From assembly GCF_025465545.1 (NCBI RefSeq), contig NZ_JAODMK010000015.1, positions 1 through 64,000 of the forward strand: a stretch of 64,000 nucleotides of DNA, read 5' to 3'. A model generated the notes under the pieces. The model did not search any database. It was not told the DNA's origin and saw only the letters and a list, made by a program, of their open reading frames with translations. The translations under genes were made by a program, and so were the position numbers. Shown here piece after piece: positions 1-64,000 of the stretch (the first letter of the stretch is position 1; the number at the start of each line of letters is the position of its first letter). The DNA comes from Naasia sp. GTDB taxonomy: Bacteria; Actinomycetota; Actinomycetes; Actinomycetales; Microbacteriaceae.

Positions 1-985
1 CACGCTCGGCGGCAGCCTTGGCGTTTTCGTCGCCGAAGTCTTCCGGTGACGGCACCGAGGCAGAGAGCGAAACGCCCTGGCCGGGGTTGGTGCCCCAGGT
101 GACGAACGGCTCCAGCGTGTCGGCATCGAGGTCCACTTCGACGTCGAAGGTGGCGTCGTCGTCGGTACGCAGCGTGTCCCAGTACTCGACGGCGGCATCC
201 CAGTCCGCTCCCTGGGGAGCGTGCGGGCGGCCGAACATGTAGTCGTACGTGGTCTGGTCGGGGGCCACCAGGCCGGCACGGGCGCCGGCCTCGATGGACA
301 TGTTGCAGATGGTCATCCGCGCTTCCATGGACAGCGCGCGGATAGCGGAACCGCGGTATTCCAGGACGTAGCCCTGGCCCCCGCCAGTGCCGATCTTGGC
401 AATGACGGCGAGGATGATGTCCTTCGCCGTGACACCCGGGCGCAGCGCGCCCTCGACGGTGATCGCCATCGTCTTGAACGGCTTGAGCGGCAGGGTCTGG
501 GTGGCGAGCACGTGCTCGACCTCACTCGTGCCGATGCCGAAGGCCATGGCGCCGAACGCGCCGTGGGTGGAGGTGTGCGAGTCGCCGCAGACCACGGTGA
601 TGCCCGGCATGGTCAGGCCCAGCTGAGGCCCCACGACATGCACGATGCCCTGCTCGATGTCGCCGAGCGAGTGCAGACGCACGCCGAACTCCTGGGCGTT
701 GCGGCGGAGCGTCTCGATCTGGGTGCGGCTCGTCAGGTCGGCGATGGGCCGGTCGATGGCGAGCGTCGGCGTGTTGTGATCCTCCGTCGCGATCGTCAGA
801 TCGGGGCGGCGCACCGGGCGTCCCGCCAGCCGGAGGCCGTCGAAGGCCTGGGGGCTCGTCACCTCATGCACGAGGTGCAGGTCGATGTAGAGCAGGTCGG
901 GAGCGCCGTCCTCGCCCTTGCTCACCAGGTGGTCGTCCCAGACCTTCTCGGCCAGGGTCCGTCCGTGCGTCGTGCTCGTCGTCAT
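1..985 (-). CDS. leuC: 3-isopropylmalate dehydratase large subunit (partial, C-terminus outside window)
   Basis: Large subunit of isopropylmalate isomerase, which works with LeuD to convert 2- to 3-isopropylmalate in cytoplasmic leucine synthesis. About 328 N-terminal residues are visible. The gene runs off the left edge, so the C-terminal part is missing (family about 470-480 aa), including the Fe-S cysteines expected further on. The start is the ATG at 985-983, giving [20 protein letters not shown]. Aconitase-family stretches seen are [28 protein letters not shown] and [16 protein letters not shown]. It is divergent from the TauE gene with about 250 bp between them. Identification is secure; only completeness is limited. 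Confidence 0.95.
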
Positions 986-1234
986 GTTGTCGTCGCTTCC
1001 GGTCGTCTCGAATCAGCCCAGAACGGACTCCGCGACGAGGGGAGGCTGGAAGTCAGGCCCCGTCGCGGCGGCTAAGGAGAAGCCGGGAGATGCGCACCCG
1101 GACACGATATCACCGGTTCCGGGATCGGGGTCAGGCGCAGCGGGGCTGCTCGGCGGCGTCCCGTCCGGCTGCGCGATCACCGACACCACGGTAGACCGGT
1201 CCTCGGCGGCCCCGCCGATCGGTAGGGTGCTCCG

Positions 1235-2038
1235 GTGACCGACGCCGCTGCCCCCGCCGAACGCCGAGGGGCCCGCCAGTGGCTGGTCCTGGCCCTCATC
1301 GGCGCGATCGGCGGCACCCTGTCCGGCGCATTCGGCGTGGGCGGCGGGATCGTCATGGTGCCGCTGCTCGTCTCCCTCGCCGGCATGGATCAGCGCCGGG
1401 CGGCGGCCACCTCGCTGGTCGCGATCGTGCCGACCTCGATCACCGCGTCCCTCACCTACCTGGCGTCGGGCCACATGGACGTGGTCGTCGGCCTGCTGGT
1501 CGCCGTCGGCGGTGTCGCCGGCTCCTACCTCGGGGCCCGGCTGCTGCGCCGCATCCCGCTCGGGGCGCTGCGCTGGATGTTCATCGCCCTGCTCGTGCTG
1601 ATCGCCCTGCGCATGGCGCTGGTGGCGCCGGAGCGGGGCACCGGCGGTGTGGAGCTGAACGGCTGGGTGGCCCTCGGCCTGGTCGCGCTCGGCCTGTTCA
1701 TGGGCGTGGCGTCGGGCCTCTTCGGCATCGGCGGCGGCGTCATCGCTGTGCCCTTCCTCATCGCGGCGTTCGGGCTCGGCGAGCTCGTGGCCAAAGGCAC
1801 GTCGCTGCTCGTGATGATCCCGACCGCGCTGATGGGCACCGCGACGAACCTGCGAGGCGGCCTCGTCAGCGTGCGCGCGGGACTCGTCGTGGGCCTGGCT
1901 GCGACAGTCTTCTCGTTCCCCGGGGTCGCGCTGGCGTTCCTGCTGCCGCCGCAGGTGTCGGGTCTGCTGTTCGCGGCGCTTCTCCTGGCGGCCGCGATCC
2001 AGCTGACCGTCCGCACCCTGCGTGCACGCCGCGGGTGA
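1235..2038 (+). CDS. TauE/SafE family anion exporter
   Basis: Polytopic membrane protein of 267 aa with about eight hydrophobic segments. It has the two-fold repeat typical of the TauE/SafE family: GxFGVGGGIVMVPLL near residue 35 and a second copy, SGLFGIGGGVIAVPFL, near residue 160. Characterised members export sulfite, sulfoacetate or other organosulfur anions. The substrate here cannot be read from the sequence. The GTG at 1235 is taken as start because the hydrophilic N-terminus (MTDAAAPAERRGARQW) then leads directly into the first membrane segment. The gene stands alone and converges on the TerC gene. Confidence 0.88.
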   Translation: MTDAAAPAERRGARQWLVLALIGAIGGTLSGAFGVGGGIVMVPLLVSLAGMDQRRAAATSLVAIVPTSITASLTYLASGHMDVVVGLLVAVGGVAGSYLGARLLRRIPLGALRWMFIALLVLIALRMALVAPERGTGGVELNGWVALGLVALGLFMGVASGLFGIGGGVIAVPFLIAAFGLGELVAKGTSLLVMIPTALMGTATNLRGGLVSVRAGLVVGLAATVFSFPGVALAFLLPPQVSGLLFAALLLAAAIQLTVRTLRARRG

Positions 2039-2134
2039 CTGGGCTTTCGCAGGGATCCGCCTCGGGCACCAGGATCAGGGCCTGGTCGACGGACACCTGC
2101 TGTCGAGGGCCCCGAGGGTCTCCCCGCGCCCGAC

Positions 2135-3175
2135 CTACGAGCCGGAGCGGGAGTCGTCCGTTGGCTGGTCTCCGGCAGCGACCACGGCCGGGTCCGGGAG
2201 GTTCGGATCCCGTCTGATCTTGATGACGCTCGCAAGAGTCGCGACCGACATGGACCCGATGATGACGAGGAGTGAGGCGAGGGTGCCGATCTCCGGCGCC
2301 CAGTCCACGTGCTCCCCGCCGTTGATGAAGGGCAGCTCGTTCTCGTGCAGGGCATGCAGGAACAGCTTCACGCCGATGAAGCCGAGGATGAACGCGATCC
2401 CGTACTTGAGGTAGACCAGCCGGTCGATGAGGTCGCCGAGCAGGAAGTAGAGCTGGCGGAGACCCATCAGAGCGAAGATGTTGGCGGTGAACACGATGAA
2501 CGGGCTCGTCGTGATCCCGAAGATCGCCGGGATCGAGTCGAGCGCGAACAGGATGTCGGTCGTTCCGATCGCGATGAACACGAGCAGGAGCGGCGTGAAC
2601 GTGCGGTGTCCGTCGACGACGGTCCGCATCTTGTTGCCGTCGAACTCGTTCGTGATCTTCACGTGCCGGCGCAGGAATGTGATGAGCCGGCTCTCCTGCT
2701 CATCGGAGTGGTCCTTGCCGAACGCCTGCGTATAGGCGGTGTAGACGAGGAACAGGCCGAACAGGTAGAAGATCGCGCTGAAGTTCTCGATGATCGCGGC
2801 GCCGAGCACGATGAAGACGCCGCGGAAGATCAGCGCGAGGATGATGCCGACCATCAGGATCTCCTGCTGGTACTTCTTGGGCACCTTGAAGCTGGCCATG
2901 ATGATGACGAAGACGAACAGGTTGTCGATCGACAGGCTGTACTCGGTGAGCCACCCGGCGATGAACTGTCCGGCGTGCTCCGCGTCGCCGAGCAGGAGCA
3001 TCAGCGCGGCGAACACCAGCGCGAGGACCACGTAGAACGCGACCCAGAGGCTCGACTCCCGCGTGCTCGGCAGGTGCGGCCGCTTATAGGCCAGCACCAG
3101 ATCGGCGAGGAGGATGATGCCGAGGACGGCGTAGGAGCCGATCTCGAACCAGACCGGCAGATTCAGAGAGGACAC
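2135..3175 (-). CDS. TerC/Alx family integral membrane protein, probable Mn2+ exporter
   Basis: TerC family protein of 346 aa, normal length, with about nine membrane segments. The family acidic motifs are visible: SLSIDNLFVFVIIMASFKVP near residue 80 and DILFALDSIPAIFGIT near residue 205. Their acidic residues are thought to take part in metal transport. Related Alx/MeeY/MeeF proteins export manganese, often to supply secreted metalloproteins. The leader upstream looks like a yybP-ykoY manganese riboswitch, which supports a Mn2+ role over the historical tellurite name. The C-terminus is charged (DPAVVAAGDQPTDDSRSGS). The gene converges on the TauE gene and is monocistronic. Confidence 0.92.
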   Translation of the reverse strand: MSSLNLPVWFEIGSYAVLGIILLADLVLAYKRPHLPSTRESSLWVAFYVVLALVFAALMLLLGDAEHAGQFIAGWLTEYSLSIDNLFVFVIIMASFKVPKKYQQEILMVGIILALIFRGVFIVLGAAIIENFSAIFYLFGLFLVYTAYTQAFGKDHSDEQESRLITFLRRHVKITNEFDGNKMRTVVDGHRTFTPLLLVFIAIGTTDILFALDSIPAIFGITTSPFIVFTANIFALMGLRQLYFLLGDLIDRLVYLKYGIAFILGFIGVKLFLHALHENELPFINGGEHVDWAPEIGTLASLLVIIGSMSVATLASVIKIRRDPNLPDPAVVAAGDQPTDDSRSGS

Positions 3176-3210
3176 AGGCTTCCTTCGGTTGTTCGTTGCA
3201 CGACGAATGA

Positions 3211-3313
3211 CCGAAAGTCTCTCCCTGCGTCTGACGACGCCACCGCGCCCGGGGCTGCACCATCGGAGCCCGTCCTGACGGACGCGGCGAATCGGGATAC
3301 TCCCCTTCGCCCC
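3211..3313 (-). ncRNA. yybP-ykoY (manganese) riboswitch candidate in the TerC leader
   Basis: Read on the minus strand, the leader opens with CGAAGGGGAGUA and closes with GGGAGAGACUUUCG. CGAAGG can pair with CUUUCG to form P1, and GGGGAGUA is the hallmark loop of the yybP-ykoY class. An internal GUCGUCAGACGC resembles its second conserved metal-binding loop. A -10-like TAGACT lies at 3323-3318, so transcription would begin close to the first aptamer base, and the TerC ATG follows about 35 nt after the aptamer. The class senses Mn2+ and often controls TerC or MntP genes. The fold was paired by eye; a covariance-model search is the decisive test. Confidence 0.68.
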
Positions 3314-3335
3314 ACAGAGTCTATCCGACGCCGGA

Positions 3336-4742
3336 TCACCGAGGTCCCGGTCCGCCGTGCCGAGACGGAAGCGAGACAGTCACCGTGAGGCCGGTTCCCG
3401 GCGCGTTGTCGAGGCGCACCCGACCCCCTGCCCGGGCGGCGATCGCGGCGACGATCGCCAGCCCGAGGCCGGCTCCCGCGCGGTGCACGCGGGCGCTGTC
3501 CGCTCGACTGAACCGATCGAAGGCCAGGGGCTCGAAGGCCGGATCGAGTCCGCCTCCGGTGTCCCGGACGGTCAGCGTCAGCTCGCCCGGGCCATCGGCG
3601 AGAACGATCTCGAGCCGCCCCTCCTGACCGAGAGCCGCGAGTGAATTGCTCACCAGGTTGTCGATCAGCCGCCCGAAGTCCGCGCCGCCGATGGCCACCG
3701 AAGCGGCCGGCCGGATGAGCTGCGCCCGGTAGTCCACCTCCACGGCGGTCCCGGACGCGCGGAAGCGCGCCCGTTCCGCGGCCTCCTCGGCCTCGCGCTC
3801 CAGTTCTTCGAGAGAGGCAGCGCCCCTGGCCGTGTCCGCCGATTCGAGTGTCGACAGCTCGAGCAGGGAATCCACCAGAAGGGCGAGCCGGGTGGCGCTG
3901 CGCTCCGCGCCCCGGATGTCGCGCAGCAGCTCCTCAGCCGAGGTCGACTGGGTCCGCGCGAGTTCGAGCTGAGTCCGCAGGATGGCGAGCGGGGTCCTCA
4001 GCTCATGACTGGCGTCGGCCACCAGGGAACGCTCGCGGTCCGCCGATGAGCGGAGCCGCTCGATCAGGTCGTTCAGGGTGCGAGCCAGATGGGCGATCTC
4101 ATCGTTCGCCGCTCCGACGGGAAGCAGCTCCGAGCCCGAGGCGGTGCTGAGCGTCTGTGCGCTCGCCCGCAGCCGCGCGACGGGGGCCAGCGAGGCGGAG
4201 GCGAGGAGCCAGGCGGTGAGTCCCACGGCCAGGTCGATCACTCCGAGCAGCCCGAAGAGCAGGTTGCGCAGCTGATCGGCGACGGGGTCCTCAGCTGCAG
4301 CGGCCCGCGCCGCGATGACGGTCCAGGTGCCATGGAGTCCTTCGACCGGCGTCACGCGCACCACGTGCTCGACGCCGGCTGCGCTCAGCACGCTCGTTCC
4401 GCTCCGGACGTCGCCCCGGGCGACGGCGACGGCCAGCCCGGCGGGCAGGGTGTCCAGCCGGACCACCCGGGACGGGTCGAGCACCGCGACCAGCTGTGCC
4501 GGCCCGGGAGCATCGAAGCTCTCGGCCGGCTCGTTCCGCACGGCGACCACATACGGCTCGCTGTCGCTCGCCAGAACAGCGACGGTGCCGTCGCGCACGA
4601 TCCGCTTGATCTGGCCGTTGATCACGATCCCCGCCACGACCGACAGCATGATCGCGATGATCAGGCTGCCGCCCGCGATCCGCGTGCGGATGCCGGCGCG
4701 GCCGAGCAGACCGCGTGCTCGCGGCGGAGCACCGGGGCTCAT
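3336..4742 (-). CDS. Two-component sensor histidine kinase
   Basis: Membrane sensor kinase of 468 aa. One membrane segment lies at about residues 24-43, followed by an extracytoplasmic sensor region of about 110 residues and a second segment at about 157-182. A HAMP-like linker follows, then the phosphoacceptor motif DASHELRTPLAIL with His246. The ATPase part has the N box (DNLVSNSLAAL), DTGGGLDP and GAGLGLAIV. The ATG at 4742 overlaps the response-regulator stop (ATGA), so the pair is co-transcribed, regulator first. The signal is unknown. The nearby TerC and COG4705 genes are possible targets, but nothing in the sequence proves it. Confidence 0.92.
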   Translation of the reverse strand: MSPGAPPRARGLLGRAGIRTRIAGGSLIIAIMLSVVAGIVINGQIKRIVRDGTVAVLASDSEPYVVAVRNEPAESFDAPGPAQLVAVLDPSRVVRLDTLPAGLAVAVARGDVRSGTSVLSAAGVEHVVRVTPVEGLHGTWTVIAARAAAAEDPVADQLRNLLFGLLGVIDLAVGLTAWLLASASLAPVARLRASAQTLSTASGSELLPVGAANDEIAHLARTLNDLIERLRSSADRERSLVADASHELRTPLAILRTQLELARTQSTSAEELLRDIRGAERSATRLALLVDSLLELSTLESADTARGAASLEELEREAEEAAERARFRASGTAVEVDYRAQLIRPAASVAIGGADFGRLIDNLVSNSLAALGQEGRLEIVLADGPGELTLTVRDTGGGLDPAFEPLAFDRFSRADSARVHRAGAGLGLAIVAAIAARAGGRVRLDNAPGTGLTVTVSLPSRHGGPGPR

Positions 4743-5419
4743 CGGGGATCGAGGAGGGTCAGACTGAAGCCGACTCCTCGCGCGGTGACGATCCTCGCAC
4801 CCGCTCCGGCCAGGTCGAGCTTGCGGCGCAGATAGCTCACGTACTGGTCCACGATGTTGGAATCGATGTTCTCGCTCGTCTCCCACACCTCGGTGAGCAG
4901 CTCGGCTCGGCTGACCGTGTCGCCGGCGTGCTCGGCGAGAACCCGCAGCACGTCGAACTCGGTGCGACTGAGCGACAGGTCCTTCGCTCCGGCGCGCGCC
5001 CGGTGCCGGCGCAGATCGATCGTGAGCGTGCCCACCTCGATCCGGGCCGGCACCGTCAGCGCGTCCCGTCGCCGGACGGCCCGAATGCGGGCGGCCAGTT
5101 CGGCGAACGCGAACGGCTTGATCATGTAGTCGTCCGCGCCCGCATCCAGGCCCCGCACACGGTCGTCGACCGCATCCCGCGCGGTCAGGAGGATCACCGC
5201 GGTCGTCTCGTCGCGCTCCTTGATGCGCCGGCACAGCTCGAAGCCCGACATCCCCGGCAGCATCACGTCGAGCACGGCGAGGTCGATCGGCTCGGTGCCG
5301 GCTTCGCCGAGCGCCGCGACCCCGTCGTGAGCCGCGATGACCTCGTGGCCCTCTCCCCGAAGGCCCCGGACGAGCAGAGCCGCCATCTCGGGCTCGTCGT
5401 CCACGACAAGGATGCGCAT
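4739..5419 (-). CDS. OmpR/PhoB-family response regulator
   Basis: DNA-binding response regulator of 226 aa. The receiver domain (about 1-115) starts MRILVVDDEPEM and has phosphoacceptor Asp51 in LDVMLPGMSG, the switch Thr in ILLTARD, and Lys in MIKPFAFAEL. A winged-helix output domain (about 125-225) contains LSRTEFDVLRVLAEHAGDTV and a DQYVSYLRRKLD recognition-helix segment. The ATG at 5419 is chosen because the receiver fold starts exactly there. The stop overlaps the kinase start by four bases. Autoregulation is common in this family, but no operator was identified. Confidence 0.94.
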   Translation of the reverse strand: MRILVVDDEPEMAALLVRGLRGEGHEVIAAHDGVAALGEAGTEPIDLAVLDVMLPGMSGFELCRRIKERDETTAVILLTARDAVDDRVRGLDAGADDYMIKPFAFAELAARIRAVRRRDALTVPARIEVGTLTIDLRRHRARAGAKDLSLSRTEFDVLRVLAEHAGDTVSRAELLTEVWETSENIDSNIVDQYVSYLRRKLDLAGAGARIVTARGVGFSLTLLDPR

Positions 5420-5442
5420 GCGGGTCCTTCCCGCCTCGAATC

Positions 5443-6276
5443 CTAGACGGCGCCCTCGATCTCGAACGCCGACGGAAGCCGCGACCCCTCCAGCTCGCGG
5501 CGCTGCGCGGCGAGCCGGACCGACAGGTAGATCACGACGGCAACGATCACGAGCCCGTACACGAGGCTCGTCCCGGTGGTTCCCCACCCGAGTCCGCCGG
5601 CGGCCACCGGCTGCGAGGTCAGGTCGCCGAGAGAGGCGCCGAGCGGGCGGGTCATCACGTAGGCGGCCCAGAAGCAGACCACCGCGTTCGCCTTGAACAC
5701 GAAGTAGGCGATCGCGATCACCGCGATGACGGCGGAGAAGAGGATCGCGGCGACGACGTAGCCGAAGCCGAGCGCCTCGGAGAGGAAGTCGCCTGACGCG
5801 GTCCCGAGCGCGAAGGTGAACAGGATCGCCAGCCAGTAGTAGCCCTCGCGCGGCCGGCTGACGATCGAATGGATGGAGAGCGTGCCCTCCCGGACGAACC
5901 AGAGAACGAAGGTCGCGGCGAGCAGCAGGCTGAAGACGAGCGTCGATGCCCAGAGCGGCACTCCCAGGACATCCGTGAGATTGTCGGTGATGAGGGTGCC
6001 GACCACGCTGATCAGGACAACCGTCAGCCAGTACACGACAGGCGTGTACCGCTTCGTCGCGAACTGGATGCCCAGCGCGACGAGGAAGATCGCGCCGACC
6101 ACGATGCTGGTGAGGGTGAGCCCGAAGCCGAGGTCGCTGTTGAGGTAGTCGGCCGCGGTCTCCCCGACGGTGGTCGAGAAGACCTTGATGATCCAGAAGG
6201 CCACGGTGACCTGAGGGACCTTGCTTCGGAGCAGATCGCTCAGGCGGGTGGAGGCAGGAAGAGAGGTTGAGGTCAT
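5443..6276 (-). CDS. COG4705-type multi-pass membrane protein, copy A
   Basis: Uncharacterised membrane protein of 277 aa with about eight hydrophobic segments. It opens with the family signature KVPQVTVAFWIIKVFSTTVG followed by ETAADYLN. A partial repeat occurs in the second half (GTASGDFLSEALGFGY and FWAAYVMTRPLGASLGDLT), consistent with internal duplication. No enzymatic motif is seen and the function is unknown. It lies 23 bp upstream of the response regulator on the same strand, so it may share its transcript. A paralogue lies about 200 bp further upstream. Confidence 0.75.
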   Translation of the reverse strand: MTSTSLPASTRLSDLLRSKVPQVTVAFWIIKVFSTTVGETAADYLNSDLGFGLTLTSIVVGAIFLVALGIQFATKRYTPVVYWLTVVLISVVGTLITDNLTDVLGVPLWASTLVFSLLLAATFVLWFVREGTLSIHSIVSRPREGYYWLAILFTFALGTASGDFLSEALGFGYVVAAILFSAVIAVIAIAYFVFKANAVVCFWAAYVMTRPLGASLGDLTSQPVAAGGLGWGTTGTSLVYGLVIVAVVIYLSVRLAAQRRELEGSRLPSAFEIEGAV

Positions 6277-6475
6277 GTCCTCAGGCTGTCGGCGGGGCCT
6301 GCCCCGGCGCTGAGCTTGAGGGGTGTGGCGGGTGAAGGAGCGCTCAGGATCGGGCGCCGGAGGCGCGATCTGAACCGACTCTCAGAGAGCTCAGCCCTCG
6401 CCCTGCGATCGGTCTACCTCCTTCTGCGCGCGGCGCTGCGCTCGATGATGCTCCGCGGGTCGAAGAAGCCCCGGA

Positions 6476-7282
6476 TCACTCGGCTGCTCGTGCCGGGGCC
6501 ACGATCGGCCGTCTCGGCGCGGCCGGCCCCCGGCTCGCGAGGACGACGAGCGCCAGGGTGATGCCGGCCGCGACGAGAGCAACGGCCCCCGTGCCGAGGG
6601 CGAGGCCGCCGCGGGTCGCGTCGACGCCGAGCCAGTCGGCGAGAGACGCGCCGAGAGGGCGGGTGACGATGTAGGACGCCCAGAACGCGGCGACCGCCCC
6701 GAGCAGCCGGGCGCGGAAGGCGAGAGCGGGCAGCGCGATCACGATCCCGAAGAGCACCGCGGACCCGAGATAGCCGAGGGAGAGCGTCTGGGCGGTCAGG
6801 TCGCCGACCGCGGTGCCGAGAGCGAAGGTGGCGACGACCGTCGCCCAGTAGAACAGCTCCGGGCGCGGGCTCGTGATCGAGTGGATCGAGATGGTGCCCT
6901 CGACCCGGCGCCAGGAGAGGAGGAGGGCGGCGAGCGCGGCGGCGAAGGCGACACTCGACAGCAGATAGGGCACGCCCGCGACAACGTGCGCGACGTCCGC
7001 CACCATCGTTCCGAAGATGCCGACCATGGCCACCACGAGCCAGTACTTCCACGGCACGTACCGCGGAGCCCGAAGCTGCACGAGAAGTGCCGCCCCGAAG
7101 AGGACGGCGGTGACGAGCACGACCAGCACCGGCTCGAAGGTTCCGACCAGGTGGTCGGAGGCGGCCTCGCCCATCCCGGTCGTCAGCACCTTGATGGTCC
7201 AGAACAGGACGGTGATCTGGGGCACCTTCGTCCCGAGGGCGTCGCGCGCGAGCGGCGTGGCGGGGGATCCGAGGGCAGGCAT
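6476..7282 (-). CDS. COG4705-type multi-pass membrane protein, copy B
   Basis: Paralogue of the neighbouring membrane protein, 268 aa, with the same layout. It has KVPQITVLFWTIKVLTTGMG then EAASDHL near the N-terminus, GTAVGDLTAQTLSLGYLG in the middle, and FWASYIVTRPLGASLADWLG near the C-terminus. The frame stays open to 7345, but the ATG at 7282 is preferred because GGAGAG sits 8 bases in front of it and the extra N-terminus looks non-coding. Function is unknown. The conserved acidic residues within membrane segments (E/D in GE..D and GD) could carry ions or protons; that is inference only. Confidence 0.75.
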   Translation of the reverse strand: MPALGSPATPLARDALGTKVPQITVLFWTIKVLTTGMGEAASDHLVGTFEPVLVVLVTAVLFGAALLVQLRAPRYVPWKYWLVVAMVGIFGTMVADVAHVVAGVPYLLSSVAFAAALAALLLSWRRVEGTISIHSITSPRPELFYWATVVATFALGTAVGDLTAQTLSLGYLGSAVLFGIVIALPALAFRARLLGAVAAFWASYIVTRPLGASLADWLGVDATRGGLALGTGAVALVAAGITLALVVLASRGPAAPRRPIVAPARAAE

Positions 7283-7362
7283 CCCGTCCACTCTCCCGGA
7301 GATCCGCTGGAAGGTCGTCGAATCGCGGCCGTCGGGCGTGAACAACCGCTCAGACTCGACTC

Positions 7363-7410
7363 CGCCCGGAGACGAGGACAGCGGATCGCCCGGAGACGAG
7401 GACAGCGGAT
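7363..7410. repeat. Perfect 24-bp tandem direct repeat (two copies)
   Basis: Two adjoining identical 24-bp units (7363-7386 and 7387-7410) of the form CGCCCGGAGACGAGGACAGC plus GGAT, followed by a partial third unit that turns into an inverted repeat. They lie between copy B of the COG4705 protein and tRNA-Glu, just downstream of the tRNA 3' end. The second unit supplies one arm of the hairpin at 7403-7430, so the repeat probably arose by slippage at that hairpin. Confidence 0.9.
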
Positions 7411-7430
7411 CGCCCAGAGGCGATCCGCTG
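7403..7430 (-). terminator. Stem-loop downstream of tRNA-Glu, probable terminator
   Basis: A perfect 12-bp stem (CAGCGGATCGCC paired with GGCGATCCGCTG) with a four-base loop begins about 10 bases beyond the tRNA 3' end. There is no long U-tract on the minus strand, as is usual for high-GC actinobacterial terminators. It may define the 3' end of the tRNA precursor. Confidence 0.6.
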
Positions 7431-7440
7431 TGTTCGTGTG

Positions 7441-7513
7441 TGACCCCAGCGGGATTCGAACCCGCGTTACCGCCGTGAGAGGGCGACGTCCTAGGCCGCT
7501 AAACGATGGGGCC
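7441..7513 (-). tRNA. tRNA-Glu (anticodon CUC)
   Basis: A 73-nt cloverleaf on the minus strand. The 5' end GGCCCCA pairs with UGGGGUC (one G-U), the discriminator base is A, and the CCA tail is not encoded. The anticodon loop is CUCUCAC with anticodon CUC, reading GAG. The T arm is GCGGGTTCGAATCCCGC with a canonical TTCGAAT loop. Its 5' end overlaps the last 15 bases of the open frame of the upstream lipid-kinase gene on the same strand. A promoter-like pair lies inside that gene. Confidence 0.97.
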
Positions 7514-8509
7514 GGCCGGCGCTGGACTCGCCGAGCGCCTGGTCGAGTATAGGCGACGCCGGGGCCGGACACCAATCGGAGCAGAGCCTGCCCGCAGCTG
7601 CGGCGCGAGCACCCCGAGGGCGGCCGGAACCACCTCCAGGGTGAGCGGCAGCGGCCCGAGTCGCTCCCCGTCGCCGTAGGCGATCAGCGGCCGATCCGCG
7701 GCGAGGGCGAGCGTCCTGATGGGCTCCAGCCGCACCGGCCGGAGCCCCACATGCCGCCCGCGGAACACGCGCGGGAAGAGCGTGACGAAGCGCAGCCGCC
7801 CCAGCGGGGCGACCGTGAGCAGGTCGAGCGAGCCGTCCGCTAGGTCGGCCGCCGGCGCGATCCGCATGCCGCCACCGATCGAGGCGTTGTTCGCGGCGGC
7901 GAGGAGCACCGCATCCACCTGGCGGGGCTTCCCGTCGACGACGAGCCGGTACGAGATCGGTCGCAGCGAGGCCAGCTCACGCAGCATCGCGAGGGTGTAC
8001 CTGCTCGCCCCGCGCGGAAACCGCATCGCGTTCGCCCGCTCGTTGACGAGGGCATCGAAGCCTGCCGACACCGCACCGACCACCCAGGTCGTCTCCTCCG
8101 GATCCGAATGACGGACGCGGATCGCGTCGATCCTCTGGACGGGGGCGGCGAGCGCCGCGAGCAGCACCCGCACTGCGGCGGCCGGATCGCCGAGCGGCAG
8201 CCTGAGGCCGCGCGCCACATCGTTTCCCGTACCGGTGGGGATGACGCCGAGAGGCAGTGACGTCCCGGCGACCAGCGAGGCGCCGAGCGACACCATGCCG
8301 TCGCCGCCCACGACGACGAGCGCGTCCGGCCCGTCTCGGTCGAGTGCCGCGGCGAGCTCGAGCCGAAGAGCCGGGAGGGACTCCGCCGCACAGGGCGTGA
8401 CCAGGTGCCCGGCCGCCCGAATCCGCTCGATCGCTCTCTCCCCCGCGCCCGCCGACCGACCGAATGAGGCGGCCGGATTGACGGCGACGAGGAGGCGGCG
8501 ACTCTGCAC
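7499..8509 (-). CDS. Diacylglycerol/lipid kinase family protein (DAGK catalytic domain)
   Basis: Cytoplasmic lipid kinase-like protein of 336 aa. The nucleotide-binding region is recognisable by VAVNPAASFG at the N-terminus, VVGGDGMVSLGASL and LPLGVIPTGTGNDVARGL. The usual GGDGT reads GGDGM, which is unusual and may alter phosphate handling. The C-terminal domain has NNASIGGGMRIAPAADLADG and LLTVAPLGRL, typical of the family. The start is GTG at 8509 because the fold starts at VQSRRLLVAVNP and no in-frame ATG is nearby. The final residues are low-complexity and run 15 bases into tRNA-Glu. It is divergent from the metal-dependent hydrolase gene. Confidence 0.87.
   Translation of the reverse strand: MQSRRLLVAVNPAASFGRSAGAGERAIERIRAAGHLVTPCAAESLPALRLELAAALDRDGPDALVVVGGDGMVSLGASLVAGTSLPLGVIPTGTGNDVARGLRLPLGDPAAAVRVLLAALAAPVQRIDAIRVRHSDPEETTWVVGAVSAGFDALVNERANAMRFPRGASRYTLAMLRELASLRPISYRLVVDGKPRQVDAVLLAAANNASIGGGMRIAPAADLADGSLDLLTVAPLGRLRFVTLFPRVFRGRHVGLRPVRLEPIRTLALAADRPLIAYGDGERLGPLPLTLEVVPAALGVLAPQLRAGSAPIGVRPRRRLYSTRRSASPAPAGPIV
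7546..7575 (-). promoter_or_regulatory. Probable promoter of tRNA-Glu
   Basis: On the minus strand a TTGGTG (7575-7570) is separated by 18 bases from a strong TATACT (7551-7546). The mature tRNA starts 33 bases beyond, which leaves room for a short 5' leader. It sits inside the 3' end of the lipid-kinase gene, so the tRNA can be transcribed independently of it. Confidence 0.65.
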
Positions 8510-8582
8510 CGTGCCATCCTGGCCGCGCGCAAGACCCGGCGCCCGATTTGGTGCGGTTCGGCGGCGGGTGTTGGCTTCTGCC

Positions 8583-9218
8583 ATGAAGGTCACCAAGCTC
8601 GAACACGCGGCTCTCCTCATCGAAGCCTCCGGCAAGACGCTTCTCATCGATCCGGGCTCCCTCACCACCCCGGTCACCGAGCCGGGCCAGGCGGTGGCCA
8701 TCGTGATCACCCACGAGCACGCCGATCACTGGAGCCCCGACCAGCTCAACCGGATCCTCTCGAAGGTGCCGCGCGTGCCGATCTACGGTCCAGCTGGGGT
8801 GGCCGCCGCAGCGGAGGGCTTCGACGTCATCGTCGTCGCCGAGGGCGACACGATCGAGGCCGACCCATTCACCCTGCAGTTCTTCGGCAGCGCCCACGCC
8901 GAGATCCATCACACCGTCCCGGTGCCGGGCAACGTGGGCGTGCTCGTCAACGACCGCCTCTTCTACCCGGGCGATGCGTTCACCGTCCCCGGGGTTCCGG
9001 TCGACACCCTCGCGGTGCCGGCGTCGGCGCCCTGGATGAAGCTCGGCGAGGCGATGGACTACCTCGCCGAGGTGGCGCCGAAGCGGGCCTTCCCCACCCA
9101 CGACATGCTGCTCTCGGCCGCCGGACGTGGCCTGCACAACGCGCGCCTCGCCGAGGCGATGGCCGCAGCCGGCGGCGAGTACCTGCCTCTCGAGCCCGGT
9201 CAATCGATCGACATCTAG
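8583..9218 (+). CDS. Metallo-beta-lactamase-fold hydrolase (UlaG-like)
   Basis: Small MBL-fold protein of 211 aa. The metal-binding motif reads THEHADHWSPDQL near residue 47 (HxHxDH), with a later His in HAEIHHTVPVPGN, an Asp in LFYPGDAFTVPG, and His in FPTHDMLL. Proteins of this short type resemble UlaG-like hydrolases, but the substrate is unknown. The ATG at 8583 is the only sensible start, since KLEHAALLIEASGKTLLIDP is the fold's first strand pair. It converges on modC with 13 bp between stops. Confidence 0.86.
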   Translation: MKVTKLEHAALLIEASGKTLLIDPGSLTTPVTEPGQAVAIVITHEHADHWSPDQLNRILSKVPRVPIYGPAGVAAAAEGFDVIVVAEGDTIEADPFTLQFFGSAHAEIHHTVPVPGNVGVLVNDRLFYPGDAFTVPGVPVDTLAVPASAPWMKLGEAMDYLAEVAPKRAFPTHDMLLSAAGRGLHNARLAEAMAAAGGEYLPLEPGQSIDI

Positions 9219-9231
9219 GCCGGGGCGCCGC

Positions 9232-9951
9232 TCAGCCGGGGAACATGGCCGCCACGTAGGAGCTCGCGGGCGATGCGCGCAGGGCTTCCGGCGTGCCCCG
9301 CTGGACGACCCGGCCCCGCTCCAGGATCACGATGTCGTCGGCCAGCGCCACCGCGTCCGCCGGATCGTGGGTGACCAGCACGGTGCAGCCGCGGTGAGCC
9401 GACAGCCGCACGGCGAGGTCGGCCCGCACCTCGTCGCGCACCTCCGCGTCCAGCGCCGCGAGCGGCTCGTCGAGGAGCAGCAGCTGCGGCGAGGGGGCCA
9501 GGGCGCGCGCGAGCGCCGCCCGCTGCGCCTCGCCGCCCGAGATCTCGCGCGGTCTCGAGCCGCCGATCCGCTCGATCCGCAGCAGCCGCAGCCACTCCTC
9601 TGCCGCGGCGAGCGCGGCGCGGCGCGGCATCCCCCGGGCGCGCAGCCCGAACGCCACGTTCTCGAGCACGGTCAGGTGCGGGAACAGCAGGGAGTCCTGG
9701 AAGACCCAGCCGATCGATCGCCGGCTGATGTCGACGTCGATGCGCCGCTGCACGTCGGAGAGCGTGGCGCTTCCGAGCCGCACGAAGCCCTGCTCGAGAG
9801 GCTCTCCTCCGGCGAGCGCGGCGAGGGCCGTGCTCTTGCCCGCTCCATTGGGGCCGAGCACGGCGAGGACCTGTCCTTCGGCCACGTCGAGCTCCAGATC
9901 CACCCGGAAGCTCGGCCGGGCGACCACGACGTGCGCCTGCAGCCGGGTCAC
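9232..9951 (-). CDS. modC: Molybdate ABC transporter ATP-binding protein (short form)
   Basis: ATPase of the molybdate importer, 239 aa. Walker A is LGPNGAGKSTALAAL, the Q-loop is VFQDSLLFPHLTV, the signature ISGGEAQRAALARAL and Walker B LLLLDEPLAALDAEV, followed by the switch His in LVTHD. The protein stops just after the nucleotide-binding domain, so the C-terminal molybdate-binding TOBE domain of classical ModC (about 350 aa) is absent. A Mop domain is instead encoded separately at the head of this operon. The GTG start overlaps the modB stop (GTGA). Order of transcription is regulator, modA, modB, modC. Confidence 0.93.
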   Translation of the reverse strand: MTRLQAHVVVARPSFRVDLELDVAEGQVLAVLGPNGAGKSTALAALAGGEPLEQGFVRLGSATLSDVQRRIDVDISRRSIGWVFQDSLLFPHLTVLENVAFGLRARGMPRRAALAAAEEWLRLLRIERIGGSRPREISGGEAQRAALARALAPSPQLLLLDEPLAALDAEVRDEVRADLAVRLSAHRGCTVLVTHDPADAVALADDIVILERGRVVQRGTPEALRASPASSYVAAMFPG

Positions 9952-10724
9952 GCGCTCCCCCGCAGCCAGCGATCCCGAAGGCTCACGATCACGATCAGCG
10001 ACACGGCGAGCAGCAGGAGCGCGAGGACGATCGCCGAGTCCGGATCGGACTGCAGGCCGAGATAGGCGGCGATCGGCAGGGTCCGCGTCACACCGGGGAG
10101 GCTGCCCGCGAAGGTGATCGTCGCACCGAACTCGCCGAGGGCCCGGGTGAAGCAGAGCACGGCGCCGGAGGCGATCCCGGGAGCGACGAGCGGCAGCGTC
10201 ACTCGCCGGAACGCGTACCAGCGGGAGGCGCCGAGGGCGGCCGCCACCACGTCGAATCGCCGTCCGGTCGCCCGCACCGCCCCCTCCACCGCGAGCACGA
10301 GGAACGGCATCGACACGAAGGTCTGCGCCAGCACCACGGCCGGGGTGCTGAACGGCACGGTCACACCGAACAGCTGCTCCAGCGGCCGGCCGAGCAGGCC
10401 CTGCCTGCCGAGGAGCAGCAGCAGGGCGATGCCGCCGACCACCGGCGGCAGGACGAGCGGCACGGTAACGACGGCGCGGACGACTCGACGCAGGGGTGCG
10501 GGCCAGCCGTCGGAGCCGGCCAGCACGACCGCGAGCGGGATGCCGAACAGCAGGCAGAGCGCCGTGGTGGTGAGCCCCGTCGTCACCGACAGGCCGAGCG
10601 CCGGCAGGGAGCCCGCGACGAGTTCGGGCACGGAGGGCCACGGTGCGCGGGCGATCAGCGCGACGAGGGGGAGCACCAGGAAGGCGAGCGCGAGCGCGGC
10701 CGGAATCCACAGCCCCCGCGGCAT
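9948..10724 (-). CDS. modB: Molybdate ABC transporter permease
   Basis: Inner-membrane permease of 258 aa with about six hydrophobic helices. The binding-protein-dependent transport signature is visible around AALGASRWYAFRRVTLPLVA (EAA loop that docks on ModC), followed by ALGEFGATITFAGSLPGVT, which is highly typical of ModB/CysT permeases. The ATG at 10724 gives MPRGLWIPAALALAFLVLPL and starts 19 bp after the modA stop. A TTG at 10757, overlapping modA, is an alternative start. It is translationally coupled to modC. Confidence 0.92.
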   Translation of the reverse strand: MPRGLWIPAALALAFLVLPLVALIARAPWPSVPELVAGSLPALGLSVTTGLTTTALCLLFGIPLAVVLAGSDGWPAPLRRVVRAVVTVPLVLPPVVGGIALLLLLGRQGLLGRPLEQLFGVTVPFSTPAVVLAQTFVSMPFLVLAVEGAVRATGRRFDVVAAALGASRWYAFRRVTLPLVAPGIASGAVLCFTRALGEFGATITFAGSLPGVTRTLPIAAYLGLQSDPDSAIVLALLLLAVSLIVIVSLRDRWLRGSA

Positions 10725-10743
10725 CCGCCCCGCGAACGCGGCA

Positions 10744-11544
10744 CTACGGCGCGGCAAAGCCCGCCTCCCGCAGGGCGTCCTGGCCGGATCCTCGTACGAG
10801 GGCGACGAACTGCTCGGCGAGCGCCGGGTGCTGGGCGCCCGCGAGGACCGCGATCGGATAGTCGGTCGTCGCGTTCTGAGCGTCGGGGATCGGGACGCCG
10901 ACGACGGCGCCTCCCGCGGCGAGCACATCGGTGCGATAGACGATGCCCGCGTCCACCTCCCCGAGCCGCACCTTGGTGAGCACCGATGTGACACCCTGCT
11001 CCAGCGTGTCCGGATCGGGGCTCACCCCCGCCCTGGTGAGGGCAGCGGCCGCGCTCGCTCCGCAGGGCACCTCGGGCGCGCAGAGGGCGAGGAGCAGGCC
11101 GGCCTTCGAGAAGTCGGCCAGGCCTGCCACCTGTCCCGGGTTGCCGGGAGGAACGGCGATCTCGAGGCTGTTGCGGGCGAACACCTGCGCGGGAGCGGCG
11201 AGCAGCCCGGCATCGGCGACCGTCGCCATGGTGGCGTCGCTGGCCGTGGCGAGGATGTCCGCGGGAGCGCCGGACAGGATCTGCTGGGCGAGCTCCGCGC
11301 TCCCGGCCGCGTTCAGCACGACGGTCACGCCGGGGTGCGCCTCCTCGAACTGCCGGCCGAGGGCGTCGAACGAGTCGGTGAGCGACGCGGCGGCGAAGAC
11401 GCTGAGCGTTGCGGTCGACGCGCTGGCGGGTGCCGATCCGGCCGGCGCCGATCCTGCCGGCGGGGAGCAGCCGCACAGCAGGACGAGGAGCACCGACGCG
11501 GCGGATGCGGGTGCCGCCGCGCGCCGCCGGGCGGCCCGAGTCAC
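10744..11544 (-). CDS. modA: Molybdate-binding lipoprotein of the ModABC importer
   Basis: Substrate-binding protein of 266 aa. An N-terminal signal with lipobox LLVLLCGC predicts a lipoprotein anchored outside the membrane. The mature part starts TATLSVFAAASLTDSFDALG, the ModA signature, and continues with NAAGSAELAQQILSGAPADI, VDAGIVYRTDVLAAG and DYPIAVLAGAQHP. Ser and Ala backbone positions in these loops bind the oxyanion in characterised ModA proteins. The start is GTG at 11544, overlapping the stop of the upstream regulator (GTGA). Tungstate could also be bound; the sequence does not distinguish. Confidence 0.94.
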   Translation of the reverse strand: MTRAARRRAAAPASAASVLLVLLCGCSPPAGSAPAGSAPASASTATLSVFAAASLTDSFDALGRQFEEAHPGVTVVLNAAGSAELAQQILSGAPADILATASDATMATVADAGLLAAPAQVFARNSLEIAVPPGNPGQVAGLADFSKAGLLLALCAPEVPCGASAAAALTRAGVSPDPDTLEQGVTSVLTKVRLGEVDAGIVYRTDVLAAGGAVVGVPIPDAQNATTDYPIAVLAGAQHPALAEQFVALVRGSGQDALREAGFAAP

Positions 11545-11960
11545 CGAGTCCCGCGGGGCGGTTCGGTCTCGATCACGACGGTGGTCGCCTTGACGCTCGC
11601 CGCCGCGATCCGGCCAGGCTCCAGCTCGAGCTCGTCGGCGGCCTCGCGGCTCATCAGGGAGACGATGCGGAAGGGGCCCGCCTGCAGCTCCACCTGGGCC
11701 ATCACCCCGTCCCGCTCCACGCGGGTGACGATGCCGGGGATGCGGTTGCGCGCGGAGCTGCCCGCCTTGGGCCGGGCGGCGGCCAGTGGGGACTCCTCCG
11801 CGATCTCACGGGCGAGCGTCGCCAGCTCGGCGCCGTCGACCGTGAGGCGCCGCCCCTCGGCATGCAGTTCGATGCGGCCGCTCTCACCCCAGCGCCGCAG
11901 GGTGTCGTCGCTCACGCCGAGCAGGGCGGCGGCCTCGCTCACCCGGATCCTCGGTACCAT
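11541..11960 (-). CDS. HTH-Mop molybdate-responsive regulator
   Basis: Probable molybdate-sensing regulator of 139 aa. Residues 4-50 form an excisionase/MerR-like helix-turn-helix (RVSEAAALLGVSDDTLRRWG), and residues about 70-135 form one Mop/TOBE domain (ARNRIPGIVTRVERDGVMAQ, then VSLMSREAADELELEPG). This is not the E. coli ModE layout (winged helix plus two Mop domains) but an actinobacterial equivalent. The ATG at 11960 is preferred over the adjoining GTG because AAGGAGG lies seven bases in front. It heads the modABC operon and is divergent from the cofactor operon, so it could control both. Confidence 0.82.
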   Translation of the reverse strand: MVPRIRVSEAAALLGVSDDTLRRWGESGRIELHAEGRRLTVDGAELATLAREIAEESPLAAARPKAGSSARNRIPGIVTRVERDGVMAQVELQAGPFRIVSLMSREAADELELEPGRIAAASVKATTVVIETEPPRGTR

Positions 11961-11989
11961 CACAGCCCCTCCTTGCGCCGCTTGTGCGT

Positions 11990-12008
11990 CGATTCCGCAA
12001 CTTTATCG
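11990..12008. promoter_or_regulatory. Candidate operator between the mod and moe/moa operons
   Basis: The 87-bp divergent spacer holds CGATTCCGCAACTTTATCG, a dyad with CGAT/ATCG ends. It is close to both start codons and is the only AT-richer stretch in the spacer. It is a plausible site for the HTH-Mop regulator; evidence is position and symmetry only. Confidence 0.3.
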
Positions 12009-12047
12009 CCGCAGGTGCGGTTGATGCAGGAGTGGCAGAATTCGGGG

Positions 12048-13166
12048 ATGGCTTCCCTCCCCGGCCCCGTGCCGCTGCGCTTCCTGCGGCAGGCGACCCT
12101 TCCGGGGTTCGGAGCGCCCGCGCAGCAGCGCCTCGAGCAGGCCCGGGTGCTCGTGATCGGTGCGGGCGGGCTGGGCAGCGCCGTGCTGCCGATGCTCGCC
12201 GCGGCCGGCATCGGCACGCTCGGCATCGTCGACGACGACCTGGTCGAGACGACGAATCTGCACCGTCAGACGCTGCACTCCCCCGCCGACGTCGGGCGAC
12301 TCAAGGTGGACTCGGCCGCCGACCGGCTGCTGCCGATCGCGGCGGGCGCCGTCACGCTGCACCCCGTGCGCTTCGAGCCGCACAACGCGGCGGACCTCGC
12401 GCGCGCCTACGACCTGATCGTGGACGGCAGCGACAACTTCGAGACGCGCTATCTCGCCAACGATGTGGCCCGGGCGCTGGGCCTGCCGCTCGTCTGGGGT
12501 GCGGTGTCCCAGTTCGGCGGACACGTGGGCGCCGTGCTCGGCGACGGCGGCCCCGACTACCGTGACCTCTTCCCCGTGCCGCCGGACCCGTCGAGCGTGC
12601 TGACCTGCGCCGACGGCGGCGTGCTGCCCTCGGTCTGCGGCGTCATCGGCTCGCTGATGGCCACCGAGGTGCTGAAGCTGCTCACCGGCATCGGCGAGCC
12701 GCTCGTCGGCCGCATCACCAGCTACGACGCACTCACCGGCCGCATGCGGGAGGTCGCCTTCCAGGCCGATCCCGAGCGCGCCATGCGTGCTTCCACCACC
12801 GAGCCATCCCAGGAGGAGCCCATGCAGAACCCCACCGACGGCGCAGCCCAGCAGGACGAGCTGGACGCGCAGGAGCTCGCAGACCTGCTCGCCTCAGGGC
12901 GCCCGCTGCAGCTCGTCGACGTGCGGGAGCCGTGGGAGGCCGAGATCGTCTCGCTGCCCGGCTCGGTGCTGCTGCCCCTCGGCGGCCTCGGCGGCCGCCT
13001 GGACGAGCTCGACCCGGAGGTGCCGATCGTCGCCTACTGCCACCACGGCGCGCGCTCGGAGCGCGCACTGCAGATGCTGCGCGGCGCGGGACTGCCGGCG
13101 CGTCACCTCGCCGGCGGCATCGATGCATACAGCCGCACGGTCGATCCCTCCCTCGCCCGGTACTGA
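12048..13166 (+). CDS. MoeB/ThiF-type adenylyltransferase fused to a rhodanese domain (MoeZ-like)
   Basis: Activates the C-terminal glycine of MoaD by adenylation and supplies sulfur for molybdopterin synthesis; 372 aa. Residues about 10-240 are the E1-like domain with GAGGLGSAVLPMLAAAG, DDDLVETTNLHRQTLH, VDGSDNFETRYLANDV and TCADGGVLPSVCGVIGSL. Residues about 275-370 form a rhodanese domain with active-site Cys in VAYCHHGARSERALQML. This matches MoeZ/MoeBR of actinobacteria, which can also serve other sulfur carriers. The ATG at 12048 is used; an in-frame ATG at 12024 is possible. It starts the moe/moa operon, with moeA two bases after its stop. Confidence 0.9.
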   Translation: MASLPGPVPLRFLRQATLPGFGAPAQQRLEQARVLVIGAGGLGSAVLPMLAAAGIGTLGIVDDDLVETTNLHRQTLHSPADVGRLKVDSAADRLLPIAAGAVTLHPVRFEPHNAADLARAYDLIVDGSDNFETRYLANDVARALGLPLVWGAVSQFGGHVGAVLGDGGPDYRDLFPVPPDPSSVLTCADGGVLPSVCGVIGSLMATEVLKLLTGIGEPLVGRITSYDALTGRMREVAFQADPERAMRASTTEPSQEEPMQNPTDGAAQQDELDAQELADLLASGRPLQLVDVREPWEAEIVSLPGSVLLPLGGLGGRLDELDPEVPIVAYCHHGARSERALQMLRGAGLPARHLAGGIDAYSRTVDPSLARY

Positions 13167-13167
13167 G

Positions 13168-14367
13168 ATGGCTCGGCGCAGCGTCGAGGAGCACGCGGCG
13201 GCCGTCCGTGCGCTGCTCGAGCCCCTGCTGTCCCGGCCTGCCGAGGCAGTCCCGCTCGCCGAGGCGCTCGGGCGGTGCACCGCGGAGGAGGTCCTCTCAC
13301 CGGTCGACCTGCCCCTGTTCCGCAACTCGCAGATGGACGGCTTCGCCGTGCGCGCATCGGACGCGCGCTCGGCCGGCGCGCAGAGCCCGGTCACGCTCCC
13401 GCTCGGCGAGGTGATCCCGGCCGGCCCCGGCGTGCCCGCCCCGCTGCAGCCCGGCACCGCGGTGCGCATCATGACGGGGGCGCTAGTCCCCCACGGCGCG
13501 GATGCCATCGTGCGGGTCGAGGACACCACCTCCTCCGGCGGCCGGGTCACCCTGCTGCATTCGCCGGCCCCCGGCGAGCACGTGCGCGAAGCCGGCAGCG
13601 ACGTGCCGGCGGGCGGACGCCTGCTCGCCGCCGGAACGCTGCTCGCCCCGCGGCACTTGGCCGCCCTCGCCGCAGCCGGGCTCGGCGCCGTGACCGTCCG
13701 CTCCCGCGTGCGCGTCGCGGTGCTGACGACCGGATCGGAGCTGATCGACGCGGGAGCGCGCCCGGAACCCGGCCAGATCTTCGACGCGAACTCGATCGCC
13801 CTGCGCGCCGCCTGCGAGGAGGCCGGCGCCGAGGTCGTCCTCACCGGCAGGACCGCCGACGACCCGGAGGAGTTCCGCTCCCTCCTCGGCCGGGCCTGCC
13901 GGTCGGCGGAGCTGGTGCTCACCTCGGGCGGCATCTCCCAGGGCGACTACGAGGTGGTGCGGCAGGTGCTGGAGCCGGCCGGCGCCTGGGTGGGCGAGGT
14001 CGCGATGCAGCCCGGCGGACCGCAGGCCACGGCGCAGCTCGACGGCGTCCCGGTGCTCTGCTTCCCGGGCAATCCGGTGAGCACCCAGGTGTCCTTCGCG
14101 GTGTTCCTGCGCCCCCTGCTGCGCGGGGCGGCAGGGCTTCCCGATGCCGGCCCCGGCTCCGCGGTGCTCGCTGACGGATTCTGCTCGCCTGCCGGCAAGC
14201 GGCAGTACCGCCGGGGGCGCATGGACGAGAATGGCGCCGTGCACCTCATCGCCGGTCCCGGCTCCCATCTGGTCGCCGCCCTGGCCTCGTCCGACGTCCT
14301 CGTCGTGGCCGAACGGGACCGCACCGAGTTCGCCGCGGGCGAGACCGTGCCGGTGATCGCGCTGTGA
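13168..14367 (+). CDS. moeA: Molybdopterin molybdenumtransferase
   Basis: Inserts molybdate into adenylylated molybdopterin; 399 aa, normal family length. Visible are LPLFRNSQMDGFAVRASDA near residue 50, VRIMTGALVPHGADAIVRVE, GLGAVTVRSRVRVAVLTTGS, the MoaB-like motif LTSGGISQGDYEVVRQVL, and LCFPGNPVSTQVSF. The start ATG at 13168 overlaps the stop region of the preceding gene closely (two bases between). The stop overlaps the GTG of the MoaC-MogA gene, so translation is coupled. Confidence 0.95.
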   Translation: MARRSVEEHAAAVRALLEPLLSRPAEAVPLAEALGRCTAEEVLSPVDLPLFRNSQMDGFAVRASDARSAGAQSPVTLPLGEVIPAGPGVPAPLQPGTAVRIMTGALVPHGADAIVRVEDTTSSGGRVTLLHSPAPGEHVREAGSDVPAGGRLLAAGTLLAPRHLAALAAAGLGAVTVRSRVRVAVLTTGSELIDAGARPEPGQIFDANSIALRAACEEAGAEVVLTGRTADDPEEFRSLLGRACRSAELVLTSGGISQGDYEVVRQVLEPAGAWVGEVAMQPGGPQATAQLDGVPVLCFPGNPVSTQVSFAVFLRPLLRGAAGLPDAGPGSAVLADGFCSPAGKRQYRRGRMDENGAVHLIAGPGSHLVAALASSDVLVVAERDRTEFAAGETVPVIAL

Positions 14368-15356
14368 GCGAGCTCAGCCACCTCGACTCGGACGGCCGCG
14401 CGCGCATGGTGGATGTCGGCGGGAAGCCCGAGACGCGGCGGACCGCCACGGCGGAGGGGCGCCTCGAGACGACCGCGGCCGTGCTGCAGCTGGTCCGTGC
14501 GGATGGACTGCCGAAGGCCGACGTGCTGCCGACCGCGAGGATCGCTGCGATCGCGGGCGCCAAGCGGACCGCCGACCTCATCCCCCTCTGCCACCCCCTG
14601 CCGCTCGACTCGGTCAGCGTCGACTTCGACCTCGGCGAGCGATCGATCGGCGTGCGGGCGACCGCGTCCACGACCGGGCGCACCGGCGTGGAGATGGAGG
14701 CGCTCACCGCGGTCGCGGTGGCGGGCCTGACGCTGCACGACATGGTGAAGGCCGTCGACCCGGAGGCCACCATGACGGGAATCCGCCTGGTGGCGAAGTC
14801 GGGCGGCAAGCGGGGCGACTGGCGCCGATCGGACGCGGACGCGGTACAGGCATCGGCACCGAGCGAGCCGGCCGCCGTCCGTCCGGGAACCGCCGCCGTG
14901 CTGGTGTTCTCCACCCGCGGGGCCGCCGGAACCCGGGTGGACTCGACCGGTCCGCTGCTCGAGTCGGGTCTCACCGAGCTCGGGCTCGCGGTCGACCCGG
15001 TCGTGCTCGTGGCGGACGCCGACGCGGGCGCCGCGCTGAGCGCCGCCCTGGCCAGCCGTCCGGCAGTCGTGATCACGACCGGCGGGACGGGCACGTCGCC
15101 GACCGACCGCGCGCCGGAGGCCACCCGACCGCTGCTCGACCGGGAACTGCCGGGGGTGGCCGAGGCGATCCGGGCCCGCGGGCTGCGCAGCACCCCCACG
15201 GCCGCCCTCAGCCGGGCGGTCGCGGGCATCGCGAACGGCACCGTGGTCGTGAACCTCGCCGGCTCCCCGGACGCGGTTCGGGACGGTCTCGCCGTCCTCG
15301 CCGAGCTGCTGCCGCACCTGCTCGACCAGCTCGCCGGCAAGGACCACCGCGGATGA
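14364..15356 (+). CDS. Bifunctional MoaC-MogA/MoaB fusion for molybdenum cofactor synthesis
   Basis: Fusion of 330 aa. Residues 1-155 are MoaC (cyclic pyranopterin monophosphate synthase) with RMVDVGGKPETRRTATAEG, LIPLCHPLPLDSV and the C-terminal GVEMEALTAVAVAGLTLHDM and KSGGKRGDW. Residues about 175-325 are a MogA/MoaB molybdopterin adenylyltransferase with VITTGGTGTSPTDRAPEAT and VVNLAGSPDAVRDGL. An alanine- and proline-rich linker near 160-175 joins them. One polypeptide thus supplies an early and a late step, with MoeA acting after the MogA step. The GTG at 14364 overlaps moeA; the stop overlaps the moaE start. Confidence 0.93.
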   Translation: MSELSHLDSDGRARMVDVGGKPETRRTATAEGRLETTAAVLQLVRADGLPKADVLPTARIAAIAGAKRTADLIPLCHPLPLDSVSVDFDLGERSIGVRATASTTGRTGVEMEALTAVAVAGLTLHDMVKAVDPEATMTGIRLVAKSGGKRGDWRRSDADAVQASAPSEPAAVRPGTAAVLVFSTRGAAGTRVDSTGPLLESGLTELGLAVDPVVLVADADAGAALSAALASRPAVVITTGGTGTSPTDRAPEATRPLLDRELPGVAEAIRARGLRSTPTAALSRAVAGIANGTVVVNLAGSPDAVRDGLAVLAELLPHLLDQLAGKDHRG

Positions 15357-15766
15357 GCGTCGCCCTGGCCGCCGTGACCGAGCAGCCCATCGCGACCGCG
15401 GAGGTCGAACGGGCGGTGCTCACCGTCGCCGACGGCGCCCTGGTGACCTTCCGCGGCGTCGTCCGCGATGGCGACGACGGCCGGGCCGTCACCGCGCTCG
15501 ACTACTCCGCCCATCCCGAGGCCGAGCGCTTCCTCCAGGAGAGCTGCTCGCGGATCGCCTCGGCGACCGGGCTGACGGTGGCCGCCGTGCACCGGGTCGG
15601 TCCGCTCGCGATCGGCGACGTCGCCCTCGTCGCCGTCGTCGCCTCCCCGCACCGGGCGGAGGCGTTCGAGGCGTGCGCACGCCTCGTCGACGACATCAAG
15701 ACGAGTGTGCCGATCTGGAAGCGGCAGCACTACGCGGACGGCGTCTCCGACTGGGTCGGCCTCTGA
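15353..15766 (+). CDS. moaE: Molybdopterin synthase catalytic subunit
   Basis: Large subunit of molybdopterin synthase, 137 aa, which transfers sulfur from thiocarboxylated MoaD to the pterin precursor. Family landmarks are DGALVTFRGVVRDGDDGRAV, LDYSAHPEAER, HRVGPLAIGDVALVAVVASP and the C-terminal PIWKRQHYADGVSDWV, whose Lys corresponds to the catalytic lysine region of E. coli MoaE. It is the last gene of the rightward operon. The partner MoaD is encoded just beyond on the opposite strand, an unusual split of the two subunits. Confidence 0.95.
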   Translation: MSVALAAVTEQPIATAEVERAVLTVADGALVTFRGVVRDGDDGRAVTALDYSAHPEAERFLQESCSRIASATGLTVAAVHRVGPLAIGDVALVAVVASPHRAEAFEACARLVDDIKTSVPIWKRQHYADGVSDWVGL

Positions 15767-15818
15767 CCCGGGTCGGATGCCGGGCGCTGCGCACTCCGGA
15801 GCGCTCGGAGCCTCGGCC

Positions 15819-16064
15819 TCAGCCGCCGGCGAAGGGCGGCAGCACGTCGACCTGAACGCCGAGGGCCTGCTCCGGGCGGCGGCTGACCACGCCGTCGACG
15901 AGGAAGGACCCGTTCCGGAGCACCCGCGCCATGCCGGGTCCGTGCCGGGCGATGAGGTCCTCCTGCAGCCGACCGACCGTGGCCGGCTCGACGAGCACGC
16001 GCTCCTCCTCGACCCCTGCGCTCTCCGCGGCGGCCGCGAAGTAGCGCACCAGCACCTCAGCCAC
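15819..16064 (-). CDS. moaD: Molybdopterin synthase sulfur carrier subunit
   Basis: Ubiquitin-fold sulfur carrier of 81 aa ending in the obligatory double glycine ([10 protein letters not shown]). The C-terminal Gly is adenylylated by the MoeB-type protein and thiocarboxylated. Other family positions are [16 protein letters not shown] and NGSFLVDG. The ATG lies inside the last codons of moaA (8-bp overlap), so both are translated from one leftward transcript. It converges on moaE. Confidence 0.93.
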
Positions 16065-17121
16065 CGATCGCCCCCATGCTGCGCACGGGCCGGGCGAACG
16101 AGTCGCCGTCGATGCCGTGGCCCGCCTTCTTGCCCCACATCGCGCCGCGCCACCAGTCGGCGATGGTGTCGTCGTCCGCGCCGCCGCGCAGCAGCGCGCG
16201 CAGGTCGGTCTCGTCGTCGCCGAACAGGCAGGACCGAACCGTGCCCTCCGCGGTGATCCGGGTGCGATCGCAGTCGCCGCAGAAGGAGCGGGACACGGAC
16301 GCGATGATCCCGACCGTCGCCGGCCCCTCGCCGACGAGCCACTCCTCGGCGGGTGCGGAGGGGTCCTCTCGGCCGATCGGGCTGAGCGGGAAGGATGCGC
16401 CGAGGACCGCGAGCAGCTCGGCGGCGTCCACCATCTGCTCTCGGCGCCAGAGCTGGTCGGCGTCGAGCGGCATCTCCTCGATGAAGCGCAGGCGGAAGCC
16501 CTCCCGCACCGCCCAGCCGAGCAGGGCGGGAGCGTCCTCGAGCGTCTCGCGCATGAGGACCGCGTTCACCTTCACGGGCGTGAGCCCGGCATCCCGGGCG
16601 CCCCGGACGCCGGCCAGCACCGCGGGAAGCCGGTCGCGGCGGGTGAGGGTGGCGAAGTGCTCCCGGTCGATCGTGTCGAGCGAGACGTTGACGCGGCTGA
16701 GCCCGGCGGCCTTCAACGCGGCGGCCTTCTTGTCGAGGCCGATGCCGTTGGTGGTCATCGAGAGCTGCACGCCCGGCGCGGCCTCGGCGGAGAGGCGGAC
16801 GATGTCGACGAGGTCCGCCCGGGTCAGCGGCTCGCCGCCGGTGAACCGCACCTCCCGGATGCCGAGGTCTCGCGCGCCGATGCCGACCAGCCGGCCGATC
16901 TCGGCCGCGGTCAGCAGATCCGACCGGGCGATGGAGGGCAGCCCCTCGGCCGGCATGCAGTAGGTGCAGCGCAGGGAGCACTTCTCGGTGATCGAGATGC
17001 GCACGTCGCGGGCGATTCGGCCGAACCGGTCGACGAGCTCGGGGACGTCGGGTCTGCCCGCGGTCGTCGGGCGCACGCGGGACGCCCGCAGGAGCGGGGT
17101 TCCGAGCGAGACCGCAGGCAT
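16057..17121 (-). CDS. moaA: GTP 3',8-cyclase (radical SAM)
   Basis: First enzyme of molybdenum cofactor synthesis, 354 aa. The radical-SAM cluster ligands are Cys48, Cys52 and Cys55 in [15 protein letters not shown]. The second cluster is CGDC followed 13 residues later by Cys in RSCLF. The GTP-binding RITAEG lies between them. [13 protein letters not shown] and [10 protein letters not shown] are further radical-SAM landmarks. The C-terminus ends MGAIGG, the double glycine that reaches the active site in characterised MoaA. ATG at 17121 is the start; it is divergent from the molybdoenzyme gene with about 100 bp between. Confidence 0.96.
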
Positions 17122-17225
17122 GCGTCCAGACTACGCATCCGCGCCTGGGCCGCAGCCCCGGCGGGTGCTCCCCCGCCGGGCAACCGCGATAGCGTGGAGC
17201 CGAAAGCGGACGAGAGGCGGTTGCG

Positions 17226-17822
17226 GTGGGCATTTTCTCCCCCGGATTCTCCGGCCGGAGCCGGGAGCGCAATCCCGAGCTCCCGCCCGGACAGTACCTC
17301 GAGACGGGCTTCCCCGTGCTGACGGCCGGGCCGACGCCGCGGATCGACAAGCGCGACTGGGAGTTCAGCGTGGTCAGCGAGACGGGCGAGCGGCGCTCCT
17401 GGGACTGGCAGGCGATGCTCGACCTCGGGGCGGAGGACGTCGCGACCGACATCCACTGCGTGACCGCGTGGTCGAAGCTCGGCACCCACTGGCGCGGTGT
17501 CCCCATCGACCGCTTCCTCGACGCCGTCGACACGAACGCGGAGTACCTGATGGCGCACAGCTACGGCGGGTACACCACCAACATGCCGCTCGAGGAGATC
17601 AAGGGGCGCGCCTGGCTCGCCTACGAGTTCGAGGGCGAGGACCTCGACCCCGAGCACGGCGGACCGGCTCGGCTGCTCGTCCCGCACCTCTACCTCTGGA
17701 AGAGCGCCAAATGGGTCAACAGCCTCCAGCTGATGGCCGCCGATGCGCCCGGGTTCTGGGAGCAGAACGGCTACAGCATGCACGGCGACCCCTGGCTCGA
17801 GGAGCGGTACTGGGGCTCGTGA
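17226..17822 (+). CDS. Sulfite-oxidase-fold molybdopterin oxidoreductase
   Basis: Small cytoplasmic molybdoenzyme of 198 aa with only the SUOX/YedY-type molybdopterin domain. The metal-ligating Cys is probably Cys78 in DIHCVTAWSKLGTHWRGV, the family signature. Other conserved stretches are YGGYTTNMPLEEIKG and the lysine-rich LVPHLYLWKSAKWVN. There is no Tat signal, haem domain or dimerisation domain, so it differs from both YedY and classical sulfite oxidase. The GTG at 17226 is the start. The flavin reductase overlaps its stop by GTGA, which suggests an electron-transfer pair. The substrate is unknown. Confidence 0.88.
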   Translation: MGIFSPGFSGRSRERNPELPPGQYLETGFPVLTAGPTPRIDKRDWEFSVVSETGERRSWDWQAMLDLGAEDVATDIHCVTAWSKLGTHWRGVPIDRFLDAVDTNAEYLMAHSYGGYTTNMPLEEIKGRAWLAYEFEGEDLDPEHGGPARLLVPHLYLWKSAKWVNSLQLMAADAPGFWEQNGYSMHGDPWLEERYWGS

Positions 17823-18574
17823 GCGGCGCGCTCGGCGGGCCTCCTGCGGGCCCCGTCCGCTGGGTGCCGGCGACGGTCACGGCCGCCTGGATGGAGACTC
17901 CCGGCTCGCGCTCGCTGCTTCTGGACGCCCCGGAACTGGCCCCGGCGCTCGCGGGGCAGCATGTGGACATCCGGCTGACCGCGCCCGACGGCTACACCGC
18001 CCAGCGCTCCTACTCGCTCGCCTCCCCCGCGGGCGCCGAGCAGCTGCAGGTCACGGTGGACAGGATGCCCGACGGCGAGGTCTCGCCCTACCTCGTGGAC
18101 GGCCTCGAGGTGGGCGACTCGATCGAGGTGCGCGGTCCCATCGGCGGGTGGTTCGTCTGGCGCCCGGAGCAGACTGAGCCGGTCCAGCTGCTCGCCGGCG
18201 GCTCCGGTGTCGTGCCGATGATGTCGATGATCCGCACCCACGCGGCGTCGGGCAGCACCGCGCCCCTCCGGCTGCTCTACTCGGTGCGGACTCCGGCCGG
18301 CCGCTTCTACACCGAGGAGCTCGACCGGCTCGCGGCGGACGGCGTCGTCGACCTGCAGTACGTGTTCACCCGGGAGACGCCGCCCGAGTGGCCGCGGCAG
18401 GCCGGCCGGCTGACGCCCGCGCTCGTGATGGAATTCGGCATCGTGGCCGCCGATGCCCCGTCGGTGTACGTCTGCGGGCCGACGCCGTTCGTGGAGTCGG
18501 TGGCCGACGCGCTGGTGCGGCTGGGGCACGACCCGTCGCGGGTGCGGACCGAGCGGTTCGGCGCCTCCGGCTGA
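17819..18574 (+). CDS. FAD/NAD(P)-binding ferredoxin-reductase-type oxidoreductase
   Basis: Flavin reductase of 251 aa. The FAD-binding barrel has GQHVDIRLTAPDGYTAQRSY followed by SLAS (the RxYS flavin motif). The NAD(P)-binding domain has LAGGSGVVPMMSMIRTH and the C-terminal VYVCGPTPFVESVADAL. There is no 2Fe-2S domain. The GTG start overlaps the molybdoenzyme stop, so it probably passes electrons between NAD(P)H and that enzyme. Such SUOX-plus-reductase pairs recur in actinobacteria, but their reaction has not been settled as far as I know. Confidence 0.87.
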   Translation: MSGALGGPPAGPVRWVPATVTAAWMETPGSRSLLLDAPELAPALAGQHVDIRLTAPDGYTAQRSYSLASPAGAEQLQVTVDRMPDGEVSPYLVDGLEVGDSIEVRGPIGGWFVWRPEQTEPVQLLAGGSGVVPMMSMIRTHAASGSTAPLRLLYSVRTPAGRFYTEELDRLAADGVVDLQYVFTRETPPEWPRQAGRLTPALVMEFGIVAADAPSVYVCGPTPFVESVADALVRLGHDPSRVRTERFGASG

Positions 18575-18614
18575 CCGGCGTGCCACGTTCGGCGCTTCGG
18601 CCCGCCGCGAAGGG

Positions 18615-20069
18615 CTAGGCCTTCATCTCCTCTTTCACCTTGGAGAGCGGGTCCGCGAGATCCTCGAGCGACTTCCGTTCCGCCGCGACGCCGAGGAACG
18701 CCGCGACCACGCCCCCGAGAATCATGATCGCCGCTCCGACCAGATAGCCGATGGTGAGTGGGCCGCGGTCGTTGCCCTCGCCGATCAGGATGCCGTAGAG
18801 CAGCGGGGCCACCGCGCCGAAGATCTGGCCCACCGCGAACACGTAGGAGATCACCTGGCTGCGCAGCTCCAGGGGGAAGATCTCGCTCACCGTGAGGTAC
18901 GCGGCGGACGCTCCGGCCGAGGCGAAGAAGAACGCCACGCACCAGAACACCGTCTGCCAGATCGCGTCGATCGCTCCGATGTTGAACAGGATGGCCGAGA
19001 TCGCGAGTACCACGCCCGAGGTCACGTAGGTGAGGCAGATCATCTGCCGGCGACCCCAGGTGTCGAACAGGTGGCCGAGGAGGAGCGGCCCGAGCAGGTT
19101 GCCGATCGCGAAGGGGAAGAAGTAGGCGGCCGTCTGCTCGACGCCGTAGAAGTTCGTGAGCACGAGCGCGTAGGTGAAGAAGATCGCGTTGTAGAGGAAG
19201 GACTGCGTGATCATCATGGTCAGCCCCAGGATGATGCGCTTGGGGTAGTCCTTGAACAGCACCCGCGCGATCACGAGGAACGGGATGCTGTCCATCGCCT
19301 GCACCGTGATCGACTTGTCCGCCGGGACGTCCTCCAGCGTCACGCCTTCCGCCCTCACCCGCCGCTCGATCTCGTCGACGGTGCGCTCCGCCTCCTCCTC
19401 GCGGCCGTGCGTCATCAGCCAGCGCGGGCTCTCGGGGATGTGCCGGCGAAGGAAGATGATCGCGATGCCCAGCACCGGGCCGATGAAGAACGCGAGGCGC
19501 CAGCCCCAGGCCTGGTCGATGAAGTCCGGGTTGAGGAAGAACAGGTTGGCGAAGGCGCCGAGGGCGGCGCCGCCCCAGTAGGTGCCGTTGATCATGATGT
19601 CGATCCGGCCCCGGAAGCGGGCCGGGATGAGCTCATCGATCGCGGAGTTGATGGCCGCGTATTCGCCGCCGATGCCGAGTCCGGCGACGAACCGGAAGAT
19701 GTAGAGGAACCACGGCGCGAAGGCGAGGCCCGCGATGCCGCTGCCGACGAGGTAGATCGCGAGCGTCAGGATGAACAGCTTCTTGCGGCCGAGCTTGTCG
19801 GCCAGCCGACCGAAGAACAGGGCACCGACCACCTGGCCGATCAGGTACACGGTTCCCGCGAGGCCGACCTCCGCCGAGGTCATGTCGAGGGCCTTCTGAT
19901 ACCCCGCGGCCGCCACGATCTGGATCTCGAGCCCGTCGAGGATCCAGGACACCCCGAGACCCACGATCACCGACCAGTGGAATCGGGTCCACGGCAGGCG
20001 GTCCATCCTGGCCGGAACGAGGCTGGCGTGCGGGCCGCGGTTCAGGGCGGTGGCCAGGCGAGATGCCAT
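18615..20069 (-). CDS. MFS transporter of the metabolite:H+ symporter / sugar-porter type
   Basis: Twelve-helix major facilitator of 484 aa. The inter-helix loop motif is GRLADKLGRKKLFILTLAIY and its second-half counterpart GHLFDTWGRRQMICLTY. FVAGLGIGGEYAAINSAIDE lies on helix 4 and PESPRWLMTHGREEEAERTV follows helix 6. This last motif is typical of sugar and aromatic-acid symporters. A hydrophilic C-terminus ends in KVKEEMKA. Substrate is unknown; aromatic acids are possible given the catabolic block downstream, but sugars or other organic acids fit as well. It converges on the flavin reductase gene. Confidence 0.85.
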   Translation of the reverse strand: MASRLATALNRGPHASLVPARMDRLPWTRFHWSVIVGLGVSWILDGLEIQIVAAAGYQKALDMTSAEVGLAGTVYLIGQVVGALFFGRLADKLGRKKLFILTLAIYLVGSGIAGLAFAPWFLYIFRFVAGLGIGGEYAAINSAIDELIPARFRGRIDIMINGTYWGGAALGAFANLFFLNPDFIDQAWGWRLAFFIGPVLGIAIIFLRRHIPESPRWLMTHGREEEAERTVDEIERRVRAEGVTLEDVPADKSITVQAMDSIPFLVIARVLFKDYPKRIILGLTMMITQSFLYNAIFFTYALVLTNFYGVEQTAAYFFPFAIGNLLGPLLLGHLFDTWGRRQMICLTYVTSGVVLAISAILFNIGAIDAIWQTVFWCVAFFFASAGASAAYLTVSEIFPLELRSQVISYVFAVGQIFGAVAPLLYGILIGEGNDRGPLTIGYLVGAAIMILGGVVAAFLGVAAERKSLEDLADPLSKVKEEMKA

Positions 20070-20236
20070 TTCAGACTCCCTCGTTGGGCGGCGACGGAGC
20101 CGCTCCGAGGCGGCACGTTACTCCTTCGAGGCCGCGCCCCATATCCCCTTCCGCGGGGTTGCTCCCGAGGCGCAGAACCGGTATTCGCGCCTGTCCTGAG
20201 CTTCGCTGCCGGGCCTCCCGCCCGCCGCTGAGGAGG

Positions 20237-20626
20237 TCAGTGCCTGCTGAAGAAGGTCGGCCGCACCACGATGATCACCCGGTCCGCGGAGTCGGGCGGC
20301 GGAGTCTGCTCGGGGTTGCCGTAGCGCTTGCCGAGGACCACATAGAACGCGCCCGTCGGGTCCTCCTCCACCCGGTCGACCTCGCCGCGGACCTCGAGGT
20401 ACCGGAGGGTGTCGTCGGGGTCGACGATCGTGAAGGCGAGCCGGGGCTCGTCCTCCAGATCCCTCAGCTTCCGGCGGTAGGTCGTATGGGTGAAGCGCAG
20501 GAACTCTCCGTCCCACTGGAACCACATGGGCGTGGCGCTCGGTCCGCCCTCCCGGCGGACGGTGGCGAGGACGCCGACGATCGGGCGGTCGAGGAGGTCT
20601 TCGAATCCTTCAGGGGTGCTGGCCAT
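20237..20626 (-). CDS. PPOX-class split-barrel flavin/F420-type oxidoreductase
   Basis: Split-beta-barrel protein of 129 aa of the pyridoxamine-phosphate-oxidase-like superfamily. Landmarks are VGVLATVRREGGPSATPMWF near the N-terminus, a basic THTTYRRKLRDLEDEPRLAF for cofactor phosphate contacts, and VRGEVDRVEEDPTGAF. Actinobacterial members of this size often use F420 and act on diverse unsaturated substrates. The actual cofactor and substrate cannot be decided here. It lies downstream of ramB on the same strand, separated from it by a strong stem-loop. Confidence 0.8.
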   Translation of the reverse strand: MASTPEGFEDLLDRPIVGVLATVRREGGPSATPMWFQWDGEFLRFTHTTYRRKLRDLEDEPRLAFTIVDPDDTLRYLEVRGEVDRVEEDPTGAFYVVLGKRYGNPEQTPPPDSADRVIIVVRPTFFSRH

Positions 20627-20689
20627 GACCCGAGCCTAGGAGAGGCGCGCGGAGTCACCGTCGCTCCTGAACTAGCGAGTGCGCCCCCA

Positions 20690-20729
20690 GACGCCGAGCG
20701 CGCCGTGGGCACGGGGCGCGCTCGGTGTC
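20690..20729 (-). terminator. Stem-loop downstream of ramB
   Basis: Fifteen base pairs (one G-U) with a ten-base loop: GACGCCGAGCGCGCC pairs with GGCGCGCTCGGTGTC. It starts 30 bases after the ramB stop. There is no U-tract. It probably ends or attenuates the ramB transcript before the PPOX gene. Confidence 0.6.
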
Positions 20730-20758
20730 TCGGGGCGCAGTCGGTGTCGGGCCGGTGC

Positions 20759-22183
20759 TCACTGACCCGAATGCGCCTCGAGGAACTCGTAGACCTCCAG
20801 GTCGTCGACGCCCGGGAAGGTCCCCGCGGGCAGTGGCGACAGGATGTGGGCGTGCACCTTGGCGCTCGGCCAGGCGCGTCCCGCCCACCGGTCCGCCAGC
20901 TCGGCGCTGTGCTCGTCGCGCAGCGCCGCAGGGCGGGTGGCGTCGGCCCGGACCTTCGTGTCGCGCCCGCGGAACCACTTCGAGTCGGCGAAGCGGACCC
21001 CGACGCTGATCGAGAACTGCTCGGCCGAGGTGGTCCCCGTCTGGGTGGAGCACCAGAAGGTGCCGGCGGGAGTGTCGGTGATCTGATGGAACTCGGTGGT
21101 CCGGTTGGTGCGCTCGAATGAGGCCCGGGCGGCCCAGGCGCGCGGCACCAGCTGCCCCTCGACGGAGCCGCTCACGTCCGTCGGCATGGGCAGCCCATCG
21201 TTCTCGTATGCCTTGTAGATGGCGCCGTCATCGCCGACCCGCAGGAAGTGCACGTGCAGGCCGAGGTGCACGGTCGCGAGGTTGAGGAAGCGCATCGCCG
21301 CCGCCTCGTGGGTCACGCCGAACGCGTCACGGAAGTCCTCGATGGCGAGGTCGCGGCCCTTCTTCCGGTCCGTGAGGAACGCAGCGCTGGCGGGCTCCGG
21401 CATCAGGCAGGCCCCCGCGAAGTAGTTGATCTGCAGGCGCTGGAACAGGAACTCGGCATAGCTCGACGGCTCGCGGTGGCCGAGGACCCGGTGCGCCATC
21501 GCCTGCAGGGCCAGGCCGCGCAGGCCGTGCCCGCCGGGGATGGAGGCCGGCGGGAGGTAGATCCGCCCGTTCTCGAGGTCGGTCACCGACCGGGTGGAGT
21601 GCGGCAGGTCGTTGACGTGGATGATCTCGAGGCCGAGGTGGCGCGCCATCCTCGCCACGTCGTGATGGGTCAGCGCCCCACGCTCGTGCCCCACGACAGC
21701 GAGCAGCTTCAGCGCCTCCTCCTCGAGGTCCGGCCAGTGGTGGTCGAGCAGGCGCTGGCGGAGCCGCAGCTCGGTGTTCGCGCGGCGCGCCTCCTCAGGG
21801 GTCGCTATGGCCTCCGTCGCGCGCCGCACCAGCTCCCGATGCAGGCCCACGAGGGACTCGAGGACCGCCTGCGTCATCGCCTTGCCCACCGGCACGCGGG
21901 GCAGGCCGAGGCCCGCATAGAGCGCGCCCTGCTGCGCCCGCTCCAATTCGATCTCCAGCGCGGTCCGCTGATCCGGCGGCTCCGCCTCGAGCAGCTCCGC
22001 GATTCCCACCCCGAGCTCGGTCGCGAGGGACTGCAGCTGCGACAGCCGCGGCTCGCGCTTGCCGTTCTCGAGGAGGGAGAGCTGACTGACGGCCAGCCCC
22101 ACCCGGCCGCCGAGCTCCTCGAGGGTGAGCCCGCGCTGCCGGCGGAAGTGGCGCAGGCGACGCCCGACGACCAGAAGGTCCAC
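20759..22183 (-). CDS. ramB: RamB-type transcriptional regulator (XRE HTH + ImmA/IrrE-like + short-chain fatty acyl domain)
   Basis: Regulator of 474 aa. An XRE helix-turn-helix (RRQRGLTLEELGGRVGLAVS then QLSLLENGKREP) occupies about residues 8-65. A middle ImmA/IrrE-like region has a degenerate zinc motif (ALQAMAHRVLGH), and a C-terminal RamB-specific domain follows. In corynebacteria RamB controls acetate, glyoxylate and anaplerotic genes. The start is GTG at 22183 (AGAGGGAG six bases in front) rather than an upstream TTG. The shorter form matches the family length. It is divergent from pckG with a palindromic operator candidate between them, which suggests direct control of gluconeogenesis. 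Confidence 0.87.
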   Translation of the reverse strand: MDLLVVGRRLRHFRRQRGLTLEELGGRVGLAVSQLSLLENGKREPRLSQLQSLATELGVGIAELLEAEPPDQRTALEIELERAQQGALYAGLGLPRVPVGKAMTQAVLESLVGLHRELVRRATEAIATPEEARRANTELRLRQRLLDHHWPDLEEEALKLLAVVGHERGALTHHDVARMARHLGLEIIHVNDLPHSTRSVTDLENGRIYLPPASIPGGHGLRGLALQAMAHRVLGHREPSSYAEFLFQRLQINYFAGACLMPEPASAAFLTDRKKGRDLAIEDFRDAFGVTHEAAAMRFLNLATVHLGLHVHFLRVGDDGAIYKAYENDGLPMPTDVSGSVEGQLVPRAWAARASFERTNRTTEFHQITDTPAGTFWCSTQTGTTSAEQFSISVGVRFADSKWFRGRDTKVRADATRPAALRDEHSAELADRWAGRAWPSAKVHAHILSPLPAGTFPGVDDLEVYEFLEAHSGQ

Positions 22184-22199
22184 GATCTTCTCCCTCTGA

Positions 22200-22218
22200 G
22201 AAATATGCGGCAATTTTC
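22200..22218. promoter_or_regulatory. Palindromic operator candidate between ramB and pckG
   Basis: On the minus strand the site reads GAAAATTGCCGCATATTTC, a 19-bp dyad of the form GAAA-N2-TGC-N-GCA-N2-TTTC. It lies 17 bases in front of the ramB GTG and about 70 bases in front of the pckG ATG. It is the only strong symmetry in this AT-richer spacer. RamB is the obvious candidate ligand. Confidence 0.5.
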
Positions 22219-22286
22219 ATGAGGCTAGGGGAGAAACAATCGCGTCGGCAACCGCAGGATCTAATCAGCCGCCCGGAAGGACTTCC

Positions 22287-24140
22287 ATGACCATGACGCT
22301 TCCCTTCTCCCCCACCCGTCCCGTTGCCCCCCTCGCGGGTCCCACCCTCAGCCCCAGCGTGAACGCCTGGGTCGCCGAGATGCGGGATCTGCTCCAGCCT
22401 GACGAGGTGCACTGGTGCTCCGGGACCGCCGCCGAGTTCGACCAGCTGACGAAGCAGATGGTGCGGGAGGGCTCCCTGATCCGCCTCAACCCGGAGTGGC
22501 GGCCCAATTCGTTCCTCGCCCGCAGCGATCCCCGGGACGTGGCGCGCAGCGAGGAGAGCACGTTCATCTGCTCCCGCCGCCCTGAGGACGCCGGCGTCAC
22601 CAACAATTGGCGCGCCCCGGCGACGATGAAGGCGAAGCTCACCGAGCTCTTCCGAGGGTCCATGCGCGGCCGGACCATGTACGTCGTCCCGTTCTCGATG
22701 GGTCCGCTCGGCAGCTCGCTGTCGAAGCTCGGCGTCCAGATAACCGACTCCCCCTACGCCGTCATCTCGATGCAGATCATGACGCGGATGGGCGCAGAGG
22801 CCGTCCGCCAGCTCGGACCCGACACGGAGTGGGTGGCGGCGCTGCACTCCGTCGGCAGCCCCCTGGTGGACGACGCGGGCGTCCGCCGGGAGGACGTGGC
22901 GTGGCCCTGCAGCGACACCAAGTACATCGCCCACTTCCCGGAGACGCGCGAGATCTGGTCGTACGGCTCCGGCTACGGCGGCAACTCCCTGCTCGGCAAG
23001 AAGTGCTTCGCCCTGCGCATCGCCTCGGTCATCGCCCGCGACGAGGGCTGGCTCGCCGAGCACATGCTGATCATCAAGGCGACCTCGCCCGAGGGAGTCA
23101 CCCGTCACCTCGCGGCCGCATTCCCGTCGGCCTGCGGCAAGACGAACTTCGCGATGCTCCAGCCGACCCTGCCCGGCTGGAAGGTCGAGACCATCGGCGA
23201 CGACATCGCCTGGCTCCGCCCCGACGACGACGGCCGGCTCCGCGCCATCAACCCCGAGCGCGGCTTCTTCGGTGTCGCGCCCGGCACCGGCGAGGCCACC
23301 AACCCGACCGCGGTCGCCACCATCTGGGGCAACACCATCTTCACCAACGTGGCTCTCGCCGAAGACGGCGACGTGTGGTGGGAGGGGCTCACGGACCGTG
23401 CGCCGAAGGGCCTCGTGGACTGGGAGGGCAACCCTTGGACGGCGGGAGAGCCGGCGACCGCGGCGCACCCGAACGGCCGCTTCACCGTCCCCGCCGAGCA
23501 GTGCCCCAGCATCGCGGACGAGTGGAACGACCCGAAGGGCGTCGTCATCGACGCCATCCTCTTCGGCGGCCGCCGCGCGACGAACATCCCGCTCGTCTGC
23601 GAGGCCACCGACTGGGAGCACGGCGTGTTCCTCGGCGCCACGCTCGCGAGCGAGCAGACGGCCGCCGCCGAAGGGCACGTCGGAACGCTGCGCTACGACC
23701 CGTTCGCGATGCTGCCCTTCTGCGGGTACGACATGGGCGACTACTGGCAGCACTGGCTGCAGATGGGCGAGCGGCTCGGCGAGCACGCCCCGCGCATCTT
23801 CCAGGTGAACTGGTTCCGCAAGGGCGCCGACGGCTCGTTCCTGTGGCCGGGCTACGGCGAGAACAGCCGGGTCCTGGACTGGATCATGCGGCGCTTGAAC
23901 GGCGAGGTCGGCACCGTCGCGAGCCCGGCCGGCGGGCTGCCCAAACGCGCCGAGTTCGCGCTCGCGGGCCTCGACCTGCCGACCGCCGCCTGGGACGAGC
24001 TGTTCCGGATCGATCCGGCGGCCTGGCTGCGCGAGTCGGAGCAGACCGCCGAGTTCTTCGATCGGGTCGGGGCCACCGTGCCGAAGGCCCTCCGGCTTCG
24101 GCTCACCCTGCTCCGCTGGGATCTCGTCTCCCGCCTCTGA
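22287..24140 (+). CDS. pckG: Phosphoenolpyruvate carboxykinase (GTP)
   Basis: Converts oxaloacetate and GTP to phosphoenolpyruvate, CO2 and GDP, the entry to gluconeogenesis; cytoplasmic, 617 aa, normal length. The P-loop is [12 protein letters not shown] near residue 285. Further family blocks are [45 protein letters not shown] and [20 protein letters not shown]. Such an enzyme would suit growth on aromatic acids, whose cleavage here would yield pyruvate and oxaloacetate. GGAAGGA precedes the ATG. A stem-loop follows the stop. Confidence 0.97.
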
Positions 24141-24161
24141 TCCGAGCGGGCCGCGGTACGG

Positions 24162-24203
24162 CCGGGCGCCGCCGCGCCGGGCGACCCCTGCGGCGGCGCC
24201 CGG
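24162..24203 (+). terminator. GC-rich stem-loop after pckG
   Basis: A perfect 14-bp stem (CCGGGCGCCGCCGC with GCGGCGGCGCCCGG) with a 14-base loop starts 21 bases after the pckG stop. It lies between convergent pckG and metF and could act on both transcripts. Confidence 0.65.
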
Positions 24204-24337
24204 CGAGTCAGGCGCCGCTGCGGTCCTCGCTGAGCTTGGAGAGCGCGCCGGCTGCGTCGGTGCTGCCCGCCGCCGACAAGAGCCTCAGCTCGCCGGCGTC
24301 CTGTCCTTCCCCCGCCAGCTCGACGAGCCGCCCTCCC

Positions 24338-25195
24338 TCAGTGGCCGGCCGCGAGGCGCTTCCGGTAGTCGCGGACCCAGATCGCGGTCGCCGGAACGCC
24401 GCCGAACGTGTAGAAGTGCAGCCTCACCACACCGTGCTGCTCCGGCGTCAGGCGAGCGGCCAGATCGCTGATGAACCTGTCCGGTCCGGCCGTGCCGAGC
24501 AGGTTCGTCAGCGAGAACCCGTACTTCTTGGCGATCCCCGCGCTCGAGGCGACACCGAAGCGGGACGCGAAGGTGATCAGACGCTTGATCCCGGCCGGTC
24601 CGGGCACGCCGATGCGGATCGGCAGGTCGACACCCCTCGAGCGCACGCCCTCGATCCAGTCGACCACCGGGTCCACGTCGAAGCTGAACTGGGTGAGGAT
24701 GGTGCCGGGCAGGCCCTGCTCGGAGAGCACCGCGAACTTGCCTTCGAGGGCCGCCCACAGCGCGTCCTCCTTGATGTCGGGGTGCCCCTCCGGGTATCCC
24801 GCGATCGAGACGTGCTTCACCCCGTACTGCTGGAGCAGCCCGGTCTTGATGACGTCCAGCGCGCCGTCATACGGGCCCTCGGGGGTGTGCGGATCTCCGC
24901 CCACACTGAAGACGTTCTCGCTGGCGCCCTCGGCCTGCAGGGCGGAGAGGAACTCCTCGAGCATCGCCTGACTCGCGATGCGGCGGGCAGAGATGTGCGG
25001 GACGGGAACCAGACCGGAGTCGAGCACCGCCCTCGCGGCGGTGACCCGCATGGCGAGGTCCTCGTTGCCGAGGAAGGTCACGTTCATCCTGGTGCCCGGC
25101 GGCAGATCGGCTGCCGCTTCCCGAAGGCCGGCGACATCCTTGCCGGTCATCTCCAGTGAGAAGTCCTCGAGCAGTTCGGCGGCGGTGATCGCCAT
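24338..25195 (-). CDS. metF: Methylenetetrahydrofolate reductase (MetF-type)
   Basis: Flavin-dependent TIM-barrel enzyme of 285 aa interconverting 5-methyl- and 5,10-methylene-tetrahydrofolate. Landmarks are VPHISARRIAS, NVFSVGGDPHTPEGPYDGA, SIAGYPEGHPDI and TQFSFDVDPVVDWIEGVRSR, plus PIRIGVPGPAG. It is the last gene of a leftward operon with two O-demethylases and purU. It probably runs here in the oxidative direction, returning methyl groups taken from methoxy-aromatics to the C1 pool. It is a catabolic metF rather than necessarily the methionine-synthesis copy. An open, codon-biased +1 frame continues about 45 codons past the stop (see findings). Confidence 0.9.
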   Translation of the reverse strand: MAITAAELLEDFSLEMTGKDVAGLREAAADLPPGTRMNVTFLGNEDLAMRVTAARAVLDSGLVPVPHISARRIASQAMLEEFLSALQAEGASENVFSVGGDPHTPEGPYDGALDVIKTGLLQQYGVKHVSIAGYPEGHPDIKEDALWAALEGKFAVLSEQGLPGTILTQFSFDVDPVVDWIEGVRSRGVDLPIRIGVPGPAGIKRLITFASRFGVASSAGIAKKYGFSLTNLLGTAGPDRFISDLAARLTPEQHGVVRLHFYTFGGVPATAIWVRDYRKRLAAGH

Positions 25196-25273
25196 CGATT
25201 CCCCTTCCTTCTGGCGCCACGGGAGCGCCGGTGGTTCCGATCGTGGTCGAGCGGACGTCCCGCCCGGGTCTTC

Positions 25274-26656
25274 TCAGCCCTGTGCTGCCCCGTCGTTGGC
25301 CCGATACACCGTGCGGGCGAAGTCGTGGAATGGAGCGGGCGCGACCGTCGCGCGGATCCGCACCTGGCGGTGACGCTGGTCGACCTGGGGCTTCTTCGAG
25401 ATCGGCTCCTCACCCCAGACCACCTCGACCTCCGCGCCGTCCTCCAGCTCGATGTCGAGCGTCGCCAGCGACATGTAGAGCTGATCGAACGAGACGTAGC
25501 CGGCATCGGTGGAGATCCCCACGAGCCTGTCCCCGGAGCGCACCTCGTCCATCTGGTACAGCCCGTACCTGGCCTTGGGCAGGTCGAGGAACTTCGCCGG
25601 GACTCCGGGCTCCAGCTGCGACTTGACGACGCTCGCGACATCGTCGGCGTTCCAGATCAGCGTGACCTTGCGGCGCTGGGGCGACTCGGCCAGCTTCTCC
25701 AGCGCGGCGCGGCCGTGGAAGTCGTGGTCGAACTTCACCGAGCGGCCGAGCCCGATGTCGAACGGCGTGAGGTAGAAGTCGTGCACGTCCTGCGAGTACA
25801 GCGACCCGGCCACGGAGCCGGCACGCGCCGCCGGCAGCCACTCGCGATACTCGGCGAAGTCCTCGTCGAAGATGGCGGGGAAGGGCGTCGGAACCCAGCC
25901 GGACTCCAGCGGCGAGCTCGAGTAGGCCTTGGCGCCCACCCGCCGGATGTCGTACTCGGCGCCGGCCTCCAGCAGGGCATCGCGGACGAGGTCCGAGTCC
26001 TCCCACGGGCCGAAGAACTCGAAGCCCGGCTGACCGGCCATGCCGTGGCGAAGGCCGTAGACGTGCCTGCCGGCGATCTCGAAGTCGCCGATGTGGAAGA
26101 ACTTCACCGCGGGCGGGGGCCCGCCGAGGAGCTTCGCCATGACCTCGTTCGCCACCGGGCCCTGCAGCTCGTAGCGGTAGAACGTCGGGGGGCCCTGACG
26201 CATGTTCGAGTTCGCCTCGAGCCGGTGGTGCACGTCCTTCCCCGCCGCCTCCGCCTTCTCGAGGTTGTAGCGCACCCAGTCGATGAGCATGTGGTGGCCG
26301 ATCAGGACGAGCCCCTCCGGCCCCTCCCAGTTGTAGAAGAGGATGCCGTCGCCGATCAGATAGCCGTCCTGGTTCACGGAGATGAGCTGCTTCGCGACGC
26401 CCTTCCGGAAGGTCGCGAACGTGTTCGGCGAGATCGACTGCAGCAGGGGGATGACCTCCTCCCCGTGCATGAACAGCTGCGTCATGTGGTGCGACTGGTC
26501 CATCAGAGCGACCGTGGAGTTCCAGGCGCGCTGCTCGTCACGCCAGTTCGTGAACTCCGGTGCCACCGGGAAGGTGAACGCCGGCCAGTCCTGGTTCCGA
26601 AGCAGTTCGATGGGGTTCCCGACGCGCGAGAGGGCCTGGGCGAGCGTTTCAGACAT
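25274..26656 (-). CDS. Tetrahydrofolate-dependent aromatic O-demethylase (LigM/DesA-like), copy 1
   Basis: GcvT-fold aminomethyltransferase homologue of 460 aa, the length of LigM and DesA rather than of true GcvT (about 370). Those enzymes move a methyl group from vanillate, 3-O-methylgallate or syringate to tetrahydrofolate in the cytoplasm. Landmarks are ALMDQSHHMTQLFMHGEE, LRHGMAGQPGFEFFGPWED, SSPLESGWVPTPFPAIFDED and FDHDFHGRAALEKL. The ATG at 26656 is chosen for GAGGA six bases upstream. Downstream metF and upstream purU process the folate product. Which methoxy substrate each copy uses cannot be read from the sequence; DmdA-like or glycine-betaine demethylases are less likely given the neighbours. 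Confidence 0.85.
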   Translation of the reverse strand: MSETLAQALSRVGNPIELLRNQDWPAFTFPVAPEFTNWRDEQRAWNSTVALMDQSHHMTQLFMHGEEVIPLLQSISPNTFATFRKGVAKQLISVNQDGYLIGDGILFYNWEGPEGLVLIGHHMLIDWVRYNLEKAEAAGKDVHHRLEANSNMRQGPPTFYRYELQGPVANEVMAKLLGGPPPAVKFFHIGDFEIAGRHVYGLRHGMAGQPGFEFFGPWEDSDLVRDALLEAGAEYDIRRVGAKAYSSSPLESGWVPTPFPAIFDEDFAEYREWLPAARAGSVAGSLYSQDVHDFYLTPFDIGLGRSVKFDHDFHGRAALEKLAESPQRRKVTLIWNADDVASVVKSQLEPGVPAKFLDLPKARYGLYQMDEVRSGDRLVGISTDAGYVSFDQLYMSLATLDIELEDGAEVEVVWGEEPISKKPQVDQRHRQVRIRATVAPAPFHDFARTVYRANDGAAQG

Positions 26657-26779
26657 CTTCGTCCTCACTGTGAGATCCGGCGACACGGACGTCGCTCGGC
26701 AAGGGATGGGTTCGGTCGAGGAGCGGCTGCTGAGCGCCCGACAGCGGCTCGGATCGGCGCCTTCTGCAGCACGCCATGG

Positions 26780-27694
26780 TCAGCGGAAGACGATGGTGGA
26801 GTTGCCGTCCCGAAGGACCCGGTCCTCGCAGTGCCACTCCACCGCCCGGGCGAGCACCGCGCGCTCGACATCGGCGCCCCTGCGCTGCAGGTCGCCCGCC
26901 GAGTCCGAGTGCCGGACCCGCACCACGTCCTGCTCGATGATGGGCCCCTCGTCCAGGTCCTCGGTCACGTAGTGCGCCGTGGCGCCGATCAGCTTGACGC
27001 CGCGCTCCTTGGCGCGCGCGTACGGTCCCGCCCCGAGGAAGGCCGGCAGGAAGGAGTGGTGGATGTTGATCACCGGTACCCCGACCTCCTCGAGGAAGCC
27101 GCCCGTGATGATCTGCATGTAGCGGGCCAGGACGACGAGGTCGACGTTGCCCTTGAGCAGGTCGAGGTGACGGCGCTCCGCGGCCGACCGATCGTTCGGG
27201 TCAACCGGGACGTAGAAGTACGGGATGTTGAACGGCCGGACCTCCTCGGCGAGGTCCGGGTGGTTCGAGACCACCATCGCCACCGTCATCGGGAGCTCCC
27301 CACGCCGATGCCGCCAGAGCAGGTCGAGCAGGCAGTGATCGGTCTTCGACGCGAAGATGGCCACCCGCTTCAGCTGCCCGGCGGGCCTGAGGCTCCATTC
27401 GAGCCCCAGGCCCTTCGTCAGCCTCTCCTCGAGCACCCGCTCCAGCTCGGGGCGCGACGCGGCGAACCCGTCGAGTTGGAACACCGTCCGCTGGTAGAAC
27501 CGGCCGCCCTCCGGGTCGGTCGAATACTGGTCGAGGGTGATGATGTTCGCGCCCGCCTCATTGAGCAGGGTCGAGACGGCCGCCACGATGCCCGGCCGGT
27601 CCTCCCCCGACACGATGAGACGGACGCTCGACTGGGGGTCCCCTGTGGCCTCGACGCGGCGACGCTCCGCGCTGGTCTCGGTGGTTGATGCCAC
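26780..27694 (-). CDS. purU: Formyltetrahydrofolate deformylase
   Basis: Hydrolyses 10-formyl-tetrahydrofolate to formate and tetrahydrofolate; 304 aa. Residues about 22-95 are an ACT regulatory domain (LIVSGEDRPGIVAAVSTLLN). The rest is a formyltransferase-type catalytic domain with LARYMQIITGGFLEEVG, the catalytic block INIHHSFLPAFLGAGPYARA and GATAHYVTEDLDEGPIIEQD. Placed between the two O-demethylases, it probably regenerates free tetrahydrofolate as methyl acceptor after methyl groups have been oxidised to the formyl level. Transcribed in the order demethylase 2, purU, demethylase 1, metF. Confidence 0.95.
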   Translation of the reverse strand: MASTTETSAERRRVEATGDPQSSVRLIVSGEDRPGIVAAVSTLLNEAGANIITLDQYSTDPEGGRFYQRTVFQLDGFAASRPELERVLEERLTKGLGLEWSLRPAGQLKRVAIFASKTDHCLLDLLWRHRRGELPMTVAMVVSNHPDLAEEVRPFNIPYFYVPVDPNDRSAAERRHLDLLKGNVDLVVLARYMQIITGGFLEEVGVPVINIHHSFLPAFLGAGPYARAKERGVKLIGATAHYVTEDLDEGPIIEQDVVRVRHSDSAGDLQRRGADVERAVLARAVEWHCEDRVLRDGNSTIVFR

Positions 27695-27728
27695 GCTTCC
27701 TCCTCGAAGGTCCTCGACGTCCGGTTCC

Positions 27729-29427
<1,699 letters not shown>

Positions 29428-29441
29428 CAGGTTGCGCTCCA

Positions 29442-29467
29442 ATCGCAGACAGAATTGTTGACAGTGG
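29442..29467. promoter_or_regulatory. Tandem GntR-site candidates (ATTGTNNACAGAAT type)
   Basis: Two overlapping sites on the plus strand: ATCGCAGACAGAAT (29442-29455) and ATTGTTGACAGTGG (29454-29467). Each resembles the 14-mer found at 33714-33727 and 34547-34560. The core TTGT-N2-ACA is typical of FCD-type GntR operators. The second site covers the possible -35 of the gal operon. Confidence 0.5.
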
Positions 29468-29493
29468 GTGGGCGGCATGGTCGACTTGCCGCC

Positions 29494-30228
29494 ATGACCG
29501 CAGGTGGACGCACCCTTCTCGTCGTGAGCGCGCACGCGGGAGACTTCGTGTGGCGCGCGTCCGGGGCCATCGCGTCAGCGACCGCCCGGGGGGAACGAGC
29601 CGTCATCGTCTGCCTCTCCTTCGGCGAGCGCGGCGAGTCGGCGAGCCAGTGGCTGGCGGGAAAGTCCCTCGACGAGATCAAGGCCATGCGGCGAGCCGAA
29701 GCCGAGGCCGCGGCGGCGGCGCTGGGCGCCGAGATCGAGTTCCTCGACGCGGGCGACTACCCGCTGCTCGAGTCGCAGGAACTCGTCGACACCCTCGTGG
29801 GGGTCTTCCGGCGGGTCGTGCCGACGGTGGTCCTCACCCACCCGCTCACCGATCCCTACAACGGCGATCACCCCGCGGCCGCCCGCATGACGCTGCAGGC
29901 GAGGATCCTGGCGCAGGCGATCGGGTATCCCGCGGAAGGCGAGCCGCTCGGCGCTCCCCCGGTGTTCTTCTTCGAGCCGCACCAGCCGGAGCAGTCCGAC
30001 TTCAAGCCGAACGTCCTCCTCGACATCACCGCCGCCTACCCGGCGAAGGAGGCGGCCATGCAGTGCCTCCCTGCTCAGAAGCACATGTGGAGCTACTACA
30101 CCGACCTCGCCGTCCGGCGCGGGGTGCAGGTCCGCCGGAACGCAGGCCCCAACCTCGGCCTGCCGAGCGACACGCGTGGTGAGGCCTACATGCGCTACTA
30201 CCCGCAGGTCACGGACGTGCTCGAATGA
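29494..30228 (+). CDS. galB: PIG-L-fold 4-oxalomesaconate hydratase (GalB-like)
   Basis: PIG-L/LmbE-fold protein of 244 aa. In Pseudomonas putida GalB this fold hydrates 4-oxalomesaconate to 4-carboxy-4-hydroxy-2-oxoadipate in gallate degradation. The metal site is seen as SAHAGDFVWRASGAIA near residue 12 (in place of the HPDD of deacetylases) and LTHPLTDPYNGDHPAAA near residue 118. KHMWSYYTDLAVRRGVQ and AYMRYYPQVTDVLE close the protein. The assignment over a deacetylase rests on AHAGDF and on the GalC- and GalD-like genes that follow with overlaps. The ATG at 29494 starts just before the first strand. First gene of the rightward operon. Confidence 0.82.
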   Translation: MTAGGRTLLVVSAHAGDFVWRASGAIASATARGERAVIVCLSFGERGESASQWLAGKSLDEIKAMRRAEAEAAAAALGAEIEFLDAGDYPLLESQELVDTLVGVFRRVVPTVVLTHPLTDPYNGDHPAAARMTLQARILAQAIGYPAEGEPLGAPPVFFFEPHQPEQSDFKPNVLLDITAAYPAKEAAMQCLPAQKHMWSYYTDLAVRRGVQVRRNAGPNLGLPSDTRGEAYMRYYPQVTDVLE

Positions 30229-30920
30229 GGCACGTCGTCGTCACGGACGTCCCGCGCCCGCCGCTCGAGCAGCTCGACGAGCTGGCGGCGTTCGGCGTCG
30301 CCACCGTGCACGAGGCGATGGGCCGCAGCGGCATGCTCGGCCCGGTCGTGCACCCGCTTCAGCAGGGGGCCCGCATCGCGGGCGCCGCGGTGACCGCGCT
30401 GTGCTGGCCCGGCGACAACCTCATGATCCACGCGGCGGTCGAGCAGTGCCGCCCCGGCGACATCCTCGTCGTCACGACGGTGTCCCCCTCCCTCGATGGC
30501 TCCTTCGGCGAGCTCCTGGCCACCGCCCTCGTGCATCGAGGGGTACGGGGACTGGTCACCACCGGCGGCGTCCGCGACGTCGCCGACCTGCGGGCCATGG
30601 GCTTCCCGGTCTGGGCGGGCGCCCAGAACGCGCAGGGGACCGTGAAGGCGACCGCAGGCTCGGTCAACGTGCCCGTCAGCGTCGGCGGCGCGGTCGTGCG
30701 GGCGGGTGACGCCATCGTCGCGGACGACGACGGCGTGCTCTGCGTTCCGCGCGCCACCATCGCCGACGCTCTCAGCGCCTCCCGCTCCCGCGTCGAGAAG
30801 GAGGCCGCTGCCCGCGAGGCCTACCAGCGGGGCGAGCTCAGCCTCGACCGCAACGAGCTCCGCGGGCTGCTGCAGCGCCTCGGAGTGGAGCGCGTCTCCG
30901 CGGCGGATCGTGACCGCTGA
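30225..30920 (+). CDS. galC: 4-carboxy-4-hydroxy-2-oxoadipate aldolase / oxaloacetate decarboxylase (RraA fold, GalC/LigK-like)
   Basis: Class II aldolase of the RraA-like fold, 231 aa. It cleaves 4-carboxy-4-hydroxy-2-oxoadipate to pyruvate and oxaloacetate and usually decarboxylates oxaloacetate as well. Diagnostic stretches are ATVHEAMGRSGMLGPVVHPL, CWPGDNLMIHAAVEQCRPGD and VTTGGVRDVADLRAMGFPVW, with the substrate/metal-binding GGVRD. The ATG overlaps the galB stop (ATGA). Its last 11 bases overlap the GTG start of the next gene. RraA-fold proteins have other roles, but length, motifs and neighbours favour the aldolase. Confidence 0.87.
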   Translation: MRHVVVTDVPRPPLEQLDELAAFGVATVHEAMGRSGMLGPVVHPLQQGARIAGAAVTALCWPGDNLMIHAAVEQCRPGDILVVTTVSPSLDGSFGELLATALVHRGVRGLVTTGGVRDVADLRAMGFPVWAGAQNAQGTVKATAGSVNVPVSVGGAVVRAGDAIVADDDGVLCVPRATIADALSASRSRVEKEAAAREAYQRGELSLDRNELRGLLQRLGVERVSAADRDR

Positions 30921-31983
30921 AGAGGACGGCATCCGCTGCATGCTCATGCGCGGCGGCACCTCCAAGGGCGCCTACTTCCTCGCGGAGGATCTGCCCGAGG
31001 ACGGCGCGGACCGCGATCGGCTGCTCCTGCGGATCCTGGGCAGCCCCGACCCGCGTCAGATCGACGGCATCGGCGGCGCGCACCCGCTCACCAGCAAGGT
31101 CGCCGTGGTGAGCGCGTCGACGGGCGGCGGGACCGACGTGGACTACCTCTTCCTCCAGGTGATGGTGGACGAGCCGGTGGTCACCGATCAGCAGAACTGC
31201 GGAAACATCCTCGCCGGGATCGGCCCGTTCGCGCTCGAGCGCGGCCTGGTCACGGCGCAGGGCGACACGACGACGGTGCGCATCCGGATGGTCAACACCG
31301 ACAGCACCGTCGTCGCGTCCTTTCCGACCCCCGGCGGGGTGCCCAGGTACTCGGGCGCCCTCGCGATCGACGGCGTCCCGGGCACCGGGGCGCCGATCGA
31401 GCTGGCGTTCTCGGACACGGCAGGCGGCACCACCGGGGCGCTCCTGCCCACGGGCAGTCCCCTCGACCTCGTGGCGGGCGTGCGCGTCACCTGCGTCGAC
31501 AACGGGATGCCCTCTGTGCTGATCGCGGCGGCGGATCTCGGCGTGACCGGAACGGAGGAACCGGCCGACCTCGAGTCCGATGAGGTCCTCCAGGCCCGCC
31601 TCCGTGCCATCCGGGCGGCGGCAGCCGAGCTCATGGGCATGGGTGACGTGGCCGAGACGACGGTGCCGAAGATGGTCCTGCTGTCCGCTCCGCTCGCCGG
31701 CGGCACCATCTGCACCCGCAGCTTCCTGCCGGTGCGCGTGCACACCTCCATCGGCGTGCTCGGCGCCCAGACGGTGGCGGCCGGCATCGCGATCGACGGT
31801 GCGGTCGGGCACGACCTCGCCGCCCTGCCCGCCGACGGGCAGCCCTTCCGCATCGAGCACCCCACCGGGCACATGGACATCCGCATCGACTTCGTCCCGG
31901 GCAGCACGGACATCGCGTCGTCGGTCGTGTTCCGCACGGCCCGGAAGCTGTTCGACGGCGTGGTGTTCCCCCGCTCCGCCTGA
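30910..31983 (+). CDS. galD: PrpF-family 4-oxalomesaconate tautomerase (GalD-like)
   Basis: PrpF/DapF-fold isomerase of 357 aa, the length of GalD, which converts the keto and enol forms of 4-oxalomesaconate before hydration. Landmarks are MLMRGGTSKGAYFLAEDLPE at the N-terminus, DYLFLQVMVDEP, QQNCGNILAGIGPFALERGL with a candidate catalytic Cys, VDNGMPSVLIAAADLGVTG, and the C-terminal FRIEHPTGHMDIRIDF. The GTG at 30910 is used; it lies inside galC, implying coupling. PrpF itself acts on methylaconitate, but no methylcitrate genes are present here. Confidence 0.86.
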   Translation: MTAEEDGIRCMLMRGGTSKGAYFLAEDLPEDGADRDRLLLRILGSPDPRQIDGIGGAHPLTSKVAVVSASTGGGTDVDYLFLQVMVDEPVVTDQQNCGNILAGIGPFALERGLVTAQGDTTTVRIRMVNTDSTVVASFPTPGGVPRYSGALAIDGVPGTGAPIELAFSDTAGGTTGALLPTGSPLDLVAGVRVTCVDNGMPSVLIAAADLGVTGTEEPADLESDEVLQARLRAIRAAAAELMGMGDVAETTVPKMVLLSAPLAGGTICTRSFLPVRVHTSIGVLGAQTVAAGIAIDGAVGHDLAALPADGQPFRIEHPTGHMDIRIDFVPGSTDIASSVVFRTARKLFDGVVFPRSA

Positions 31984-32025
31984 GTTCCCCTCCCCACCAA
32001 CTCTCCCCCAACGCGAAGGAGCGCC

Positions 32026-32982
32026 ATGAGAGGCCCCGGATTCCTCGACATCGCCCACCTCGGGCACGTCGAGCTGCTCACCTCCGACCTCGAGCGGAGC
32101 CGCTGGTTCTTCACCGAGCTGCTCGCCTTCCGCGAGGTCGCGGCCGAGGGCGACTCGGTCTTCCTGCACGCGTGGGACGACTATGAGCGGTACACGATCA
32201 AGCTCAGCGCAGCCCCCAAGTCGGGCGTCGGGCGGCTCGCGCTGCGTGCCGCGAGCCCCGAGGCGCTCGAGCGCCGGGTCGCCGCGATCGAGGCGGCGGG
32301 GCGGGGCATCGGCTGGAAGGACGGCGAGCAGGGCGTGGGGCGCAGCTTCGCGTTCACGGACCCGGACGGCCACCCGATGGAGATCTACTACGAGACCGAA
32401 TGGTTCCAGGCGCCCGCCGGCGAGGAGCCCGCGCTGAAGAACCAGGCGGACCGCTTCCCGGGGCGGGGGGTGAACGCCCGTCGGCTCGACCACGTCAACT
32501 ACCTGGGCAAGGACGTCGAGGAGAACGGCCGGTTCGTCAACGAGGTGCTCGGCGGTGAGGCGACCGAGCAGATCCAGCTGGACACCGGCGTCATCTCGGC
32601 CCAGTGGTTCCACTTCACGAACAAGTCGTACGACCTCGTGTACTCGGGCGACTGGACGGGCAGCAGCGGGCGTCTGCACCACATCGCGTTCGCCACGGAC
32701 ACCCGCGAGGACATCCTCAAGGCGGCCGACATCTTCCTGGAGAACGGCATCCACATCGAGTCGGGGCCGCACAAGCACGCGATCCAGCAGACGTTCTTCC
32801 TCTACGTCTACGAGCCGGGCGGGAACCGCATCGAGTTCGCCAACGCGGGGGCCCGCGTGCTGCTCGCGCCGGACTGGAAGACGATCACCTGGACGGAAGC
32901 CGATCGCGCCAAGGGCCAGGCCTGGGGCATGAAGACGATCTCCACCTTCCACACCCACGGGACACCGCCCGTCGACGAGTGA
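32026..32982 (+). CDS. Type I extradiol dioxygenase of the VOC/metapyrocatechase family, candidate gallate ring-cleavage enzyme
   Basis: Two-domain vicinal-oxygen-chelate protein of 318 aa, the size of catechol 2,3-dioxygenase. The metal ligands expected in the second domain are present: His156 in RRLDHVNYLGKD, His219 (or 218) in GRLHHIAFATDT and Glu270 in GGNRIEFANAG. The catalytic His251 and Tyr260 equivalents lie in GPHKHAIQQTFFLYVYEPGG. It is the only ring-cleaving enzyme in a block whose other genes start from 4-oxalomesaconate, the product of gallate 4,5-cleavage. Known gallate dioxygenases (GalA, DesB) are type II LigAB-like enzymes, so this would be a different fold for the step. Catechol or methylgallate are alternative substrates. 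Confidence 0.85.
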   Translation: MRGPGFLDIAHLGHVELLTSDLERSRWFFTELLAFREVAAEGDSVFLHAWDDYERYTIKLSAAPKSGVGRLALRAASPEALERRVAAIEAAGRGIGWKDGEQGVGRSFAFTDPDGHPMEIYYETEWFQAPAGEEPALKNQADRFPGRGVNARRLDHVNYLGKDVEENGRFVNEVLGGEATEQIQLDTGVISAQWFHFTNKSYDLVYSGDWTGSSGRLHHIAFATDTREDILKAADIFLENGIHIESGPHKHAIQQTFFLYVYEPGGNRIEFANAGARVLLAPDWKTITWTEADRAKGQAWGMKTISTFHTHGTPPVDE

Positions 32983-32991
32983 GGTCGCGGG

Positions 32992-33651
32992 TCAGCCGAG
33001 CAGGCGCAGCGCCTCGATCACGCTGAGCAGGTGGGTCCTGGTCGCCGCTTCGGCGGCGGCCGGGTCCCGGTCGATCACCGCGTCGAGGATGGCCGCGTGC
33101 TCGCCGGCCGAGACGGCCGCGCGTCCGGGCTGGAATGCCAGCCGGAACTGGTGACGCACGCTCTGCGCGTGCAGGCGCTCGAGGATGCCGACGGCGGTCG
33201 CGTGCCGGCTGAGGTCGCGGATCCGCTCGTCGAGCAGCTGGTTCAGGCGGGAGTAGCCGAGCAGGTCGCCCGAGGCGACGGCCTCGAGGAGGTCGTGCCG
33301 GAGCCGCCGGAACTCGGCGACCTCGGCGTCGGTCACATGCTCAGCGGCCTTCGCCGCGCAGAGGCACTCGAGACCGATGCGCACCTCCAGGATCTCGATC
33401 GCCTCGTCGAGCGAGATCGCCCGTACGCGGGACCCCCGGTTGGGCAGCCGGTCGATCAGGCCGTCATTCGCCAGCTCGAACAGGGCTGTGCGAACGGCGG
33501 CGCGGCTGGCACCGAATCCCGCGCTGAGGTCGGCCTCGATGAGTCGCTGGTTGGGGGCGAAGTCGCCGTCCACGATCGCCTGGCGGATCGCCGCGGTCAG
33601 ATCGGCGACGGTCGGCCCCTTGAGCGCCTGCCCGTCCAGCACATCGGTCAT
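32992..33651 (-). CDS. GntR-family (FCD) transcriptional regulator of the aromatic cluster
   Basis: Regulator of 219 aa. The GntR winged helix (about residues 10-75) includes DFAPNQRLIEADLSAGFGAS and FELANDGLIDRLPNRGSRV. An FCD ligand domain (about 85-215) follows, with EILEVRIGLECLCAAKAAEH and metal-binding His candidates in RLNQLLDERIRDLSRHATAV and SAGEHAAILDAVIDRDPAAA. The ATG at 33651 is preferred over an upstream start because AGGAGG lies four bases in front. Its 3' end abuts the dioxygenase stop. The divergent promoter region has a perfect dyad. The ligand is probably a pathway intermediate. Confidence 0.85.
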   Translation of the reverse strand: MTDVLDGQALKGPTVADLTAAIRQAIVDGDFAPNQRLIEADLSAGFGASRAAVRTALFELANDGLIDRLPNRGSRVRAISLDEAIEILEVRIGLECLCAAKAAEHVTDAEVAEFRRLRHDLLEAVASGDLLGYSRLNQLLDERIRDLSRHATAVGILERLHAQSVRHQFRLAFQPGRAAVSAGEHAAILDAVIDRDPAAAEAATRTHLLSVIEALRLLG

Positions 33652-33710
33652 GAGTCCTCCTGATCCGTACAGTATCGGCCCTCCAACGACGGGAGTCACC
33701 CAGGGGTTCG

Positions 33711-33730
33711 CCGATTCTGTCTACAATCGG
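33711..33730. promoter_or_regulatory. GntR operator candidate (perfect dyad)
   Basis: CCGATTCTGTCTACAATCGG has perfect 6-bp arms. On the minus strand its core reads ATTGTAGACAGAAT, matching the site at 34547-34560 at 12 of 14 positions. It sits 60 bases in front of gntR and 21 bases in front of the dehydrogenase GTG, as expected for autoregulation and divergent control. Confidence 0.6.
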
Positions 33731-33750
33731 CCCGGAACAGAGGAGCACAG

Positions 33751-34521
33751 GTGCACGTCGCGGTGCTGGGGCTGGGCGAAGCCGGCTCCGTCTATGCCCG
33801 GGGCCTGGCTGCGCGCGGCGTCACGGTGCGGGCATTCGACCCGGCTGTCGCCGTCGCGCCGGCGGGAGTCGCGCTCGCCGACGACGCGGCGAGCGCGGTC
33901 CGGGACTCGGACGTCGTCGCGAGCCTGGTCGGCGCATCGGCGGCGCAGGAGGTCGCCCGGTCCGTCTTCGGAAGCATGCCCACGACCGCCGTCTTCGCCG
34001 ACATGAACACCGGCGCCCCCGCCGAGAAGCAGCGGATGGCCGCGGGCGCGGCGACCGCAGGGATCCTGTTCGCGGACGTCGCGATCATGGCGCCGGTCCC
34101 CCGGTCGGCCGAGCTCACGCCGCTGCTCGCCAGCGGGCCGGGAGCCGCCCGGCTCACCGCACTCTGGGGCGGCCTGGGCATTCCGATCACCGACGCCGGT
34201 CCCGATGCGGGCGATGCCGCCGGCCTCAAGCTGCTGCGCAGCGTGTTCATGAAGGGCCTCGCGGCACTGCTCTTCGAGAGCGTGACCGCGGCGGAGCAGC
34301 TGCGAGCGGGCGGGTGGATCCGCCAGGAGCTCGCCGGCGAGCTGGGGCCGCACGGCGCGGAGCTGATCGATCGGCTGATCTCCGGGACGCGTCAGCACGC
34401 GCAGCGCCGCGAGCACGAGATGCGGGATGTTCAGGCGTTCCTCGCGTCGCTCGACTCCCCTGCCTGGATGACCGCCTCCACGGTGCGCTGGCTGCAGGCC
34501 ATCGCCGCGGGCGAGGTCTGA
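33751..34521 (+). CDS. NAD(P)-dependent 6-phosphogluconate-dehydrogenase-like protein with DUF1932 domain
   Basis: Beta-hydroxyacid-dehydrogenase-like protein of 256 aa. The Rossmann motif is VAVLGLGEAGSVYARGLAAR at the N-terminus, followed by ADMNTGAPAEKQRMAAGAA. The helical DUF1932 C-terminal half contains GDAAGLKLLRSVFMKGLAAL, where the Lys is likely catalytic. The start is GTG at 33751 with AGAGGAG upstream. It shares its promoter region with gntR, so it probably belongs to the aromatic pathway. No step of the known gallate route needs such an enzyme, and the substrate is unknown; a side oxidation of a hydroxyacid intermediate is possible. Confidence 0.8.
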   Translation: MHVAVLGLGEAGSVYARGLAARGVTVRAFDPAVAVAPAGVALADDAASAVRDSDVVASLVGASAAQEVARSVFGSMPTTAVFADMNTGAPAEKQRMAAGAATAGILFADVAIMAPVPRSAELTPLLASGPGAARLTALWGGLGIPITDAGPDAGDAAGLKLLRSVFMKGLAALLFESVTAAEQLRAGGWIRQELAGELGPHGAELIDRLISGTRQHAQRREHEMRDVQAFLASLDSPAWMTASTVRWLQAIAAGEV

Positions 34522-34546
34522 CGGCCCGTCGTCGAATCGCTACCGG

Positions 34547-34593
34547 ATTGTCAACAGAATGTGTTGCGATCCGGCGTCGCGCGCACGTACTCT
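34547..34593 (+). promoter_or_regulatory. GntR-site candidate plus promoter of the ABC importer operon
   Basis: ATTGTCAACAGAAT at 34547-34560 is the third copy of the shared motif. Directly after it TTGCGA (34564-34569) and TACTCT (34588-34593) are spaced by 18 bases and form a plausible promoter. The first ABC gene starts about 150 bases further on. Confidence 0.55.
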
Positions 34594-34740
34594 GGCGACC
34601 ACAGAGCGAGGTGGCGCACCGTGTGCACCCGAGGCCGACCAGCGACGAGGCGGGTATGGACGTAGACGTCAGCGAGTCCTCGGCGATCCGGTTCTCCGGG
34701 TCCCCTCGCCCGTGCGACGCCGCCGGCGAAGGGGCCGGCA

Positions 34741-35526
34741 GTGGCGGCTGAGCTCACGCTTCGGGACGTCACCCTCCGATTCGGCGGGATCTCGGTCCTC
34801 GACCGGGTCAGCTTCTCGGTGGCGGCCGGCCACATCTTCGGGCTCGTCGGACCGAACGGTGCGGGCAAGACCTCGCTCTTCAACTGCATCAGCGGTCACT
34901 ACCGCCCCAGCGCGGGCTCCATCCTCGTGGACGAGGTCGAGACCGTGAACGCCCCGGCCTGGCGGATGGCGAAGCTCGGACTAGCCAGGACCTTCCAGCA
35001 CCCCGCCCTCCGGCTGGATGCGACCGTGCTCGAGAACGTCCTGCTCGGCGCGCACTCCTGGCTGCCCGGCGGACCGCTGTCCTGGTCGCTCCGGCTCCCC
35101 CCGACCGGAAAGGTCGAGCGGAGCGCCCGCGCGGAAGCCGTCGGCCTGCTCGAGCGGACGGGCCTCGCGTGGGCTGCGGATGTCCCCGCGGACGAGCTGT
35201 CGCACGGCCTGCACAAGGGCATCGAGCTCTGCCGGGCGCTCCTCTCCCACCCGCGCCTCCTGCTCCTCGACGAGCCGGCCGCCGGCCTCTCGCACGGCGA
35301 GGTCGAGCGCTTCATCGAGACGATCCGCGGGGTGCGCGAGGACTTCGACCTCACGGTCGTGATCGTGGAGCACCACATGGGGCTCATCTCGGCCCTGACC
35401 GATCGGGTCGTCGTGCTCGACCACGGGGCGAAGCTGATGGAGGGCACGGCGGCCGAGGCCCAGGCCGACCCGCGCGTCATCGAGGCCTACCTCGGCAAGG
35501 AGGTGACGGACGATGAGCCTGCTTGA
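34741..35526 (+). CDS. Branched-chain-type ABC importer ATPase (LivG-like)
   Basis: ATPase of a HAAT-family importer, 261 aa. Walker A is GLVGPNGAGKTSLFNCISGH, followed by the Q-loop region LGLARTFQHPALRLDATVLE. The signature is degenerate (LSHGLHKGIELCRALLSHP, with SHG in place of SGG), which is unusual. Walker B is LLLLDEPAAGLSHGEV, and the switch His follows in VIVEHHMGLI. GTG at 34741 is the start. The next gene overlaps by 14 bases. By context the transporter probably brings in a methoxylated or hydroxylated aromatic acid rather than leucine; such use of this family is known from other aromatic degraders. Confidence 0.9.
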   Translation: MAAELTLRDVTLRFGGISVLDRVSFSVAAGHIFGLVGPNGAGKTSLFNCISGHYRPSAGSILVDEVETVNAPAWRMAKLGLARTFQHPALRLDATVLENVLLGAHSWLPGGPLSWSLRLPPTGKVERSARAEAVGLLERTGLAWAADVPADELSHGLHKGIELCRALLSHPRLLLLDEPAAGLSHGEVERFIETIRGVREDFDLTVVIVEHHMGLISALTDRVVVLDHGAKLMEGTAAEAQADPRVIEAYLGKEVTDDEPA

Positions 35527-36223
35527 GCTCGAGAACGTCACCGCCTCCTACGGGCACGCCCAGGCGCTGCACGGCGTCTCGCTGTCGCTGCCCGAGAACG
35601 GCGCCATCGGCATCCTCGGCGCGAACGGCGCAGGCAAGACCACCACTCTTCGCGCGATCAGCGGGATGTTGAAGACCACCGGGCGCATCCTCTTCGAGGG
35701 CAAGGACATCGCGGGGCTGGGACCCGACCGCGTCGCCCGGCTCGGCATCGCCCACGTGCCGGAGGGCCGCGGGACGCTCCCGCAGCTGAGCGTCCGCGAC
35801 AACCTGCTGGTCGGCGCCTACCAGCGCAAGGACCGCAAGCAGATCGCCGCCGACATCGACTACTGCCTCGACCTGTTCCCCAACCTCCGCGAGCGCATCA
35901 AGTCGAACGCCGCGGCCCTCTCGGGCGGCGAGCAGCAGATGCTGGCGGTCGCCCGCGCCGTCATGGCCAGGCCCCGCGTGATGCTCCTGGACGAGGCCTC
36001 CCTCGGCCTGGCCCCGAGCACCGCACGCCGGGTCTACGAGGCCGTCGTCCGGCTCCGCCGCGAGGCGCAGCTGTCGATGGTCGTCGTCGAGCAGAACGCC
36101 GTCCTCGCCTTCTCCGTGGTCGACCACGCGACCGTGCTGGAGACCGGGAAGGTCGCCCTCGCGGGCGACAAGGCCGAACTGATGGGCATGGACGCAGTGC
36201 GACGCGCGTACCTGGGGGGCTAG
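35513..36223 (+). CDS. Branched-chain-type ABC importer ATPase (LivF-like)
   Basis: Second ATPase of the importer, 236 aa, normal LivF length. Walker A is GILGANGAGKTTTLRAISGM, LGIAHVPEGRGTLPQLSVRD is the typical LivF Q-loop region, the signature is LSGGEQQMLAVARAVMARP, and Walker B is VMLLDEASLGLAPSTARRV with the switch region VVVEQNAVLAFSV. Its signature motif is intact, unlike that of the first ATPase, so the heterodimer may have only one fully active site. The permease start follows the stop directly. Confidence 0.93.
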   Translation: MSLLELENVTASYGHAQALHGVSLSLPENGAIGILGANGAGKTTTLRAISGMLKTTGRILFEGKDIAGLGPDRVARLGIAHVPEGRGTLPQLSVRDNLLVGAYQRKDRKQIAADIDYCLDLFPNLRERIKSNAAALSGGEQQMLAVARAVMARPRVMLLDEASLGLAPSTARRVYEAVVRLRREAQLSMVVVEQNAVLAFSVVDHATVLETGKVALAGDKAELMGMDAVRRAYLGG

Positions 36224-37105
36224 ATGCAGTACTTCATCCAGGTCGTCGTCGACGGTGTCGCCACCGGCGCCATCTACGGCGCACTGGCACTCGCGATCGT
36301 CCTGGTCAACCGGGCGACGGGCCTCATCAACTTCGCTCAGGGGGCGATGGCCGTGATGGCGACGTTCGTCGCCTTCGCGCTCACCCGGGCCGGGGTGCCC
36401 CTGATCGCGGCCGCCCTTGCGGCGTTCGCGTTCGCGTTCGTCCTCGGGGCCCTCCTCGAGCGGGTCGTGGTCCGGCGCTTCGAGGGCGGCGACCCCGACA
36501 TCGCGGTCGTCGCGACCATCGGACTGCTCGTCCTCCTGACCGGCATCTCCGCCGCGTTCTTCGGCTACGAGCCGCACCCGTTCCCCTCGTTCTTCCCGCT
36601 CGGGACCGTCAATCTCTTCGGCGTCTTCCTCAGCTTCCGCTCGCTGGGCACCATCGTGATCCTGGTGGTGGCGATGGTGGCGCTGCAGGTGCTGTTCCGC
36701 TCGACCAAGCTGGGGCTGGCCATGCGCGCAGTGGCGGACAACCCGCGCTCTTCCGCCCTGTCCGGCCTGCCGGTGAGCCGGCTGCTGATGATCGGCTGGG
36801 GCCTCGCCGCCGGACTCGGAGCGCTCGCGGGCATCCTCGTCGCTCCGCAGCTCTTCATCAGCCCGGGGATGCTCGACTTCGCCCTCGTCTACGCGCTCGC
36901 GGCGGCCATCCTCGGCGGGCTGGACTCCCCCGTCGGCGCCGTGGTGGCTGCGGCGTTCATCGGGGTCGTCGAGAACCTCGCCGGGGCCTACATCGACGTC
37001 ATCGGTGACGACCTCAAGATCGCGGTGCCCTTCGCGGTGATGATCGTGATCCTCATCGTCCGGCCGCAGGGGCTCTTCGGACGAAAGGTCGTGGTGCGCG
37101 TCTGA
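36224..37105 (+). CDS. Branched-chain-type ABC importer permease (LivH-like)
   Basis: Permease of 293 aa with about eight hydrophobic segments. It has the LivH opening QVVVDGVATGAIYGALALAI, NRATGLINFAQGAMAVMATF and the cytoplasmic docking loop LGLAMRAVADNPRSSALSGL near residue 165. LGGLDSPVGAVVAAAFIGVV follows near the C-terminus. The ATG follows the upstream TAG without a gap and its own stop overlaps the next start (TGATG). Confidence 0.93.
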   Translation: MQYFIQVVVDGVATGAIYGALALAIVLVNRATGLINFAQGAMAVMATFVAFALTRAGVPLIAAALAAFAFAFVLGALLERVVVRRFEGGDPDIAVVATIGLLVLLTGISAAFFGYEPHPFPSFFPLGTVNLFGVFLSFRSLGTIVILVVAMVALQVLFRSTKLGLAMRAVADNPRSSALSGLPVSRLLMIGWGLAAGLGALAGILVAPQLFISPGMLDFALVYALAAAILGGLDSPVGAVVAAAFIGVVENLAGAYIDVIGDDLKIAVPFAVMIVILIVRPQGLFGRKVVVRV

Positions 37106-38175
37106 TGGAGAAGCTCCTCGCCCGCCGCTCGGTACGCCTGGTCGCACTCGCCGTCTTCGCGGTGGTGCTGGTGGTGGCGCCCCTCGTGTCCAGTCCGTTC
37201 ATCAACTACCAGCTCGCGCTGATCGCGGTGTTCGCCGTCGCGCTGCTCGGCGTCAACATCGTGATGGGCTACACCGGCCAGGTCTCGCTCGGACAGAGCG
37301 CATTCCTGGGACTCGGCGCGTACATCGCCGCGTACGGCGTGAAGAACGGCTGGCCGCTGCTGCTGGTGCTGGTGCTCTGCGCCGTTCTGCCCGCAGCGGT
37401 GGGGATGCTGGTGGCCCTCGCGGCCGCCCGGCTCCGCGGTCTCGCGCTCGCGATGATCACGATCGCCCTGCCCATCATCGGCATCCCCCTGGCAAGGCGG
37501 TTCTCGGACTTCACCGGCGGCTCGGGAGGCGCGACGGTGAGCTTCATGAAGGCGCCGGACTGGAGCGGCCTCGCCAACGACCAGTGGCGCTACTACGTGG
37601 TCCTCGTGATCGCGGTGGTCGCGTTCCTGCTCGCCCGCAACCTGGTCCGCGGACGAGTGGGTCGTGCCTTCGCGATCGTGAAGGAGAACGAGGCGGTGGC
37701 CCTCGCGATGGGCGTCTCGCCGTACCGCTACAAGGTGCTCGCCTTCACGATCGCCTCGCTCCTCGGCGGCGTCGCCGGATTCTCCTACCTCGTGGTGGTG
37801 CAGTTCACCTCGCCGGAGACCCTGAGCTTCTTCACCTCCATCAACCTGGTGGCCGCCATGGTGATCGGAGGATCGGCCAGCATCGCCGGCACGATCCTCG
37901 GCGCCATCTACTTCGTCGTGGTCCCGGTGCTCGCCGGCGCGGTCAACTCGGCCCGCACCGCGCTCATCTCCGGCGCGATCCTGCTCGCGGTGCTGTTCCT
38001 GCTGCCCCGCGGCCTCGCCTCCCTCCCGCGCCGCGTCCGTCAGCTCAGCGCAAGGAAGAGCCACGGGCGCACGGGGGCGACGGCCCCCCACAACTCCCCG
38101 GACGGCGCCAGCAGCGCTGCGCCTCCGGAGATCCCGGAAATCCCCGCAGCAAACGAAGAGAGGCAAGCTCGATGA
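37105..38175 (+). CDS. Branched-chain-type ABC importer permease (LivM-like)
   Basis: Second permease, 356 aa, with about ten hydrophobic segments. VNIVMGYTGQVSLGQSAFLG near residue 50 and the docking loop RVGRAFAIVKENEAVALAMG near residue 185 identify it as LivM-type. The last 40 residues are hydrophilic and rich in Arg, Ser, Pro and Ala, a cytoplasmic tail without a known motif. The stop overlaps the start of the binding-protein gene (ATGA). Confidence 0.92.
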   Translation: MEKLLARRSVRLVALAVFAVVLVVAPLVSSPFINYQLALIAVFAVALLGVNIVMGYTGQVSLGQSAFLGLGAYIAAYGVKNGWPLLLVLVLCAVLPAAVGMLVALAAARLRGLALAMITIALPIIGIPLARRFSDFTGGSGGATVSFMKAPDWSGLANDQWRYYVVLVIAVVAFLLARNLVRGRVGRAFAIVKENEAVALAMGVSPYRYKVLAFTIASLLGGVAGFSYLVVVQFTSPETLSFFTSINLVAAMVIGGSASIAGTILGAIYFVVVPVLAGAVNSARTALISGAILLAVLFLLPRGLASLPRRVRQLSARKSHGRTGATAPHNSPDGASSAAPPEIPEIPAANEERQAR

Positions 38176-39443
38176 GAAACTTCCACAAGACGACCCGGGT
38201 CACCGGCGCCGTCGCCGTCCTGGGCATCTCCGCCCTGCTCGTCACGGGGTGCACCCGTGCAGACACCAGCGGCACAGGCACCGGCGCGAGCGCAGGCGCA
38301 GCAGAGGCGAGCCCCGGCATCACGGACGACTCGCTCAGCCTCGGCATCAGCAGCCCGCTGAGCGGACCGACTGCCGGCCCCGGGTCCTGCTCGGTCGCGG
38401 GCCTGTACACCTATCTCGAGGCGAAGAACGCCGCAGGCGGCTTCGAGTTCGGCGACGGCAAGACCCGCACCGTCAAGCTCACCTACCTCGACGACGTCTA
38501 CGACCCCGCGAAGGCCGTCTCCAACTTCCGCCAGCTCGAGGGTGACGGAATCTTCGCCTACGTGGGAGCCCTCGGCACGCCGACCAACGCCGCCGTGATG
38601 CCGGTGGCGAACGAGGAGAAGGTGCCGCAGGTGCTGCTCGTCACGGGCGCCACCACCTTCTCGAAGGATCAGAAGACCAACCCCTGGACCTTCGGCCTGC
38701 TGCCGACCTACTTCGACGAGGGCGCCGCGTTCGGCAAGCTCCTCGCCGATGCCGGCAAGGCGGTCACGGTCGCGACGCTCGCCCAGAACGACGACTACGG
38801 CAAGGACTACCTCGCCGGCTTCCAGTCCGCGATCGAGGGCAGCGATGTCAAGGTCGTCGGCTCGGCCACCTACGAGCCGTCCGACACCACGCTCGACAGC
38901 CAGGTGACCGAACTCGCTGCGACGAAGGCCGACACGCTCCTCAGCGCCGTCTCGGTGACCCCGCTGCAGGTGGGTGTGCTCACCCGCGCCCAGGACATCG
39001 GCTGGCTGCCGCGCATCTTCCTGCCGTCGAACACGTCGACACCCGCCACCGTCATCGAGCCCGGACAGGGCACGGCCTACCCGGCCCTGTACTCGACCTC
39101 GCTGACCAAGGTCCCGGTGTCCCCCGCGTTCGCCGACGACGAGGAGGTGAAGGCCTACAACGCGGCCTTCGAGAAGTACGGCTCGAAGATCACCACCACG
39201 TACACCCCGCACTGCGCGTGGAGCTACGCGGAGGGCGCCATCCTCGAGCAGGCCTTCAAGGGCATGACCGACCCCACCCGGGACAGCTTCATGACGGCGC
39301 TGCACTCGATCACCGGGTTCCACGCCCCGCTGCTCCTCGACGGCATCACCGTCGACACGACGGCGACGGACAAGCCGGCCATCCAGGGCATCCAGCTCGT
39401 TCAGTACAACGGCAAGGGCTACGCTCCGGCCTCGAAGTACTGA
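38172..39443 (+). CDS. Branched-chain-type ABC importer substrate-binding lipoprotein
   Basis: Type I periplasmic-binding-fold protein of 423 aa. The signal ends in lipobox LLVTGC (Cys27), followed by a Ser/Gly/Ala linker, so it should be membrane-anchored outside the cell. The fold starts SLSLGISSPLSGPTAGPGSC and contains YLDDVYDPAKAVSNFRQLEG and TLAQNDDYGKDYLAGFQSAI. In amino-acid binders the first loop carries the ligand-binding Ser/Thr; here PTAGPGSC is divergent, which agrees with a non-amino-acid ligand such as an aromatic acid. It is the last gene of the importer operon and is followed by a strong terminator. Confidence 0.9.
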   Translation: MRNFHKTTRVTGAVAVLGISALLVTGCTRADTSGTGTGASAGAAEASPGITDDSLSLGISSPLSGPTAGPGSCSVAGLYTYLEAKNAAGGFEFGDGKTRTVKLTYLDDVYDPAKAVSNFRQLEGDGIFAYVGALGTPTNAAVMPVANEEKVPQVLLVTGATTFSKDQKTNPWTFGLLPTYFDEGAAFGKLLADAGKAVTVATLAQNDDYGKDYLAGFQSAIEGSDVKVVGSATYEPSDTTLDSQVTELAATKADTLLSAVSVTPLQVGVLTRAQDIGWLPRIFLPSNTSTPATVIEPGQGTAYPALYSTSLTKVPVSPAFADDEEVKAYNAAFEKYGSKITTTYTPHCAWSYAEGAILEQAFKGMTDPTRDSFMTALHSITGFHAPLLLDGITVDTTATDKPAIQGIQLVQYNGKGYAPASKY

Positions 39444-39459
39444 TCGCGGAACGAGAGGG

Positions 39460-39489
39460 ACGCCCCGGAGCCTTCGGACTCCGGGGCGT
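39460..39489 (+). terminator. Terminator of the ABC importer operon
   Basis: ACGCCCCGGAG pairs perfectly with CTCCGGGGCGT over an eight-base loop that contains an extra-stable C(UUCG)G. It begins 16 bases after the stop of the binding-protein gene and is followed by a short TTCT. Confidence 0.8.
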
Positions 39490-39516
39490 TCTGCGGCCGC
39501 ACCTGCCCTCCCACGT

Positions 39517-39573
39517 CGAGGTGGCACTGGTTGCTGCCACTTCGCCGAGGTGACAGCACCAGGTGCCACCTCG
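39517..39573. repeat. 57-bp palindromic repeat, left copy flanking the DUF559 gene
   Basis: Imperfect long palindrome with perfect outer arms CGAGGTGGCAC / GTGCCACCTCG. A 29-bp central block (39533-39561) is identical to that of the right copy at 40527-40583. The two 57-bp units are in the same orientation, agree at about 51 of 57 positions and lie 1,010 bp apart. In the plus strand it reads VEVALVAATSPR-stop, nearly the same C-terminal tail as the DUF559 protein. Confidence 0.88.
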
Positions 39574-39630
39574 CGGGAGGCTGTGGAGGCGGTCGGTGCA
39601 GGTTGCACAGGATGAGGGATCCTTCCCGGC

Positions 39631-40563
39631 ATGCCGAGACCCACCACCCCCCTTCCCCACTGGGCAGACGAGCCGTTCCGGGTTCGAGACGCCTCCGCAC
39701 GAGGCGTCGGGACCGGGCGTCTCCGAGGCCGCGACCTCGCGGCTCCCTACCGTGGCGTTCGCTCCCCCGGCACCGCTCGGCACTCGGTGCTCGAGCGCTG
39801 CGCGGCCTACAGCGCTGTGATGGCGCCCTGGGCCTTCTTCAGCCACCGCACGGCGGGACGGATCCACGGTCTGCCGCTCCCGGGCCGCGAGGAGGACGAG
39901 CTCCTGCACGTCTGCGTCTACAAGCCCGAGCGCGCGCCGCGGGCGGAGGGAATCGTCGGGCACCACGCCACCCTCGGCACGACCGACACCGTGATGAGCT
40001 TCGGCTGGTCCGTCACCTCGCCCGCACACACGCTGCGCCAACTCGCATCGGAGCTCTCGGTGGACGACCTGGTGGTGGTGGGAGACGCGCTGGTGGCTCG
40101 GGCCAAGCCTCTCTGCACGCCGGAGGAACTGGCCAACCTCCTGCCGGGCGCAGGCGGGATGCGCGGCGCCGTGAAGCTGCGTGACGCGGTGCGGCTGATC
40201 CGTGCGGGGTCGGAATCTCCGATGGAGACCCGGCTGCGGCTCCTCCTCGTCCGTGCCGGCCTTCCGGAACCGGCCCTCAACGTGGACATCCGGAACCGGC
40301 ACGGCCGCTTCGTCGCCCGCGGCGATCTCGTCTACGAGAAGGAGCGGGTGGTCGTCGAATACGACGGCGACCAGCACCGCAGCGACCGAGGGCAGTACGA
40401 GCGGGACGTGGACCGGCTGGAGCAGCTCGGGGACGAGGGCTGGCGGGTGCTCCGAATCCTGCGACACCACATGGCGGCCCCGCAGACCGTCGCCGCTCGT
40501 GTCCGTGACGCCTGCGCCGGCCCTCGCGAGGTGACACATGGTGCTGCCACTTCGCCGAGGTGA
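39631..40563 (+). CDS. DUF559 / Vsr-like endonuclease-domain protein
   Basis: Protein of 310 aa. The N-terminal two thirds begin with an AbiEi-antitoxin-like segment (PFRVRDASARGVGTGRLRGR then DLAAPYRGVR, FFSHRTAGRIHGLPLPG). The C-terminal DUF559 domain (about residues 190-300) has SPMETRLRLLLVRAGLPEP, VARGDLVYEKERVVVEYDGD and QHRSDRGQYERDVDRLEQLG. The E, D and E/D residues there match a PD-(D/E)XK nuclease core. Related genes are common and often multi-copy in Microbacteriaceae; their function is not known. The last 12 codons and the stop lie inside the right-hand palindromic repeat. Confidence 0.8.
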   Translation: MPRPTTPLPHWADEPFRVRDASARGVGTGRLRGRDLAAPYRGVRSPGTARHSVLERCAAYSAVMAPWAFFSHRTAGRIHGLPLPGREEDELLHVCVYKPERAPRAEGIVGHHATLGTTDTVMSFGWSVTSPAHTLRQLASELSVDDLVVVGDALVARAKPLCTPEELANLLPGAGGMRGAVKLRDAVRLIRAGSESPMETRLRLLLVRAGLPEPALNVDIRNRHGRFVARGDLVYEKERVVVEYDGDQHRSDRGQYERDVDRLEQLGDEGWRVLRILRHHMAAPQTVAARVRDACAGPREVTHGAATSPR

Positions 40564-40583
40564 CAGCACCACGCGCCACCTCG
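40527..40583. repeat. 57-bp palindromic repeat, right copy flanking the DUF559 gene
   Basis: Same layout as the left copy: outer arms CGAGGTG / CACCTCG, then GGTGCTG / CAGCACC inside. The 29-bp core (40543-40571) is identical to the left copy. The DUF559 gene terminates at TGA 40561-40563 within it. Confidence 0.88.
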
Positions 40584-40599
40584 GCAGGCGGCCGGGACG

Positions 40600-42258
40600 T
40601 CAGCGGCGGCGTACCGGGAGGATCAGGCGCGAGTCGTGCCGACCACCGGTGTGCAGCACCTGCGGCCCGGTGTTGATGTCCGACTCGTGCCGCGCGTAGA
40701 CGAGCGGCTTGCGGTAGTGCTTGATGTCGTAGCCCTGCACGACGAGGACCAGGCTGTCCCCGGCGGCGAAGCGCGTGCCCGACGGGAGGATCTCGATGTC
40801 GAGCCGGCTGGGACCGTCGTCCTCGAGCGGGAGCGCGCGGCGATGCGCCAGGACCGGCAGGAACGACGTCGACCGCTCCTCATCGAGCTCCCGGTGGGAC
40901 GCGCGGAGCCAGCCGAGCGCGACCGGGCCATCCTCGAACTGCGCGTAGTACGGGAACGGCACGATGCGGCCCTCCCCGTCGCGCTTGAACAGGCCGACGA
41001 ACACGTCCATGTCTGCCGCCTTCGGGGCGGACATGTGCAGCACGGCCCGGCTGTGCCCGACGATGTCGGTGGGCTCCGCGAACCGGTGCTCGAAGACGAG
41101 CCGCTCGGCCGCGAACGGGTCGCCGAGCCCGTGGTACTCGGCCGTCGCCTCCTGCGGAGGTGCGTCTGCGGTGAGGAGGCCGGTCGAGGCGTCGAGGTGC
41201 AGCTCCCGGTAGTCGATGTCCGGCAGCGGCCACCCCGTCGACTCGATGAACTCCCCCTCGTAGTAGCCGGTGCGGAGCTCGGCACGCACGCGCGGCCACG
41301 CCTCCACGTCGTTGGCGGCATCCTTCAGGAAGCGGTCGAAGAAGTCGCGCTGCAGCTCCACGTTCTCAGGAAGGTAGTACTCGGCCCACTTCTTGCGTCC
41401 GTGCACGTAGAGCCACTTCTGCGGCGACGAGATCCGGCGGAAGCCCTCGAGGGTCCCCCGGGTGTGCAGCCCCTGATCCGACCAGCTGCCGACCACGAAG
41501 GCGGGCACCGTGATCGCCTCGAGGTCGGCGGCCTTGGACGCCCAGAACTCGTCGAAGAAGGGATGCTCGCGGGTCTCCAGCTCGAGATCCTCGATGGGCC
41601 CCGTCGACGCGCCCCAGCGCTCCCAGATGTACGGCCAGAACGACGTCTCCGGGATGCCGCCGTGGCGGGCGACCTCGCGGTAGGTGTCCGACCAGCCCTC
41701 CCACGGGTTGATCGCGGCGAGGTGCGGCGGGTGCAGCGCGGCGACCCGCCACTGTGCGACGGTCAGGTAGGAGACGCCGGACAGGCCGACCTTTCCGTTG
41801 CTCCAGTCCTGCACCCCGGCCCACTCGATCAAGTCGTAGAAGTCCTCCGCCTCCTCTGGCGACAGGTAGCTCGCGGGGCCCTTCGCGTACCACGTGCCCG
41901 GGATGTCGGCGATCACGATGGCATAGCCGCGCGGCACCCAGTAGACCGGGTCAGGGCCCTCGAAGGTGGTCAGGTCGCTCATGTGCTCGGGCTTCACGCC
42001 GCTGGCCGGATAGATCTGGCCGATGGGGGCCGGGTCGTGCTTGCCGTAGGGCGACCAGGCGATCAGGGGCGGCACCGGATCCCCGTCCCGGGGGCGGTAG
42101 ACGTCCGCCTGCACGGTGCGCCCCGAGCGGGTGCGAACCTCCACGTCCCGCTCGATGATCATGTCGTCCCGCGTCTCGGTCCGCGGCTGCGGCGGGACAC
42201 CCCGCCGGGACTCCGGGGTGCTGCGGGGTGGGCGGAGCGGATACGGGGACTCGGGCAT
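40600..42258 (-). CDS. CocE/NonD-family serine hydrolase (X-Pro dipeptidyl-peptidase-like)
   Basis: Alpha/beta hydrolase of 552 aa. The catalytic Ser is in KVGLSGVSYLTVAQWRVAAL near residue 160 (GxSY motif). The family pattern YAIVIADIPGTWYAKGPASY precedes it, GSWSDQGLHTRGTLEGFR carries the likely acid Asp, and YVHGRKKWAEYY the likely His. The C-terminal jelly-roll domain (about 350-545) ends with SDINTGPQVLHTGGRHDSRL. CocE-type enzymes hydrolyse esters such as cocaine or cephalosporin acyl esters. Here an aromatic ester is possible from context. The ATG at 42258 is uncertain, as MIIERDVEV 32 codons later could also be the start. Confidence 0.86.
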   Translation of the reverse strand: MPESPYPLRPPRSTPESRRGVPPQPRTETRDDMIIERDVEVRTRSGRTVQADVYRPRDGDPVPPLIAWSPYGKHDPAPIGQIYPASGVKPEHMSDLTTFEGPDPVYWVPRGYAIVIADIPGTWYAKGPASYLSPEEAEDFYDLIEWAGVQDWSNGKVGLSGVSYLTVAQWRVAALHPPHLAAINPWEGWSDTYREVARHGGIPETSFWPYIWERWGASTGPIEDLELETREHPFFDEFWASKAADLEAITVPAFVVGSWSDQGLHTRGTLEGFRRISSPQKWLYVHGRKKWAEYYLPENVELQRDFFDRFLKDAANDVEAWPRVRAELRTGYYEGEFIESTGWPLPDIDYRELHLDASTGLLTADAPPQEATAEYHGLGDPFAAERLVFEHRFAEPTDIVGHSRAVLHMSAPKAADMDVFVGLFKRDGEGRIVPFPYYAQFEDGPVALGWLRASHRELDEERSTSFLPVLAHRRALPLEDDGPSRLDIEILPSGTRFAAGDSLVLVVQGYDIKHYRKPLVYARHESDINTGPQVLHTGGRHDSRLILPVRRR

Positions 42259-42294
42259 CGGCGGCGTCGTCTCTCTTCTCGATGGGGTTGCAGG

Positions 42295-43536
42295 TCAGGT
42301 GGGAGGAGCGGGGGTCGAAGCTGCCGGAGCCCGCTGCGAACGGGCGACGGTCCAGACGATGAGGATGCCGAAGGCGACGAGTGCCACCGCCACCAGGATC
42401 AGCGGAGCCGCCCAGCCGCCGGTGGCGTCGTGGACCGCGCCGAGCACGGTGGGCGCCGTGGCGCCGCCGAATCCGTAGCCGACGCCCTGCGTCACCGCGG
42501 AGAGGCGACGGGCATGCATGCCGTTGCGCGCGATCTCGACGATGATCACGAAGACGAGGGTGATGCCCGCGCCCTGGGCGGCTCCCGCGAAGATCGACCA
42601 GGCGAGCCACGCCTGGGGGGCGAGGAGCAGGCCGAGAGGAACCGCGAGCCAGCCGACCGCCATCGCGACCGTGACGGGGAGCAGGCCGACCCGCCGCGCG
42701 GCCAGCGGGACGCCGAGGGAACCCGCGAGGCCGAACAGCTGGAACACGGTGGCGGCAGATCCCGCCTGGGTGGCATCGAAGCCGAGATCGTCCCGGAGGA
42801 GGGTCGGGAGCCAGGCCGAGATGCCGTAGTAGGCGAAGCCCTGACCGATGAAGGCCACCGCGAGCAGAGTGCCGGTCAGCGCGTCGCTGCGGCGCCCCGA
42901 GCGCCCCTCGGCGGACTCCTCATCGGCGCGCTCGGCCGCCGTCAGGGGCTCCGCGCGCTCGACGAGAAGGGCCCTCCTGCGCTCCGCGAACAGCCAGAGA
43001 CCGAGGACCACCGCGGTGAAGACCGCCCACCACACGAGCGCCACCCGCCAGCCGGCGAGCTCGGCGAGCGGAGCCGTCGCGAACGTGCCGATGACCGAAC
43101 CCAGGTTGAGCGCGCCCGTGTAGAGGGCGGTGGCGACGCGTGCCCGATCGGCCGAGACCTCGCGGCGGATCAGGACGGGAACGACGACGTTCCCCACCGT
43201 GATGAACGCGCCCATCAGGATGGTGCCCGCGACGACGGCCTCCGCTCCCCCGGCGGATCGGACTATGGTGCCGAGGATCACACCCAGGATCGCCAGCGTC
43301 GTTGCGAGGTCCGGGCCCAGGCGCGCGATGAGGAAGGACGCCACCGGGGTCACCAGTGCGAAGCACAGCACCGGCACACTGGTCAGCAGGCCCGCCTGCG
43401 CCGAGCTCAAGGAGAGGTCGACCTTGATGTCGGCGAGGACCGGCGCCACGGCGATGATCGGTCCCCGCAGGATGAGGCCGAGCGCGATGATGGCTGCGGC
43501 GACCAGCCACGGCGCCCGGAAAGGTGCTGCGCGCAT
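42295..43536 (-). CDS. MFS transporter, CynX/NimT-like
   Basis: Twelve-helix major facilitator of 413 aa. The N-terminus LGLILRGPIIAVAPVLADIK with helix-2 VPVLCFALVTPVASFLIARL is characteristic of the CynX/NimT group. The central cytoplasmic loop is highly charged (ERRRALLVERAEPLTAAERA, then DEESAEGRSGRR). Substrates of this group include cyanate and nitroimidazoles, but most are unassigned; uptake or efflux of an aromatic acid or aldehyde product is plausible here. It lies between the CocE-type hydrolase and the aldehyde dehydrogenase on the same strand. Confidence 0.85.
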   Translation of the reverse strand: MRAAPFRAPWLVAAAIIALGLILRGPIIAVAPVLADIKVDLSLSSAQAGLLTSVPVLCFALVTPVASFLIARLGPDLATTLAILGVILGTIVRSAGGAEAVVAGTILMGAFITVGNVVVPVLIRREVSADRARVATALYTGALNLGSVIGTFATAPLAELAGWRVALVWWAVFTAVVLGLWLFAERRRALLVERAEPLTAAERADEESAEGRSGRRSDALTGTLLAVAFIGQGFAYYGISAWLPTLLRDDLGFDATQAGSAATVFQLFGLAGSLGVPLAARRVGLLPVTVAMAVGWLAVPLGLLLAPQAWLAWSIFAGAAQGAGITLVFVIIVEIARNGMHARRLSAVTQGVGYGFGGATAPTVLGAVHDATGGWAAPLILVAVALVAFGILIVWTVARSQRAPAASTPAPPT

Positions 43537-43567
43537 GCCGTCCGTTCTGCGCTGTTGGCGTGCTGAG

Positions 43568-43596
43568 GGCCGGGACGGCTCGGTGCCGTCCCGGCC
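43568..43596 (-). terminator. Stem-loop downstream of the aldehyde dehydrogenase gene
   Basis: GGCCGGGACGG pairs perfectly with CCGTCCCGGCC over a seven-base loop, 17 bases after the dehydrogenase stop and in front of the MFS gene. It may end or attenuate that transcript. Confidence 0.6.
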
Positions 43597-43612
43597 AGGT
43601 TGACGGGACGGG

Positions 43613-45073
43613 TCAGGCCGGCAGTGCGACGCTGTGGGTGTCCATGAACTCCCGCAGCCCCTCGATGCCCATCTCCCGGCCCAGGCCGGACCCCTTCACT
43701 CCCCCGAACGGCGCGCGCTGGTCGAGCACGGCGGCGCTGTGCGCGTTCACGAAGACGTAGCCGGCCTGCAGACGGCCGCCGATCTCTGCCGCCTTGGCCC
43801 GATCGGTCGTCCACACGGATGCGCAGAGGCCCGCCCACGTGTCGTTGGCTGCGGCGACTCCCTGGTCCTCGTCGTCGAACGGGAGAATCGGGATGGTGGG
43901 GCCGAACTGCTCCTCGGTCACCACGCGCAGCGTCGGGTCGGGATCCAGCACGAGCGAGGGCCGAAGGAAGTTGCCGGCGGCGAACTCGCCTCGCGGAAGC
44001 TCGCCGAACTCCCGGATCTCCGCGCCGGCTGCCCGTGCCTCGCCGAGCAGCTCCTCGACGAACGCCTTCTGGGACGGCGCATGCAGCGGGCCCATGGTCG
44101 TGCTGGGGTCGCGCCCGTCGCCGAGCACCACCTTCTCCAGCCGGGCGCCCAGCCCGTCGACGACCTCCTGGTAGCGGGAGCGGTCGACATAGACGCGCTT
44201 GGCGGCCATGCAGATCTGCCCGGTCGTGTCGAAGATGCCGTGGTAGAGCGCATCCAGGCCCTCGTCGCCGAGGTCCGCGTCCTTGAGGATGACGGCCGCG
44301 TCGTTGCCGCCCAGCTCGAGCGCCACCTTGGTCAGCGACTTGGACGCCATCTCCATGATCCTGTTGCCGCCGCGGACGGAGCCGGTGAAGTGCACCATCG
44401 ACACGTCCCGGTTGGACACGAGCGGCTCGCCGATCACGGCATCCTGGCCCGTGACGACGTTGAGCACGCCCGGCGGCAGGTGCTCCGCCATCCGGCGAAC
44501 CAGCAGCGAGGTGGCGAGGGGGGCCGAGGGCGGCGGCTTGAGGATGACGGTGTTGCCGGCGACGAGCGCGTACGGCAGGGAGGCGCCGAGGATCGCGAGC
44601 GGCCAGTTGAAGGGGACGATGATGGTGACGACCCCGCGCGGGACGTAGCTGATGATCGTCTCGTTGGGCGGGCCGGGCAGCGTCGTGGTCTCGTCCACCT
44701 GGTCCGCCAGCCCGGTCGCGAGGCCGCATCGGAAGCCGAACACGAAGACGTCGCCGCGCGCCTCGTCGAGGACCTTGCCGTTCTCGCGGGACAGGATGTC
44801 CGCGTGCTCCTCGAAGTGCTCGCCGATCGCCGCGACCGCGGCATCGATCTGCGCGGCACGCTCCTTCGGGGAGAGCGCCGCCCAACCGGGGAAGGCGGAC
44901 TTCGCGGCCTGCACGGCCTGGAGAGCCTGGTCGCGGGACGCGCCTGCGGCCGTTCCGATGGTTCCGCCGCGAGCCGGGTCGACGACGGTGAGAACGCCCT
45001 CGTCCCCGTCTGCCTCCTTGCCGTCGATGAACAGGCGGGTCGTGACCGCGACCGGCGACTCAGCAATCGTCAT
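43613..45073 (-). CDS. NAD(P)-dependent aldehyde dehydrogenase
   Basis: ALDH-superfamily enzyme of 486 aa. The catalytic Cys is in FDTTGQICMAAKRVYVDRS, the general-base Glu in KVALELGGNDAAVILKDADL, and the cofactor-binding block is VPFNWPLAILGASLPYALVA with VHFTGSVRGGNRIM. FGGVKGSGLGREMGIEGLRE closes the protein. Oxidation of vanillin or syringaldehyde to the acid would feed the neighbouring demethylation pathway, but the substrate is inference. The second ATG at 45073 is chosen because GGAGG lies five bases in front of it; an ATG four codons earlier has no such signal. Confidence 0.9.
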   Translation of the reverse strand: MTIAESPVAVTTRLFIDGKEADGDEGVLTVVDPARGGTIGTAAGASRDQALQAVQAAKSAFPGWAALSPKERAAQIDAAVAAIGEHFEEHADILSRENGKVLDEARGDVFVFGFRCGLATGLADQVDETTTLPGPPNETIISYVPRGVVTIIVPFNWPLAILGASLPYALVAGNTVILKPPPSAPLATSLLVRRMAEHLPPGVLNVVTGQDAVIGEPLVSNRDVSMVHFTGSVRGGNRIMEMASKSLTKVALELGGNDAAVILKDADLGDEGLDALYHGIFDTTGQICMAAKRVYVDRSRYQEVVDGLGARLEKVVLGDGRDPSTTMGPLHAPSQKAFVEELLGEARAAGAEIREFGELPRGEFAAGNFLRPSLVLDPDPTLRVVTEEQFGPTIPILPFDDEDQGVAAANDTWAGLCASVWTTDRAKAAEIGGRLQAGYVFVNAHSAAVLDQRAPFGGVKGSGLGREMGIEGLREFMDTHSVALPA

Positions 45074-45135
45074 TGAATCCTCCATGGGTTCCCAGGGGTC
45101 GGGGCTCGAGCCCGGTGACCAGCCCGGTGTCAGTG

Positions 45136-45194
45136 ACGCTACCCGCGGCCGCAGAACCGGTCAACGAGATTGTCGTCACTCCCAGCGACATTCT
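45136..45194 (-). promoter_or_regulatory. Promoter and dyad upstream of the aldehyde dehydrogenase gene
   Basis: On the minus strand TTGACC (45164-45159) and TAGCGT (45141-45136) are spaced by 17 bases. Directly upstream lies a dyad (45167-45194) with arms AGATTGTCG and CGACATTCT, eight of nine positions paired. It does not match the ATTGTNNACAGAAT motif, so a different regulator is implied. Confidence 0.5.
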
Positions 45195-45271
45195 GCGGCG
45201 ACGGCGGGCGCCGCATTCGGTGCGGCGGCGACTCTGCATCCGGTCCCGCGGGGCCCGTGCCGCCCGGCGCC

Positions 45272-45883
45272 TCAGTCGTCGGGCTCACCCGCACCATCGG
45301 TGCAGGGATTGCCGGGTTCCGGCGCCTGTGGACCACCGGCGAACAGAGCCAGGAACTGGGGAATGCGGGGATCGCTCGCCGATGCCACCCTCAGCTGCCG
45401 TCCCCACGCGGTGAGGATCACCTGATCGTCGGGATCGTCGTAGGGGCTCAGGATGATGTAACGCTCCCGGCCGATGTACGCCGCCTGGACGGTGTGTTCG
45501 AGCTCGTGCACGTCGGCGACGGGGAGGCTCGGCGGATACGTGACCCAGGCGGCTCCGTGCTCCATGGAATGCACCGCCAGCTCCGGGGGGACCGGGATCG
45601 AGTACACGCCGCAGTTGGCCCACACCGGGGCGTGATCGCCGCCTGCCGGCGGCCGCAGCGGGTAGTCCACAGGAGTGGTCACGTGGTTGCGGGAGGCGAT
45701 GGCGTACTCCTGGGTGCCCTCGGGACCCTTCGGGACCTCGACGTGGTGCTCGCCCCAGCCGTTCAGGACCCCCAGGACGGCGGTCAGGATGCAGGCGGCC
45801 CCGAGCAGGGAGACGAACCAGAGCACGCCCGGACGGCTGTCCCGAGGGCGCACCGGAGCGCTAGGACTGAGGGACTTGCTCAT
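45272..45883 (-). CDS. DUF3105 membrane-anchored protein
   Basis: Protein of 203 aa with one N-terminal membrane segment (about residues 20-42) after a short basic cytoplasmic stretch, so the bulk is outside. The DUF3105 signature is seen as NHVTTPVDYPLRPPAGGDHA, WANCGVYSIPVPPELAVHSM and EHGAAWVTYPPSL, with several His and one Cys that could bind a metal. The function is unknown. Its start lies 23 bases inside the end of the ABC exporter gene, so it is co-translated with it. It may assist maturation or handling of the exported product; that is inference. Confidence 0.82.
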   Translation of the reverse strand: MSKSLSPSAPVRPRDSRPGVLWFVSLLGAACILTAVLGVLNGWGEHHVEVPKGPEGTQEYAIASRNHVTTPVDYPLRPPAGGDHAPVWANCGVYSIPVPPELAVHSMEHGAAWVTYPPSLPVADVHELEHTVQAAYIGRERYIILSPYDDPDDQVILTAWGRQLRVASASDPRIPQFLALFAGGPQAPEPGNPCTDGAGEPDD

Positions 45884-48680
45884 AGACCGCTCTTCGCTCG
45901 CTCACCGCTCGTTCGACGGCCGCGGCCAGGGCCGGGTACCGAGCCGCGACGTCCTGGTAGTCCGACAGGTGCAGGACGGTGACCCGGAGAGCCTGCTCCG
46001 CCGTCACCGTGGCCGTCCTCTGCGTCACTCCGGCCAGCACCAGCTCGCCGAACACGTCGCCCGGGCCGAGGGACCGAATCCTTCTCGCGAACGGGGCCGC
46101 CCCGATCGTGACCTTCGCCACGCCCTCCTCCACGATGTAGACGGCGTCCGCGCGTTCGCCCTCGCGCACGACGACCTCACCGGCCGGGCGGGTCTCCCGG
46201 TGCGTGCGGCTCGCCAGCGCGTCGAGCGCCTCGGCGGGCGCGTTCTCGAACAGTGCGATCTGAGCGACCGGTCTTCCCTCGCGCCTCGCTCCGTCGCGGC
46301 CGGCAGCCATCCGGGCATACCATCCGCCGGCCGCGAGGAGATCCTGGGGCCGCCCCTGCTCCGTGATGCGGCCGTCGCGCAGGACGACGATGTGATCCGC
46401 TCGCGCGACCGTGTGGAGCTGGTGGGTGACCGTCACGGTGGTCCGCCCGGCTCGGGCGGCGGCGAGCGTCTCGAGCACCTCGTCGGCGACATCGCGGTCG
46501 AGGGCGCTCGTCGGCTCGTCGAGGAGCAGCAGTGCAGGGTCGCCGAGCAGCGCCCTGGCGATGCCGACGCGCTGCCGCTGGCCGCCGGAGATCCGCGCCG
46601 CGCGCTCGCCCATGAGGGTGTCCAGGCCTTCGGGGAGCGACGCGACGAATTCGGAGAGCTTGGCCGCTTCCACCGCGGAGGAGATCTGGGCGTCCGTCAC
46701 CCCCGTGCGCCCGAGCACGATGTTCTCTCGCAGGGTGGCGTCGAACAGGAACGTGTCCTGCGAGACCAGGCCCACCCGCTCCCGCAGCTGGTTCACGGCG
46801 ACGTCGCGCAGATCGACCCCGTCCATCGTGATCGTGCCGGCGGTGGGGTCGTAGAAGCGCATGAGGAGCGCCAGCAGGGTGCTCTTGCCCGATCCGGAGG
46901 GTCCGAGGATGGCGGTGTGGCTGCCCGCGGGGATGGACAGCGTGAGGGAGTCGAGCACCTCGCCGCCCGGCGCGTACCCGAACGAGACGTCCTGGAACTC
47001 GAGAGAGGCGTTCAGCGGGGGAACCGGCACCGGGTTCTCCGGGTCGCTGACCGAGACCGGCTCATCGAGGAGCTCCGAGATGCGCTGGAGCGCGCCCGAC
47101 GACGTCTGCATCGTCTCAACCAGATTGGCGAGGTCGGTCACGGGTGAGATCACGGTCGGCAGCAGACCCAGGATGGCGACGAGGGTGCCCAGGGTCATCG
47201 ACCCGGTGATGACCAGATATCCGCCGTAGCCCAGCACGACCAGCAGCGGCAGGCTCGTCACGAGCATGACGGCGGAGTCGAGAACGCCGCTGTAGATCGA
47301 CATCCGCATGCTCGTCTTGAACATGGCGTCGACCCGGGAGGCGTAGCCCCGCAGGGCGTACGCGCCGGCTCCGTAGGCCTTGAGCACCGATTGACCGGCG
47401 ACCGACTCCTGGAGGGTTCCCATCGCCGTGCCCATGGCGGTCTGCTGCCGCAGGCTGGCGTCCCTCAGCCGAGCGCTCATGGCACGGTATGCCGCCGCGA
47501 GGAGCGGCACCGTCACCAGGACGACGAGACCGAACTGACTGTTCAGAACGAGTATCGCGACCGTGGCGGCGACGAAATTGAGGATTGCGGGGACCGGGAC
47601 CACCGCGAGCTGGCCGATTGCCTGCTGGCCGGTTCGCAGATCGTTGGACATTCGGGAGAGGAGGTCGCCGACCGAGGTGCGGGAGTGGAACTCGTGGGAA
47701 AGGCGCTGGATGTGGGAGAACATCCGGGTCTGCAATCCGAAGAATATGCGGAGGTCCAGCAGAGATGTGACATATGCCGTGCGCAGTGCGAGCAGCGACC
47801 GATAGACGAAGAGCGCAGCGAGCACGGTGACGAACAGCAGAAGCAGATTGATATCGCGCTGCGGAAGAATGGTGTCGATCAGATACTTGGTGGTCAGTGG
47901 CATGACGACGGTCAATGCCACGCCGATGAGGACATAGGTGAGAAGTTCCGCCACCCGCCAGCGGTAATCGCTCACCGAAGGCTTCATGTGCGGCCAGAGC
48001 CGCTGCAGCGGCCGGCGCAGGTCCGTGCGACCGCCCGGGTCGTTGGACCACTCCTTGACGAGCTGCGCCAGCGGCCGCCCGAAGACGGCGATCGCCGCCT
48101 CATCCCGCCGATCGTTCGCCGCAAGCCGCAGGTAGCGGCCCAGGCTCGGGCGGCCATGCTCCTTCATCAGTGAGTCGACGAAGCAGGTGGCAGCCGCATA
48201 CGCCTCGAGGGTCAGCTCGTGCTGTTCGCTGCCGAACGCCTGGCCGAGGTTCGCCGACAGCGGCCGACCTGACTCCTCCGCCGCCTGCCGGAGGCCGGTC
48301 ATCAGATCCTCGACCGAGGGTCCCGTGCCCGTCATCGCGGCGACGACGCCGCTCAGGCCGACGGAGACGATCGGCTCCGCATCGCCGAACATCCGCGTGA
48401 TGAGCTCGACGGTCAGGGTGAGCGGAAGCGGCGGCGCATCCCCCTCCGGCCCGACCATCCGGACGACGGCCGCGTCCGCGGCCTGCGTGCCGACGTTGAG
48501 GTCGATGGACATGAAGGGCACCAGCAGGATCGAGACCTTCTCCCCCCGCAGATCCGCGTCAAGGAGCGTGCAGCACGCCGTCGCTATCGCCTGCGCGGAC
48601 CGGCGTTCGGCTTCGATCCGTTCGCGCAGGCGAGGATCCCCCGCGGAACGCACCTCGATGACCGGGGCCTGGGCCGCCAT
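45861..48680 (-). CDS. ABC exporter with degenerate peptidase-like N-domain and C-terminal cyclic-nucleotide-binding domain
   Basis: Fusion of 939 aa. Residues about 1-235 resemble a peptidase MA (gluzincin) domain: TLTVELITRMFGD aligns with the HExxH helix but lacks both His, then VGLSGVVAAMTG, and a helical tail YAAATCFVDSLMKEHGRPSL and VFGRPLAQLVKEW. Residues about 240-520 are a six-helix exporter domain and about 555-790 the ATPase, with Walker A GPSGSGKST (593-601), signature ISGGQ (697-701), Walker B LLLLDEPTSALD and the H-loop in VTHQLHT. Residues about 805-935 are a cNMP-binding-type domain (VVREGERADAVYIVEEGVAK, GPGDVFGELVLAG). It follows the precursor-like gene by 60 bp and a hairpin, so it probably exports that product. 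Confidence 0.85.
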   Translation of the reverse strand: MAAQAPVIEVRSAGDPRLRERIEAERRSAQAIATACCTLLDADLRGEKVSILLVPFMSIDLNVGTQAADAAVVRMVGPEGDAPPLPLTLTVELITRMFGDAEPIVSVGLSGVVAAMTGTGPSVEDLMTGLRQAAEESGRPLSANLGQAFGSEQHELTLEAYAAATCFVDSLMKEHGRPSLGRYLRLAANDRRDEAAIAVFGRPLAQLVKEWSNDPGGRTDLRRPLQRLWPHMKPSVSDYRWRVAELLTYVLIGVALTVVMPLTTKYLIDTILPQRDINLLLLFVTVLAALFVYRSLLALRTAYVTSLLDLRIFFGLQTRMFSHIQRLSHEFHSRTSVGDLLSRMSNDLRTGQQAIGQLAVVPVPAILNFVAATVAILVLNSQFGLVVLVTVPLLAAAYRAMSARLRDASLRQQTAMGTAMGTLQESVAGQSVLKAYGAGAYALRGYASRVDAMFKTSMRMSIYSGVLDSAVMLVTSLPLLVVLGYGGYLVITGSMTLGTLVAILGLLPTVISPVTDLANLVETMQTSSGALQRISELLDEPVSVSDPENPVPVPPLNASLEFQDVSFGYAPGGEVLDSLTLSIPAGSHTAILGPSGSGKSTLLALLMRFYDPTAGTITMDGVDLRDVAVNQLRERVGLVSQDTFLFDATLRENIVLGRTGVTDAQISSAVEAAKLSEFVASLPEGLDTLMGERAARISGGQRQRVGIARALLGDPALLLLDEPTSALDRDVADEVLETLAAARAGRTTVTVTHQLHTVARADHIVVLRDGRITEQGRPQDLLAAGGWYARMAAGRDGARREGRPVAQIALFENAPAEALDALASRTHRETRPAGEVVVREGERADAVYIVEEGVAKVTIGAAPFARRIRSLGPGDVFGELVLAGVTQRTATVTAEQALRVTVLHLSDYQDVAARYPALAAAVERAVSERRAVYEQVPQS

Positions 48681-48701
48681 GTCACTTCCCCCCTGAACGC
48701 A

Positions 48702-48729
48702 AGGAGGGCGGCCCGGAAGCCGCCCTCCT
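48702..48729 (-). terminator. Hairpin between the precursor and exporter genes
   Basis: AGGAGGGCGGC and GCCGCCCTCCT form a perfect 11-bp stem over a six-base loop, starting 11 bases beyond the precursor stop. It probably acts as a partial terminator or 3' stabiliser so that the precursor is made in excess over the exporter. Confidence 0.65.
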
Positions 48730-48740
48730 CGACTGCATGA

Positions 48741-49271
48741 TCAGTACCAGACCCAGCAGCGGTAGTGCGTCCAGAAGGTGCCGAAGTTGGCGGCCAAGTA
48801 GCCGCCGCCCGGCTTGCCCGCGTTGCTGGCGGTGTTGTTGCACATGTTCCGGTAGAAGGTGTAGACCGAGCCGTTCGTCGGGGCTCCGATGTCCCATTTG
48901 AAGACCCAGACGTGGCCCTGCACGTCGTCGTCGTCCTCCGGGGCCGCGGCGGCCGTCATCAGCGAGTCGACCAGCTTCCTGTCCTCGTCGTCCTGCAGTC
49001 CGTCGCGCAGCTCCATGATCGAGTCGGCCACGCGCTTGGCGGCCTCGTCGTCAGGCGCAGCGGCGCCGGCGTCGTCAGTGAGGGCTGCCGGCGCGTCGCC
49101 GGCCGCCTCCGCTTCCGCCCGCTGCACCATGTCCTGGGGCAGGGTCTCCCGGAGACCCTGACGCAGCAGCCCAGCGAAGAGGTCCTGCTCCTCCTCGGTG
49201 AAATCCTTCTGGATCCCATCGAGCTGGTTCAGCACCCGCTCCAATCTGTCTGTGTCGAGTTGTGTAGACAT
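48741..49271 (-). CDS. Precursor-like small protein: acidic helical leader plus aromatic-rich two-cysteine C-terminal core
   Basis: I do not recognise a named family. The protein has 176 aa. Residues 1-117 are helical, acidic and Ala-rich, with two similar segments (LDGIQKDFTEEEQDLFAGLL and MELRDGLQDDEDRKLVDSLM), and end in PEDDDD. Residues about 118-176 are of quite different composition, with about 14 aromatic residues, Gly/Asn-rich stretches (NNTASNAGKPGGGYLAANFG) and two Cys (144, 172), ending TFWTHYRCWVWY. This looks like a leader-core peptide precursor. There is no signal peptide; the adjoining ABC exporter is the likely route out. AGGAG precedes the ATG by five bases. No modifying enzyme is obvious. 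Confidence 0.75.
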   Translation of the reverse strand: MSTQLDTDRLERVLNQLDGIQKDFTEEEQDLFAGLLRQGLRETLPQDMVQRAEAEAAGDAPAALTDDAGAAAPDDEAAKRVADSIMELRDGLQDDEDRKLVDSLMTAAAAPEDDDDVQGHVWVFKWDIGAPTNGSVYTFYRNMCNNTASNAGKPGGGYLAANFGTFWTHYRCWVWY

Positions 49272-49601
49272 GACTTCTCCTATCTGACCGTCATTGGACG
49301 ACCGTTATGTGGGCCTCGGCCCGGGTTTCGCATTCTCAGATGCGCGATCGCTCGTGCGACCGTATGCAGATTCAGATGTACGCCGATGCGGTACATGCCT
49401 GTGTTCGGACCCCGACACTCGGTCCGTTCGCTTGCCGACAATCTCCTTTGACAGTCGTGCGCTACCATCCTTCGGGCGGAATTCGGAGTCGAAACGTGGG
49501 GACAGTCAAGTCCTCTGCGCTTCACGCCGCAATAGGCTCTTTTTCCGCTCTCATCTGGGGGTATTTCCGAGCGCGACTGCCAGTGCCATCCACGCGTCGG
49601 C
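49272..49601. other. Long AT-richer upstream region of the precursor gene with an inverted repeat
   Basis: 330 bp without a supported gene, of visibly lower GC than the surroundings. The clearest element is ATGTAC-N9-GTACAT at 49376-49396, about 105 bases in front of the precursor start, a possible operator. A TTGACT on the minus strand near 49510 is a weak -35 candidate without a good -10. Short open frames here lack ribosome-binding sites and similarity. Confidence 0.5.
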
Positions 49602-50435
49602 TCAGGCGAGCTCCTCGATAAGGGCCAGCAGTGCAGGGATCGGGGAGGCCGCTGCGGGAAGCACCTGCACGCAGACGTGGTCGGCGCCGGCATCGAGGTG
49701 GGCCCGGACCGCCGCGGCCACGGCGTGCGCGTCGCCGTGGGCGACGATCGCGTCGACGAGTCGGTCGCTCCCGCCCTCGGCGATGTCCTCCTCGGTGAAG
49801 CCGGCGCGCCTCATGTTGCCGGTGTAGTTGCTCATCGCCAGGTAGCTCGCGAGGAAGGCCCGGGCCGTGTCCCGCGCCGAGTCGGCATCGGGATCCAGCA
49901 CCACGGTCAGCTCGGGCGCGACCAGGGAGTCGACGCCCAGCGCGGAGCGCGCGTCGCGCGTCTGCTCCGGAATGGTCAGGTAGGGGTGGGTTCCCGCGCT
50001 GCGCTCGGCCGCCATCGCGAGCATGCGAGGGCCGAGGGCGGACAGCACGCGCTTCTCGACCGGCACCCCGCACTCGTCGAGGATGTCCAGATACCCGGCC
50101 ATGGCGTCGAGCGGCCGGACCCGTTCCGGTGTCGCTTCTCGATGGCCGGAGCCGATGCCGAGCAGGATGCGGCCGGGATGGCGGCCGGAGATCCGGTGAT
50201 AGGAGGCCGCCAGCTCGCGCGGGTCCGACTTCCAGATGTTCACGATCCCCGTTGCGACCACGATGGACCGAGTGGAATCGAGCAGCACCTCCGCCGGCCG
50301 GAGGTCCGAGCCGGGAGAGCCGCCCTGCCAGATGGCGCCGTAGCCGAGCTGTTCGACGGCGCGTGCCAGGTCGGCGTCGACGTGGCCGACCCCCCGCCAC
50401 ACACCGACTGCACCCAATCGCTCCCGCCAGCCCAT
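49602..50435 (-). CDS. LLM-class flavin- or F420-dependent oxidoreductase
   Basis: Luciferase-like TIM-barrel protein of 277 aa. Landmarks are GVGHVDADLARAVEQLGYGA, TRSIVVATGIVNIWKSDPRE, LLGIGSGHREATPERVRPLD and the C-terminal HLDAGADHVCVQVLPA. The pattern agrees with the F420-type LLM subfamily found in actinobacteria, but the cofactor is not proven. The ATG at 50435 is preferred for GGGAGG six bases upstream. It follows the peptide ABC importer on the same strand and lies upstream of the precursor gene across a 330-bp gap, so a link to either is uncertain. Confidence 0.87.
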   Translation of the reverse strand: MGWRERLGAVGVWRGVGHVDADLARAVEQLGYGAIWQGGSPGSDLRPAEVLLDSTRSIVVATGIVNIWKSDPRELAASYHRISGRHPGRILLGIGSGHREATPERVRPLDAMAGYLDILDECGVPVEKRVLSALGPRMLAMAAERSAGTHPYLTIPEQTRDARSALGVDSLVAPELTVVLDPDADSARDTARAFLASYLAMSNYTGNMRRAGFTEEDIAEGGSDRLVDAIVAHGDAHAVAAAVRAHLDAGADHVCVQVLPAAASPIPALLALIEELA

Positions 50436-50510
50436 GGCCGACCTCCCGTTCTCCGTCTGCCGACGCCGACGCCCGGTCCGCACGAGCAGACCGGGCGTCG
50501 GGTCATGCGC

Positions 50511-52217
50511 CTACTTGGTGAAGCCGACCTTCGTCCAGTCAGCCGAGAGGAACGTGGCCGTGCCGAAGTTCGCCAGGTCGCCGTCCGTCGCATACTTCTC
50601 GACGTAGGGCGCGATCGGAACCATCGGCACGAAGCCGGCGATCACGTGGTTGATCTTCTTCGCGATCTCCAGGCGCTTCGCGGGATCGAGCTCCGAGTTG
50701 GCCTGGGTCCAGAGGTCACCGAGCGACTCGTCCGTGGTGAACGAGTAGTTCTGGCCCTCGTCCGGCTTCGCCGGGTCGCCCGCCGGGTAGAAGAGCGACT
50801 CGGAGGACGAGATCGGGAAGAGGGTGCCAGACCAGCCGAACGTCACCATCTGGAACTTGCCGGAGGAGATGTCGGTGAAGTAGTCGCCCGCCGGGACGGT
50901 GTCGATCGTCACGGCGATGTCGATCGCGGCCAGGGAGGCCTGAACCTGCTCGGCGCGCGCCTCGTTGGACGCGGTGCCGTCCGGAACGACGACCGACAGG
51001 CTCAGGTCCTTGCCGTCCTTCGTCCACTTCTTCGCCGACGTGTCGTGGCTCCAGCCCGACTTCTCCAGGAGCTTCGCGGCGCCCTTCAGGTCGAAGCCGA
51101 GGTCCTCCGCGACGACATCCTCGTAGCCGGTCTGGCCGGGCATGAAGATGTAGTTCCCGTCGGTCGTGGGCTCCGCGTCCATTCCCGCGTACATGACCGC
51201 CGCGATCGCCTCGCGGTCGATCGACTTCGCGATCGCCTTGCGGACGTTGAGGTCATCGAGCGGCGCCGCCGTCGCGTTCAGGGTGACGTGCGCATAGGTG
51301 AGTCCGCCGGAGGTCTGGATCACCGCACCCTTCTTCGCCTGGGCGATCGACAGCTGATCGGGCGTGACGATCTCGACGGCGTCGAGCGTGTCGTCTGCGA
51401 AGGCGTTCGCCTGAGCCGTCTGGTCGTCGATCAGGGTGATCGTGATCTTGTCGAGCTTGGGGGCGTCGCCCCACCAGTCCGGGTTGGGAACGAGGGTGTA
51501 GACGCCGGACTCCGCGTCCATCGTGTCGAACTTGTAGGGTCCGACCGAGGGCACGGGCTTGTCCACGTAACCCTTGTTGAACGTCTCGGGGTCGCTCGAG
51601 ATCGACGCCGGGATCGGCGGCTGGAGGAACATGGCCGGCCAGTCGGCATAGGCCTTGCCGAACGTGACGGTGAACTCGGTGTCCGACACGACGTCGAACG
51701 CCGAGACCTCCTCGTAGCCGGCCGACGAGGCCAGCTCGAAGGCGGGGTCCTTGCCCGAGAGCGCCGCGAAGAGCGACTTGTAGTCTGCGGCGGTGATCGG
51801 GGCGCCGCCCTCGAACTTCGCGTCCGGGTTGAGCTTGACGGTGACGACCTGGGGGTCCTGGCTCGTGAGCTCGATGGACTCGGCGAAGTTCGGGTCGGGC
51901 TTCCAGTTGCCTTCGGCGTCGGAGATCGCGGGCTGGCCGAGCGTCGGCGCGAGGAAGTTGAGCACCTCGACGTCCGCCGTGTTCGCCTGCGCGGTGTTCC
52001 AGTTGCCGACATCGTTCGGGCCGTAGCCCGCCGAGATGTTCAGCGTGCCGCCCTGAGCGACGTCGGCGTAGGCGACATCCGTGTAGCCGACGAGCGGAAG
52101 GCTCGCGGCCGGGGCGGAGCTCGATGCTGCGGGCGTCGGCGTCGAGCACCCGGCGAGGAGGACTGCACCCACGCCGAACATCGCGATACCGGCGAGCGCT
52201 GTGCTCTTGCGGATCAT
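50511..52217 (-). CDS. Peptide/opine-type ABC importer substrate-binding lipoprotein (SBP family 5)
   Basis: Solute-binding protein of 568 aa. The signal ends with lipobox LLAGC (Cys24), followed by a Pro/Ala/Ser linker. Family-5 landmarks are GYGPNDVGNWNTAQANTADV, VTVKLNPDAKFEGGAPITAA, PSVGPYKFDTMD and FHxxLN-like THVTLN-type text read here as YAHVTLNATAAPLDDLNVRK. It delivers peptides or another oligomeric ligand to the DppBC permease encoded upstream in the same operon. It is the last importer gene on the leftward transcript, where binding proteins are often first. The ligand is unknown. Confidence 0.9.
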   Translation of the reverse strand: MIRKSTALAGIAMFGVGAVLLAGCSTPTPAASSSAPAASLPLVGYTDVAYADVAQGGTLNISAGYGPNDVGNWNTAQANTADVEVLNFLAPTLGQPAISDAEGNWKPDPNFAESIELTSQDPQVVTVKLNPDAKFEGGAPITAADYKSLFAALSGKDPAFELASSAGYEEVSAFDVVSDTEFTVTFGKAYADWPAMFLQPPIPASISSDPETFNKGYVDKPVPSVGPYKFDTMDAESGVYTLVPNPDWWGDAPKLDKITITLIDDQTAQANAFADDTLDAVEIVTPDQLSIAQAKKGAVIQTSGGLTYAHVTLNATAAPLDDLNVRKAIAKSIDREAIAAVMYAGMDAEPTTDGNYIFMPGQTGYEDVVAEDLGFDLKGAAKLLEKSGWSHDTSAKKWTKDGKDLSLSVVVPDGTASNEARAEQVQASLAAIDIAVTIDTVPAGDYFTDISSGKFQMVTFGWSGTLFPISSSESLFYPAGDPAKPDEGQNYSFTTDESLGDLWTQANSELDPAKRLEIAKKINHVIAGFVPMVPIAPYVEKYATDGDLANFGTATFLSADWTKVGFTK

Positions 52218-52268
52218 GTGATCTTCTTTCTCTTGGGTTCTCCGTCCGGCTGGACGGAAGTCTTGGAA

Positions 52269-54341
52269 TCAGGCGACGACGAGCGGATTCCGATCGACAT
52301 GGTGACAGGCGACCCGTGCATCGCCGTGGGGCTCGAGTTCGGGGTCGACCCCATCGCACAGTGCGCGGGCATCGGCGTCGAGAATCCGGTAGAGCGGGCA
52401 TCGGGTCCTGAAGCGGCACCCGTCGATCCGCTGCGCCGGGCTCGGCAGGTCGCCCTCCAGGACGATCCGCTCGCGGGTGCGCTCGATGGCCGGGTCCGGA
52501 ATCGGGGCGGCGGACATCAGAGCCTGCGTGTACGGATGGCGGGGCGTGCCGAACACCTCGGCGATCGGACCCTGCTCGATGATCCGCCCCAGGTACATCA
52601 CGCCCACCTCGTCGGCGATCTGCCGCACGATCGCGAGGTCGTGCGCCACGAACACCATCGCGAGGCCGAGTTCGACCTTGAGGTCCTCGAGCAGGTTGAT
52701 GATGCCCGCCTGCACCGAGACGTCGAGAGCGGACACCGGCTCGTCGAGGACGAGGATCTTCGGCCGGGTCGCGAGACCGCGCGCGATGCCGATGCGCTGA
52801 CGCTGGCCGCCCGAGAACTCGTGCGGATAGCGCTCGGCCATCCCGCGGTCGAGGCCGACCAGCTCCAAGAGCTCGGCGACGCGCGCGTCGCGGTCCGCCC
52901 TCGGCATCCGCTGCGCGAGGAGCGGCTCGGCGATGACGTCGCCGACCGGCAGACGCGGATCCACCGCCGCGGCCGCATCCTGGAAGACCATCTGGATGTC
53001 GGCGCGAAGCGTCCGGCGCTCGACCCGACCGAGGGTGGCGACATCGGTCCCTTCGACTCGGATCTCGCCCTCCTGCGGCTTGGCGAGCTCCATGACCTCG
53101 AGGACCGTCGTCGTCTTGCCGCAGCCGGACTCGCCCACGAGCGCGAAGGTGCGCCCCGGCGCGACCTCGAACGAGACACCGTCCACGGCACGAACGGTGC
53201 CGACCGGACGCCGGAGCAATCCGCCCCCGAGGAGCGGGAAGTGCCGCTTGAGCCCCCGAACGCTGAGGACCGGCTCCGCACCGCGCGGCACGCGCGCGGA
53301 GGCGGGGATCGCGTCCGCGACGGGGAACACCTCGGCCCGCCCGATCTTGCCGGAGGCGATCTCGTCGGCACGATGACACGCGGCGGGGTGCGCCGCCGCC
53401 CCTGCCGCGGTCGGCGGAACGAGCGGCGGCTCGACCTGCCTGCACACCTCGATGGCCAGCGGGCAGCGATCGGCGAACGGACAGCCTCTCGGAAGCGCGC
53501 CGAGCGACGGCGGGCGGCCGGCGAGCGAGACGAGCCGCTCCGAGCCTGCTGTACGGATGTTCGGCACGGAACGGAGGAGGCCGATCGTGTACGGCATGGT
53601 CGGCGCGTGGAACACCTCGGTCGCGGTGCCGAGCTCGACGAGCCTGCCCGCATACATGACGCCGACCCGGTCCGCGTGCCCCGCGATGACACCGAGGTCG
53701 TGCGTGATGAGGGAGACGGCGGCGCCGGTGATCGCCCGTGCCTTCTCGAGCACCTCGAGGATCTGAGCCTGGATGGTGACGTCGAGGGCCGTGGTGGGCT
53801 CGTCCGCGATGATGAGGCGCGGGTTGTTGGCGATCGCCATGGCGATCATCACCCGCTGGCGCATGCCGCCCGAGAATTCGTGCGGGAACGAGGACGCGCG
53901 CCGCACCGGATCCGGGATGCCGACGATGCGGAGCAGATCGACCGCCCGAGCCGTTGCCGCCTGTCTGCTCACGGCGCGGTCGTGGATCCGCACCGCCTCG
54001 GCGATCTGGTCGCCGACCGTGTAGACGGGCGTGAGCGCGGAGAGCGGGTCCTGGAAGACGATCGCGATGTCGTGGCCGCGGATCCCGGACAGCTGCCGGT
54101 CGTCGAGCTCGAGGAGGTCGCGTCCGCCGAAGCGGATCTCGCCGGAGAGCCTCGCGTTGTCCGGCAGCAGGCCCATGATCGCGAGCGAGGACACCGATTT
54201 CCCGGACCCCGATTCCCCGACGATGCCGAAGAACTCGCCCTCGGCGATGTCGTAGCTCACCCCGCGGACGGCGTGAACGTCCCCGGAGCGGTTGGGAAAC
54301 GTCACGCTGAGGTTGCGGACCGACAGGAGCGGCTCAGCCAC
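52269..54341 (-). CDS. Fused double ATPase of the peptide-type ABC importer (DppD-DppF fusion)
   Basis: Single polypeptide of 690 aa holding two oligopeptide-type ATPases. Domain 1 (about 1-330) has Walker [21 protein letters not shown], signature [19 protein letters not shown] and Walker [17 protein letters not shown], followed by a Cys-rich tail [15 protein letters not shown]. Domain 2 (about 365-690) has Walker [21 protein letters not shown], signature [19 protein letters not shown], Walker [19 protein letters not shown] and a second tail [23 protein letters not shown] at 54341 overlaps the permease stop by eight bases. The Cys-rich tails are typical of DppD/OppD and can hold an Fe-S cluster in some relatives. 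Confidence 0.93.
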
Positions 54342-55260
54342 GGTTGGCTCCTGACGTGGGGTCGATCGCGTCGCGCAGCGCATCTCCGAGGAGATTGAGG
54401 GAGAAGAGGATCGCGACGAGGGTGAATCCGGGGAACATGAACAGCCAGGGCCGAGTGGTGGCCGACGAGCTGCCGTCGAAGATGAGCCCACCCAGCGAGA
54501 CGGCGGGCGGCTGGATGCCGAAGCCGAAGATCGACAGCGTCGTCTCGGCGAGGATCACCCCGCCGATGCCGAGGGCCGCATCGACGATGAGCAGGGAGGC
54601 CACGTTCGGGATGATGTGGCGGCGCACGACCGTGAACGGCGGGAATCCCATGAAGCGCGCGGCGCGCACGTAGTCCCGCTCCCGGAGCGCGCGGGTCTGC
54701 GCGCGGATGACCTGTGAGGTGATCATCCAGCCGGTCAGACCGAAGAACAGCGCGATGATCCAGTACGACGAGCCCCGGAAGAAGGGGTAGCAGATGATGA
54801 GGATGAAGAACGTCGGGATGACGAGCAGAAGGTTGACCATCCAGGTGATGATCGCGTCGCCCGCCCCGCCGATGTAGCCGGCGAAGGCACCGATGACGGC
54901 GGCGAGTGCCGTCGCGAGCAGCCCACCGATGAAGCCCACGGTGAGTGAGATGCCGAGGCCGCTCATGACCTGGGCATACACGTCGTGTCCGAGCTCGTCC
55001 GTGCCGAACCAGTGCCCGGCCATCGGAGGCGCCAGCAGCCAGTCGGTGTCCTGGTCCACCGAGCGCCACGGCCAGAGGAAGGGTCCGGCGATCGCCCACA
55101 CGATGAGCACGGCGAGGAGCGACGCTCCGACCCAGAATCGGGCGTTGGTCCGCAGGGTGCGCCAGATGATCGCGGCGCGCGATCCGTGACGTCCGGGAGG
55201 GGTCTGGGGCGTCGGGCCCTCCACCGGCTCGCCCTGGGCGAGCACCAGTTCTGACATCAT
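54334..55260 (-). CDS. Peptide-type ABC importer permease (DppC-like)
   Basis: Permease of 308 aa with an N-terminal hydrophilic stretch and six hydrophobic segments. DppC landmarks are HWFGTDELGHDVYAQVMSGL near residue 85 and the docking loop LRERDYVRAARFMGFPPFTV near residue 190. SLGGLIFDGSSSATTRPWLF near the C-terminus is also typical. The ATG at 55260 overlaps the dppB stop (ATGA), and an immediate second ATG is possible. The stop overlaps the fused ATPase start. Confidence 0.92.
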   Translation of the reverse strand: MMSELVLAQGEPVEGPTPQTPPGRHGSRAAIIWRTLRTNARFWVGASLLAVLIVWAIAGPFLWPWRSVDQDTDWLLAPPMAGHWFGTDELGHDVYAQVMSGLGISLTVGFIGGLLATALAAVIGAFAGYIGGAGDAIITWMVNLLLVIPTFFILIICYPFFRGSSYWIIALFFGLTGWMITSQVIRAQTRALRERDYVRAARFMGFPPFTVVRRHIIPNVASLLIVDAALGIGGVILAETTLSIFGFGIQPPAVSLGGLIFDGSSSATTRPWLFMFPGFTLVAILFSLNLLGDALRDAIDPTSGANRG

Positions 55261-56237
55261 CGGCGGACCCTCGGATCGAGTGCGGCGTTCAGGATCTCGG
55301 AGAGAGTCGACGAGCAGAGGATCAGCACCGCGACGAAGAACGTCGACCCGGCGATCGAGTTGACGTCTTCCTTCTGGATGGAGATGACCGACAGCTCCCC
55401 CATGCCGTGCCAGCTGAAGACGATCTCGAGGATCGTCGCGCCGGTGACGAGCAGACCGAAGCTGTAGGCGAAGTAGGTCGACATGGGGATGAGCGCGACC
55501 CGCACCCCGTGGCGGACCAGGGCGCGACCTCGCTTGAGACCCTTCGCGCGCGCAGTGCGGATGTAGTCCGACCCGAGCACATCGAGCATCGCGCTGCGCT
55601 GGTACCGGCTGTAGCTCGCCGCCGCGCCGAGCGTGAGGACCAGCGTCGGGAGGATGATGTGCGTCAGCCGGTCCCACAGCTGGGGGAAGAACCCGGCCGG
55701 CTGGTCGGCGCTGTACGGTCCGACGAACGCGAGCAGGTGGAACCCGAGCACGTTGTTCACGAAGATCGCGATGAGCATCAGGACGTAGGCGAGAACGTAC
55801 GTCGGCATCGCGATGAGGAAGTACGACCCGTAGGTGACGAACTGGTCGCTCGCCCGATACTGCCGCACGGCCCCCCACACGCCGAGGATCACACCGAGGA
55901 CGGCGCCGAGGATCGAGCCGACGATCAGGAGCTGGAGGCTCACTCCAGCTCGAGAGAACAGTGCATCAGCGACAGGATGATTGTTGACGCCGATGCCGAA
56001 GTCGCCGTGCAGGGTGCCCAGGAACCAGGTGGCGGTGCGCTCGATCAGCGGCACTTGAGGGTTCACGCCCCAGGAGTCGAGGAGCGAGTCGATCGTCGAT
56101 TGCGGCGGCCTCGGGTGACGCTGCTCGAGCGGGAATGCCGGATTCATGGTCGCGCTCGCGAGCATGTAGGCACCGCAGGAGGCGATGACGGTCAGGATCA
56201 CGTAGTTGATGACCCGACGAACGATGTAGAGAATCAC
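55257..56237 (-). CDS. Peptide-type ABC importer permease (DppB-like)
   Basis: Permease of 326 aa with six membrane segments, first gene of the importer operon. The N-terminus VILYIVRRVINYVILTVIAS is a DppB start, so GTG at 56237 is preferred over an upstream TTG. FGIGVNNHPVADALFSRAGV lies in the middle, and the docking loop LDVLGSDYIRTARAKGLKRG near residue 230 contacts the ATPase. ALDPRVRR ends the protein. Confidence 0.91.
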   Translation of the reverse strand: MILYIVRRVINYVILTVIASCGAYMLASATMNPAFPLEQRHPRPPQSTIDSLLDSWGVNPQVPLIERTATWFLGTLHGDFGIGVNNHPVADALFSRAGVSLQLLIVGSILGAVLGVILGVWGAVRQYRASDQFVTYGSYFLIAMPTYVLAYVLMLIAIFVNNVLGFHLLAFVGPYSADQPAGFFPQLWDRLTHIILPTLVLTLGAAASYSRYQRSAMLDVLGSDYIRTARAKGLKRGRALVRHGVRVALIPMSTYFAYSFGLLVTGATILEIVFSWHGMGELSVISIQKEDVNSIAGSTFFVAVLILCSSTLSEILNAALDPRVRR

Positions 56238-56339
56238 GGGCCCGTTCGGAGGCGACTCTGGTGGGTGTCTCAATCCGGCGGGCGCCGGACGATGGCATTC
56301 ACATTAGGGGCGCTCATGAAGCTGTTTTGGGGGCGCGCC

Positions 56340-56355
56340 GCACTATTCCTAGTGC
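56340..56355. promoter_or_regulatory. Inverted repeat between the PH-domain gene and the peptide importer
   Basis: GCACTATTCCTAGTGC has perfect 6-bp arms around four bases. It lies directly beyond the PH-domain gene stop and about 100 bases upstream of dppB on the same strand. It could be a short terminator or an operator of the importer. Confidence 0.4.
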
Positions 56356-56925
56356 TTACCTGCCGGAAACGAAAGTAGGCAGTGTAAGCGCCACAATCAG
56401 ACACGCGGTTCCGACGGCGGGGATTGTCAGACTCCACCACGCCGTTCTGCGCCGGATCGGAGCCGATCCTCCGCTCGCGGCACTGCGATTCAGGAACTGT
56501 CGGAGGTCGGCGGCGACCTCGACTCCGCGTGCGCTGCGCCCCGAGGCCGGACTTCCCCAGGCAGTGATGCTGCGCCCGTCGTCGAGCACGATCACGTACT
56601 GGAGTCGGGATTCGACGTCCTCGACGCGCGACCACGGGACCGTCCACGTCCGGAGCGCATTCACCACGTCGAGCTCGTCCTCCCGGATGCGGATCGACGG
56701 GCGCCACAGCACCAGCCAGAGCACCCAGAGCACGACCGCGACGGTCCCGCCCCAGCGCAGACCGGGGACCAGACCGACCCGGGCCGCATCGAACGCGGCG
56801 TACCCGCCGATCAGGACCGCCAGCCAGAAGGCGACGCCCGCGGACGCCGGCCGCAGCGTGCGCCCCCGGCGAGAGCCGCCGGACGCCGGAGTCTCCGTGG
56901 GAAGTGGCGGGCGCGGGCTGGTCAT
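56356..56925 (-). CDS. PH-domain membrane protein
   Basis: Protein of 189 aa. Two membrane segments lie close together at about residues 27-45 and 55-73, followed by a bacterial PH-like domain (PSIRIREDELDVVNALRTWT, VPWSRVEDVESRLQYVIVLD), and a third hydrophobic segment lies near the C-terminus. This matches the small actinobacterial PH-domain proteins found beside many transport and cell-envelope genes, whose function is not known. ATG at 56925 is used; the frame is open further upstream but gives a low-complexity extension. Confidence 0.75.
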   Translation of the reverse strand: MTSPRPPLPTETPASGGSRRGRTLRPASAGVAFWLAVLIGGYAAFDAARVGLVPGLRWGGTVAVVLWVLWLVLWRPSIRIREDELDVVNALRTWTVPWSRVEDVESRLQYVIVLDDGRSITAWGSPASGRSARGVEVAADLRQFLNRSAASGGSAPIRRRTAWWSLTIPAVGTACLIVALTLPTFVSGR

Positions 56926-57052
56926 CCTGACACGATACGAGCCAGGACTGCGCTCTTCGGCCGCACCGGCCGCTGGTGCGCCTTCGGCAGTGGCAGACAA
57001 GCGGCCGCCGACTGTTTGCCGGCTGCCGCTGAGAGGGATGTGCTCTCTTCCG

Positions 57053-57454
57053 TCACCGCTCGGCGTCGTAGACCCGAGGGCTCTCCGCAGCCGACGCTGC
57101 CCTCTGGGGGGAAGTCCTGCTGGGCTGCGCGCACAGGATCGCGAGAACGATCAGCCCGGCCAGCGGGAGCAGGGCCCAGAAGACGTGCCCCCACAGAGAG
57201 CCGGCGTCGGTCAGTCGGCGCACCGTCACCGCGAGCGTCGGAAGCAGCACGATGATCATCCACACCGCGGACAGGGACGGCCCTGATGAGAAGGCGCCTT
57301 CCAGCATGCTGAACCGCCACAGGGGTACGGCGTTGAGGCCGGCATCGACCAGTGCGGTGAAGAGGATCCACCACCAGAACTCGCTGCGCCGAGCGGTCCC
57401 GCGGAAGTCCGCATACTTCGCGAACACGGTCCGGATCGAATCGAAGAACGACAT
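57053..57454 (-). CDS. DUF805 small membrane protein
   Basis: Inner-membrane protein of 133 aa. It opens SIRTVFAKYADFRGTARRSE followed by FWWWILF, the DUF805 hallmark, and has three to four hydrophobic segments. The family motif VRRLTDAGSLWGHVFWALLP (RRLHD.G-like) follows near residue 80. The C-terminus is hydrophilic. Function is unknown. GGAGAAGGAG precedes the ATG. Confidence 0.85.
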   Translation of the reverse strand: MSFFDSIRTVFAKYADFRGTARRSEFWWWILFTALVDAGLNAVPLWRFSMLEGAFSSGPSLSAVWMIIVLLPTLAVTVRRLTDAGSLWGHVFWALLPLAGLIVLAILCAQPSRTSPQRAASAAESPRVYDAER

Positions 57455-57527
57455 CTGCTTCTCCTTCTCCTTCCCGTCATTCTCGAGATCGACCCACCCC
57501 GGATTCGGGGCGGTGGTCACCGTCCGG

Positions 57528-58445
57528 TCAGCTCCTCCGAGGCCGGACCACGGCGACCGGGCACGGCGGGCGCGACAGGATCTCACGGCTGATCGAGCCC
57601 ACGAAGAAGCGGTCCGAGACGGTGAGCCCGTGCGAGCCGACGACGAGGAGCTCCGCTCCGACGGACTCTCGCGCCAGCGTTCCGGCCGCGTCCCCCTCGA
57701 CCAGGACGCCCCGGATGTCGAGATCCAGGTTCTCGGAGCGGAGCGAGTCCACCACGCCGGCGAGCACCGCATCATGGCTGTGCGCGATGTCCGGCGTAGA
57801 GCGGGCCAGCATGACCAGCGGGCTCAGCATCGACGGGATCTGCCAGCTGTGCACGACTCGCAGCTCCCGGTGGAGCACTCGGGCCTCGTGAACCGCGAAC
57901 CGAAGGGCGGGCGCATCGTGGTCGTCGCCCTGGATCCCCACCACGACGGCGCCGTGGCCGGGCTTCCAGCTCTTGGGCACGACGACCGCGGGGCACCGCG
58001 CGCTCTCGGCGAGCTTCACGGGAAAGGTGCTGGCCATCATGCCCGCGAGGCGCCCGGAACGGTTCGTGCCCACCACGATCAGGTCGGCATGCTCCGAGGC
58101 CTGCTCGAACCGCTCGCGAGGGTTCCCCCAGGTCACAACCGTCTGCACGCGGGCCGAGGGGGCGGTCCGCTGGAGATGCTCCTTGACCTCGTTCAGCATC
58201 TTCTCGGCGGCTTCGCCGTAGTCGGCGCCGCCCGCCTCCGCGGCCAGCCAGTCCAGTTCGACGACCATGTCGATCTCGACGTTCAGCCGGTGCATCTTCG
58301 CGCGATGGGCGACCCACCGCTGCGCGCCGCCGCCGGCCGGTCCGCCGTCGGTGACGAGGATCACGTGCTCGACGATCGGGTCTGCCGGGTGCTCTTCGAG
58401 AGCAGCAGCAGGGCGCCCGTTCCGCTCAGTGGTGAGGTTGCTCAT
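57528..58445 (-). CDS. Universal stress protein, tandem-domain
   Basis: Protein of 305 aa with two USP domains. The first (about 22-155) starts PIVEHVILVTDGGPAGGGAQ and ends near VVGTNRSGRLAGMMASTFPV. The second (about 165-300) starts GAVVVGIQGDDHDAPALRFA and ends LLVVGSHGLTVSDRFFVGSI. The second-domain pattern GSHG-N9-GS suggests ATP binding. In actinobacteria such proteins are often induced by hypoxia or stationary phase. The gene appears monocistronic, with a 635-bp gap upstream. Confidence 0.9.
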   Translation of the reverse strand: MSNLTTERNGRPAAALEEHPADPIVEHVILVTDGGPAGGGAQRWVAHRAKMHRLNVEIDMVVELDWLAAEAGGADYGEAAEKMLNEVKEHLQRTAPSARVQTVVTWGNPRERFEQASEHADLIVVGTNRSGRLAGMMASTFPVKLAESARCPAVVVPKSWKPGHGAVVVGIQGDDHDAPALRFAVHEARVLHRELRVVHSWQIPSMLSPLVMLARSTPDIAHSHDAVLAGVVDSLRSENLDLDIRGVLVEGDAAGTLARESVGAELLVVGSHGLTVSDRFFVGSISREILSRPPCPVAVVRPRRS

Positions 58446-59081
58446 CGCTTCTTCTCCAGTCGTGTTCTCGTGCCGTCCGCCGGCGCGGAGCCGGGAACGG
58501 CTCGGAAGTCAGCATCCCGCCGCCGTGTCTGCGGTGTCAGGGCCGAAGGTCCTCCGCCGTTCGCGCCCGCACTCGCGAAGTGCGGGAATCGCCTCCCGCT
58601 GCGGGAATGGCGTCGAGCGGCCCTCCTGCAGGGTCAGGCCGGACAGGTGCAGAGTCCCCACGCCGACGAATAGTCGGTGAGGGCCAGCAGGCTTGGCTCG
58701 ACTGTCCCTGTCGCAGCCCGCCCACCTGCAGAGTCGAAGGTGCCCACCAGCGAGCGCGAGATCGCGGCCCGCCCGCCGTCGCTCGGCAGGATCGCGCCGG
58801 ACACGTTGGCCGATTCGTCGCTGAGGAGCCAGGTGATGCGTGGGCGAGCTGATCGAGGCGCTCCTGACCACATCGGTAGCGACGCTCGTTCGCCCTCACC
58901 GACCGGCCGGATCACAGTTGCCTTGCCGATGCCGGAGCCTGCGTTCCGGTGCTGATCCGACTCTTCTGCGGACGGGCTGCGCCAGCAGTGCCTGAAGTCC
59001 CGGCGGCTGCGGGAGCCGCCCAGAAGGAGGAGGCCGAGGGATGCGGGACTCGCCGCTCATCGTGAACCGGGTCGCCAGCTT
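58446..59081. other. Gene-poor stretch with a decayed dehydrogenase remnant
   Basis: 636 bp without an intact gene between the universal stress protein and the CPBP gene. It holds short inverted repeats near 58570 and a recognisable C-terminal piece of a short-chain dehydrogenase (58763-58840). Nothing else coding is seen. The composition and broken frames suggest a region of gene decay. Confidence 0.6.
58763..58840 (-). pseudogene. C-terminal remnant of a short-chain dehydrogenase/reductase
   Basis: A minus-strand frame encodes ITWLLSDESANVSGAILPSD followed by GGRAA, the conserved C-terminal SDR block (xxFLASDxAxxxxGxxxxVDGG). No Rossmann glycine motif or YxxxK active site is found upstream in any frame, so only the last quarter of the gene survives. 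Confidence 0.65.
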
Positions 59082-59696
59082 CTAGACCAGGTTCATGAAT
59101 ACAAAGATCGACTGGTTGCCCAAGTCGGTGAGGAAGTGCGAAAGGACCGGCCATCGCAGACTGCGGGTCCTGAGATAGAGCAGGCTCCAGACGACGGAGA
59201 TCACGACGAGGATAGCGATGAAGGGCAGAAGCGCTAACGGCTGCGCAGGATCGACGGCCATTGTGCGAGAGAAGACACCGAGCACCAATGGATGGACCGC
59301 GACAAAGAGGATGCTTGAGTAGGCGACCCCCGCGACCCGGGGAAGGTGGCTCAACTCGTCCAAGAGAAACCCTCGCCAGAAGACCTCTTCGCAGAGGGAA
59401 TTGATCACCGCGAAGGCGAGCCACATGCCCACGAGGGGCAGCGACGTCATCACATGAATGTTGGGGACCAGGAGGATCGGGAACGCCACGAGTCCGAGGA
59501 TCACGGCGAGGAGGAACCACCACCGGCTGCCTTCCGGCTTCCGGAACCACGTTCTCAGTCTCGAGATTCCCCCGGACACAGTTCCGATGAGGATGAGGGA
59601 TCCCCAGTACACCAGGAAGACACCGACCCAGGCCCAGTCCCCGAAGAGGCCGGTGAAGAGTTGAGCGGAGAAGTGGCCGAGGACGACCACCAGCAC
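59082..59696 (-). CDS. CPBP-family intramembrane metalloprotease homologue
   Basis: Membrane protein of about 204 aa with six to seven hydrophobic segments. The three ABI/CPBP motifs are complete: INSLCEEVFWRGFLLDEL (EExxxR), SSILFVAVHPLVLG (FxxxH) and WPVLSHFLTDLGNQSIFV (HxxxD). Members cleave prenylated or signal-type peptides, or act in bacteriocin immunity. The start is uncertain: GTG at 59696 is used, but no Shine-Dalgarno is seen and the family usually has another helix or two, so the N-terminus may be lost. A fragment of membrane protein lies directly upstream. Confidence 0.75.
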   Translation of the reverse strand: MLVVVLGHFSAQLFTGLFGDWAWVGVFLVYWGSLILIGTVSGGISRLRTWFRKPEGSRWWFLLAVILGLVAFPILLVPNIHVMTSLPLVGMWLAFAVINSLCEEVFWRGFLLDELSHLPRVAGVAYSSILFVAVHPLVLGVFSRTMAVDPAQPLALLPFIAILVVISVVWSLLYLRTRSLRWPVLSHFLTDLGNQSIFVFMNLV

Positions 59697-59710
59697 CGGC
59701 GATGCACGGA

Positions 59711-59863
59711 TCAGACCCTTGCGGTGGGTCGCGAGACGAGGAGGATGAGCGCGGGCCAGAAGTAGCTGTCGAACGGGAAGTTCCTGATCACCGACAGCGG
59801 CGTTCCCACGGAGTGCCCTTCCGTGCTGACGGACGATGCGGGAGCCCAGGGCTTGGTGGTCAC
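59711..59863 (-). pseudogene. Truncated membrane-protein fragment upstream of the CPBP gene
   Basis: A 50-codon frame from GTG 59863 encodes VGTPLSVIRNFPFDSYFWPA then LILLVSRP, similar to the loop-plus-helix of small actinobacterial membrane proteins, and then breaks off at a stop. The CPBP reading frame opens 15 bases later in another frame. It looks like a frame-broken piece of an upstream domain or a separate decayed gene. Confidence 0.45.
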
Positions 59864-59948
59864 GCTTCACAGATTGGGCCTGCTGCGGGCTGGTCAGTAG
59901 TGCCGAACGTCCCGCTCGCGCGCGCGCACAGGGTGCAGGATTCAGTGC

Positions 59949-62204
59949 ATGGTGATCGCTGCGAGACGTCGGGCAGGGCGAGCGCCGAAACCGACATCGC
60001 CGCACACCAAGAACGCCGAGGGCAGCGCGTACGTCGAGGCAGTCCGGGCGGTCCGGGAGGGCGAGCTCGACGCGGATGACGCCGCGGAGCAGCTGATCGA
60101 CCGGATGACCGAGAAGGAGATCCTCGGACTGCTCGACGGCGACTCCCCCAGGCTGCTGCTGCCGCTCATCCCGGTGCTGCTCCATCGGCGACCGTTCGTG
60201 GCCGGGGCCGTCCCGCGGCTCGGCGTCCCGGGCATCCGCTTCAGCGACGGTGGGCGCGGCGTCGTGATCGGCGCCTGCACCGCCTTCCCCGTGACGATTG
60301 CGCGGGCCGCGACCTGGGATCCGGCACTGGAGGAGCGGGTGGGTGTCGCGATCGGGCTGGAGACCCGGGCACGGGGCGCGAACTACTCCGCCTCCGTCTG
60401 CGTGAACCTGCTTCGCCACCCCGCGTGGGGCCGGGCCCAGGAGTGCTACGGGGAGGATCCCGTGCTCACCGGCCTGATGGCATCGGCCATGACCCGAGGC
60501 GTGCGGGTGCACGTGATGGCGTGCGTGAAGCACTTCGCGCTCAACTCGATGGAGAACGAGCGCTTCGAGGTGGACGTATCGGTGGACGAGCACGCCCTGC
60601 ACGAGGTGTATCTGCCGCACTTCAAGGCCGTCGTCGATGCCGGCGCCGACTCCGTGATGAGTGCCTACAACCGGGTGCGGGGCGAGTACATGGACGTCAA
60701 TCGCGCCCTGCTCACCGACGTGCTGCGGCACGAGTGGGACTTCTCCGGGTTCGTGACCAGCGACTGGGTGTTCGGCATGCACGGCGCCGTCGCCAGCCTC
60801 GAGGCGGGGCTGGAGGTCGAGATGCCGCTGCGGCTGCTTCGCGCTCGCGACCTGCCCGCCGCGCTGCGCAGCGGCACCTTGGCCCGCGCGACCGTGCTGC
60901 AGGCTGCGCGACGCATCCTGCGCACCTGCGTGCTGCACGCCGCGACCTGCGAGGAGGTGGAACCGACCGCGGCCCTGATCGCCTCCCCGGCGCAGCGGGC
61001 GCTCGCCGGCCAGGTCGCCGCGGAGTCGATCGTGCTGCTGAAGAACGAGACGGTCGGCGCGGCGCCGCTGCTGCCGCTGGCTCCGGGCGTCCGGCATCTG
61101 GCCGTGATCGGCCGGCTCGCCGCAGAGGCGAACCTCGGCGATCACGGCTCGTCGCGGGTTCGGCCTCCGTCCACGATCTCGCCGCTGCAGGGGCTGCGGA
61201 ACGCGCTTCCCGGGGTGCGGATCAGGACCGCCTCCGGTCATGACGAGCCGGCTGCGGCCGCGCTGGCCGCCCACGCGGAGATGGCGGTGGTGGTCGTCGG
61301 CCTGGACCAGCACGACGAGGGCGAATCGGTCGTCACCGGAGGCGTCGATGTGGGCGTGATCGGTCGGGCCTTCGGCTCGGGTCCCCTCCGTCGGGTGCTC
61401 GTCGGTCTCGCGCACCTGGCATCCCGCTTCGTCCGTGGCGGCGACCGCACCTCACTCGACCTGCGCCCCTCCGATGTGCGGCTCATCCGCGCGGTCGTCG
61501 CCGCGAATCCTCGGACCGTCGTCGTGCTGATCGGCGGCAGCGCGATCCTCATGGAGGAGTGGCGAGACCGGGTGCCAGCGATCCTCCTTGCCTGGTACGG
61601 CGGCATGGAGGGCGGCCGCGCGCTCGCGAGCGTGCTGACCGGCGCTGCGGAGCCCGGCGGACGGCTGCCGTTCGTGCTGCCGAAGGACGCCGCGCACCTG
61701 CCGCCGTTCGACAGTGCGGCGAGATCCGTGGTCTACGACGACAAGTGGGGTCAACGCCGGCTCGACGGCGAGGGAAATCTGCCGGCGTTCCCCTTCGGAT
61801 TCGGCCTGGGCTACACGACCTTCGAGCACCGGCTTCTCGGTCACAGGTTCGACGACACCGGCGGAAGTGCCGACGTGCACGTGACCAACACCGGCGACCG
61901 CGAAGGGTCGACCGTCCTGCAGGTCTACGCGGCCGACGTGTCGGCGCAGAGGCCGGTGGCGCAGCTCCTGGGCTTTCAGAAGGTGACCTTGCAGCCCGGC
62001 GCGGAGGCTACGGCGCGGGTCGCACTCGATGCTGGGCCGACCCTGCAGCGCGATCCCACCACGCGGCGCTGGTCCCGCCGGGGCGGCGACTGGGCCCTGC
62101 TGGCCGCCCAGCACAGCCCGGCCGACTGGGCTGGTGCGGTCCGGCTGCGACTCCCCGAGGACCTGACCGGCGAGGAGACGGTCGCGGACGGCCGGGGCGC
62201 CTGA
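59949..62204 (+). CDS. Glycoside hydrolase family 3 protein (beta-glucosidase-like)
   Basis: Retaining exo-glycosidase of 751 aa without a signal peptide, so probably cytoplasmic. The GH3 N-terminal barrel has GVPGIRFSDGGRG, LLRHPAWGRAQECYGEDP and VKHFALNSMENERFEVDVSV. The nucleophile is Asp272 in GFVTSDWVFGMHGAVASLEA. The C-terminal alpha/beta sandwich begins near ESIVLLKNETVGAAPLLPLA, and a fibronectin-III-like domain ends the protein (VHVTNTGDREGSTVLQVYAA). Linkage and sugar specificity cannot be predicted. The LacI-family gene at the right edge could regulate such a sugar gene, but it lies beyond another gene. Confidence 0.92.
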   Translation: MVIAARRRAGRAPKPTSPHTKNAEGSAYVEAVRAVREGELDADDAAEQLIDRMTEKEILGLLDGDSPRLLLPLIPVLLHRRPFVAGAVPRLGVPGIRFSDGGRGVVIGACTAFPVTIARAATWDPALEERVGVAIGLETRARGANYSASVCVNLLRHPAWGRAQECYGEDPVLTGLMASAMTRGVRVHVMACVKHFALNSMENERFEVDVSVDEHALHEVYLPHFKAVVDAGADSVMSAYNRVRGEYMDVNRALLTDVLRHEWDFSGFVTSDWVFGMHGAVASLEAGLEVEMPLRLLRARDLPAALRSGTLARATVLQAARRILRTCVLHAATCEEVEPTAALIASPAQRALAGQVAAESIVLLKNETVGAAPLLPLAPGVRHLAVIGRLAAEANLGDHGSSRVRPPSTISPLQGLRNALPGVRIRTASGHDEPAAAALAAHAEMAVVVVGLDQHDEGESVVTGGVDVGVIGRAFGSGPLRRVLVGLAHLASRFVRGGDRTSLDLRPSDVRLIRAVVAANPRTVVVLIGGSAILMEEWRDRVPAILLAWYGGMEGGRALASVLTGAAEPGGRLPFVLPKDAAHLPPFDSAARSVVYDDKWGQRRLDGEGNLPAFPFGFGLGYTTFEHRLLGHRFDDTGGSADVHVTNTGDREGSTVLQVYAADVSAQRPVAQLLGFQKVTLQPGAEATARVALDAGPTLQRDPTTRRWSRRGGDWALLAAQHSPADWAGAVRLRLPEDLTGEETVADGRGA

Positions 62205-62222
62205 GGTCGTCGCGCCCTCGCG

Positions 62223-63686
62223 TCATGCGGGCAGAACGGGAAGGGGCGCCGCGAGCCCCTCGACCCGAACGGGCAGCACGTCGTCGCCCCGCAGCAGGGC
62301 GCGGAGCAGCCGGCGGGCCTCCCACCGAAGCGTCCCGGGCGCTCTGTCCCGCCGCAGCACCAGATCGCCCTCCGGAGCCCCGTACCGCTTCTGCAGGTCC
62401 CCCAACTCCTCGGCCTGCAACAGCGCGAGTGTGCTGCCCGCAGCCGAGTCGACCAGGCGCACCAGCGAGGAGGGCCCCGTCAGATCGGTCGCGACCATGT
62501 TCTGCTCGCTCGCGGCGAGGATCGTCCTCTGCGCCGCGCGGGTCACGACCAGCGGACGTGAAGGCCCGTCCAGAAGGCCCGCCAGAACGTCCGCCGCGGC
62601 GTCCGGTCGGCCGATCCTCAGCGCCGCCGCCTGCATCCTCTGCAGGCGTCCCGGCTCGGACAGCAGCTGGTCGATCTTCCAGCCGATGGTCGCGGCGGTG
62701 TTGCAGCGCACGGCCGCCCCCTGCTCCAGCAGGTAGTCGCCATTGCGGACCTCCTGTCCTGGGATGGGGTTCACCAGCACCATGGGCAGCCCCGCAGCCA
62801 TGCACTCGGACGCCGACAGCCCGCCGGGCTTGCCCACGAACAGGTCGGCGCGGCGCAGCAGCTGCGGCATCTCCGCACTGAAGCCGAGCACGCGGTAGCG
62901 GTCACCGGCGGGCGCCACCAGCTTCTCGATCCGATGCCGCAGGGCGTCGTTGCGACCGCAGACGACCGTGGCGGAGAACGGCGAACGCATGTGCAGCGTC
63001 TGCCGCACCACCGACACGGCGTCGTCACCGCCGGCCGCGCCCGCCGAGATCAGCAGCATCGGGGGCTCGCTCGCATCCCGCGCCGTCCCCACATCCTCGT
63101 GCGTCGTGATCGGGATGCCCGTCGCCACAACGCGGTCGGCAGGAAGGCCGAGCGCCATCAGCTCCGCCTTCCCCTCCTGCCTGGCCACGAAGAGCGTGTG
63201 GAACGCCCCCGTCAGCGACAGCCCCTGGAAGTCGTAGTCCGTGGTGACCACTGCGGTCCTCGCGTCGACCACTCCGCGTAGGAGCAGTGTTGCCACCAGC
63301 TGGGCCGGCAGGAAGTGGGTGCACACGATCGCGGTCGGCCGGAATCGCGTGATCGCCCGGATGATCGGGACAGCATTCGCCCGTGTCCACGGGTCGATCG
63401 GGCCGCGCCGCCGGAACGGCGGATCGCTCATGTCGTAGCCCCACTCGACAAGCCAGGGCAGGTCCTCGACCAGCACGAAGTAGCCCTTCCCCAGCAGTGC
63501 GCGATAGAGCGCGCTGCTGACCTGCAGCACATCGAGCACCTGCACTTCGGCGATGTCGGCGCGCGCGGCGCACGCCTGCTGCACCGCGGCCGCGGCACTG
63601 TTGTGCCCGGATCCCACCCCTGCCGACAGGATGAGCACGCGCTCGCCGGCAACGGGGTCCGGGCCTCGTACGGAGATGCCGCGCAT
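62223..63686 (-). CDS. MGDG-synthase/MurG-type glycosyltransferase (GT28 fold)
   Basis: Glycosyltransferase of 487 aa. The N-terminal half starts RVLILSAGVGSGHNSAAAAV, the GSGHxxAA motif of diacylglycerol glycosyltransferases, and includes AIVCTHFLPAQLVATLLLRG. The donor-binding half has MLLISAGAAGGDDAVSVVRQ, DLFVGKPGGLSASECMAAGL and PMVLVNPIPGQEVRNGDYLL. It probably glycosylates a membrane lipid from a UDP-sugar. The last 110 residues lack similarity that I recognise and are longer than in the usual family. It converges on the GH3 gene with 18 bp between. Confidence 0.85.
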   Translation of the reverse strand: MRGISVRGPDPVAGERVLILSAGVGSGHNSAAAAVQQACAARADIAEVQVLDVLQVSSALYRALLGKGYFVLVEDLPWLVEWGYDMSDPPFRRRGPIDPWTRANAVPIIRAITRFRPTAIVCTHFLPAQLVATLLLRGVVDARTAVVTTDYDFQGLSLTGAFHTLFVARQEGKAELMALGLPADRVVATGIPITTHEDVGTARDASEPPMLLISAGAAGGDDAVSVVRQTLHMRSPFSATVVCGRNDALRHRIEKLVAPAGDRYRVLGFSAEMPQLLRRADLFVGKPGGLSASECMAAGLPMVLVNPIPGQEVRNGDYLLEQGAAVRCNTAATIGWKIDQLLSEPGRLQRMQAAALRIGRPDAAADVLAGLLDGPSRPLVVTRAAQRTILAASEQNMVATDLTGPSSLVRLVDSAAGSTLALLQAEELGDLQKRYGAPEGDLVLRRDRAPGTLRWEARRLLRALLRGDDVLPVRVEGLAAPLPVLPA

Positions 63687-63720
63687 GGGGAGAGGCTAGC
63701 GGGGGGCCATCCCGACCTCG

Positions 63721-63769
63721 TTGACGGCCGGGGTGACTCGCGCTATCGTGACTTGTGCAAACCGGTTTG
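63721..63769 (+). promoter_or_regulatory. Promoter and LacI-type operator of the edge regulator
   Basis: TTGACG (63721-63726) and TATCGT (63744-63749) are spaced by exactly 17 bases. The perfect 12-bp palindrome CAAACCGGTTTG (63758-63769) covers the expected transcription start, a position suited to autorepression. Confidence 0.65.
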
Positions 63770-63827
63770 TGAAACGGTCGATATCGGGCGCGATGCCAGC
63801 CCGCGTCAGCAGAACTCGAGAGGACTG

Positions 63828-63835
63828 AACCGGTT
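63828..63835. promoter_or_regulatory. Second LacI-type half-operator overlapping the regulator start codon
   Basis: AACCGGTT repeats the centre of the upstream palindrome 70 bases away (about seven helical turns centre to centre) and its last base is the first base of the TTG start codon. The spacing would allow looping by a LacI-family dimer of dimers. Confidence 0.5.
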
Positions 63836-64000
63836 TGGAAAACACCCCTCGAGTCACGCTCAACATCCAAGCTGTCGCCGAGGCGGCCGGAGTGAGCAAG
63901 ACCACCGTCTCGCATGTGCTCTCGGGCAATCGCCCGGTTTCGGCGGCGACCCGGCGCAAGGTCGAAAGGGTCATGGACGACCTGGACTACCGACCCAACT
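63835..64000 (+). CDS. LacI-family transcriptional regulator (partial, N-terminus only)
   Basis: The first 55 or so residues of a LacI-family repressor; the rest lies beyond the right edge. The helix-turn-helix NIQAVAEAAGVSKTTVSHVL is followed by the hinge region SGNRPVSAATRRKVERVMDD then LDYRPN. No ATG is available before the HTH, so the TTG at 63835 is the likely start, with GAGAGGA a little upstream. The palindromes around it contain the central CG pair typical of LacI-family operators. It is divergent from the glycosyltransferase gene. Confidence 0.88.
   Translation, partial: MENTPRVTLNIQAVAEAAGVSKTTVSHVLSGNRPVSAATRRKVERVMDDLDYRPN

Follow-up and report, generated by a model that had tools for sequence, protein, structure and literature searches.

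A locus of three consecutive minus-strand genes from a Naasia species, situated within the 64,000-nucleotide stretch of DNA analysed here (the window), is best read as leader-guided peptide export in a new form, one that would lie outside the PCAT family. We hold it to be moderately probable that the locus pairs a leader-core peptide with a pseudo-peptidase-type exporter carrying a cyclic-nucleotide-binding (CNB) tail. The peptide, P0001, is probably a secreted product of an undescribed type, because rare relatives of the exporter, P0002, occur elsewhere and one of them is found near modified-peptide genes. The original prediction, made from the DNA alone, had put forward, as one possibility, a new ribosomally synthesised peptide of the leader-core type with a dedicated exporter, and that one relative lends weight to the proposal, as it shares its contig with a lanthionine synthetase (LanL) and a precursor-like, Trp/Tyr-rich protein with two Cys.

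Layout of the locus and its predicted precursor

The features of the locus, in window coordinates, are these:

48741..49271, minus strand: P0001, predicted 176-aa leader-core precursor (from the ORF, coding statistics and composition)
48936..49271, minus strand: leader part of P0001, residues 1-112, acidic, with five predicted helices of low-to-middling confidence
48741..48935, minus strand: core part of P0001, residues 113-176 plus stop, with 5 Trp, 5 Tyr, 4 Phe, Cys144 and Cys172
49277..49281, minus strand: AGGAG, likely ribosome-binding site of P0001, just 5' of the ATG
48702..48729, minus strand: hairpin between the P0001 and exporter genes, with a 12-pair stem and a 4-nt loop (from folding)
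45861..48680, minus strand: P0002, 939-aa ABC exporter with an N-domain, ABC_membrane (251-514), ABC_tran (576-725) and cNMP_binding (832-914)
48015..48680, minus strand: N-domain of P0002, about residues 1-222, gluzincin-like and lacking HExxH, with a putative leader-docking role
45939..46187, minus strand: C-terminal cyclic-nucleotide-binding domain of P0002, residues 832-914 (from Pfam)
45272..45883, minus strand: P0003, 203-aa DUF3105 protein with an N-terminal hydrophobic stretch (by eye)

The 176-aa ORF, the hairpin, the ABC exporter and the overlapping DUF3105 gene had all been named in the original prediction, and all were located again on the minus strand, the three ORFs at the positions given. 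The P0001 and exporter genes are separated by 60 bp on the same strand, and the exporter gene overlaps that of P0003 by 23 bp. The hairpin between the first two genes (folding the 60 nt gave -33.8 kcal/mol) was not called by a terminator scan that depends on a T tract, and it may lower expression of the exporter relative to that of the precursor. A search of positions 45000-49700 found no sigma-70-type promoter. Just upstream of P0001 there is a direct repeat, GACCGTCAT / GACCGTTAT (window 49286-49308, 14 bp start to start), which is possibly the site of a regulator or possibly due to chance.

The surroundings of the locus were assigned using Pfam. Downstream lie genes for an aldehyde dehydrogenase, an MFS transporter and an S15-type hydrolase, and upstream are those for a luciferase-like protein and a dipeptide-type ABC importer. 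The S15-type X-Pro dipeptidyl-peptidase/hydrolase (window 40600-42258, PF02129, 5.5e-40) is encoded on the same strand, three genes past DUF3105, and is a possible protease candidate, unlinked to the locus.

The small ORF of P0001 looks like a real gene because of its GC content by codon position (0.67/0.44/0.89), which follows that of its neighbours, its codon score (+0.31 in frame versus -0.76 in both other frames of the same strand, with six neighbouring genes as the reference) and the AGGAG upstream of its ATG. Residues 1-112 contain 25% Asp+Glu and 1.8% Trp+Tyr+Phe (two aromatic residues), while in residues 113-176 the aromatic share is 22% (14/64) and both Cys of the protein (144 and 172) are found, along with 2 Ser and 5 Thr. 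Aromatic richness is not itself unique, as a stretch of the S15-type hydrolase has 13 in 64 residues (the best of seven neighbouring proteins), and it is the compositional break near residue 112, rather than this richness, that is the sharp feature of P0001. The model that AlphaFold builds from the single sequence, with a mean pLDDT of 49.9, places five helices within residues 1-107 (10-residue block means of 36-79) and is unreliable at the C-terminus, where values are below 50. The two-part protein described originally, with an acidic helical N-terminal part and a Trp/Tyr/Phe-rich C-terminal part containing two Cys, is therefore recovered in its composition, its helices being seen only in this low-confidence model. 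Dipeptides of the GG, GS or GA type occur at positions 69, 129, 134, 155 and 156, and none is present at the break near residue 112. A duplication within the leader was considered and rejected, its score being equalled by 138/2000 shuffles.

As far as we have looked, P0001 appears to be an orphan within the databases covered. It has no family match in Pfam or NCBIfam at E up to 1, and its leader matches none of the profiles for NHLP or Frankia peptide precursors at the same threshold. In this it is unlike the NHLP and Frankia-peptide precursors, which it otherwise resembles in having a long leader followed by a distinctive C-terminal core. No convincing relative was found in PHROGs, the PDB, plasmids or phages, nor in 248 other genomes of the same family. 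At E <= 0.01 there are matches in 10 of 249 family genomes, the window's own included; the nine weak ones (E 0.0014 to 0.0099, none past residue 144) were taken as probably compositional. The core part alone had no match at E <= 10 in 5 genomes, in a search run without a positive control, and the hits it had among phages (7 records) and plasmids (5 records), all at E 0.5 or higher, were put down to chance. Pattern scans of viral contigs with P0001 and with the window N-domain, which reach close relatives only, gave none that was confirmed. Homologues of P0001 in genomes lacking the exporter, which the original prediction had named as counter-evidence, were not found in these searches, yet neither were homologues of any kind.

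The exporter, its N-terminal domain and its relatives

P0002 is built as a B-type TMD followed by an NBD, with the Pfam domains ABC_membrane, ABC_tran and a C-terminal cNMP_binding. The TMD and NBD resemble those of general B-type exporters, for example MsbA and Sav1866. In plasmids, 3384 records match P0002 at E <= 1e-30 and none covers 80% of it, with a TMD-NBD identity of 31-36% among the 12 matches listed. The first ~220 residues have no Pfam family (nothing convincing was found for residues 1-235), and the C39 peptidase domain, said from the outset to be absent, has no match at E up to 1 in the whole protein or at E up to 10 in the N-domain alone. Since this domain was tested for and not found, P0002 falls outside the PCAT family.

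Exporters of the PCAT/AMS and HlyB types are like P0002 in having an extra N-terminal protease-type domain ahead of a B-type TMD-NBD. They differ in that P0002 has no C39 domain, its N-domain aligns with gluzincins, and P0001 has no double-Gly at the predicted leader-core break. In the C39-like group a dead domain recruits the substrate, HlyB being one example (PMC6363468, PMC10986499). A closer parallel for the combination of domains is HetC of Nostoc PCC 7120, which also carries protease-type and cyclic-nucleotide-binding domains on one ABC exporter; the HetC CNB domain is N-terminal, binds ppGpp in vitro and accompanies an active C39 domain, whereas in P0002 the CNB domain is C-terminal and the protease-type domain has no catalytic motifs (PMC10986499). 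No description of a pseudo-peptidase exporter of lanthipeptides, or of a gluzincin-bearing bacteriocin exporter, was found in the open-access literature, and an earlier description is possible.

The N-domain is not recognised by Pfam or by a PDB profile search, and its structure model (pLDDT 34.5) gave no meaningful Foldseek match (best E 2.5). By eye, the N-domain of the window and those of three relatives (see below) share the layout of Peptidase_MA_2-type gluzincin proteases. To assemble a reference set of gluzincins, 60 relatives were searched with PF13485; 7 had a match at E <= 0.01, and 1 exceeded the family cut-off. Seven loci yielded six segments with HExxH and then W.[SAE]EG, two of these segments being overlapping copies of one protein. 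When the four-row N-domain profile was compared with these six segments using hhalign, the result was an E-value of 2e-5, a probability of 77 and a score of 42.0 over 202 columns; among 199 column shuffles the highest score was 28.4, and the reversed profile reached 16.6. The score of the other three N-domains drops to 27.6 when the relative called G613 is left out, and single N-domain sequences score from 13.0 to 34.3, with the window N-domain alone at 26.6, a value that was exceeded by one (27.4) of the 62 segments taken from elsewhere in window ORFs. On these alignments a gluzincin-like fold is likely, not proven. The motifs HExxH, HxxEH and W.[SAE]EG are absent from all four N-domain stretches and each has only 2-4 His, so that zinc protease activity is unexpected. 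Because the domain aligns with gluzincins but HExxH is missing in every one of the four, we propose that it may dock the leader without cutting it, by analogy with the C39-like domain of HlyB.

Of the 396 genomes sampled in the phylum, at least 4 have the N-domain, namely that of the window and those we call G405, G545 and G613, this figure being a lower bound with at most 6 or 7 candidates scored per genome among the matches shown for large searches. G405, a contig of an Actinomycetota MAG, was reached from the window N-domain (E 5.2e-20), G545 from the N-domain of G405 (E 0.005) and G613 with a profile of three rows (E 2.5e-7). Several further matches were discarded. One N-domain search (4/394 genomes) gave, besides the window, L016, L017 and L018, which were dropped as their ORFs proved unrelated on reading; that with the G405 N-domain (12/396) gave, besides the window, G405 and G545, nine weak matches to overlapping ORFs with no exporter; and that with the three-row profile (7/396) gave three weak extras (L045-L047) judged unrelated. 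A contig pattern scan using two patterns from the two-row alignment returned only the G405 contig, and a genus-level search had the N-domain in one of nine genomes, the window's own. G405 is the sole match to the window N-domain among 24 genomes listed for its class and G545 the sole match to the three-row profile among 39 listed for its class; since G613 is absent from both class lists and has the mark 'same phylum', each of the four apparently comes from a different class.

All four exporters have the N-domain, TMD and NBD in common, and the C-terminal CNB domain is also present in those of G405 and G545, the G613 contig ending inside the NBD. P0002 is colinear with the G545 exporter over residues 165-930 (33% identity) and aligns with that of G613 over 162-712 (35% identity). 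These values of 33-35% are no higher than the TMD-NBD identities among the 12 plasmid matches listed (31-36%), and on this comparison of sequences it is the shared N-domain, not TMD-NBD identity, that marks the exporter group. Individual members have peculiarities of their own. The G405 exporter gene (L013 1936-4948) has an in-frame TAG past the N-domain, and its reading frame is broken within the membrane domain; it is either a pseudogene or an assembly error. The G613 exporter (L044 429-2927) has an FHA domain (PF00498, 1.4e-14) ahead of the gluzincin-like domain, which suggests phospho-dependent control.

Peptide genes, modification enzymes and DUF3105

The whole G545 contig (L040 1-12640, 12,640 bp) encodes LanL, the precursor-like protein, an S8 protease, the exporter and a nucleotide cyclase (PF00211, 1.7e-27), as well as a GAF protein, a Crp-type regulator and a response regulator. 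LanL is a class IV lanthionine synthetase (NF038150, 680.8 bits, cut-off 650). The precursor-like protein, of 107 aa, matches Frankia_peptide (1.6e-6) and NHLP models (9.6e-7 and 2e-4), all under their cut-offs, and ends in a 22-residue tail that is half Trp/Tyr and has two Cys, GCWQCYMSYYWYWDYYSQTYYE; by eye it has no evident sequence relation to P0001. The stop of the S8 protease gene overlaps the ATG of the exporter, which starts 5 kb past LanL. Because this 5-kb gap holds two minus-strand genes, for the response regulator and the cyclase, it is only likely, and not certain, that LanL and the exporter form one cluster. From this neighbourhood we infer that the G545 exporter serves the RiPP pathway nearby. 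Leaders of class III or IV lanthipeptides are removed by S8 and M1 proteases (PMC10885120). A precursor-like small ORF, that of the 107-aa protein, thus shares a contig with the exporter in G545; on the contigs of G405 (5.2 kb) and G613 (3.1 kb) no precursor gene can be seen next to the exporter.

Through G545, with its exporter, LanL and precursor-like gene on one contig, the locus has a likeness to class IV lanthipeptide clusters, and the P0001 core does contain Cys together with Ser/Thr, as lanthipeptide cores do. Unlike these clusters, the window's genome (99% complete) has no LANC_like (PF05147) match, in a search that matched 2 of 14 control genomes, 1 of them over the cut-off. With no LanC match, the P0001 product would not be a lanthipeptide of known class, and so it would be unmodified, disulfide-bonded, or modified by an enzyme family outside the LanC search. 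Using Pfam, no lanthipeptide, YcaO or other recognisable peptide-modifying enzyme was found among ten flanking and other window genes, the remaining window ORFs being judged from the first 70 residues of each. A radical SAM protein at 16057 was considered as a peptide modifier and rejected as a molybdenum cofactor enzyme. None of P0001, P0002 and P0003 is a protease.

P0003 is a full member of the DUF3105 family (PF11303, E 5.5e-40, 136.9 bits versus a cut-off of 25), for which no paper was found in the open-access literature. It has 39-45% identity to three plasmid-borne members, in which its Cys91, Cys194 and His67/84/105/109 are kept. The family is widespread, being present in 85 plasmid records. 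DUF305 adjoins DUF3105 in all three plasmid regions inspected (L050, L051, L052), with CcdA/TlpA thiol proteins in one and CopC in another, and no gene annotated as an ABC exporter is near DUF3105 in the stretch shown of these three records, whereas the P0003 gene overlaps that of the exporter. No DUF3105 was seen on the G545 contig (ORFs read, Pfam). Our guess is that P0003 works at the outer face, in the chemistry of disulfides or of metals.

Proposed mechanism, alternatives and meaning

In the mechanism that we propose, the exporter N-domain would recognise the acidic helical leader of P0001 and, as a protease fold minus its zinc site, would dock the precursor uncut, in the manner of HlyB with its dead C39-like domain. 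The ABC core would then translocate the Trp/Tyr/Phe-rich core, transport possibly being gated by a nucleotide on the C-terminal CNB domain, and the leader would be removed by a protease separate from the pump. Outside, the two Cys of the core may form a disulfide, perhaps aided by the coupled DUF3105 protein.

Part of the evidence can be arranged differently. If P0001 were exported whole, as a small, unmodified secreted protein whose acidic helical part plays a structural or chaperone-like role and is never cleaved from the product, this would agree with three genes that include neither a protease nor a C39 domain, with a genome lacking a LanC match and with the five helices modelled in residues 1-107. 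We judge this unlikely, as a leader-core precursor is favoured both by the abrupt change in composition around residue 112 and by the presence of peptide genes close to the exporter of G545. The LanL and precursor-like genes near that relative, together with the extra N-domain and the placing of P0001 on the same strand with a gap of 60 bp, also argue against a pump for a small molecule or lipid, next to which P0001 would be a cytoplasmic or regulatory protein lying upstream by chance. Such a pump is suggested by the likeness of the TMD and NBD to MsbA and Sav1866 and by how common TMD-NBD matches of 31-36% are on plasmids (12 matches listed), but we regard it as distinctly improbable here.

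M1 enzymes are gluzincins, and the N-terminal placement of the domain is as in PCATs, so the N-domain might be imagined to be an active protease working through other residues, which would make the pump a new class of peptidase-containing exporter. M1 zinc proteases do process the leaders of class III and IV lanthipeptides (PMC10885120). With HExxH, HxxEH and W.[SAE]EG all missing from the four N-domains, and only 2-4 His in each, we give this very little credence.

Returning to the reading that we prefer, of a leader-core peptide and an exporter that docks it uncut, a broader version of it is plausible, and we put it forward tentatively and at less than even confidence. The four genomes may represent a rare and separate Actinomycetota exporter lineage, in which a dead gluzincin was recruited for leader docking independently of C39 and a cyclic-nucleotide switch was added, and which exports peptides that are rich in aromatic residues and have a pair of Cys, these being of lanthipeptide type in one host and of an undescribed type here. 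If this is true, a protease domain on a peptide pump would have been turned into a non-cutting docking domain at least twice in evolution, and a nucleotide-gated step in peptide export would be suggested, as has been proposed for HetC. The N-domain would in addition become a search key for peptide clusters that are missed by enzyme-based mining, such as the window locus with its lack of a known modification enzyme.
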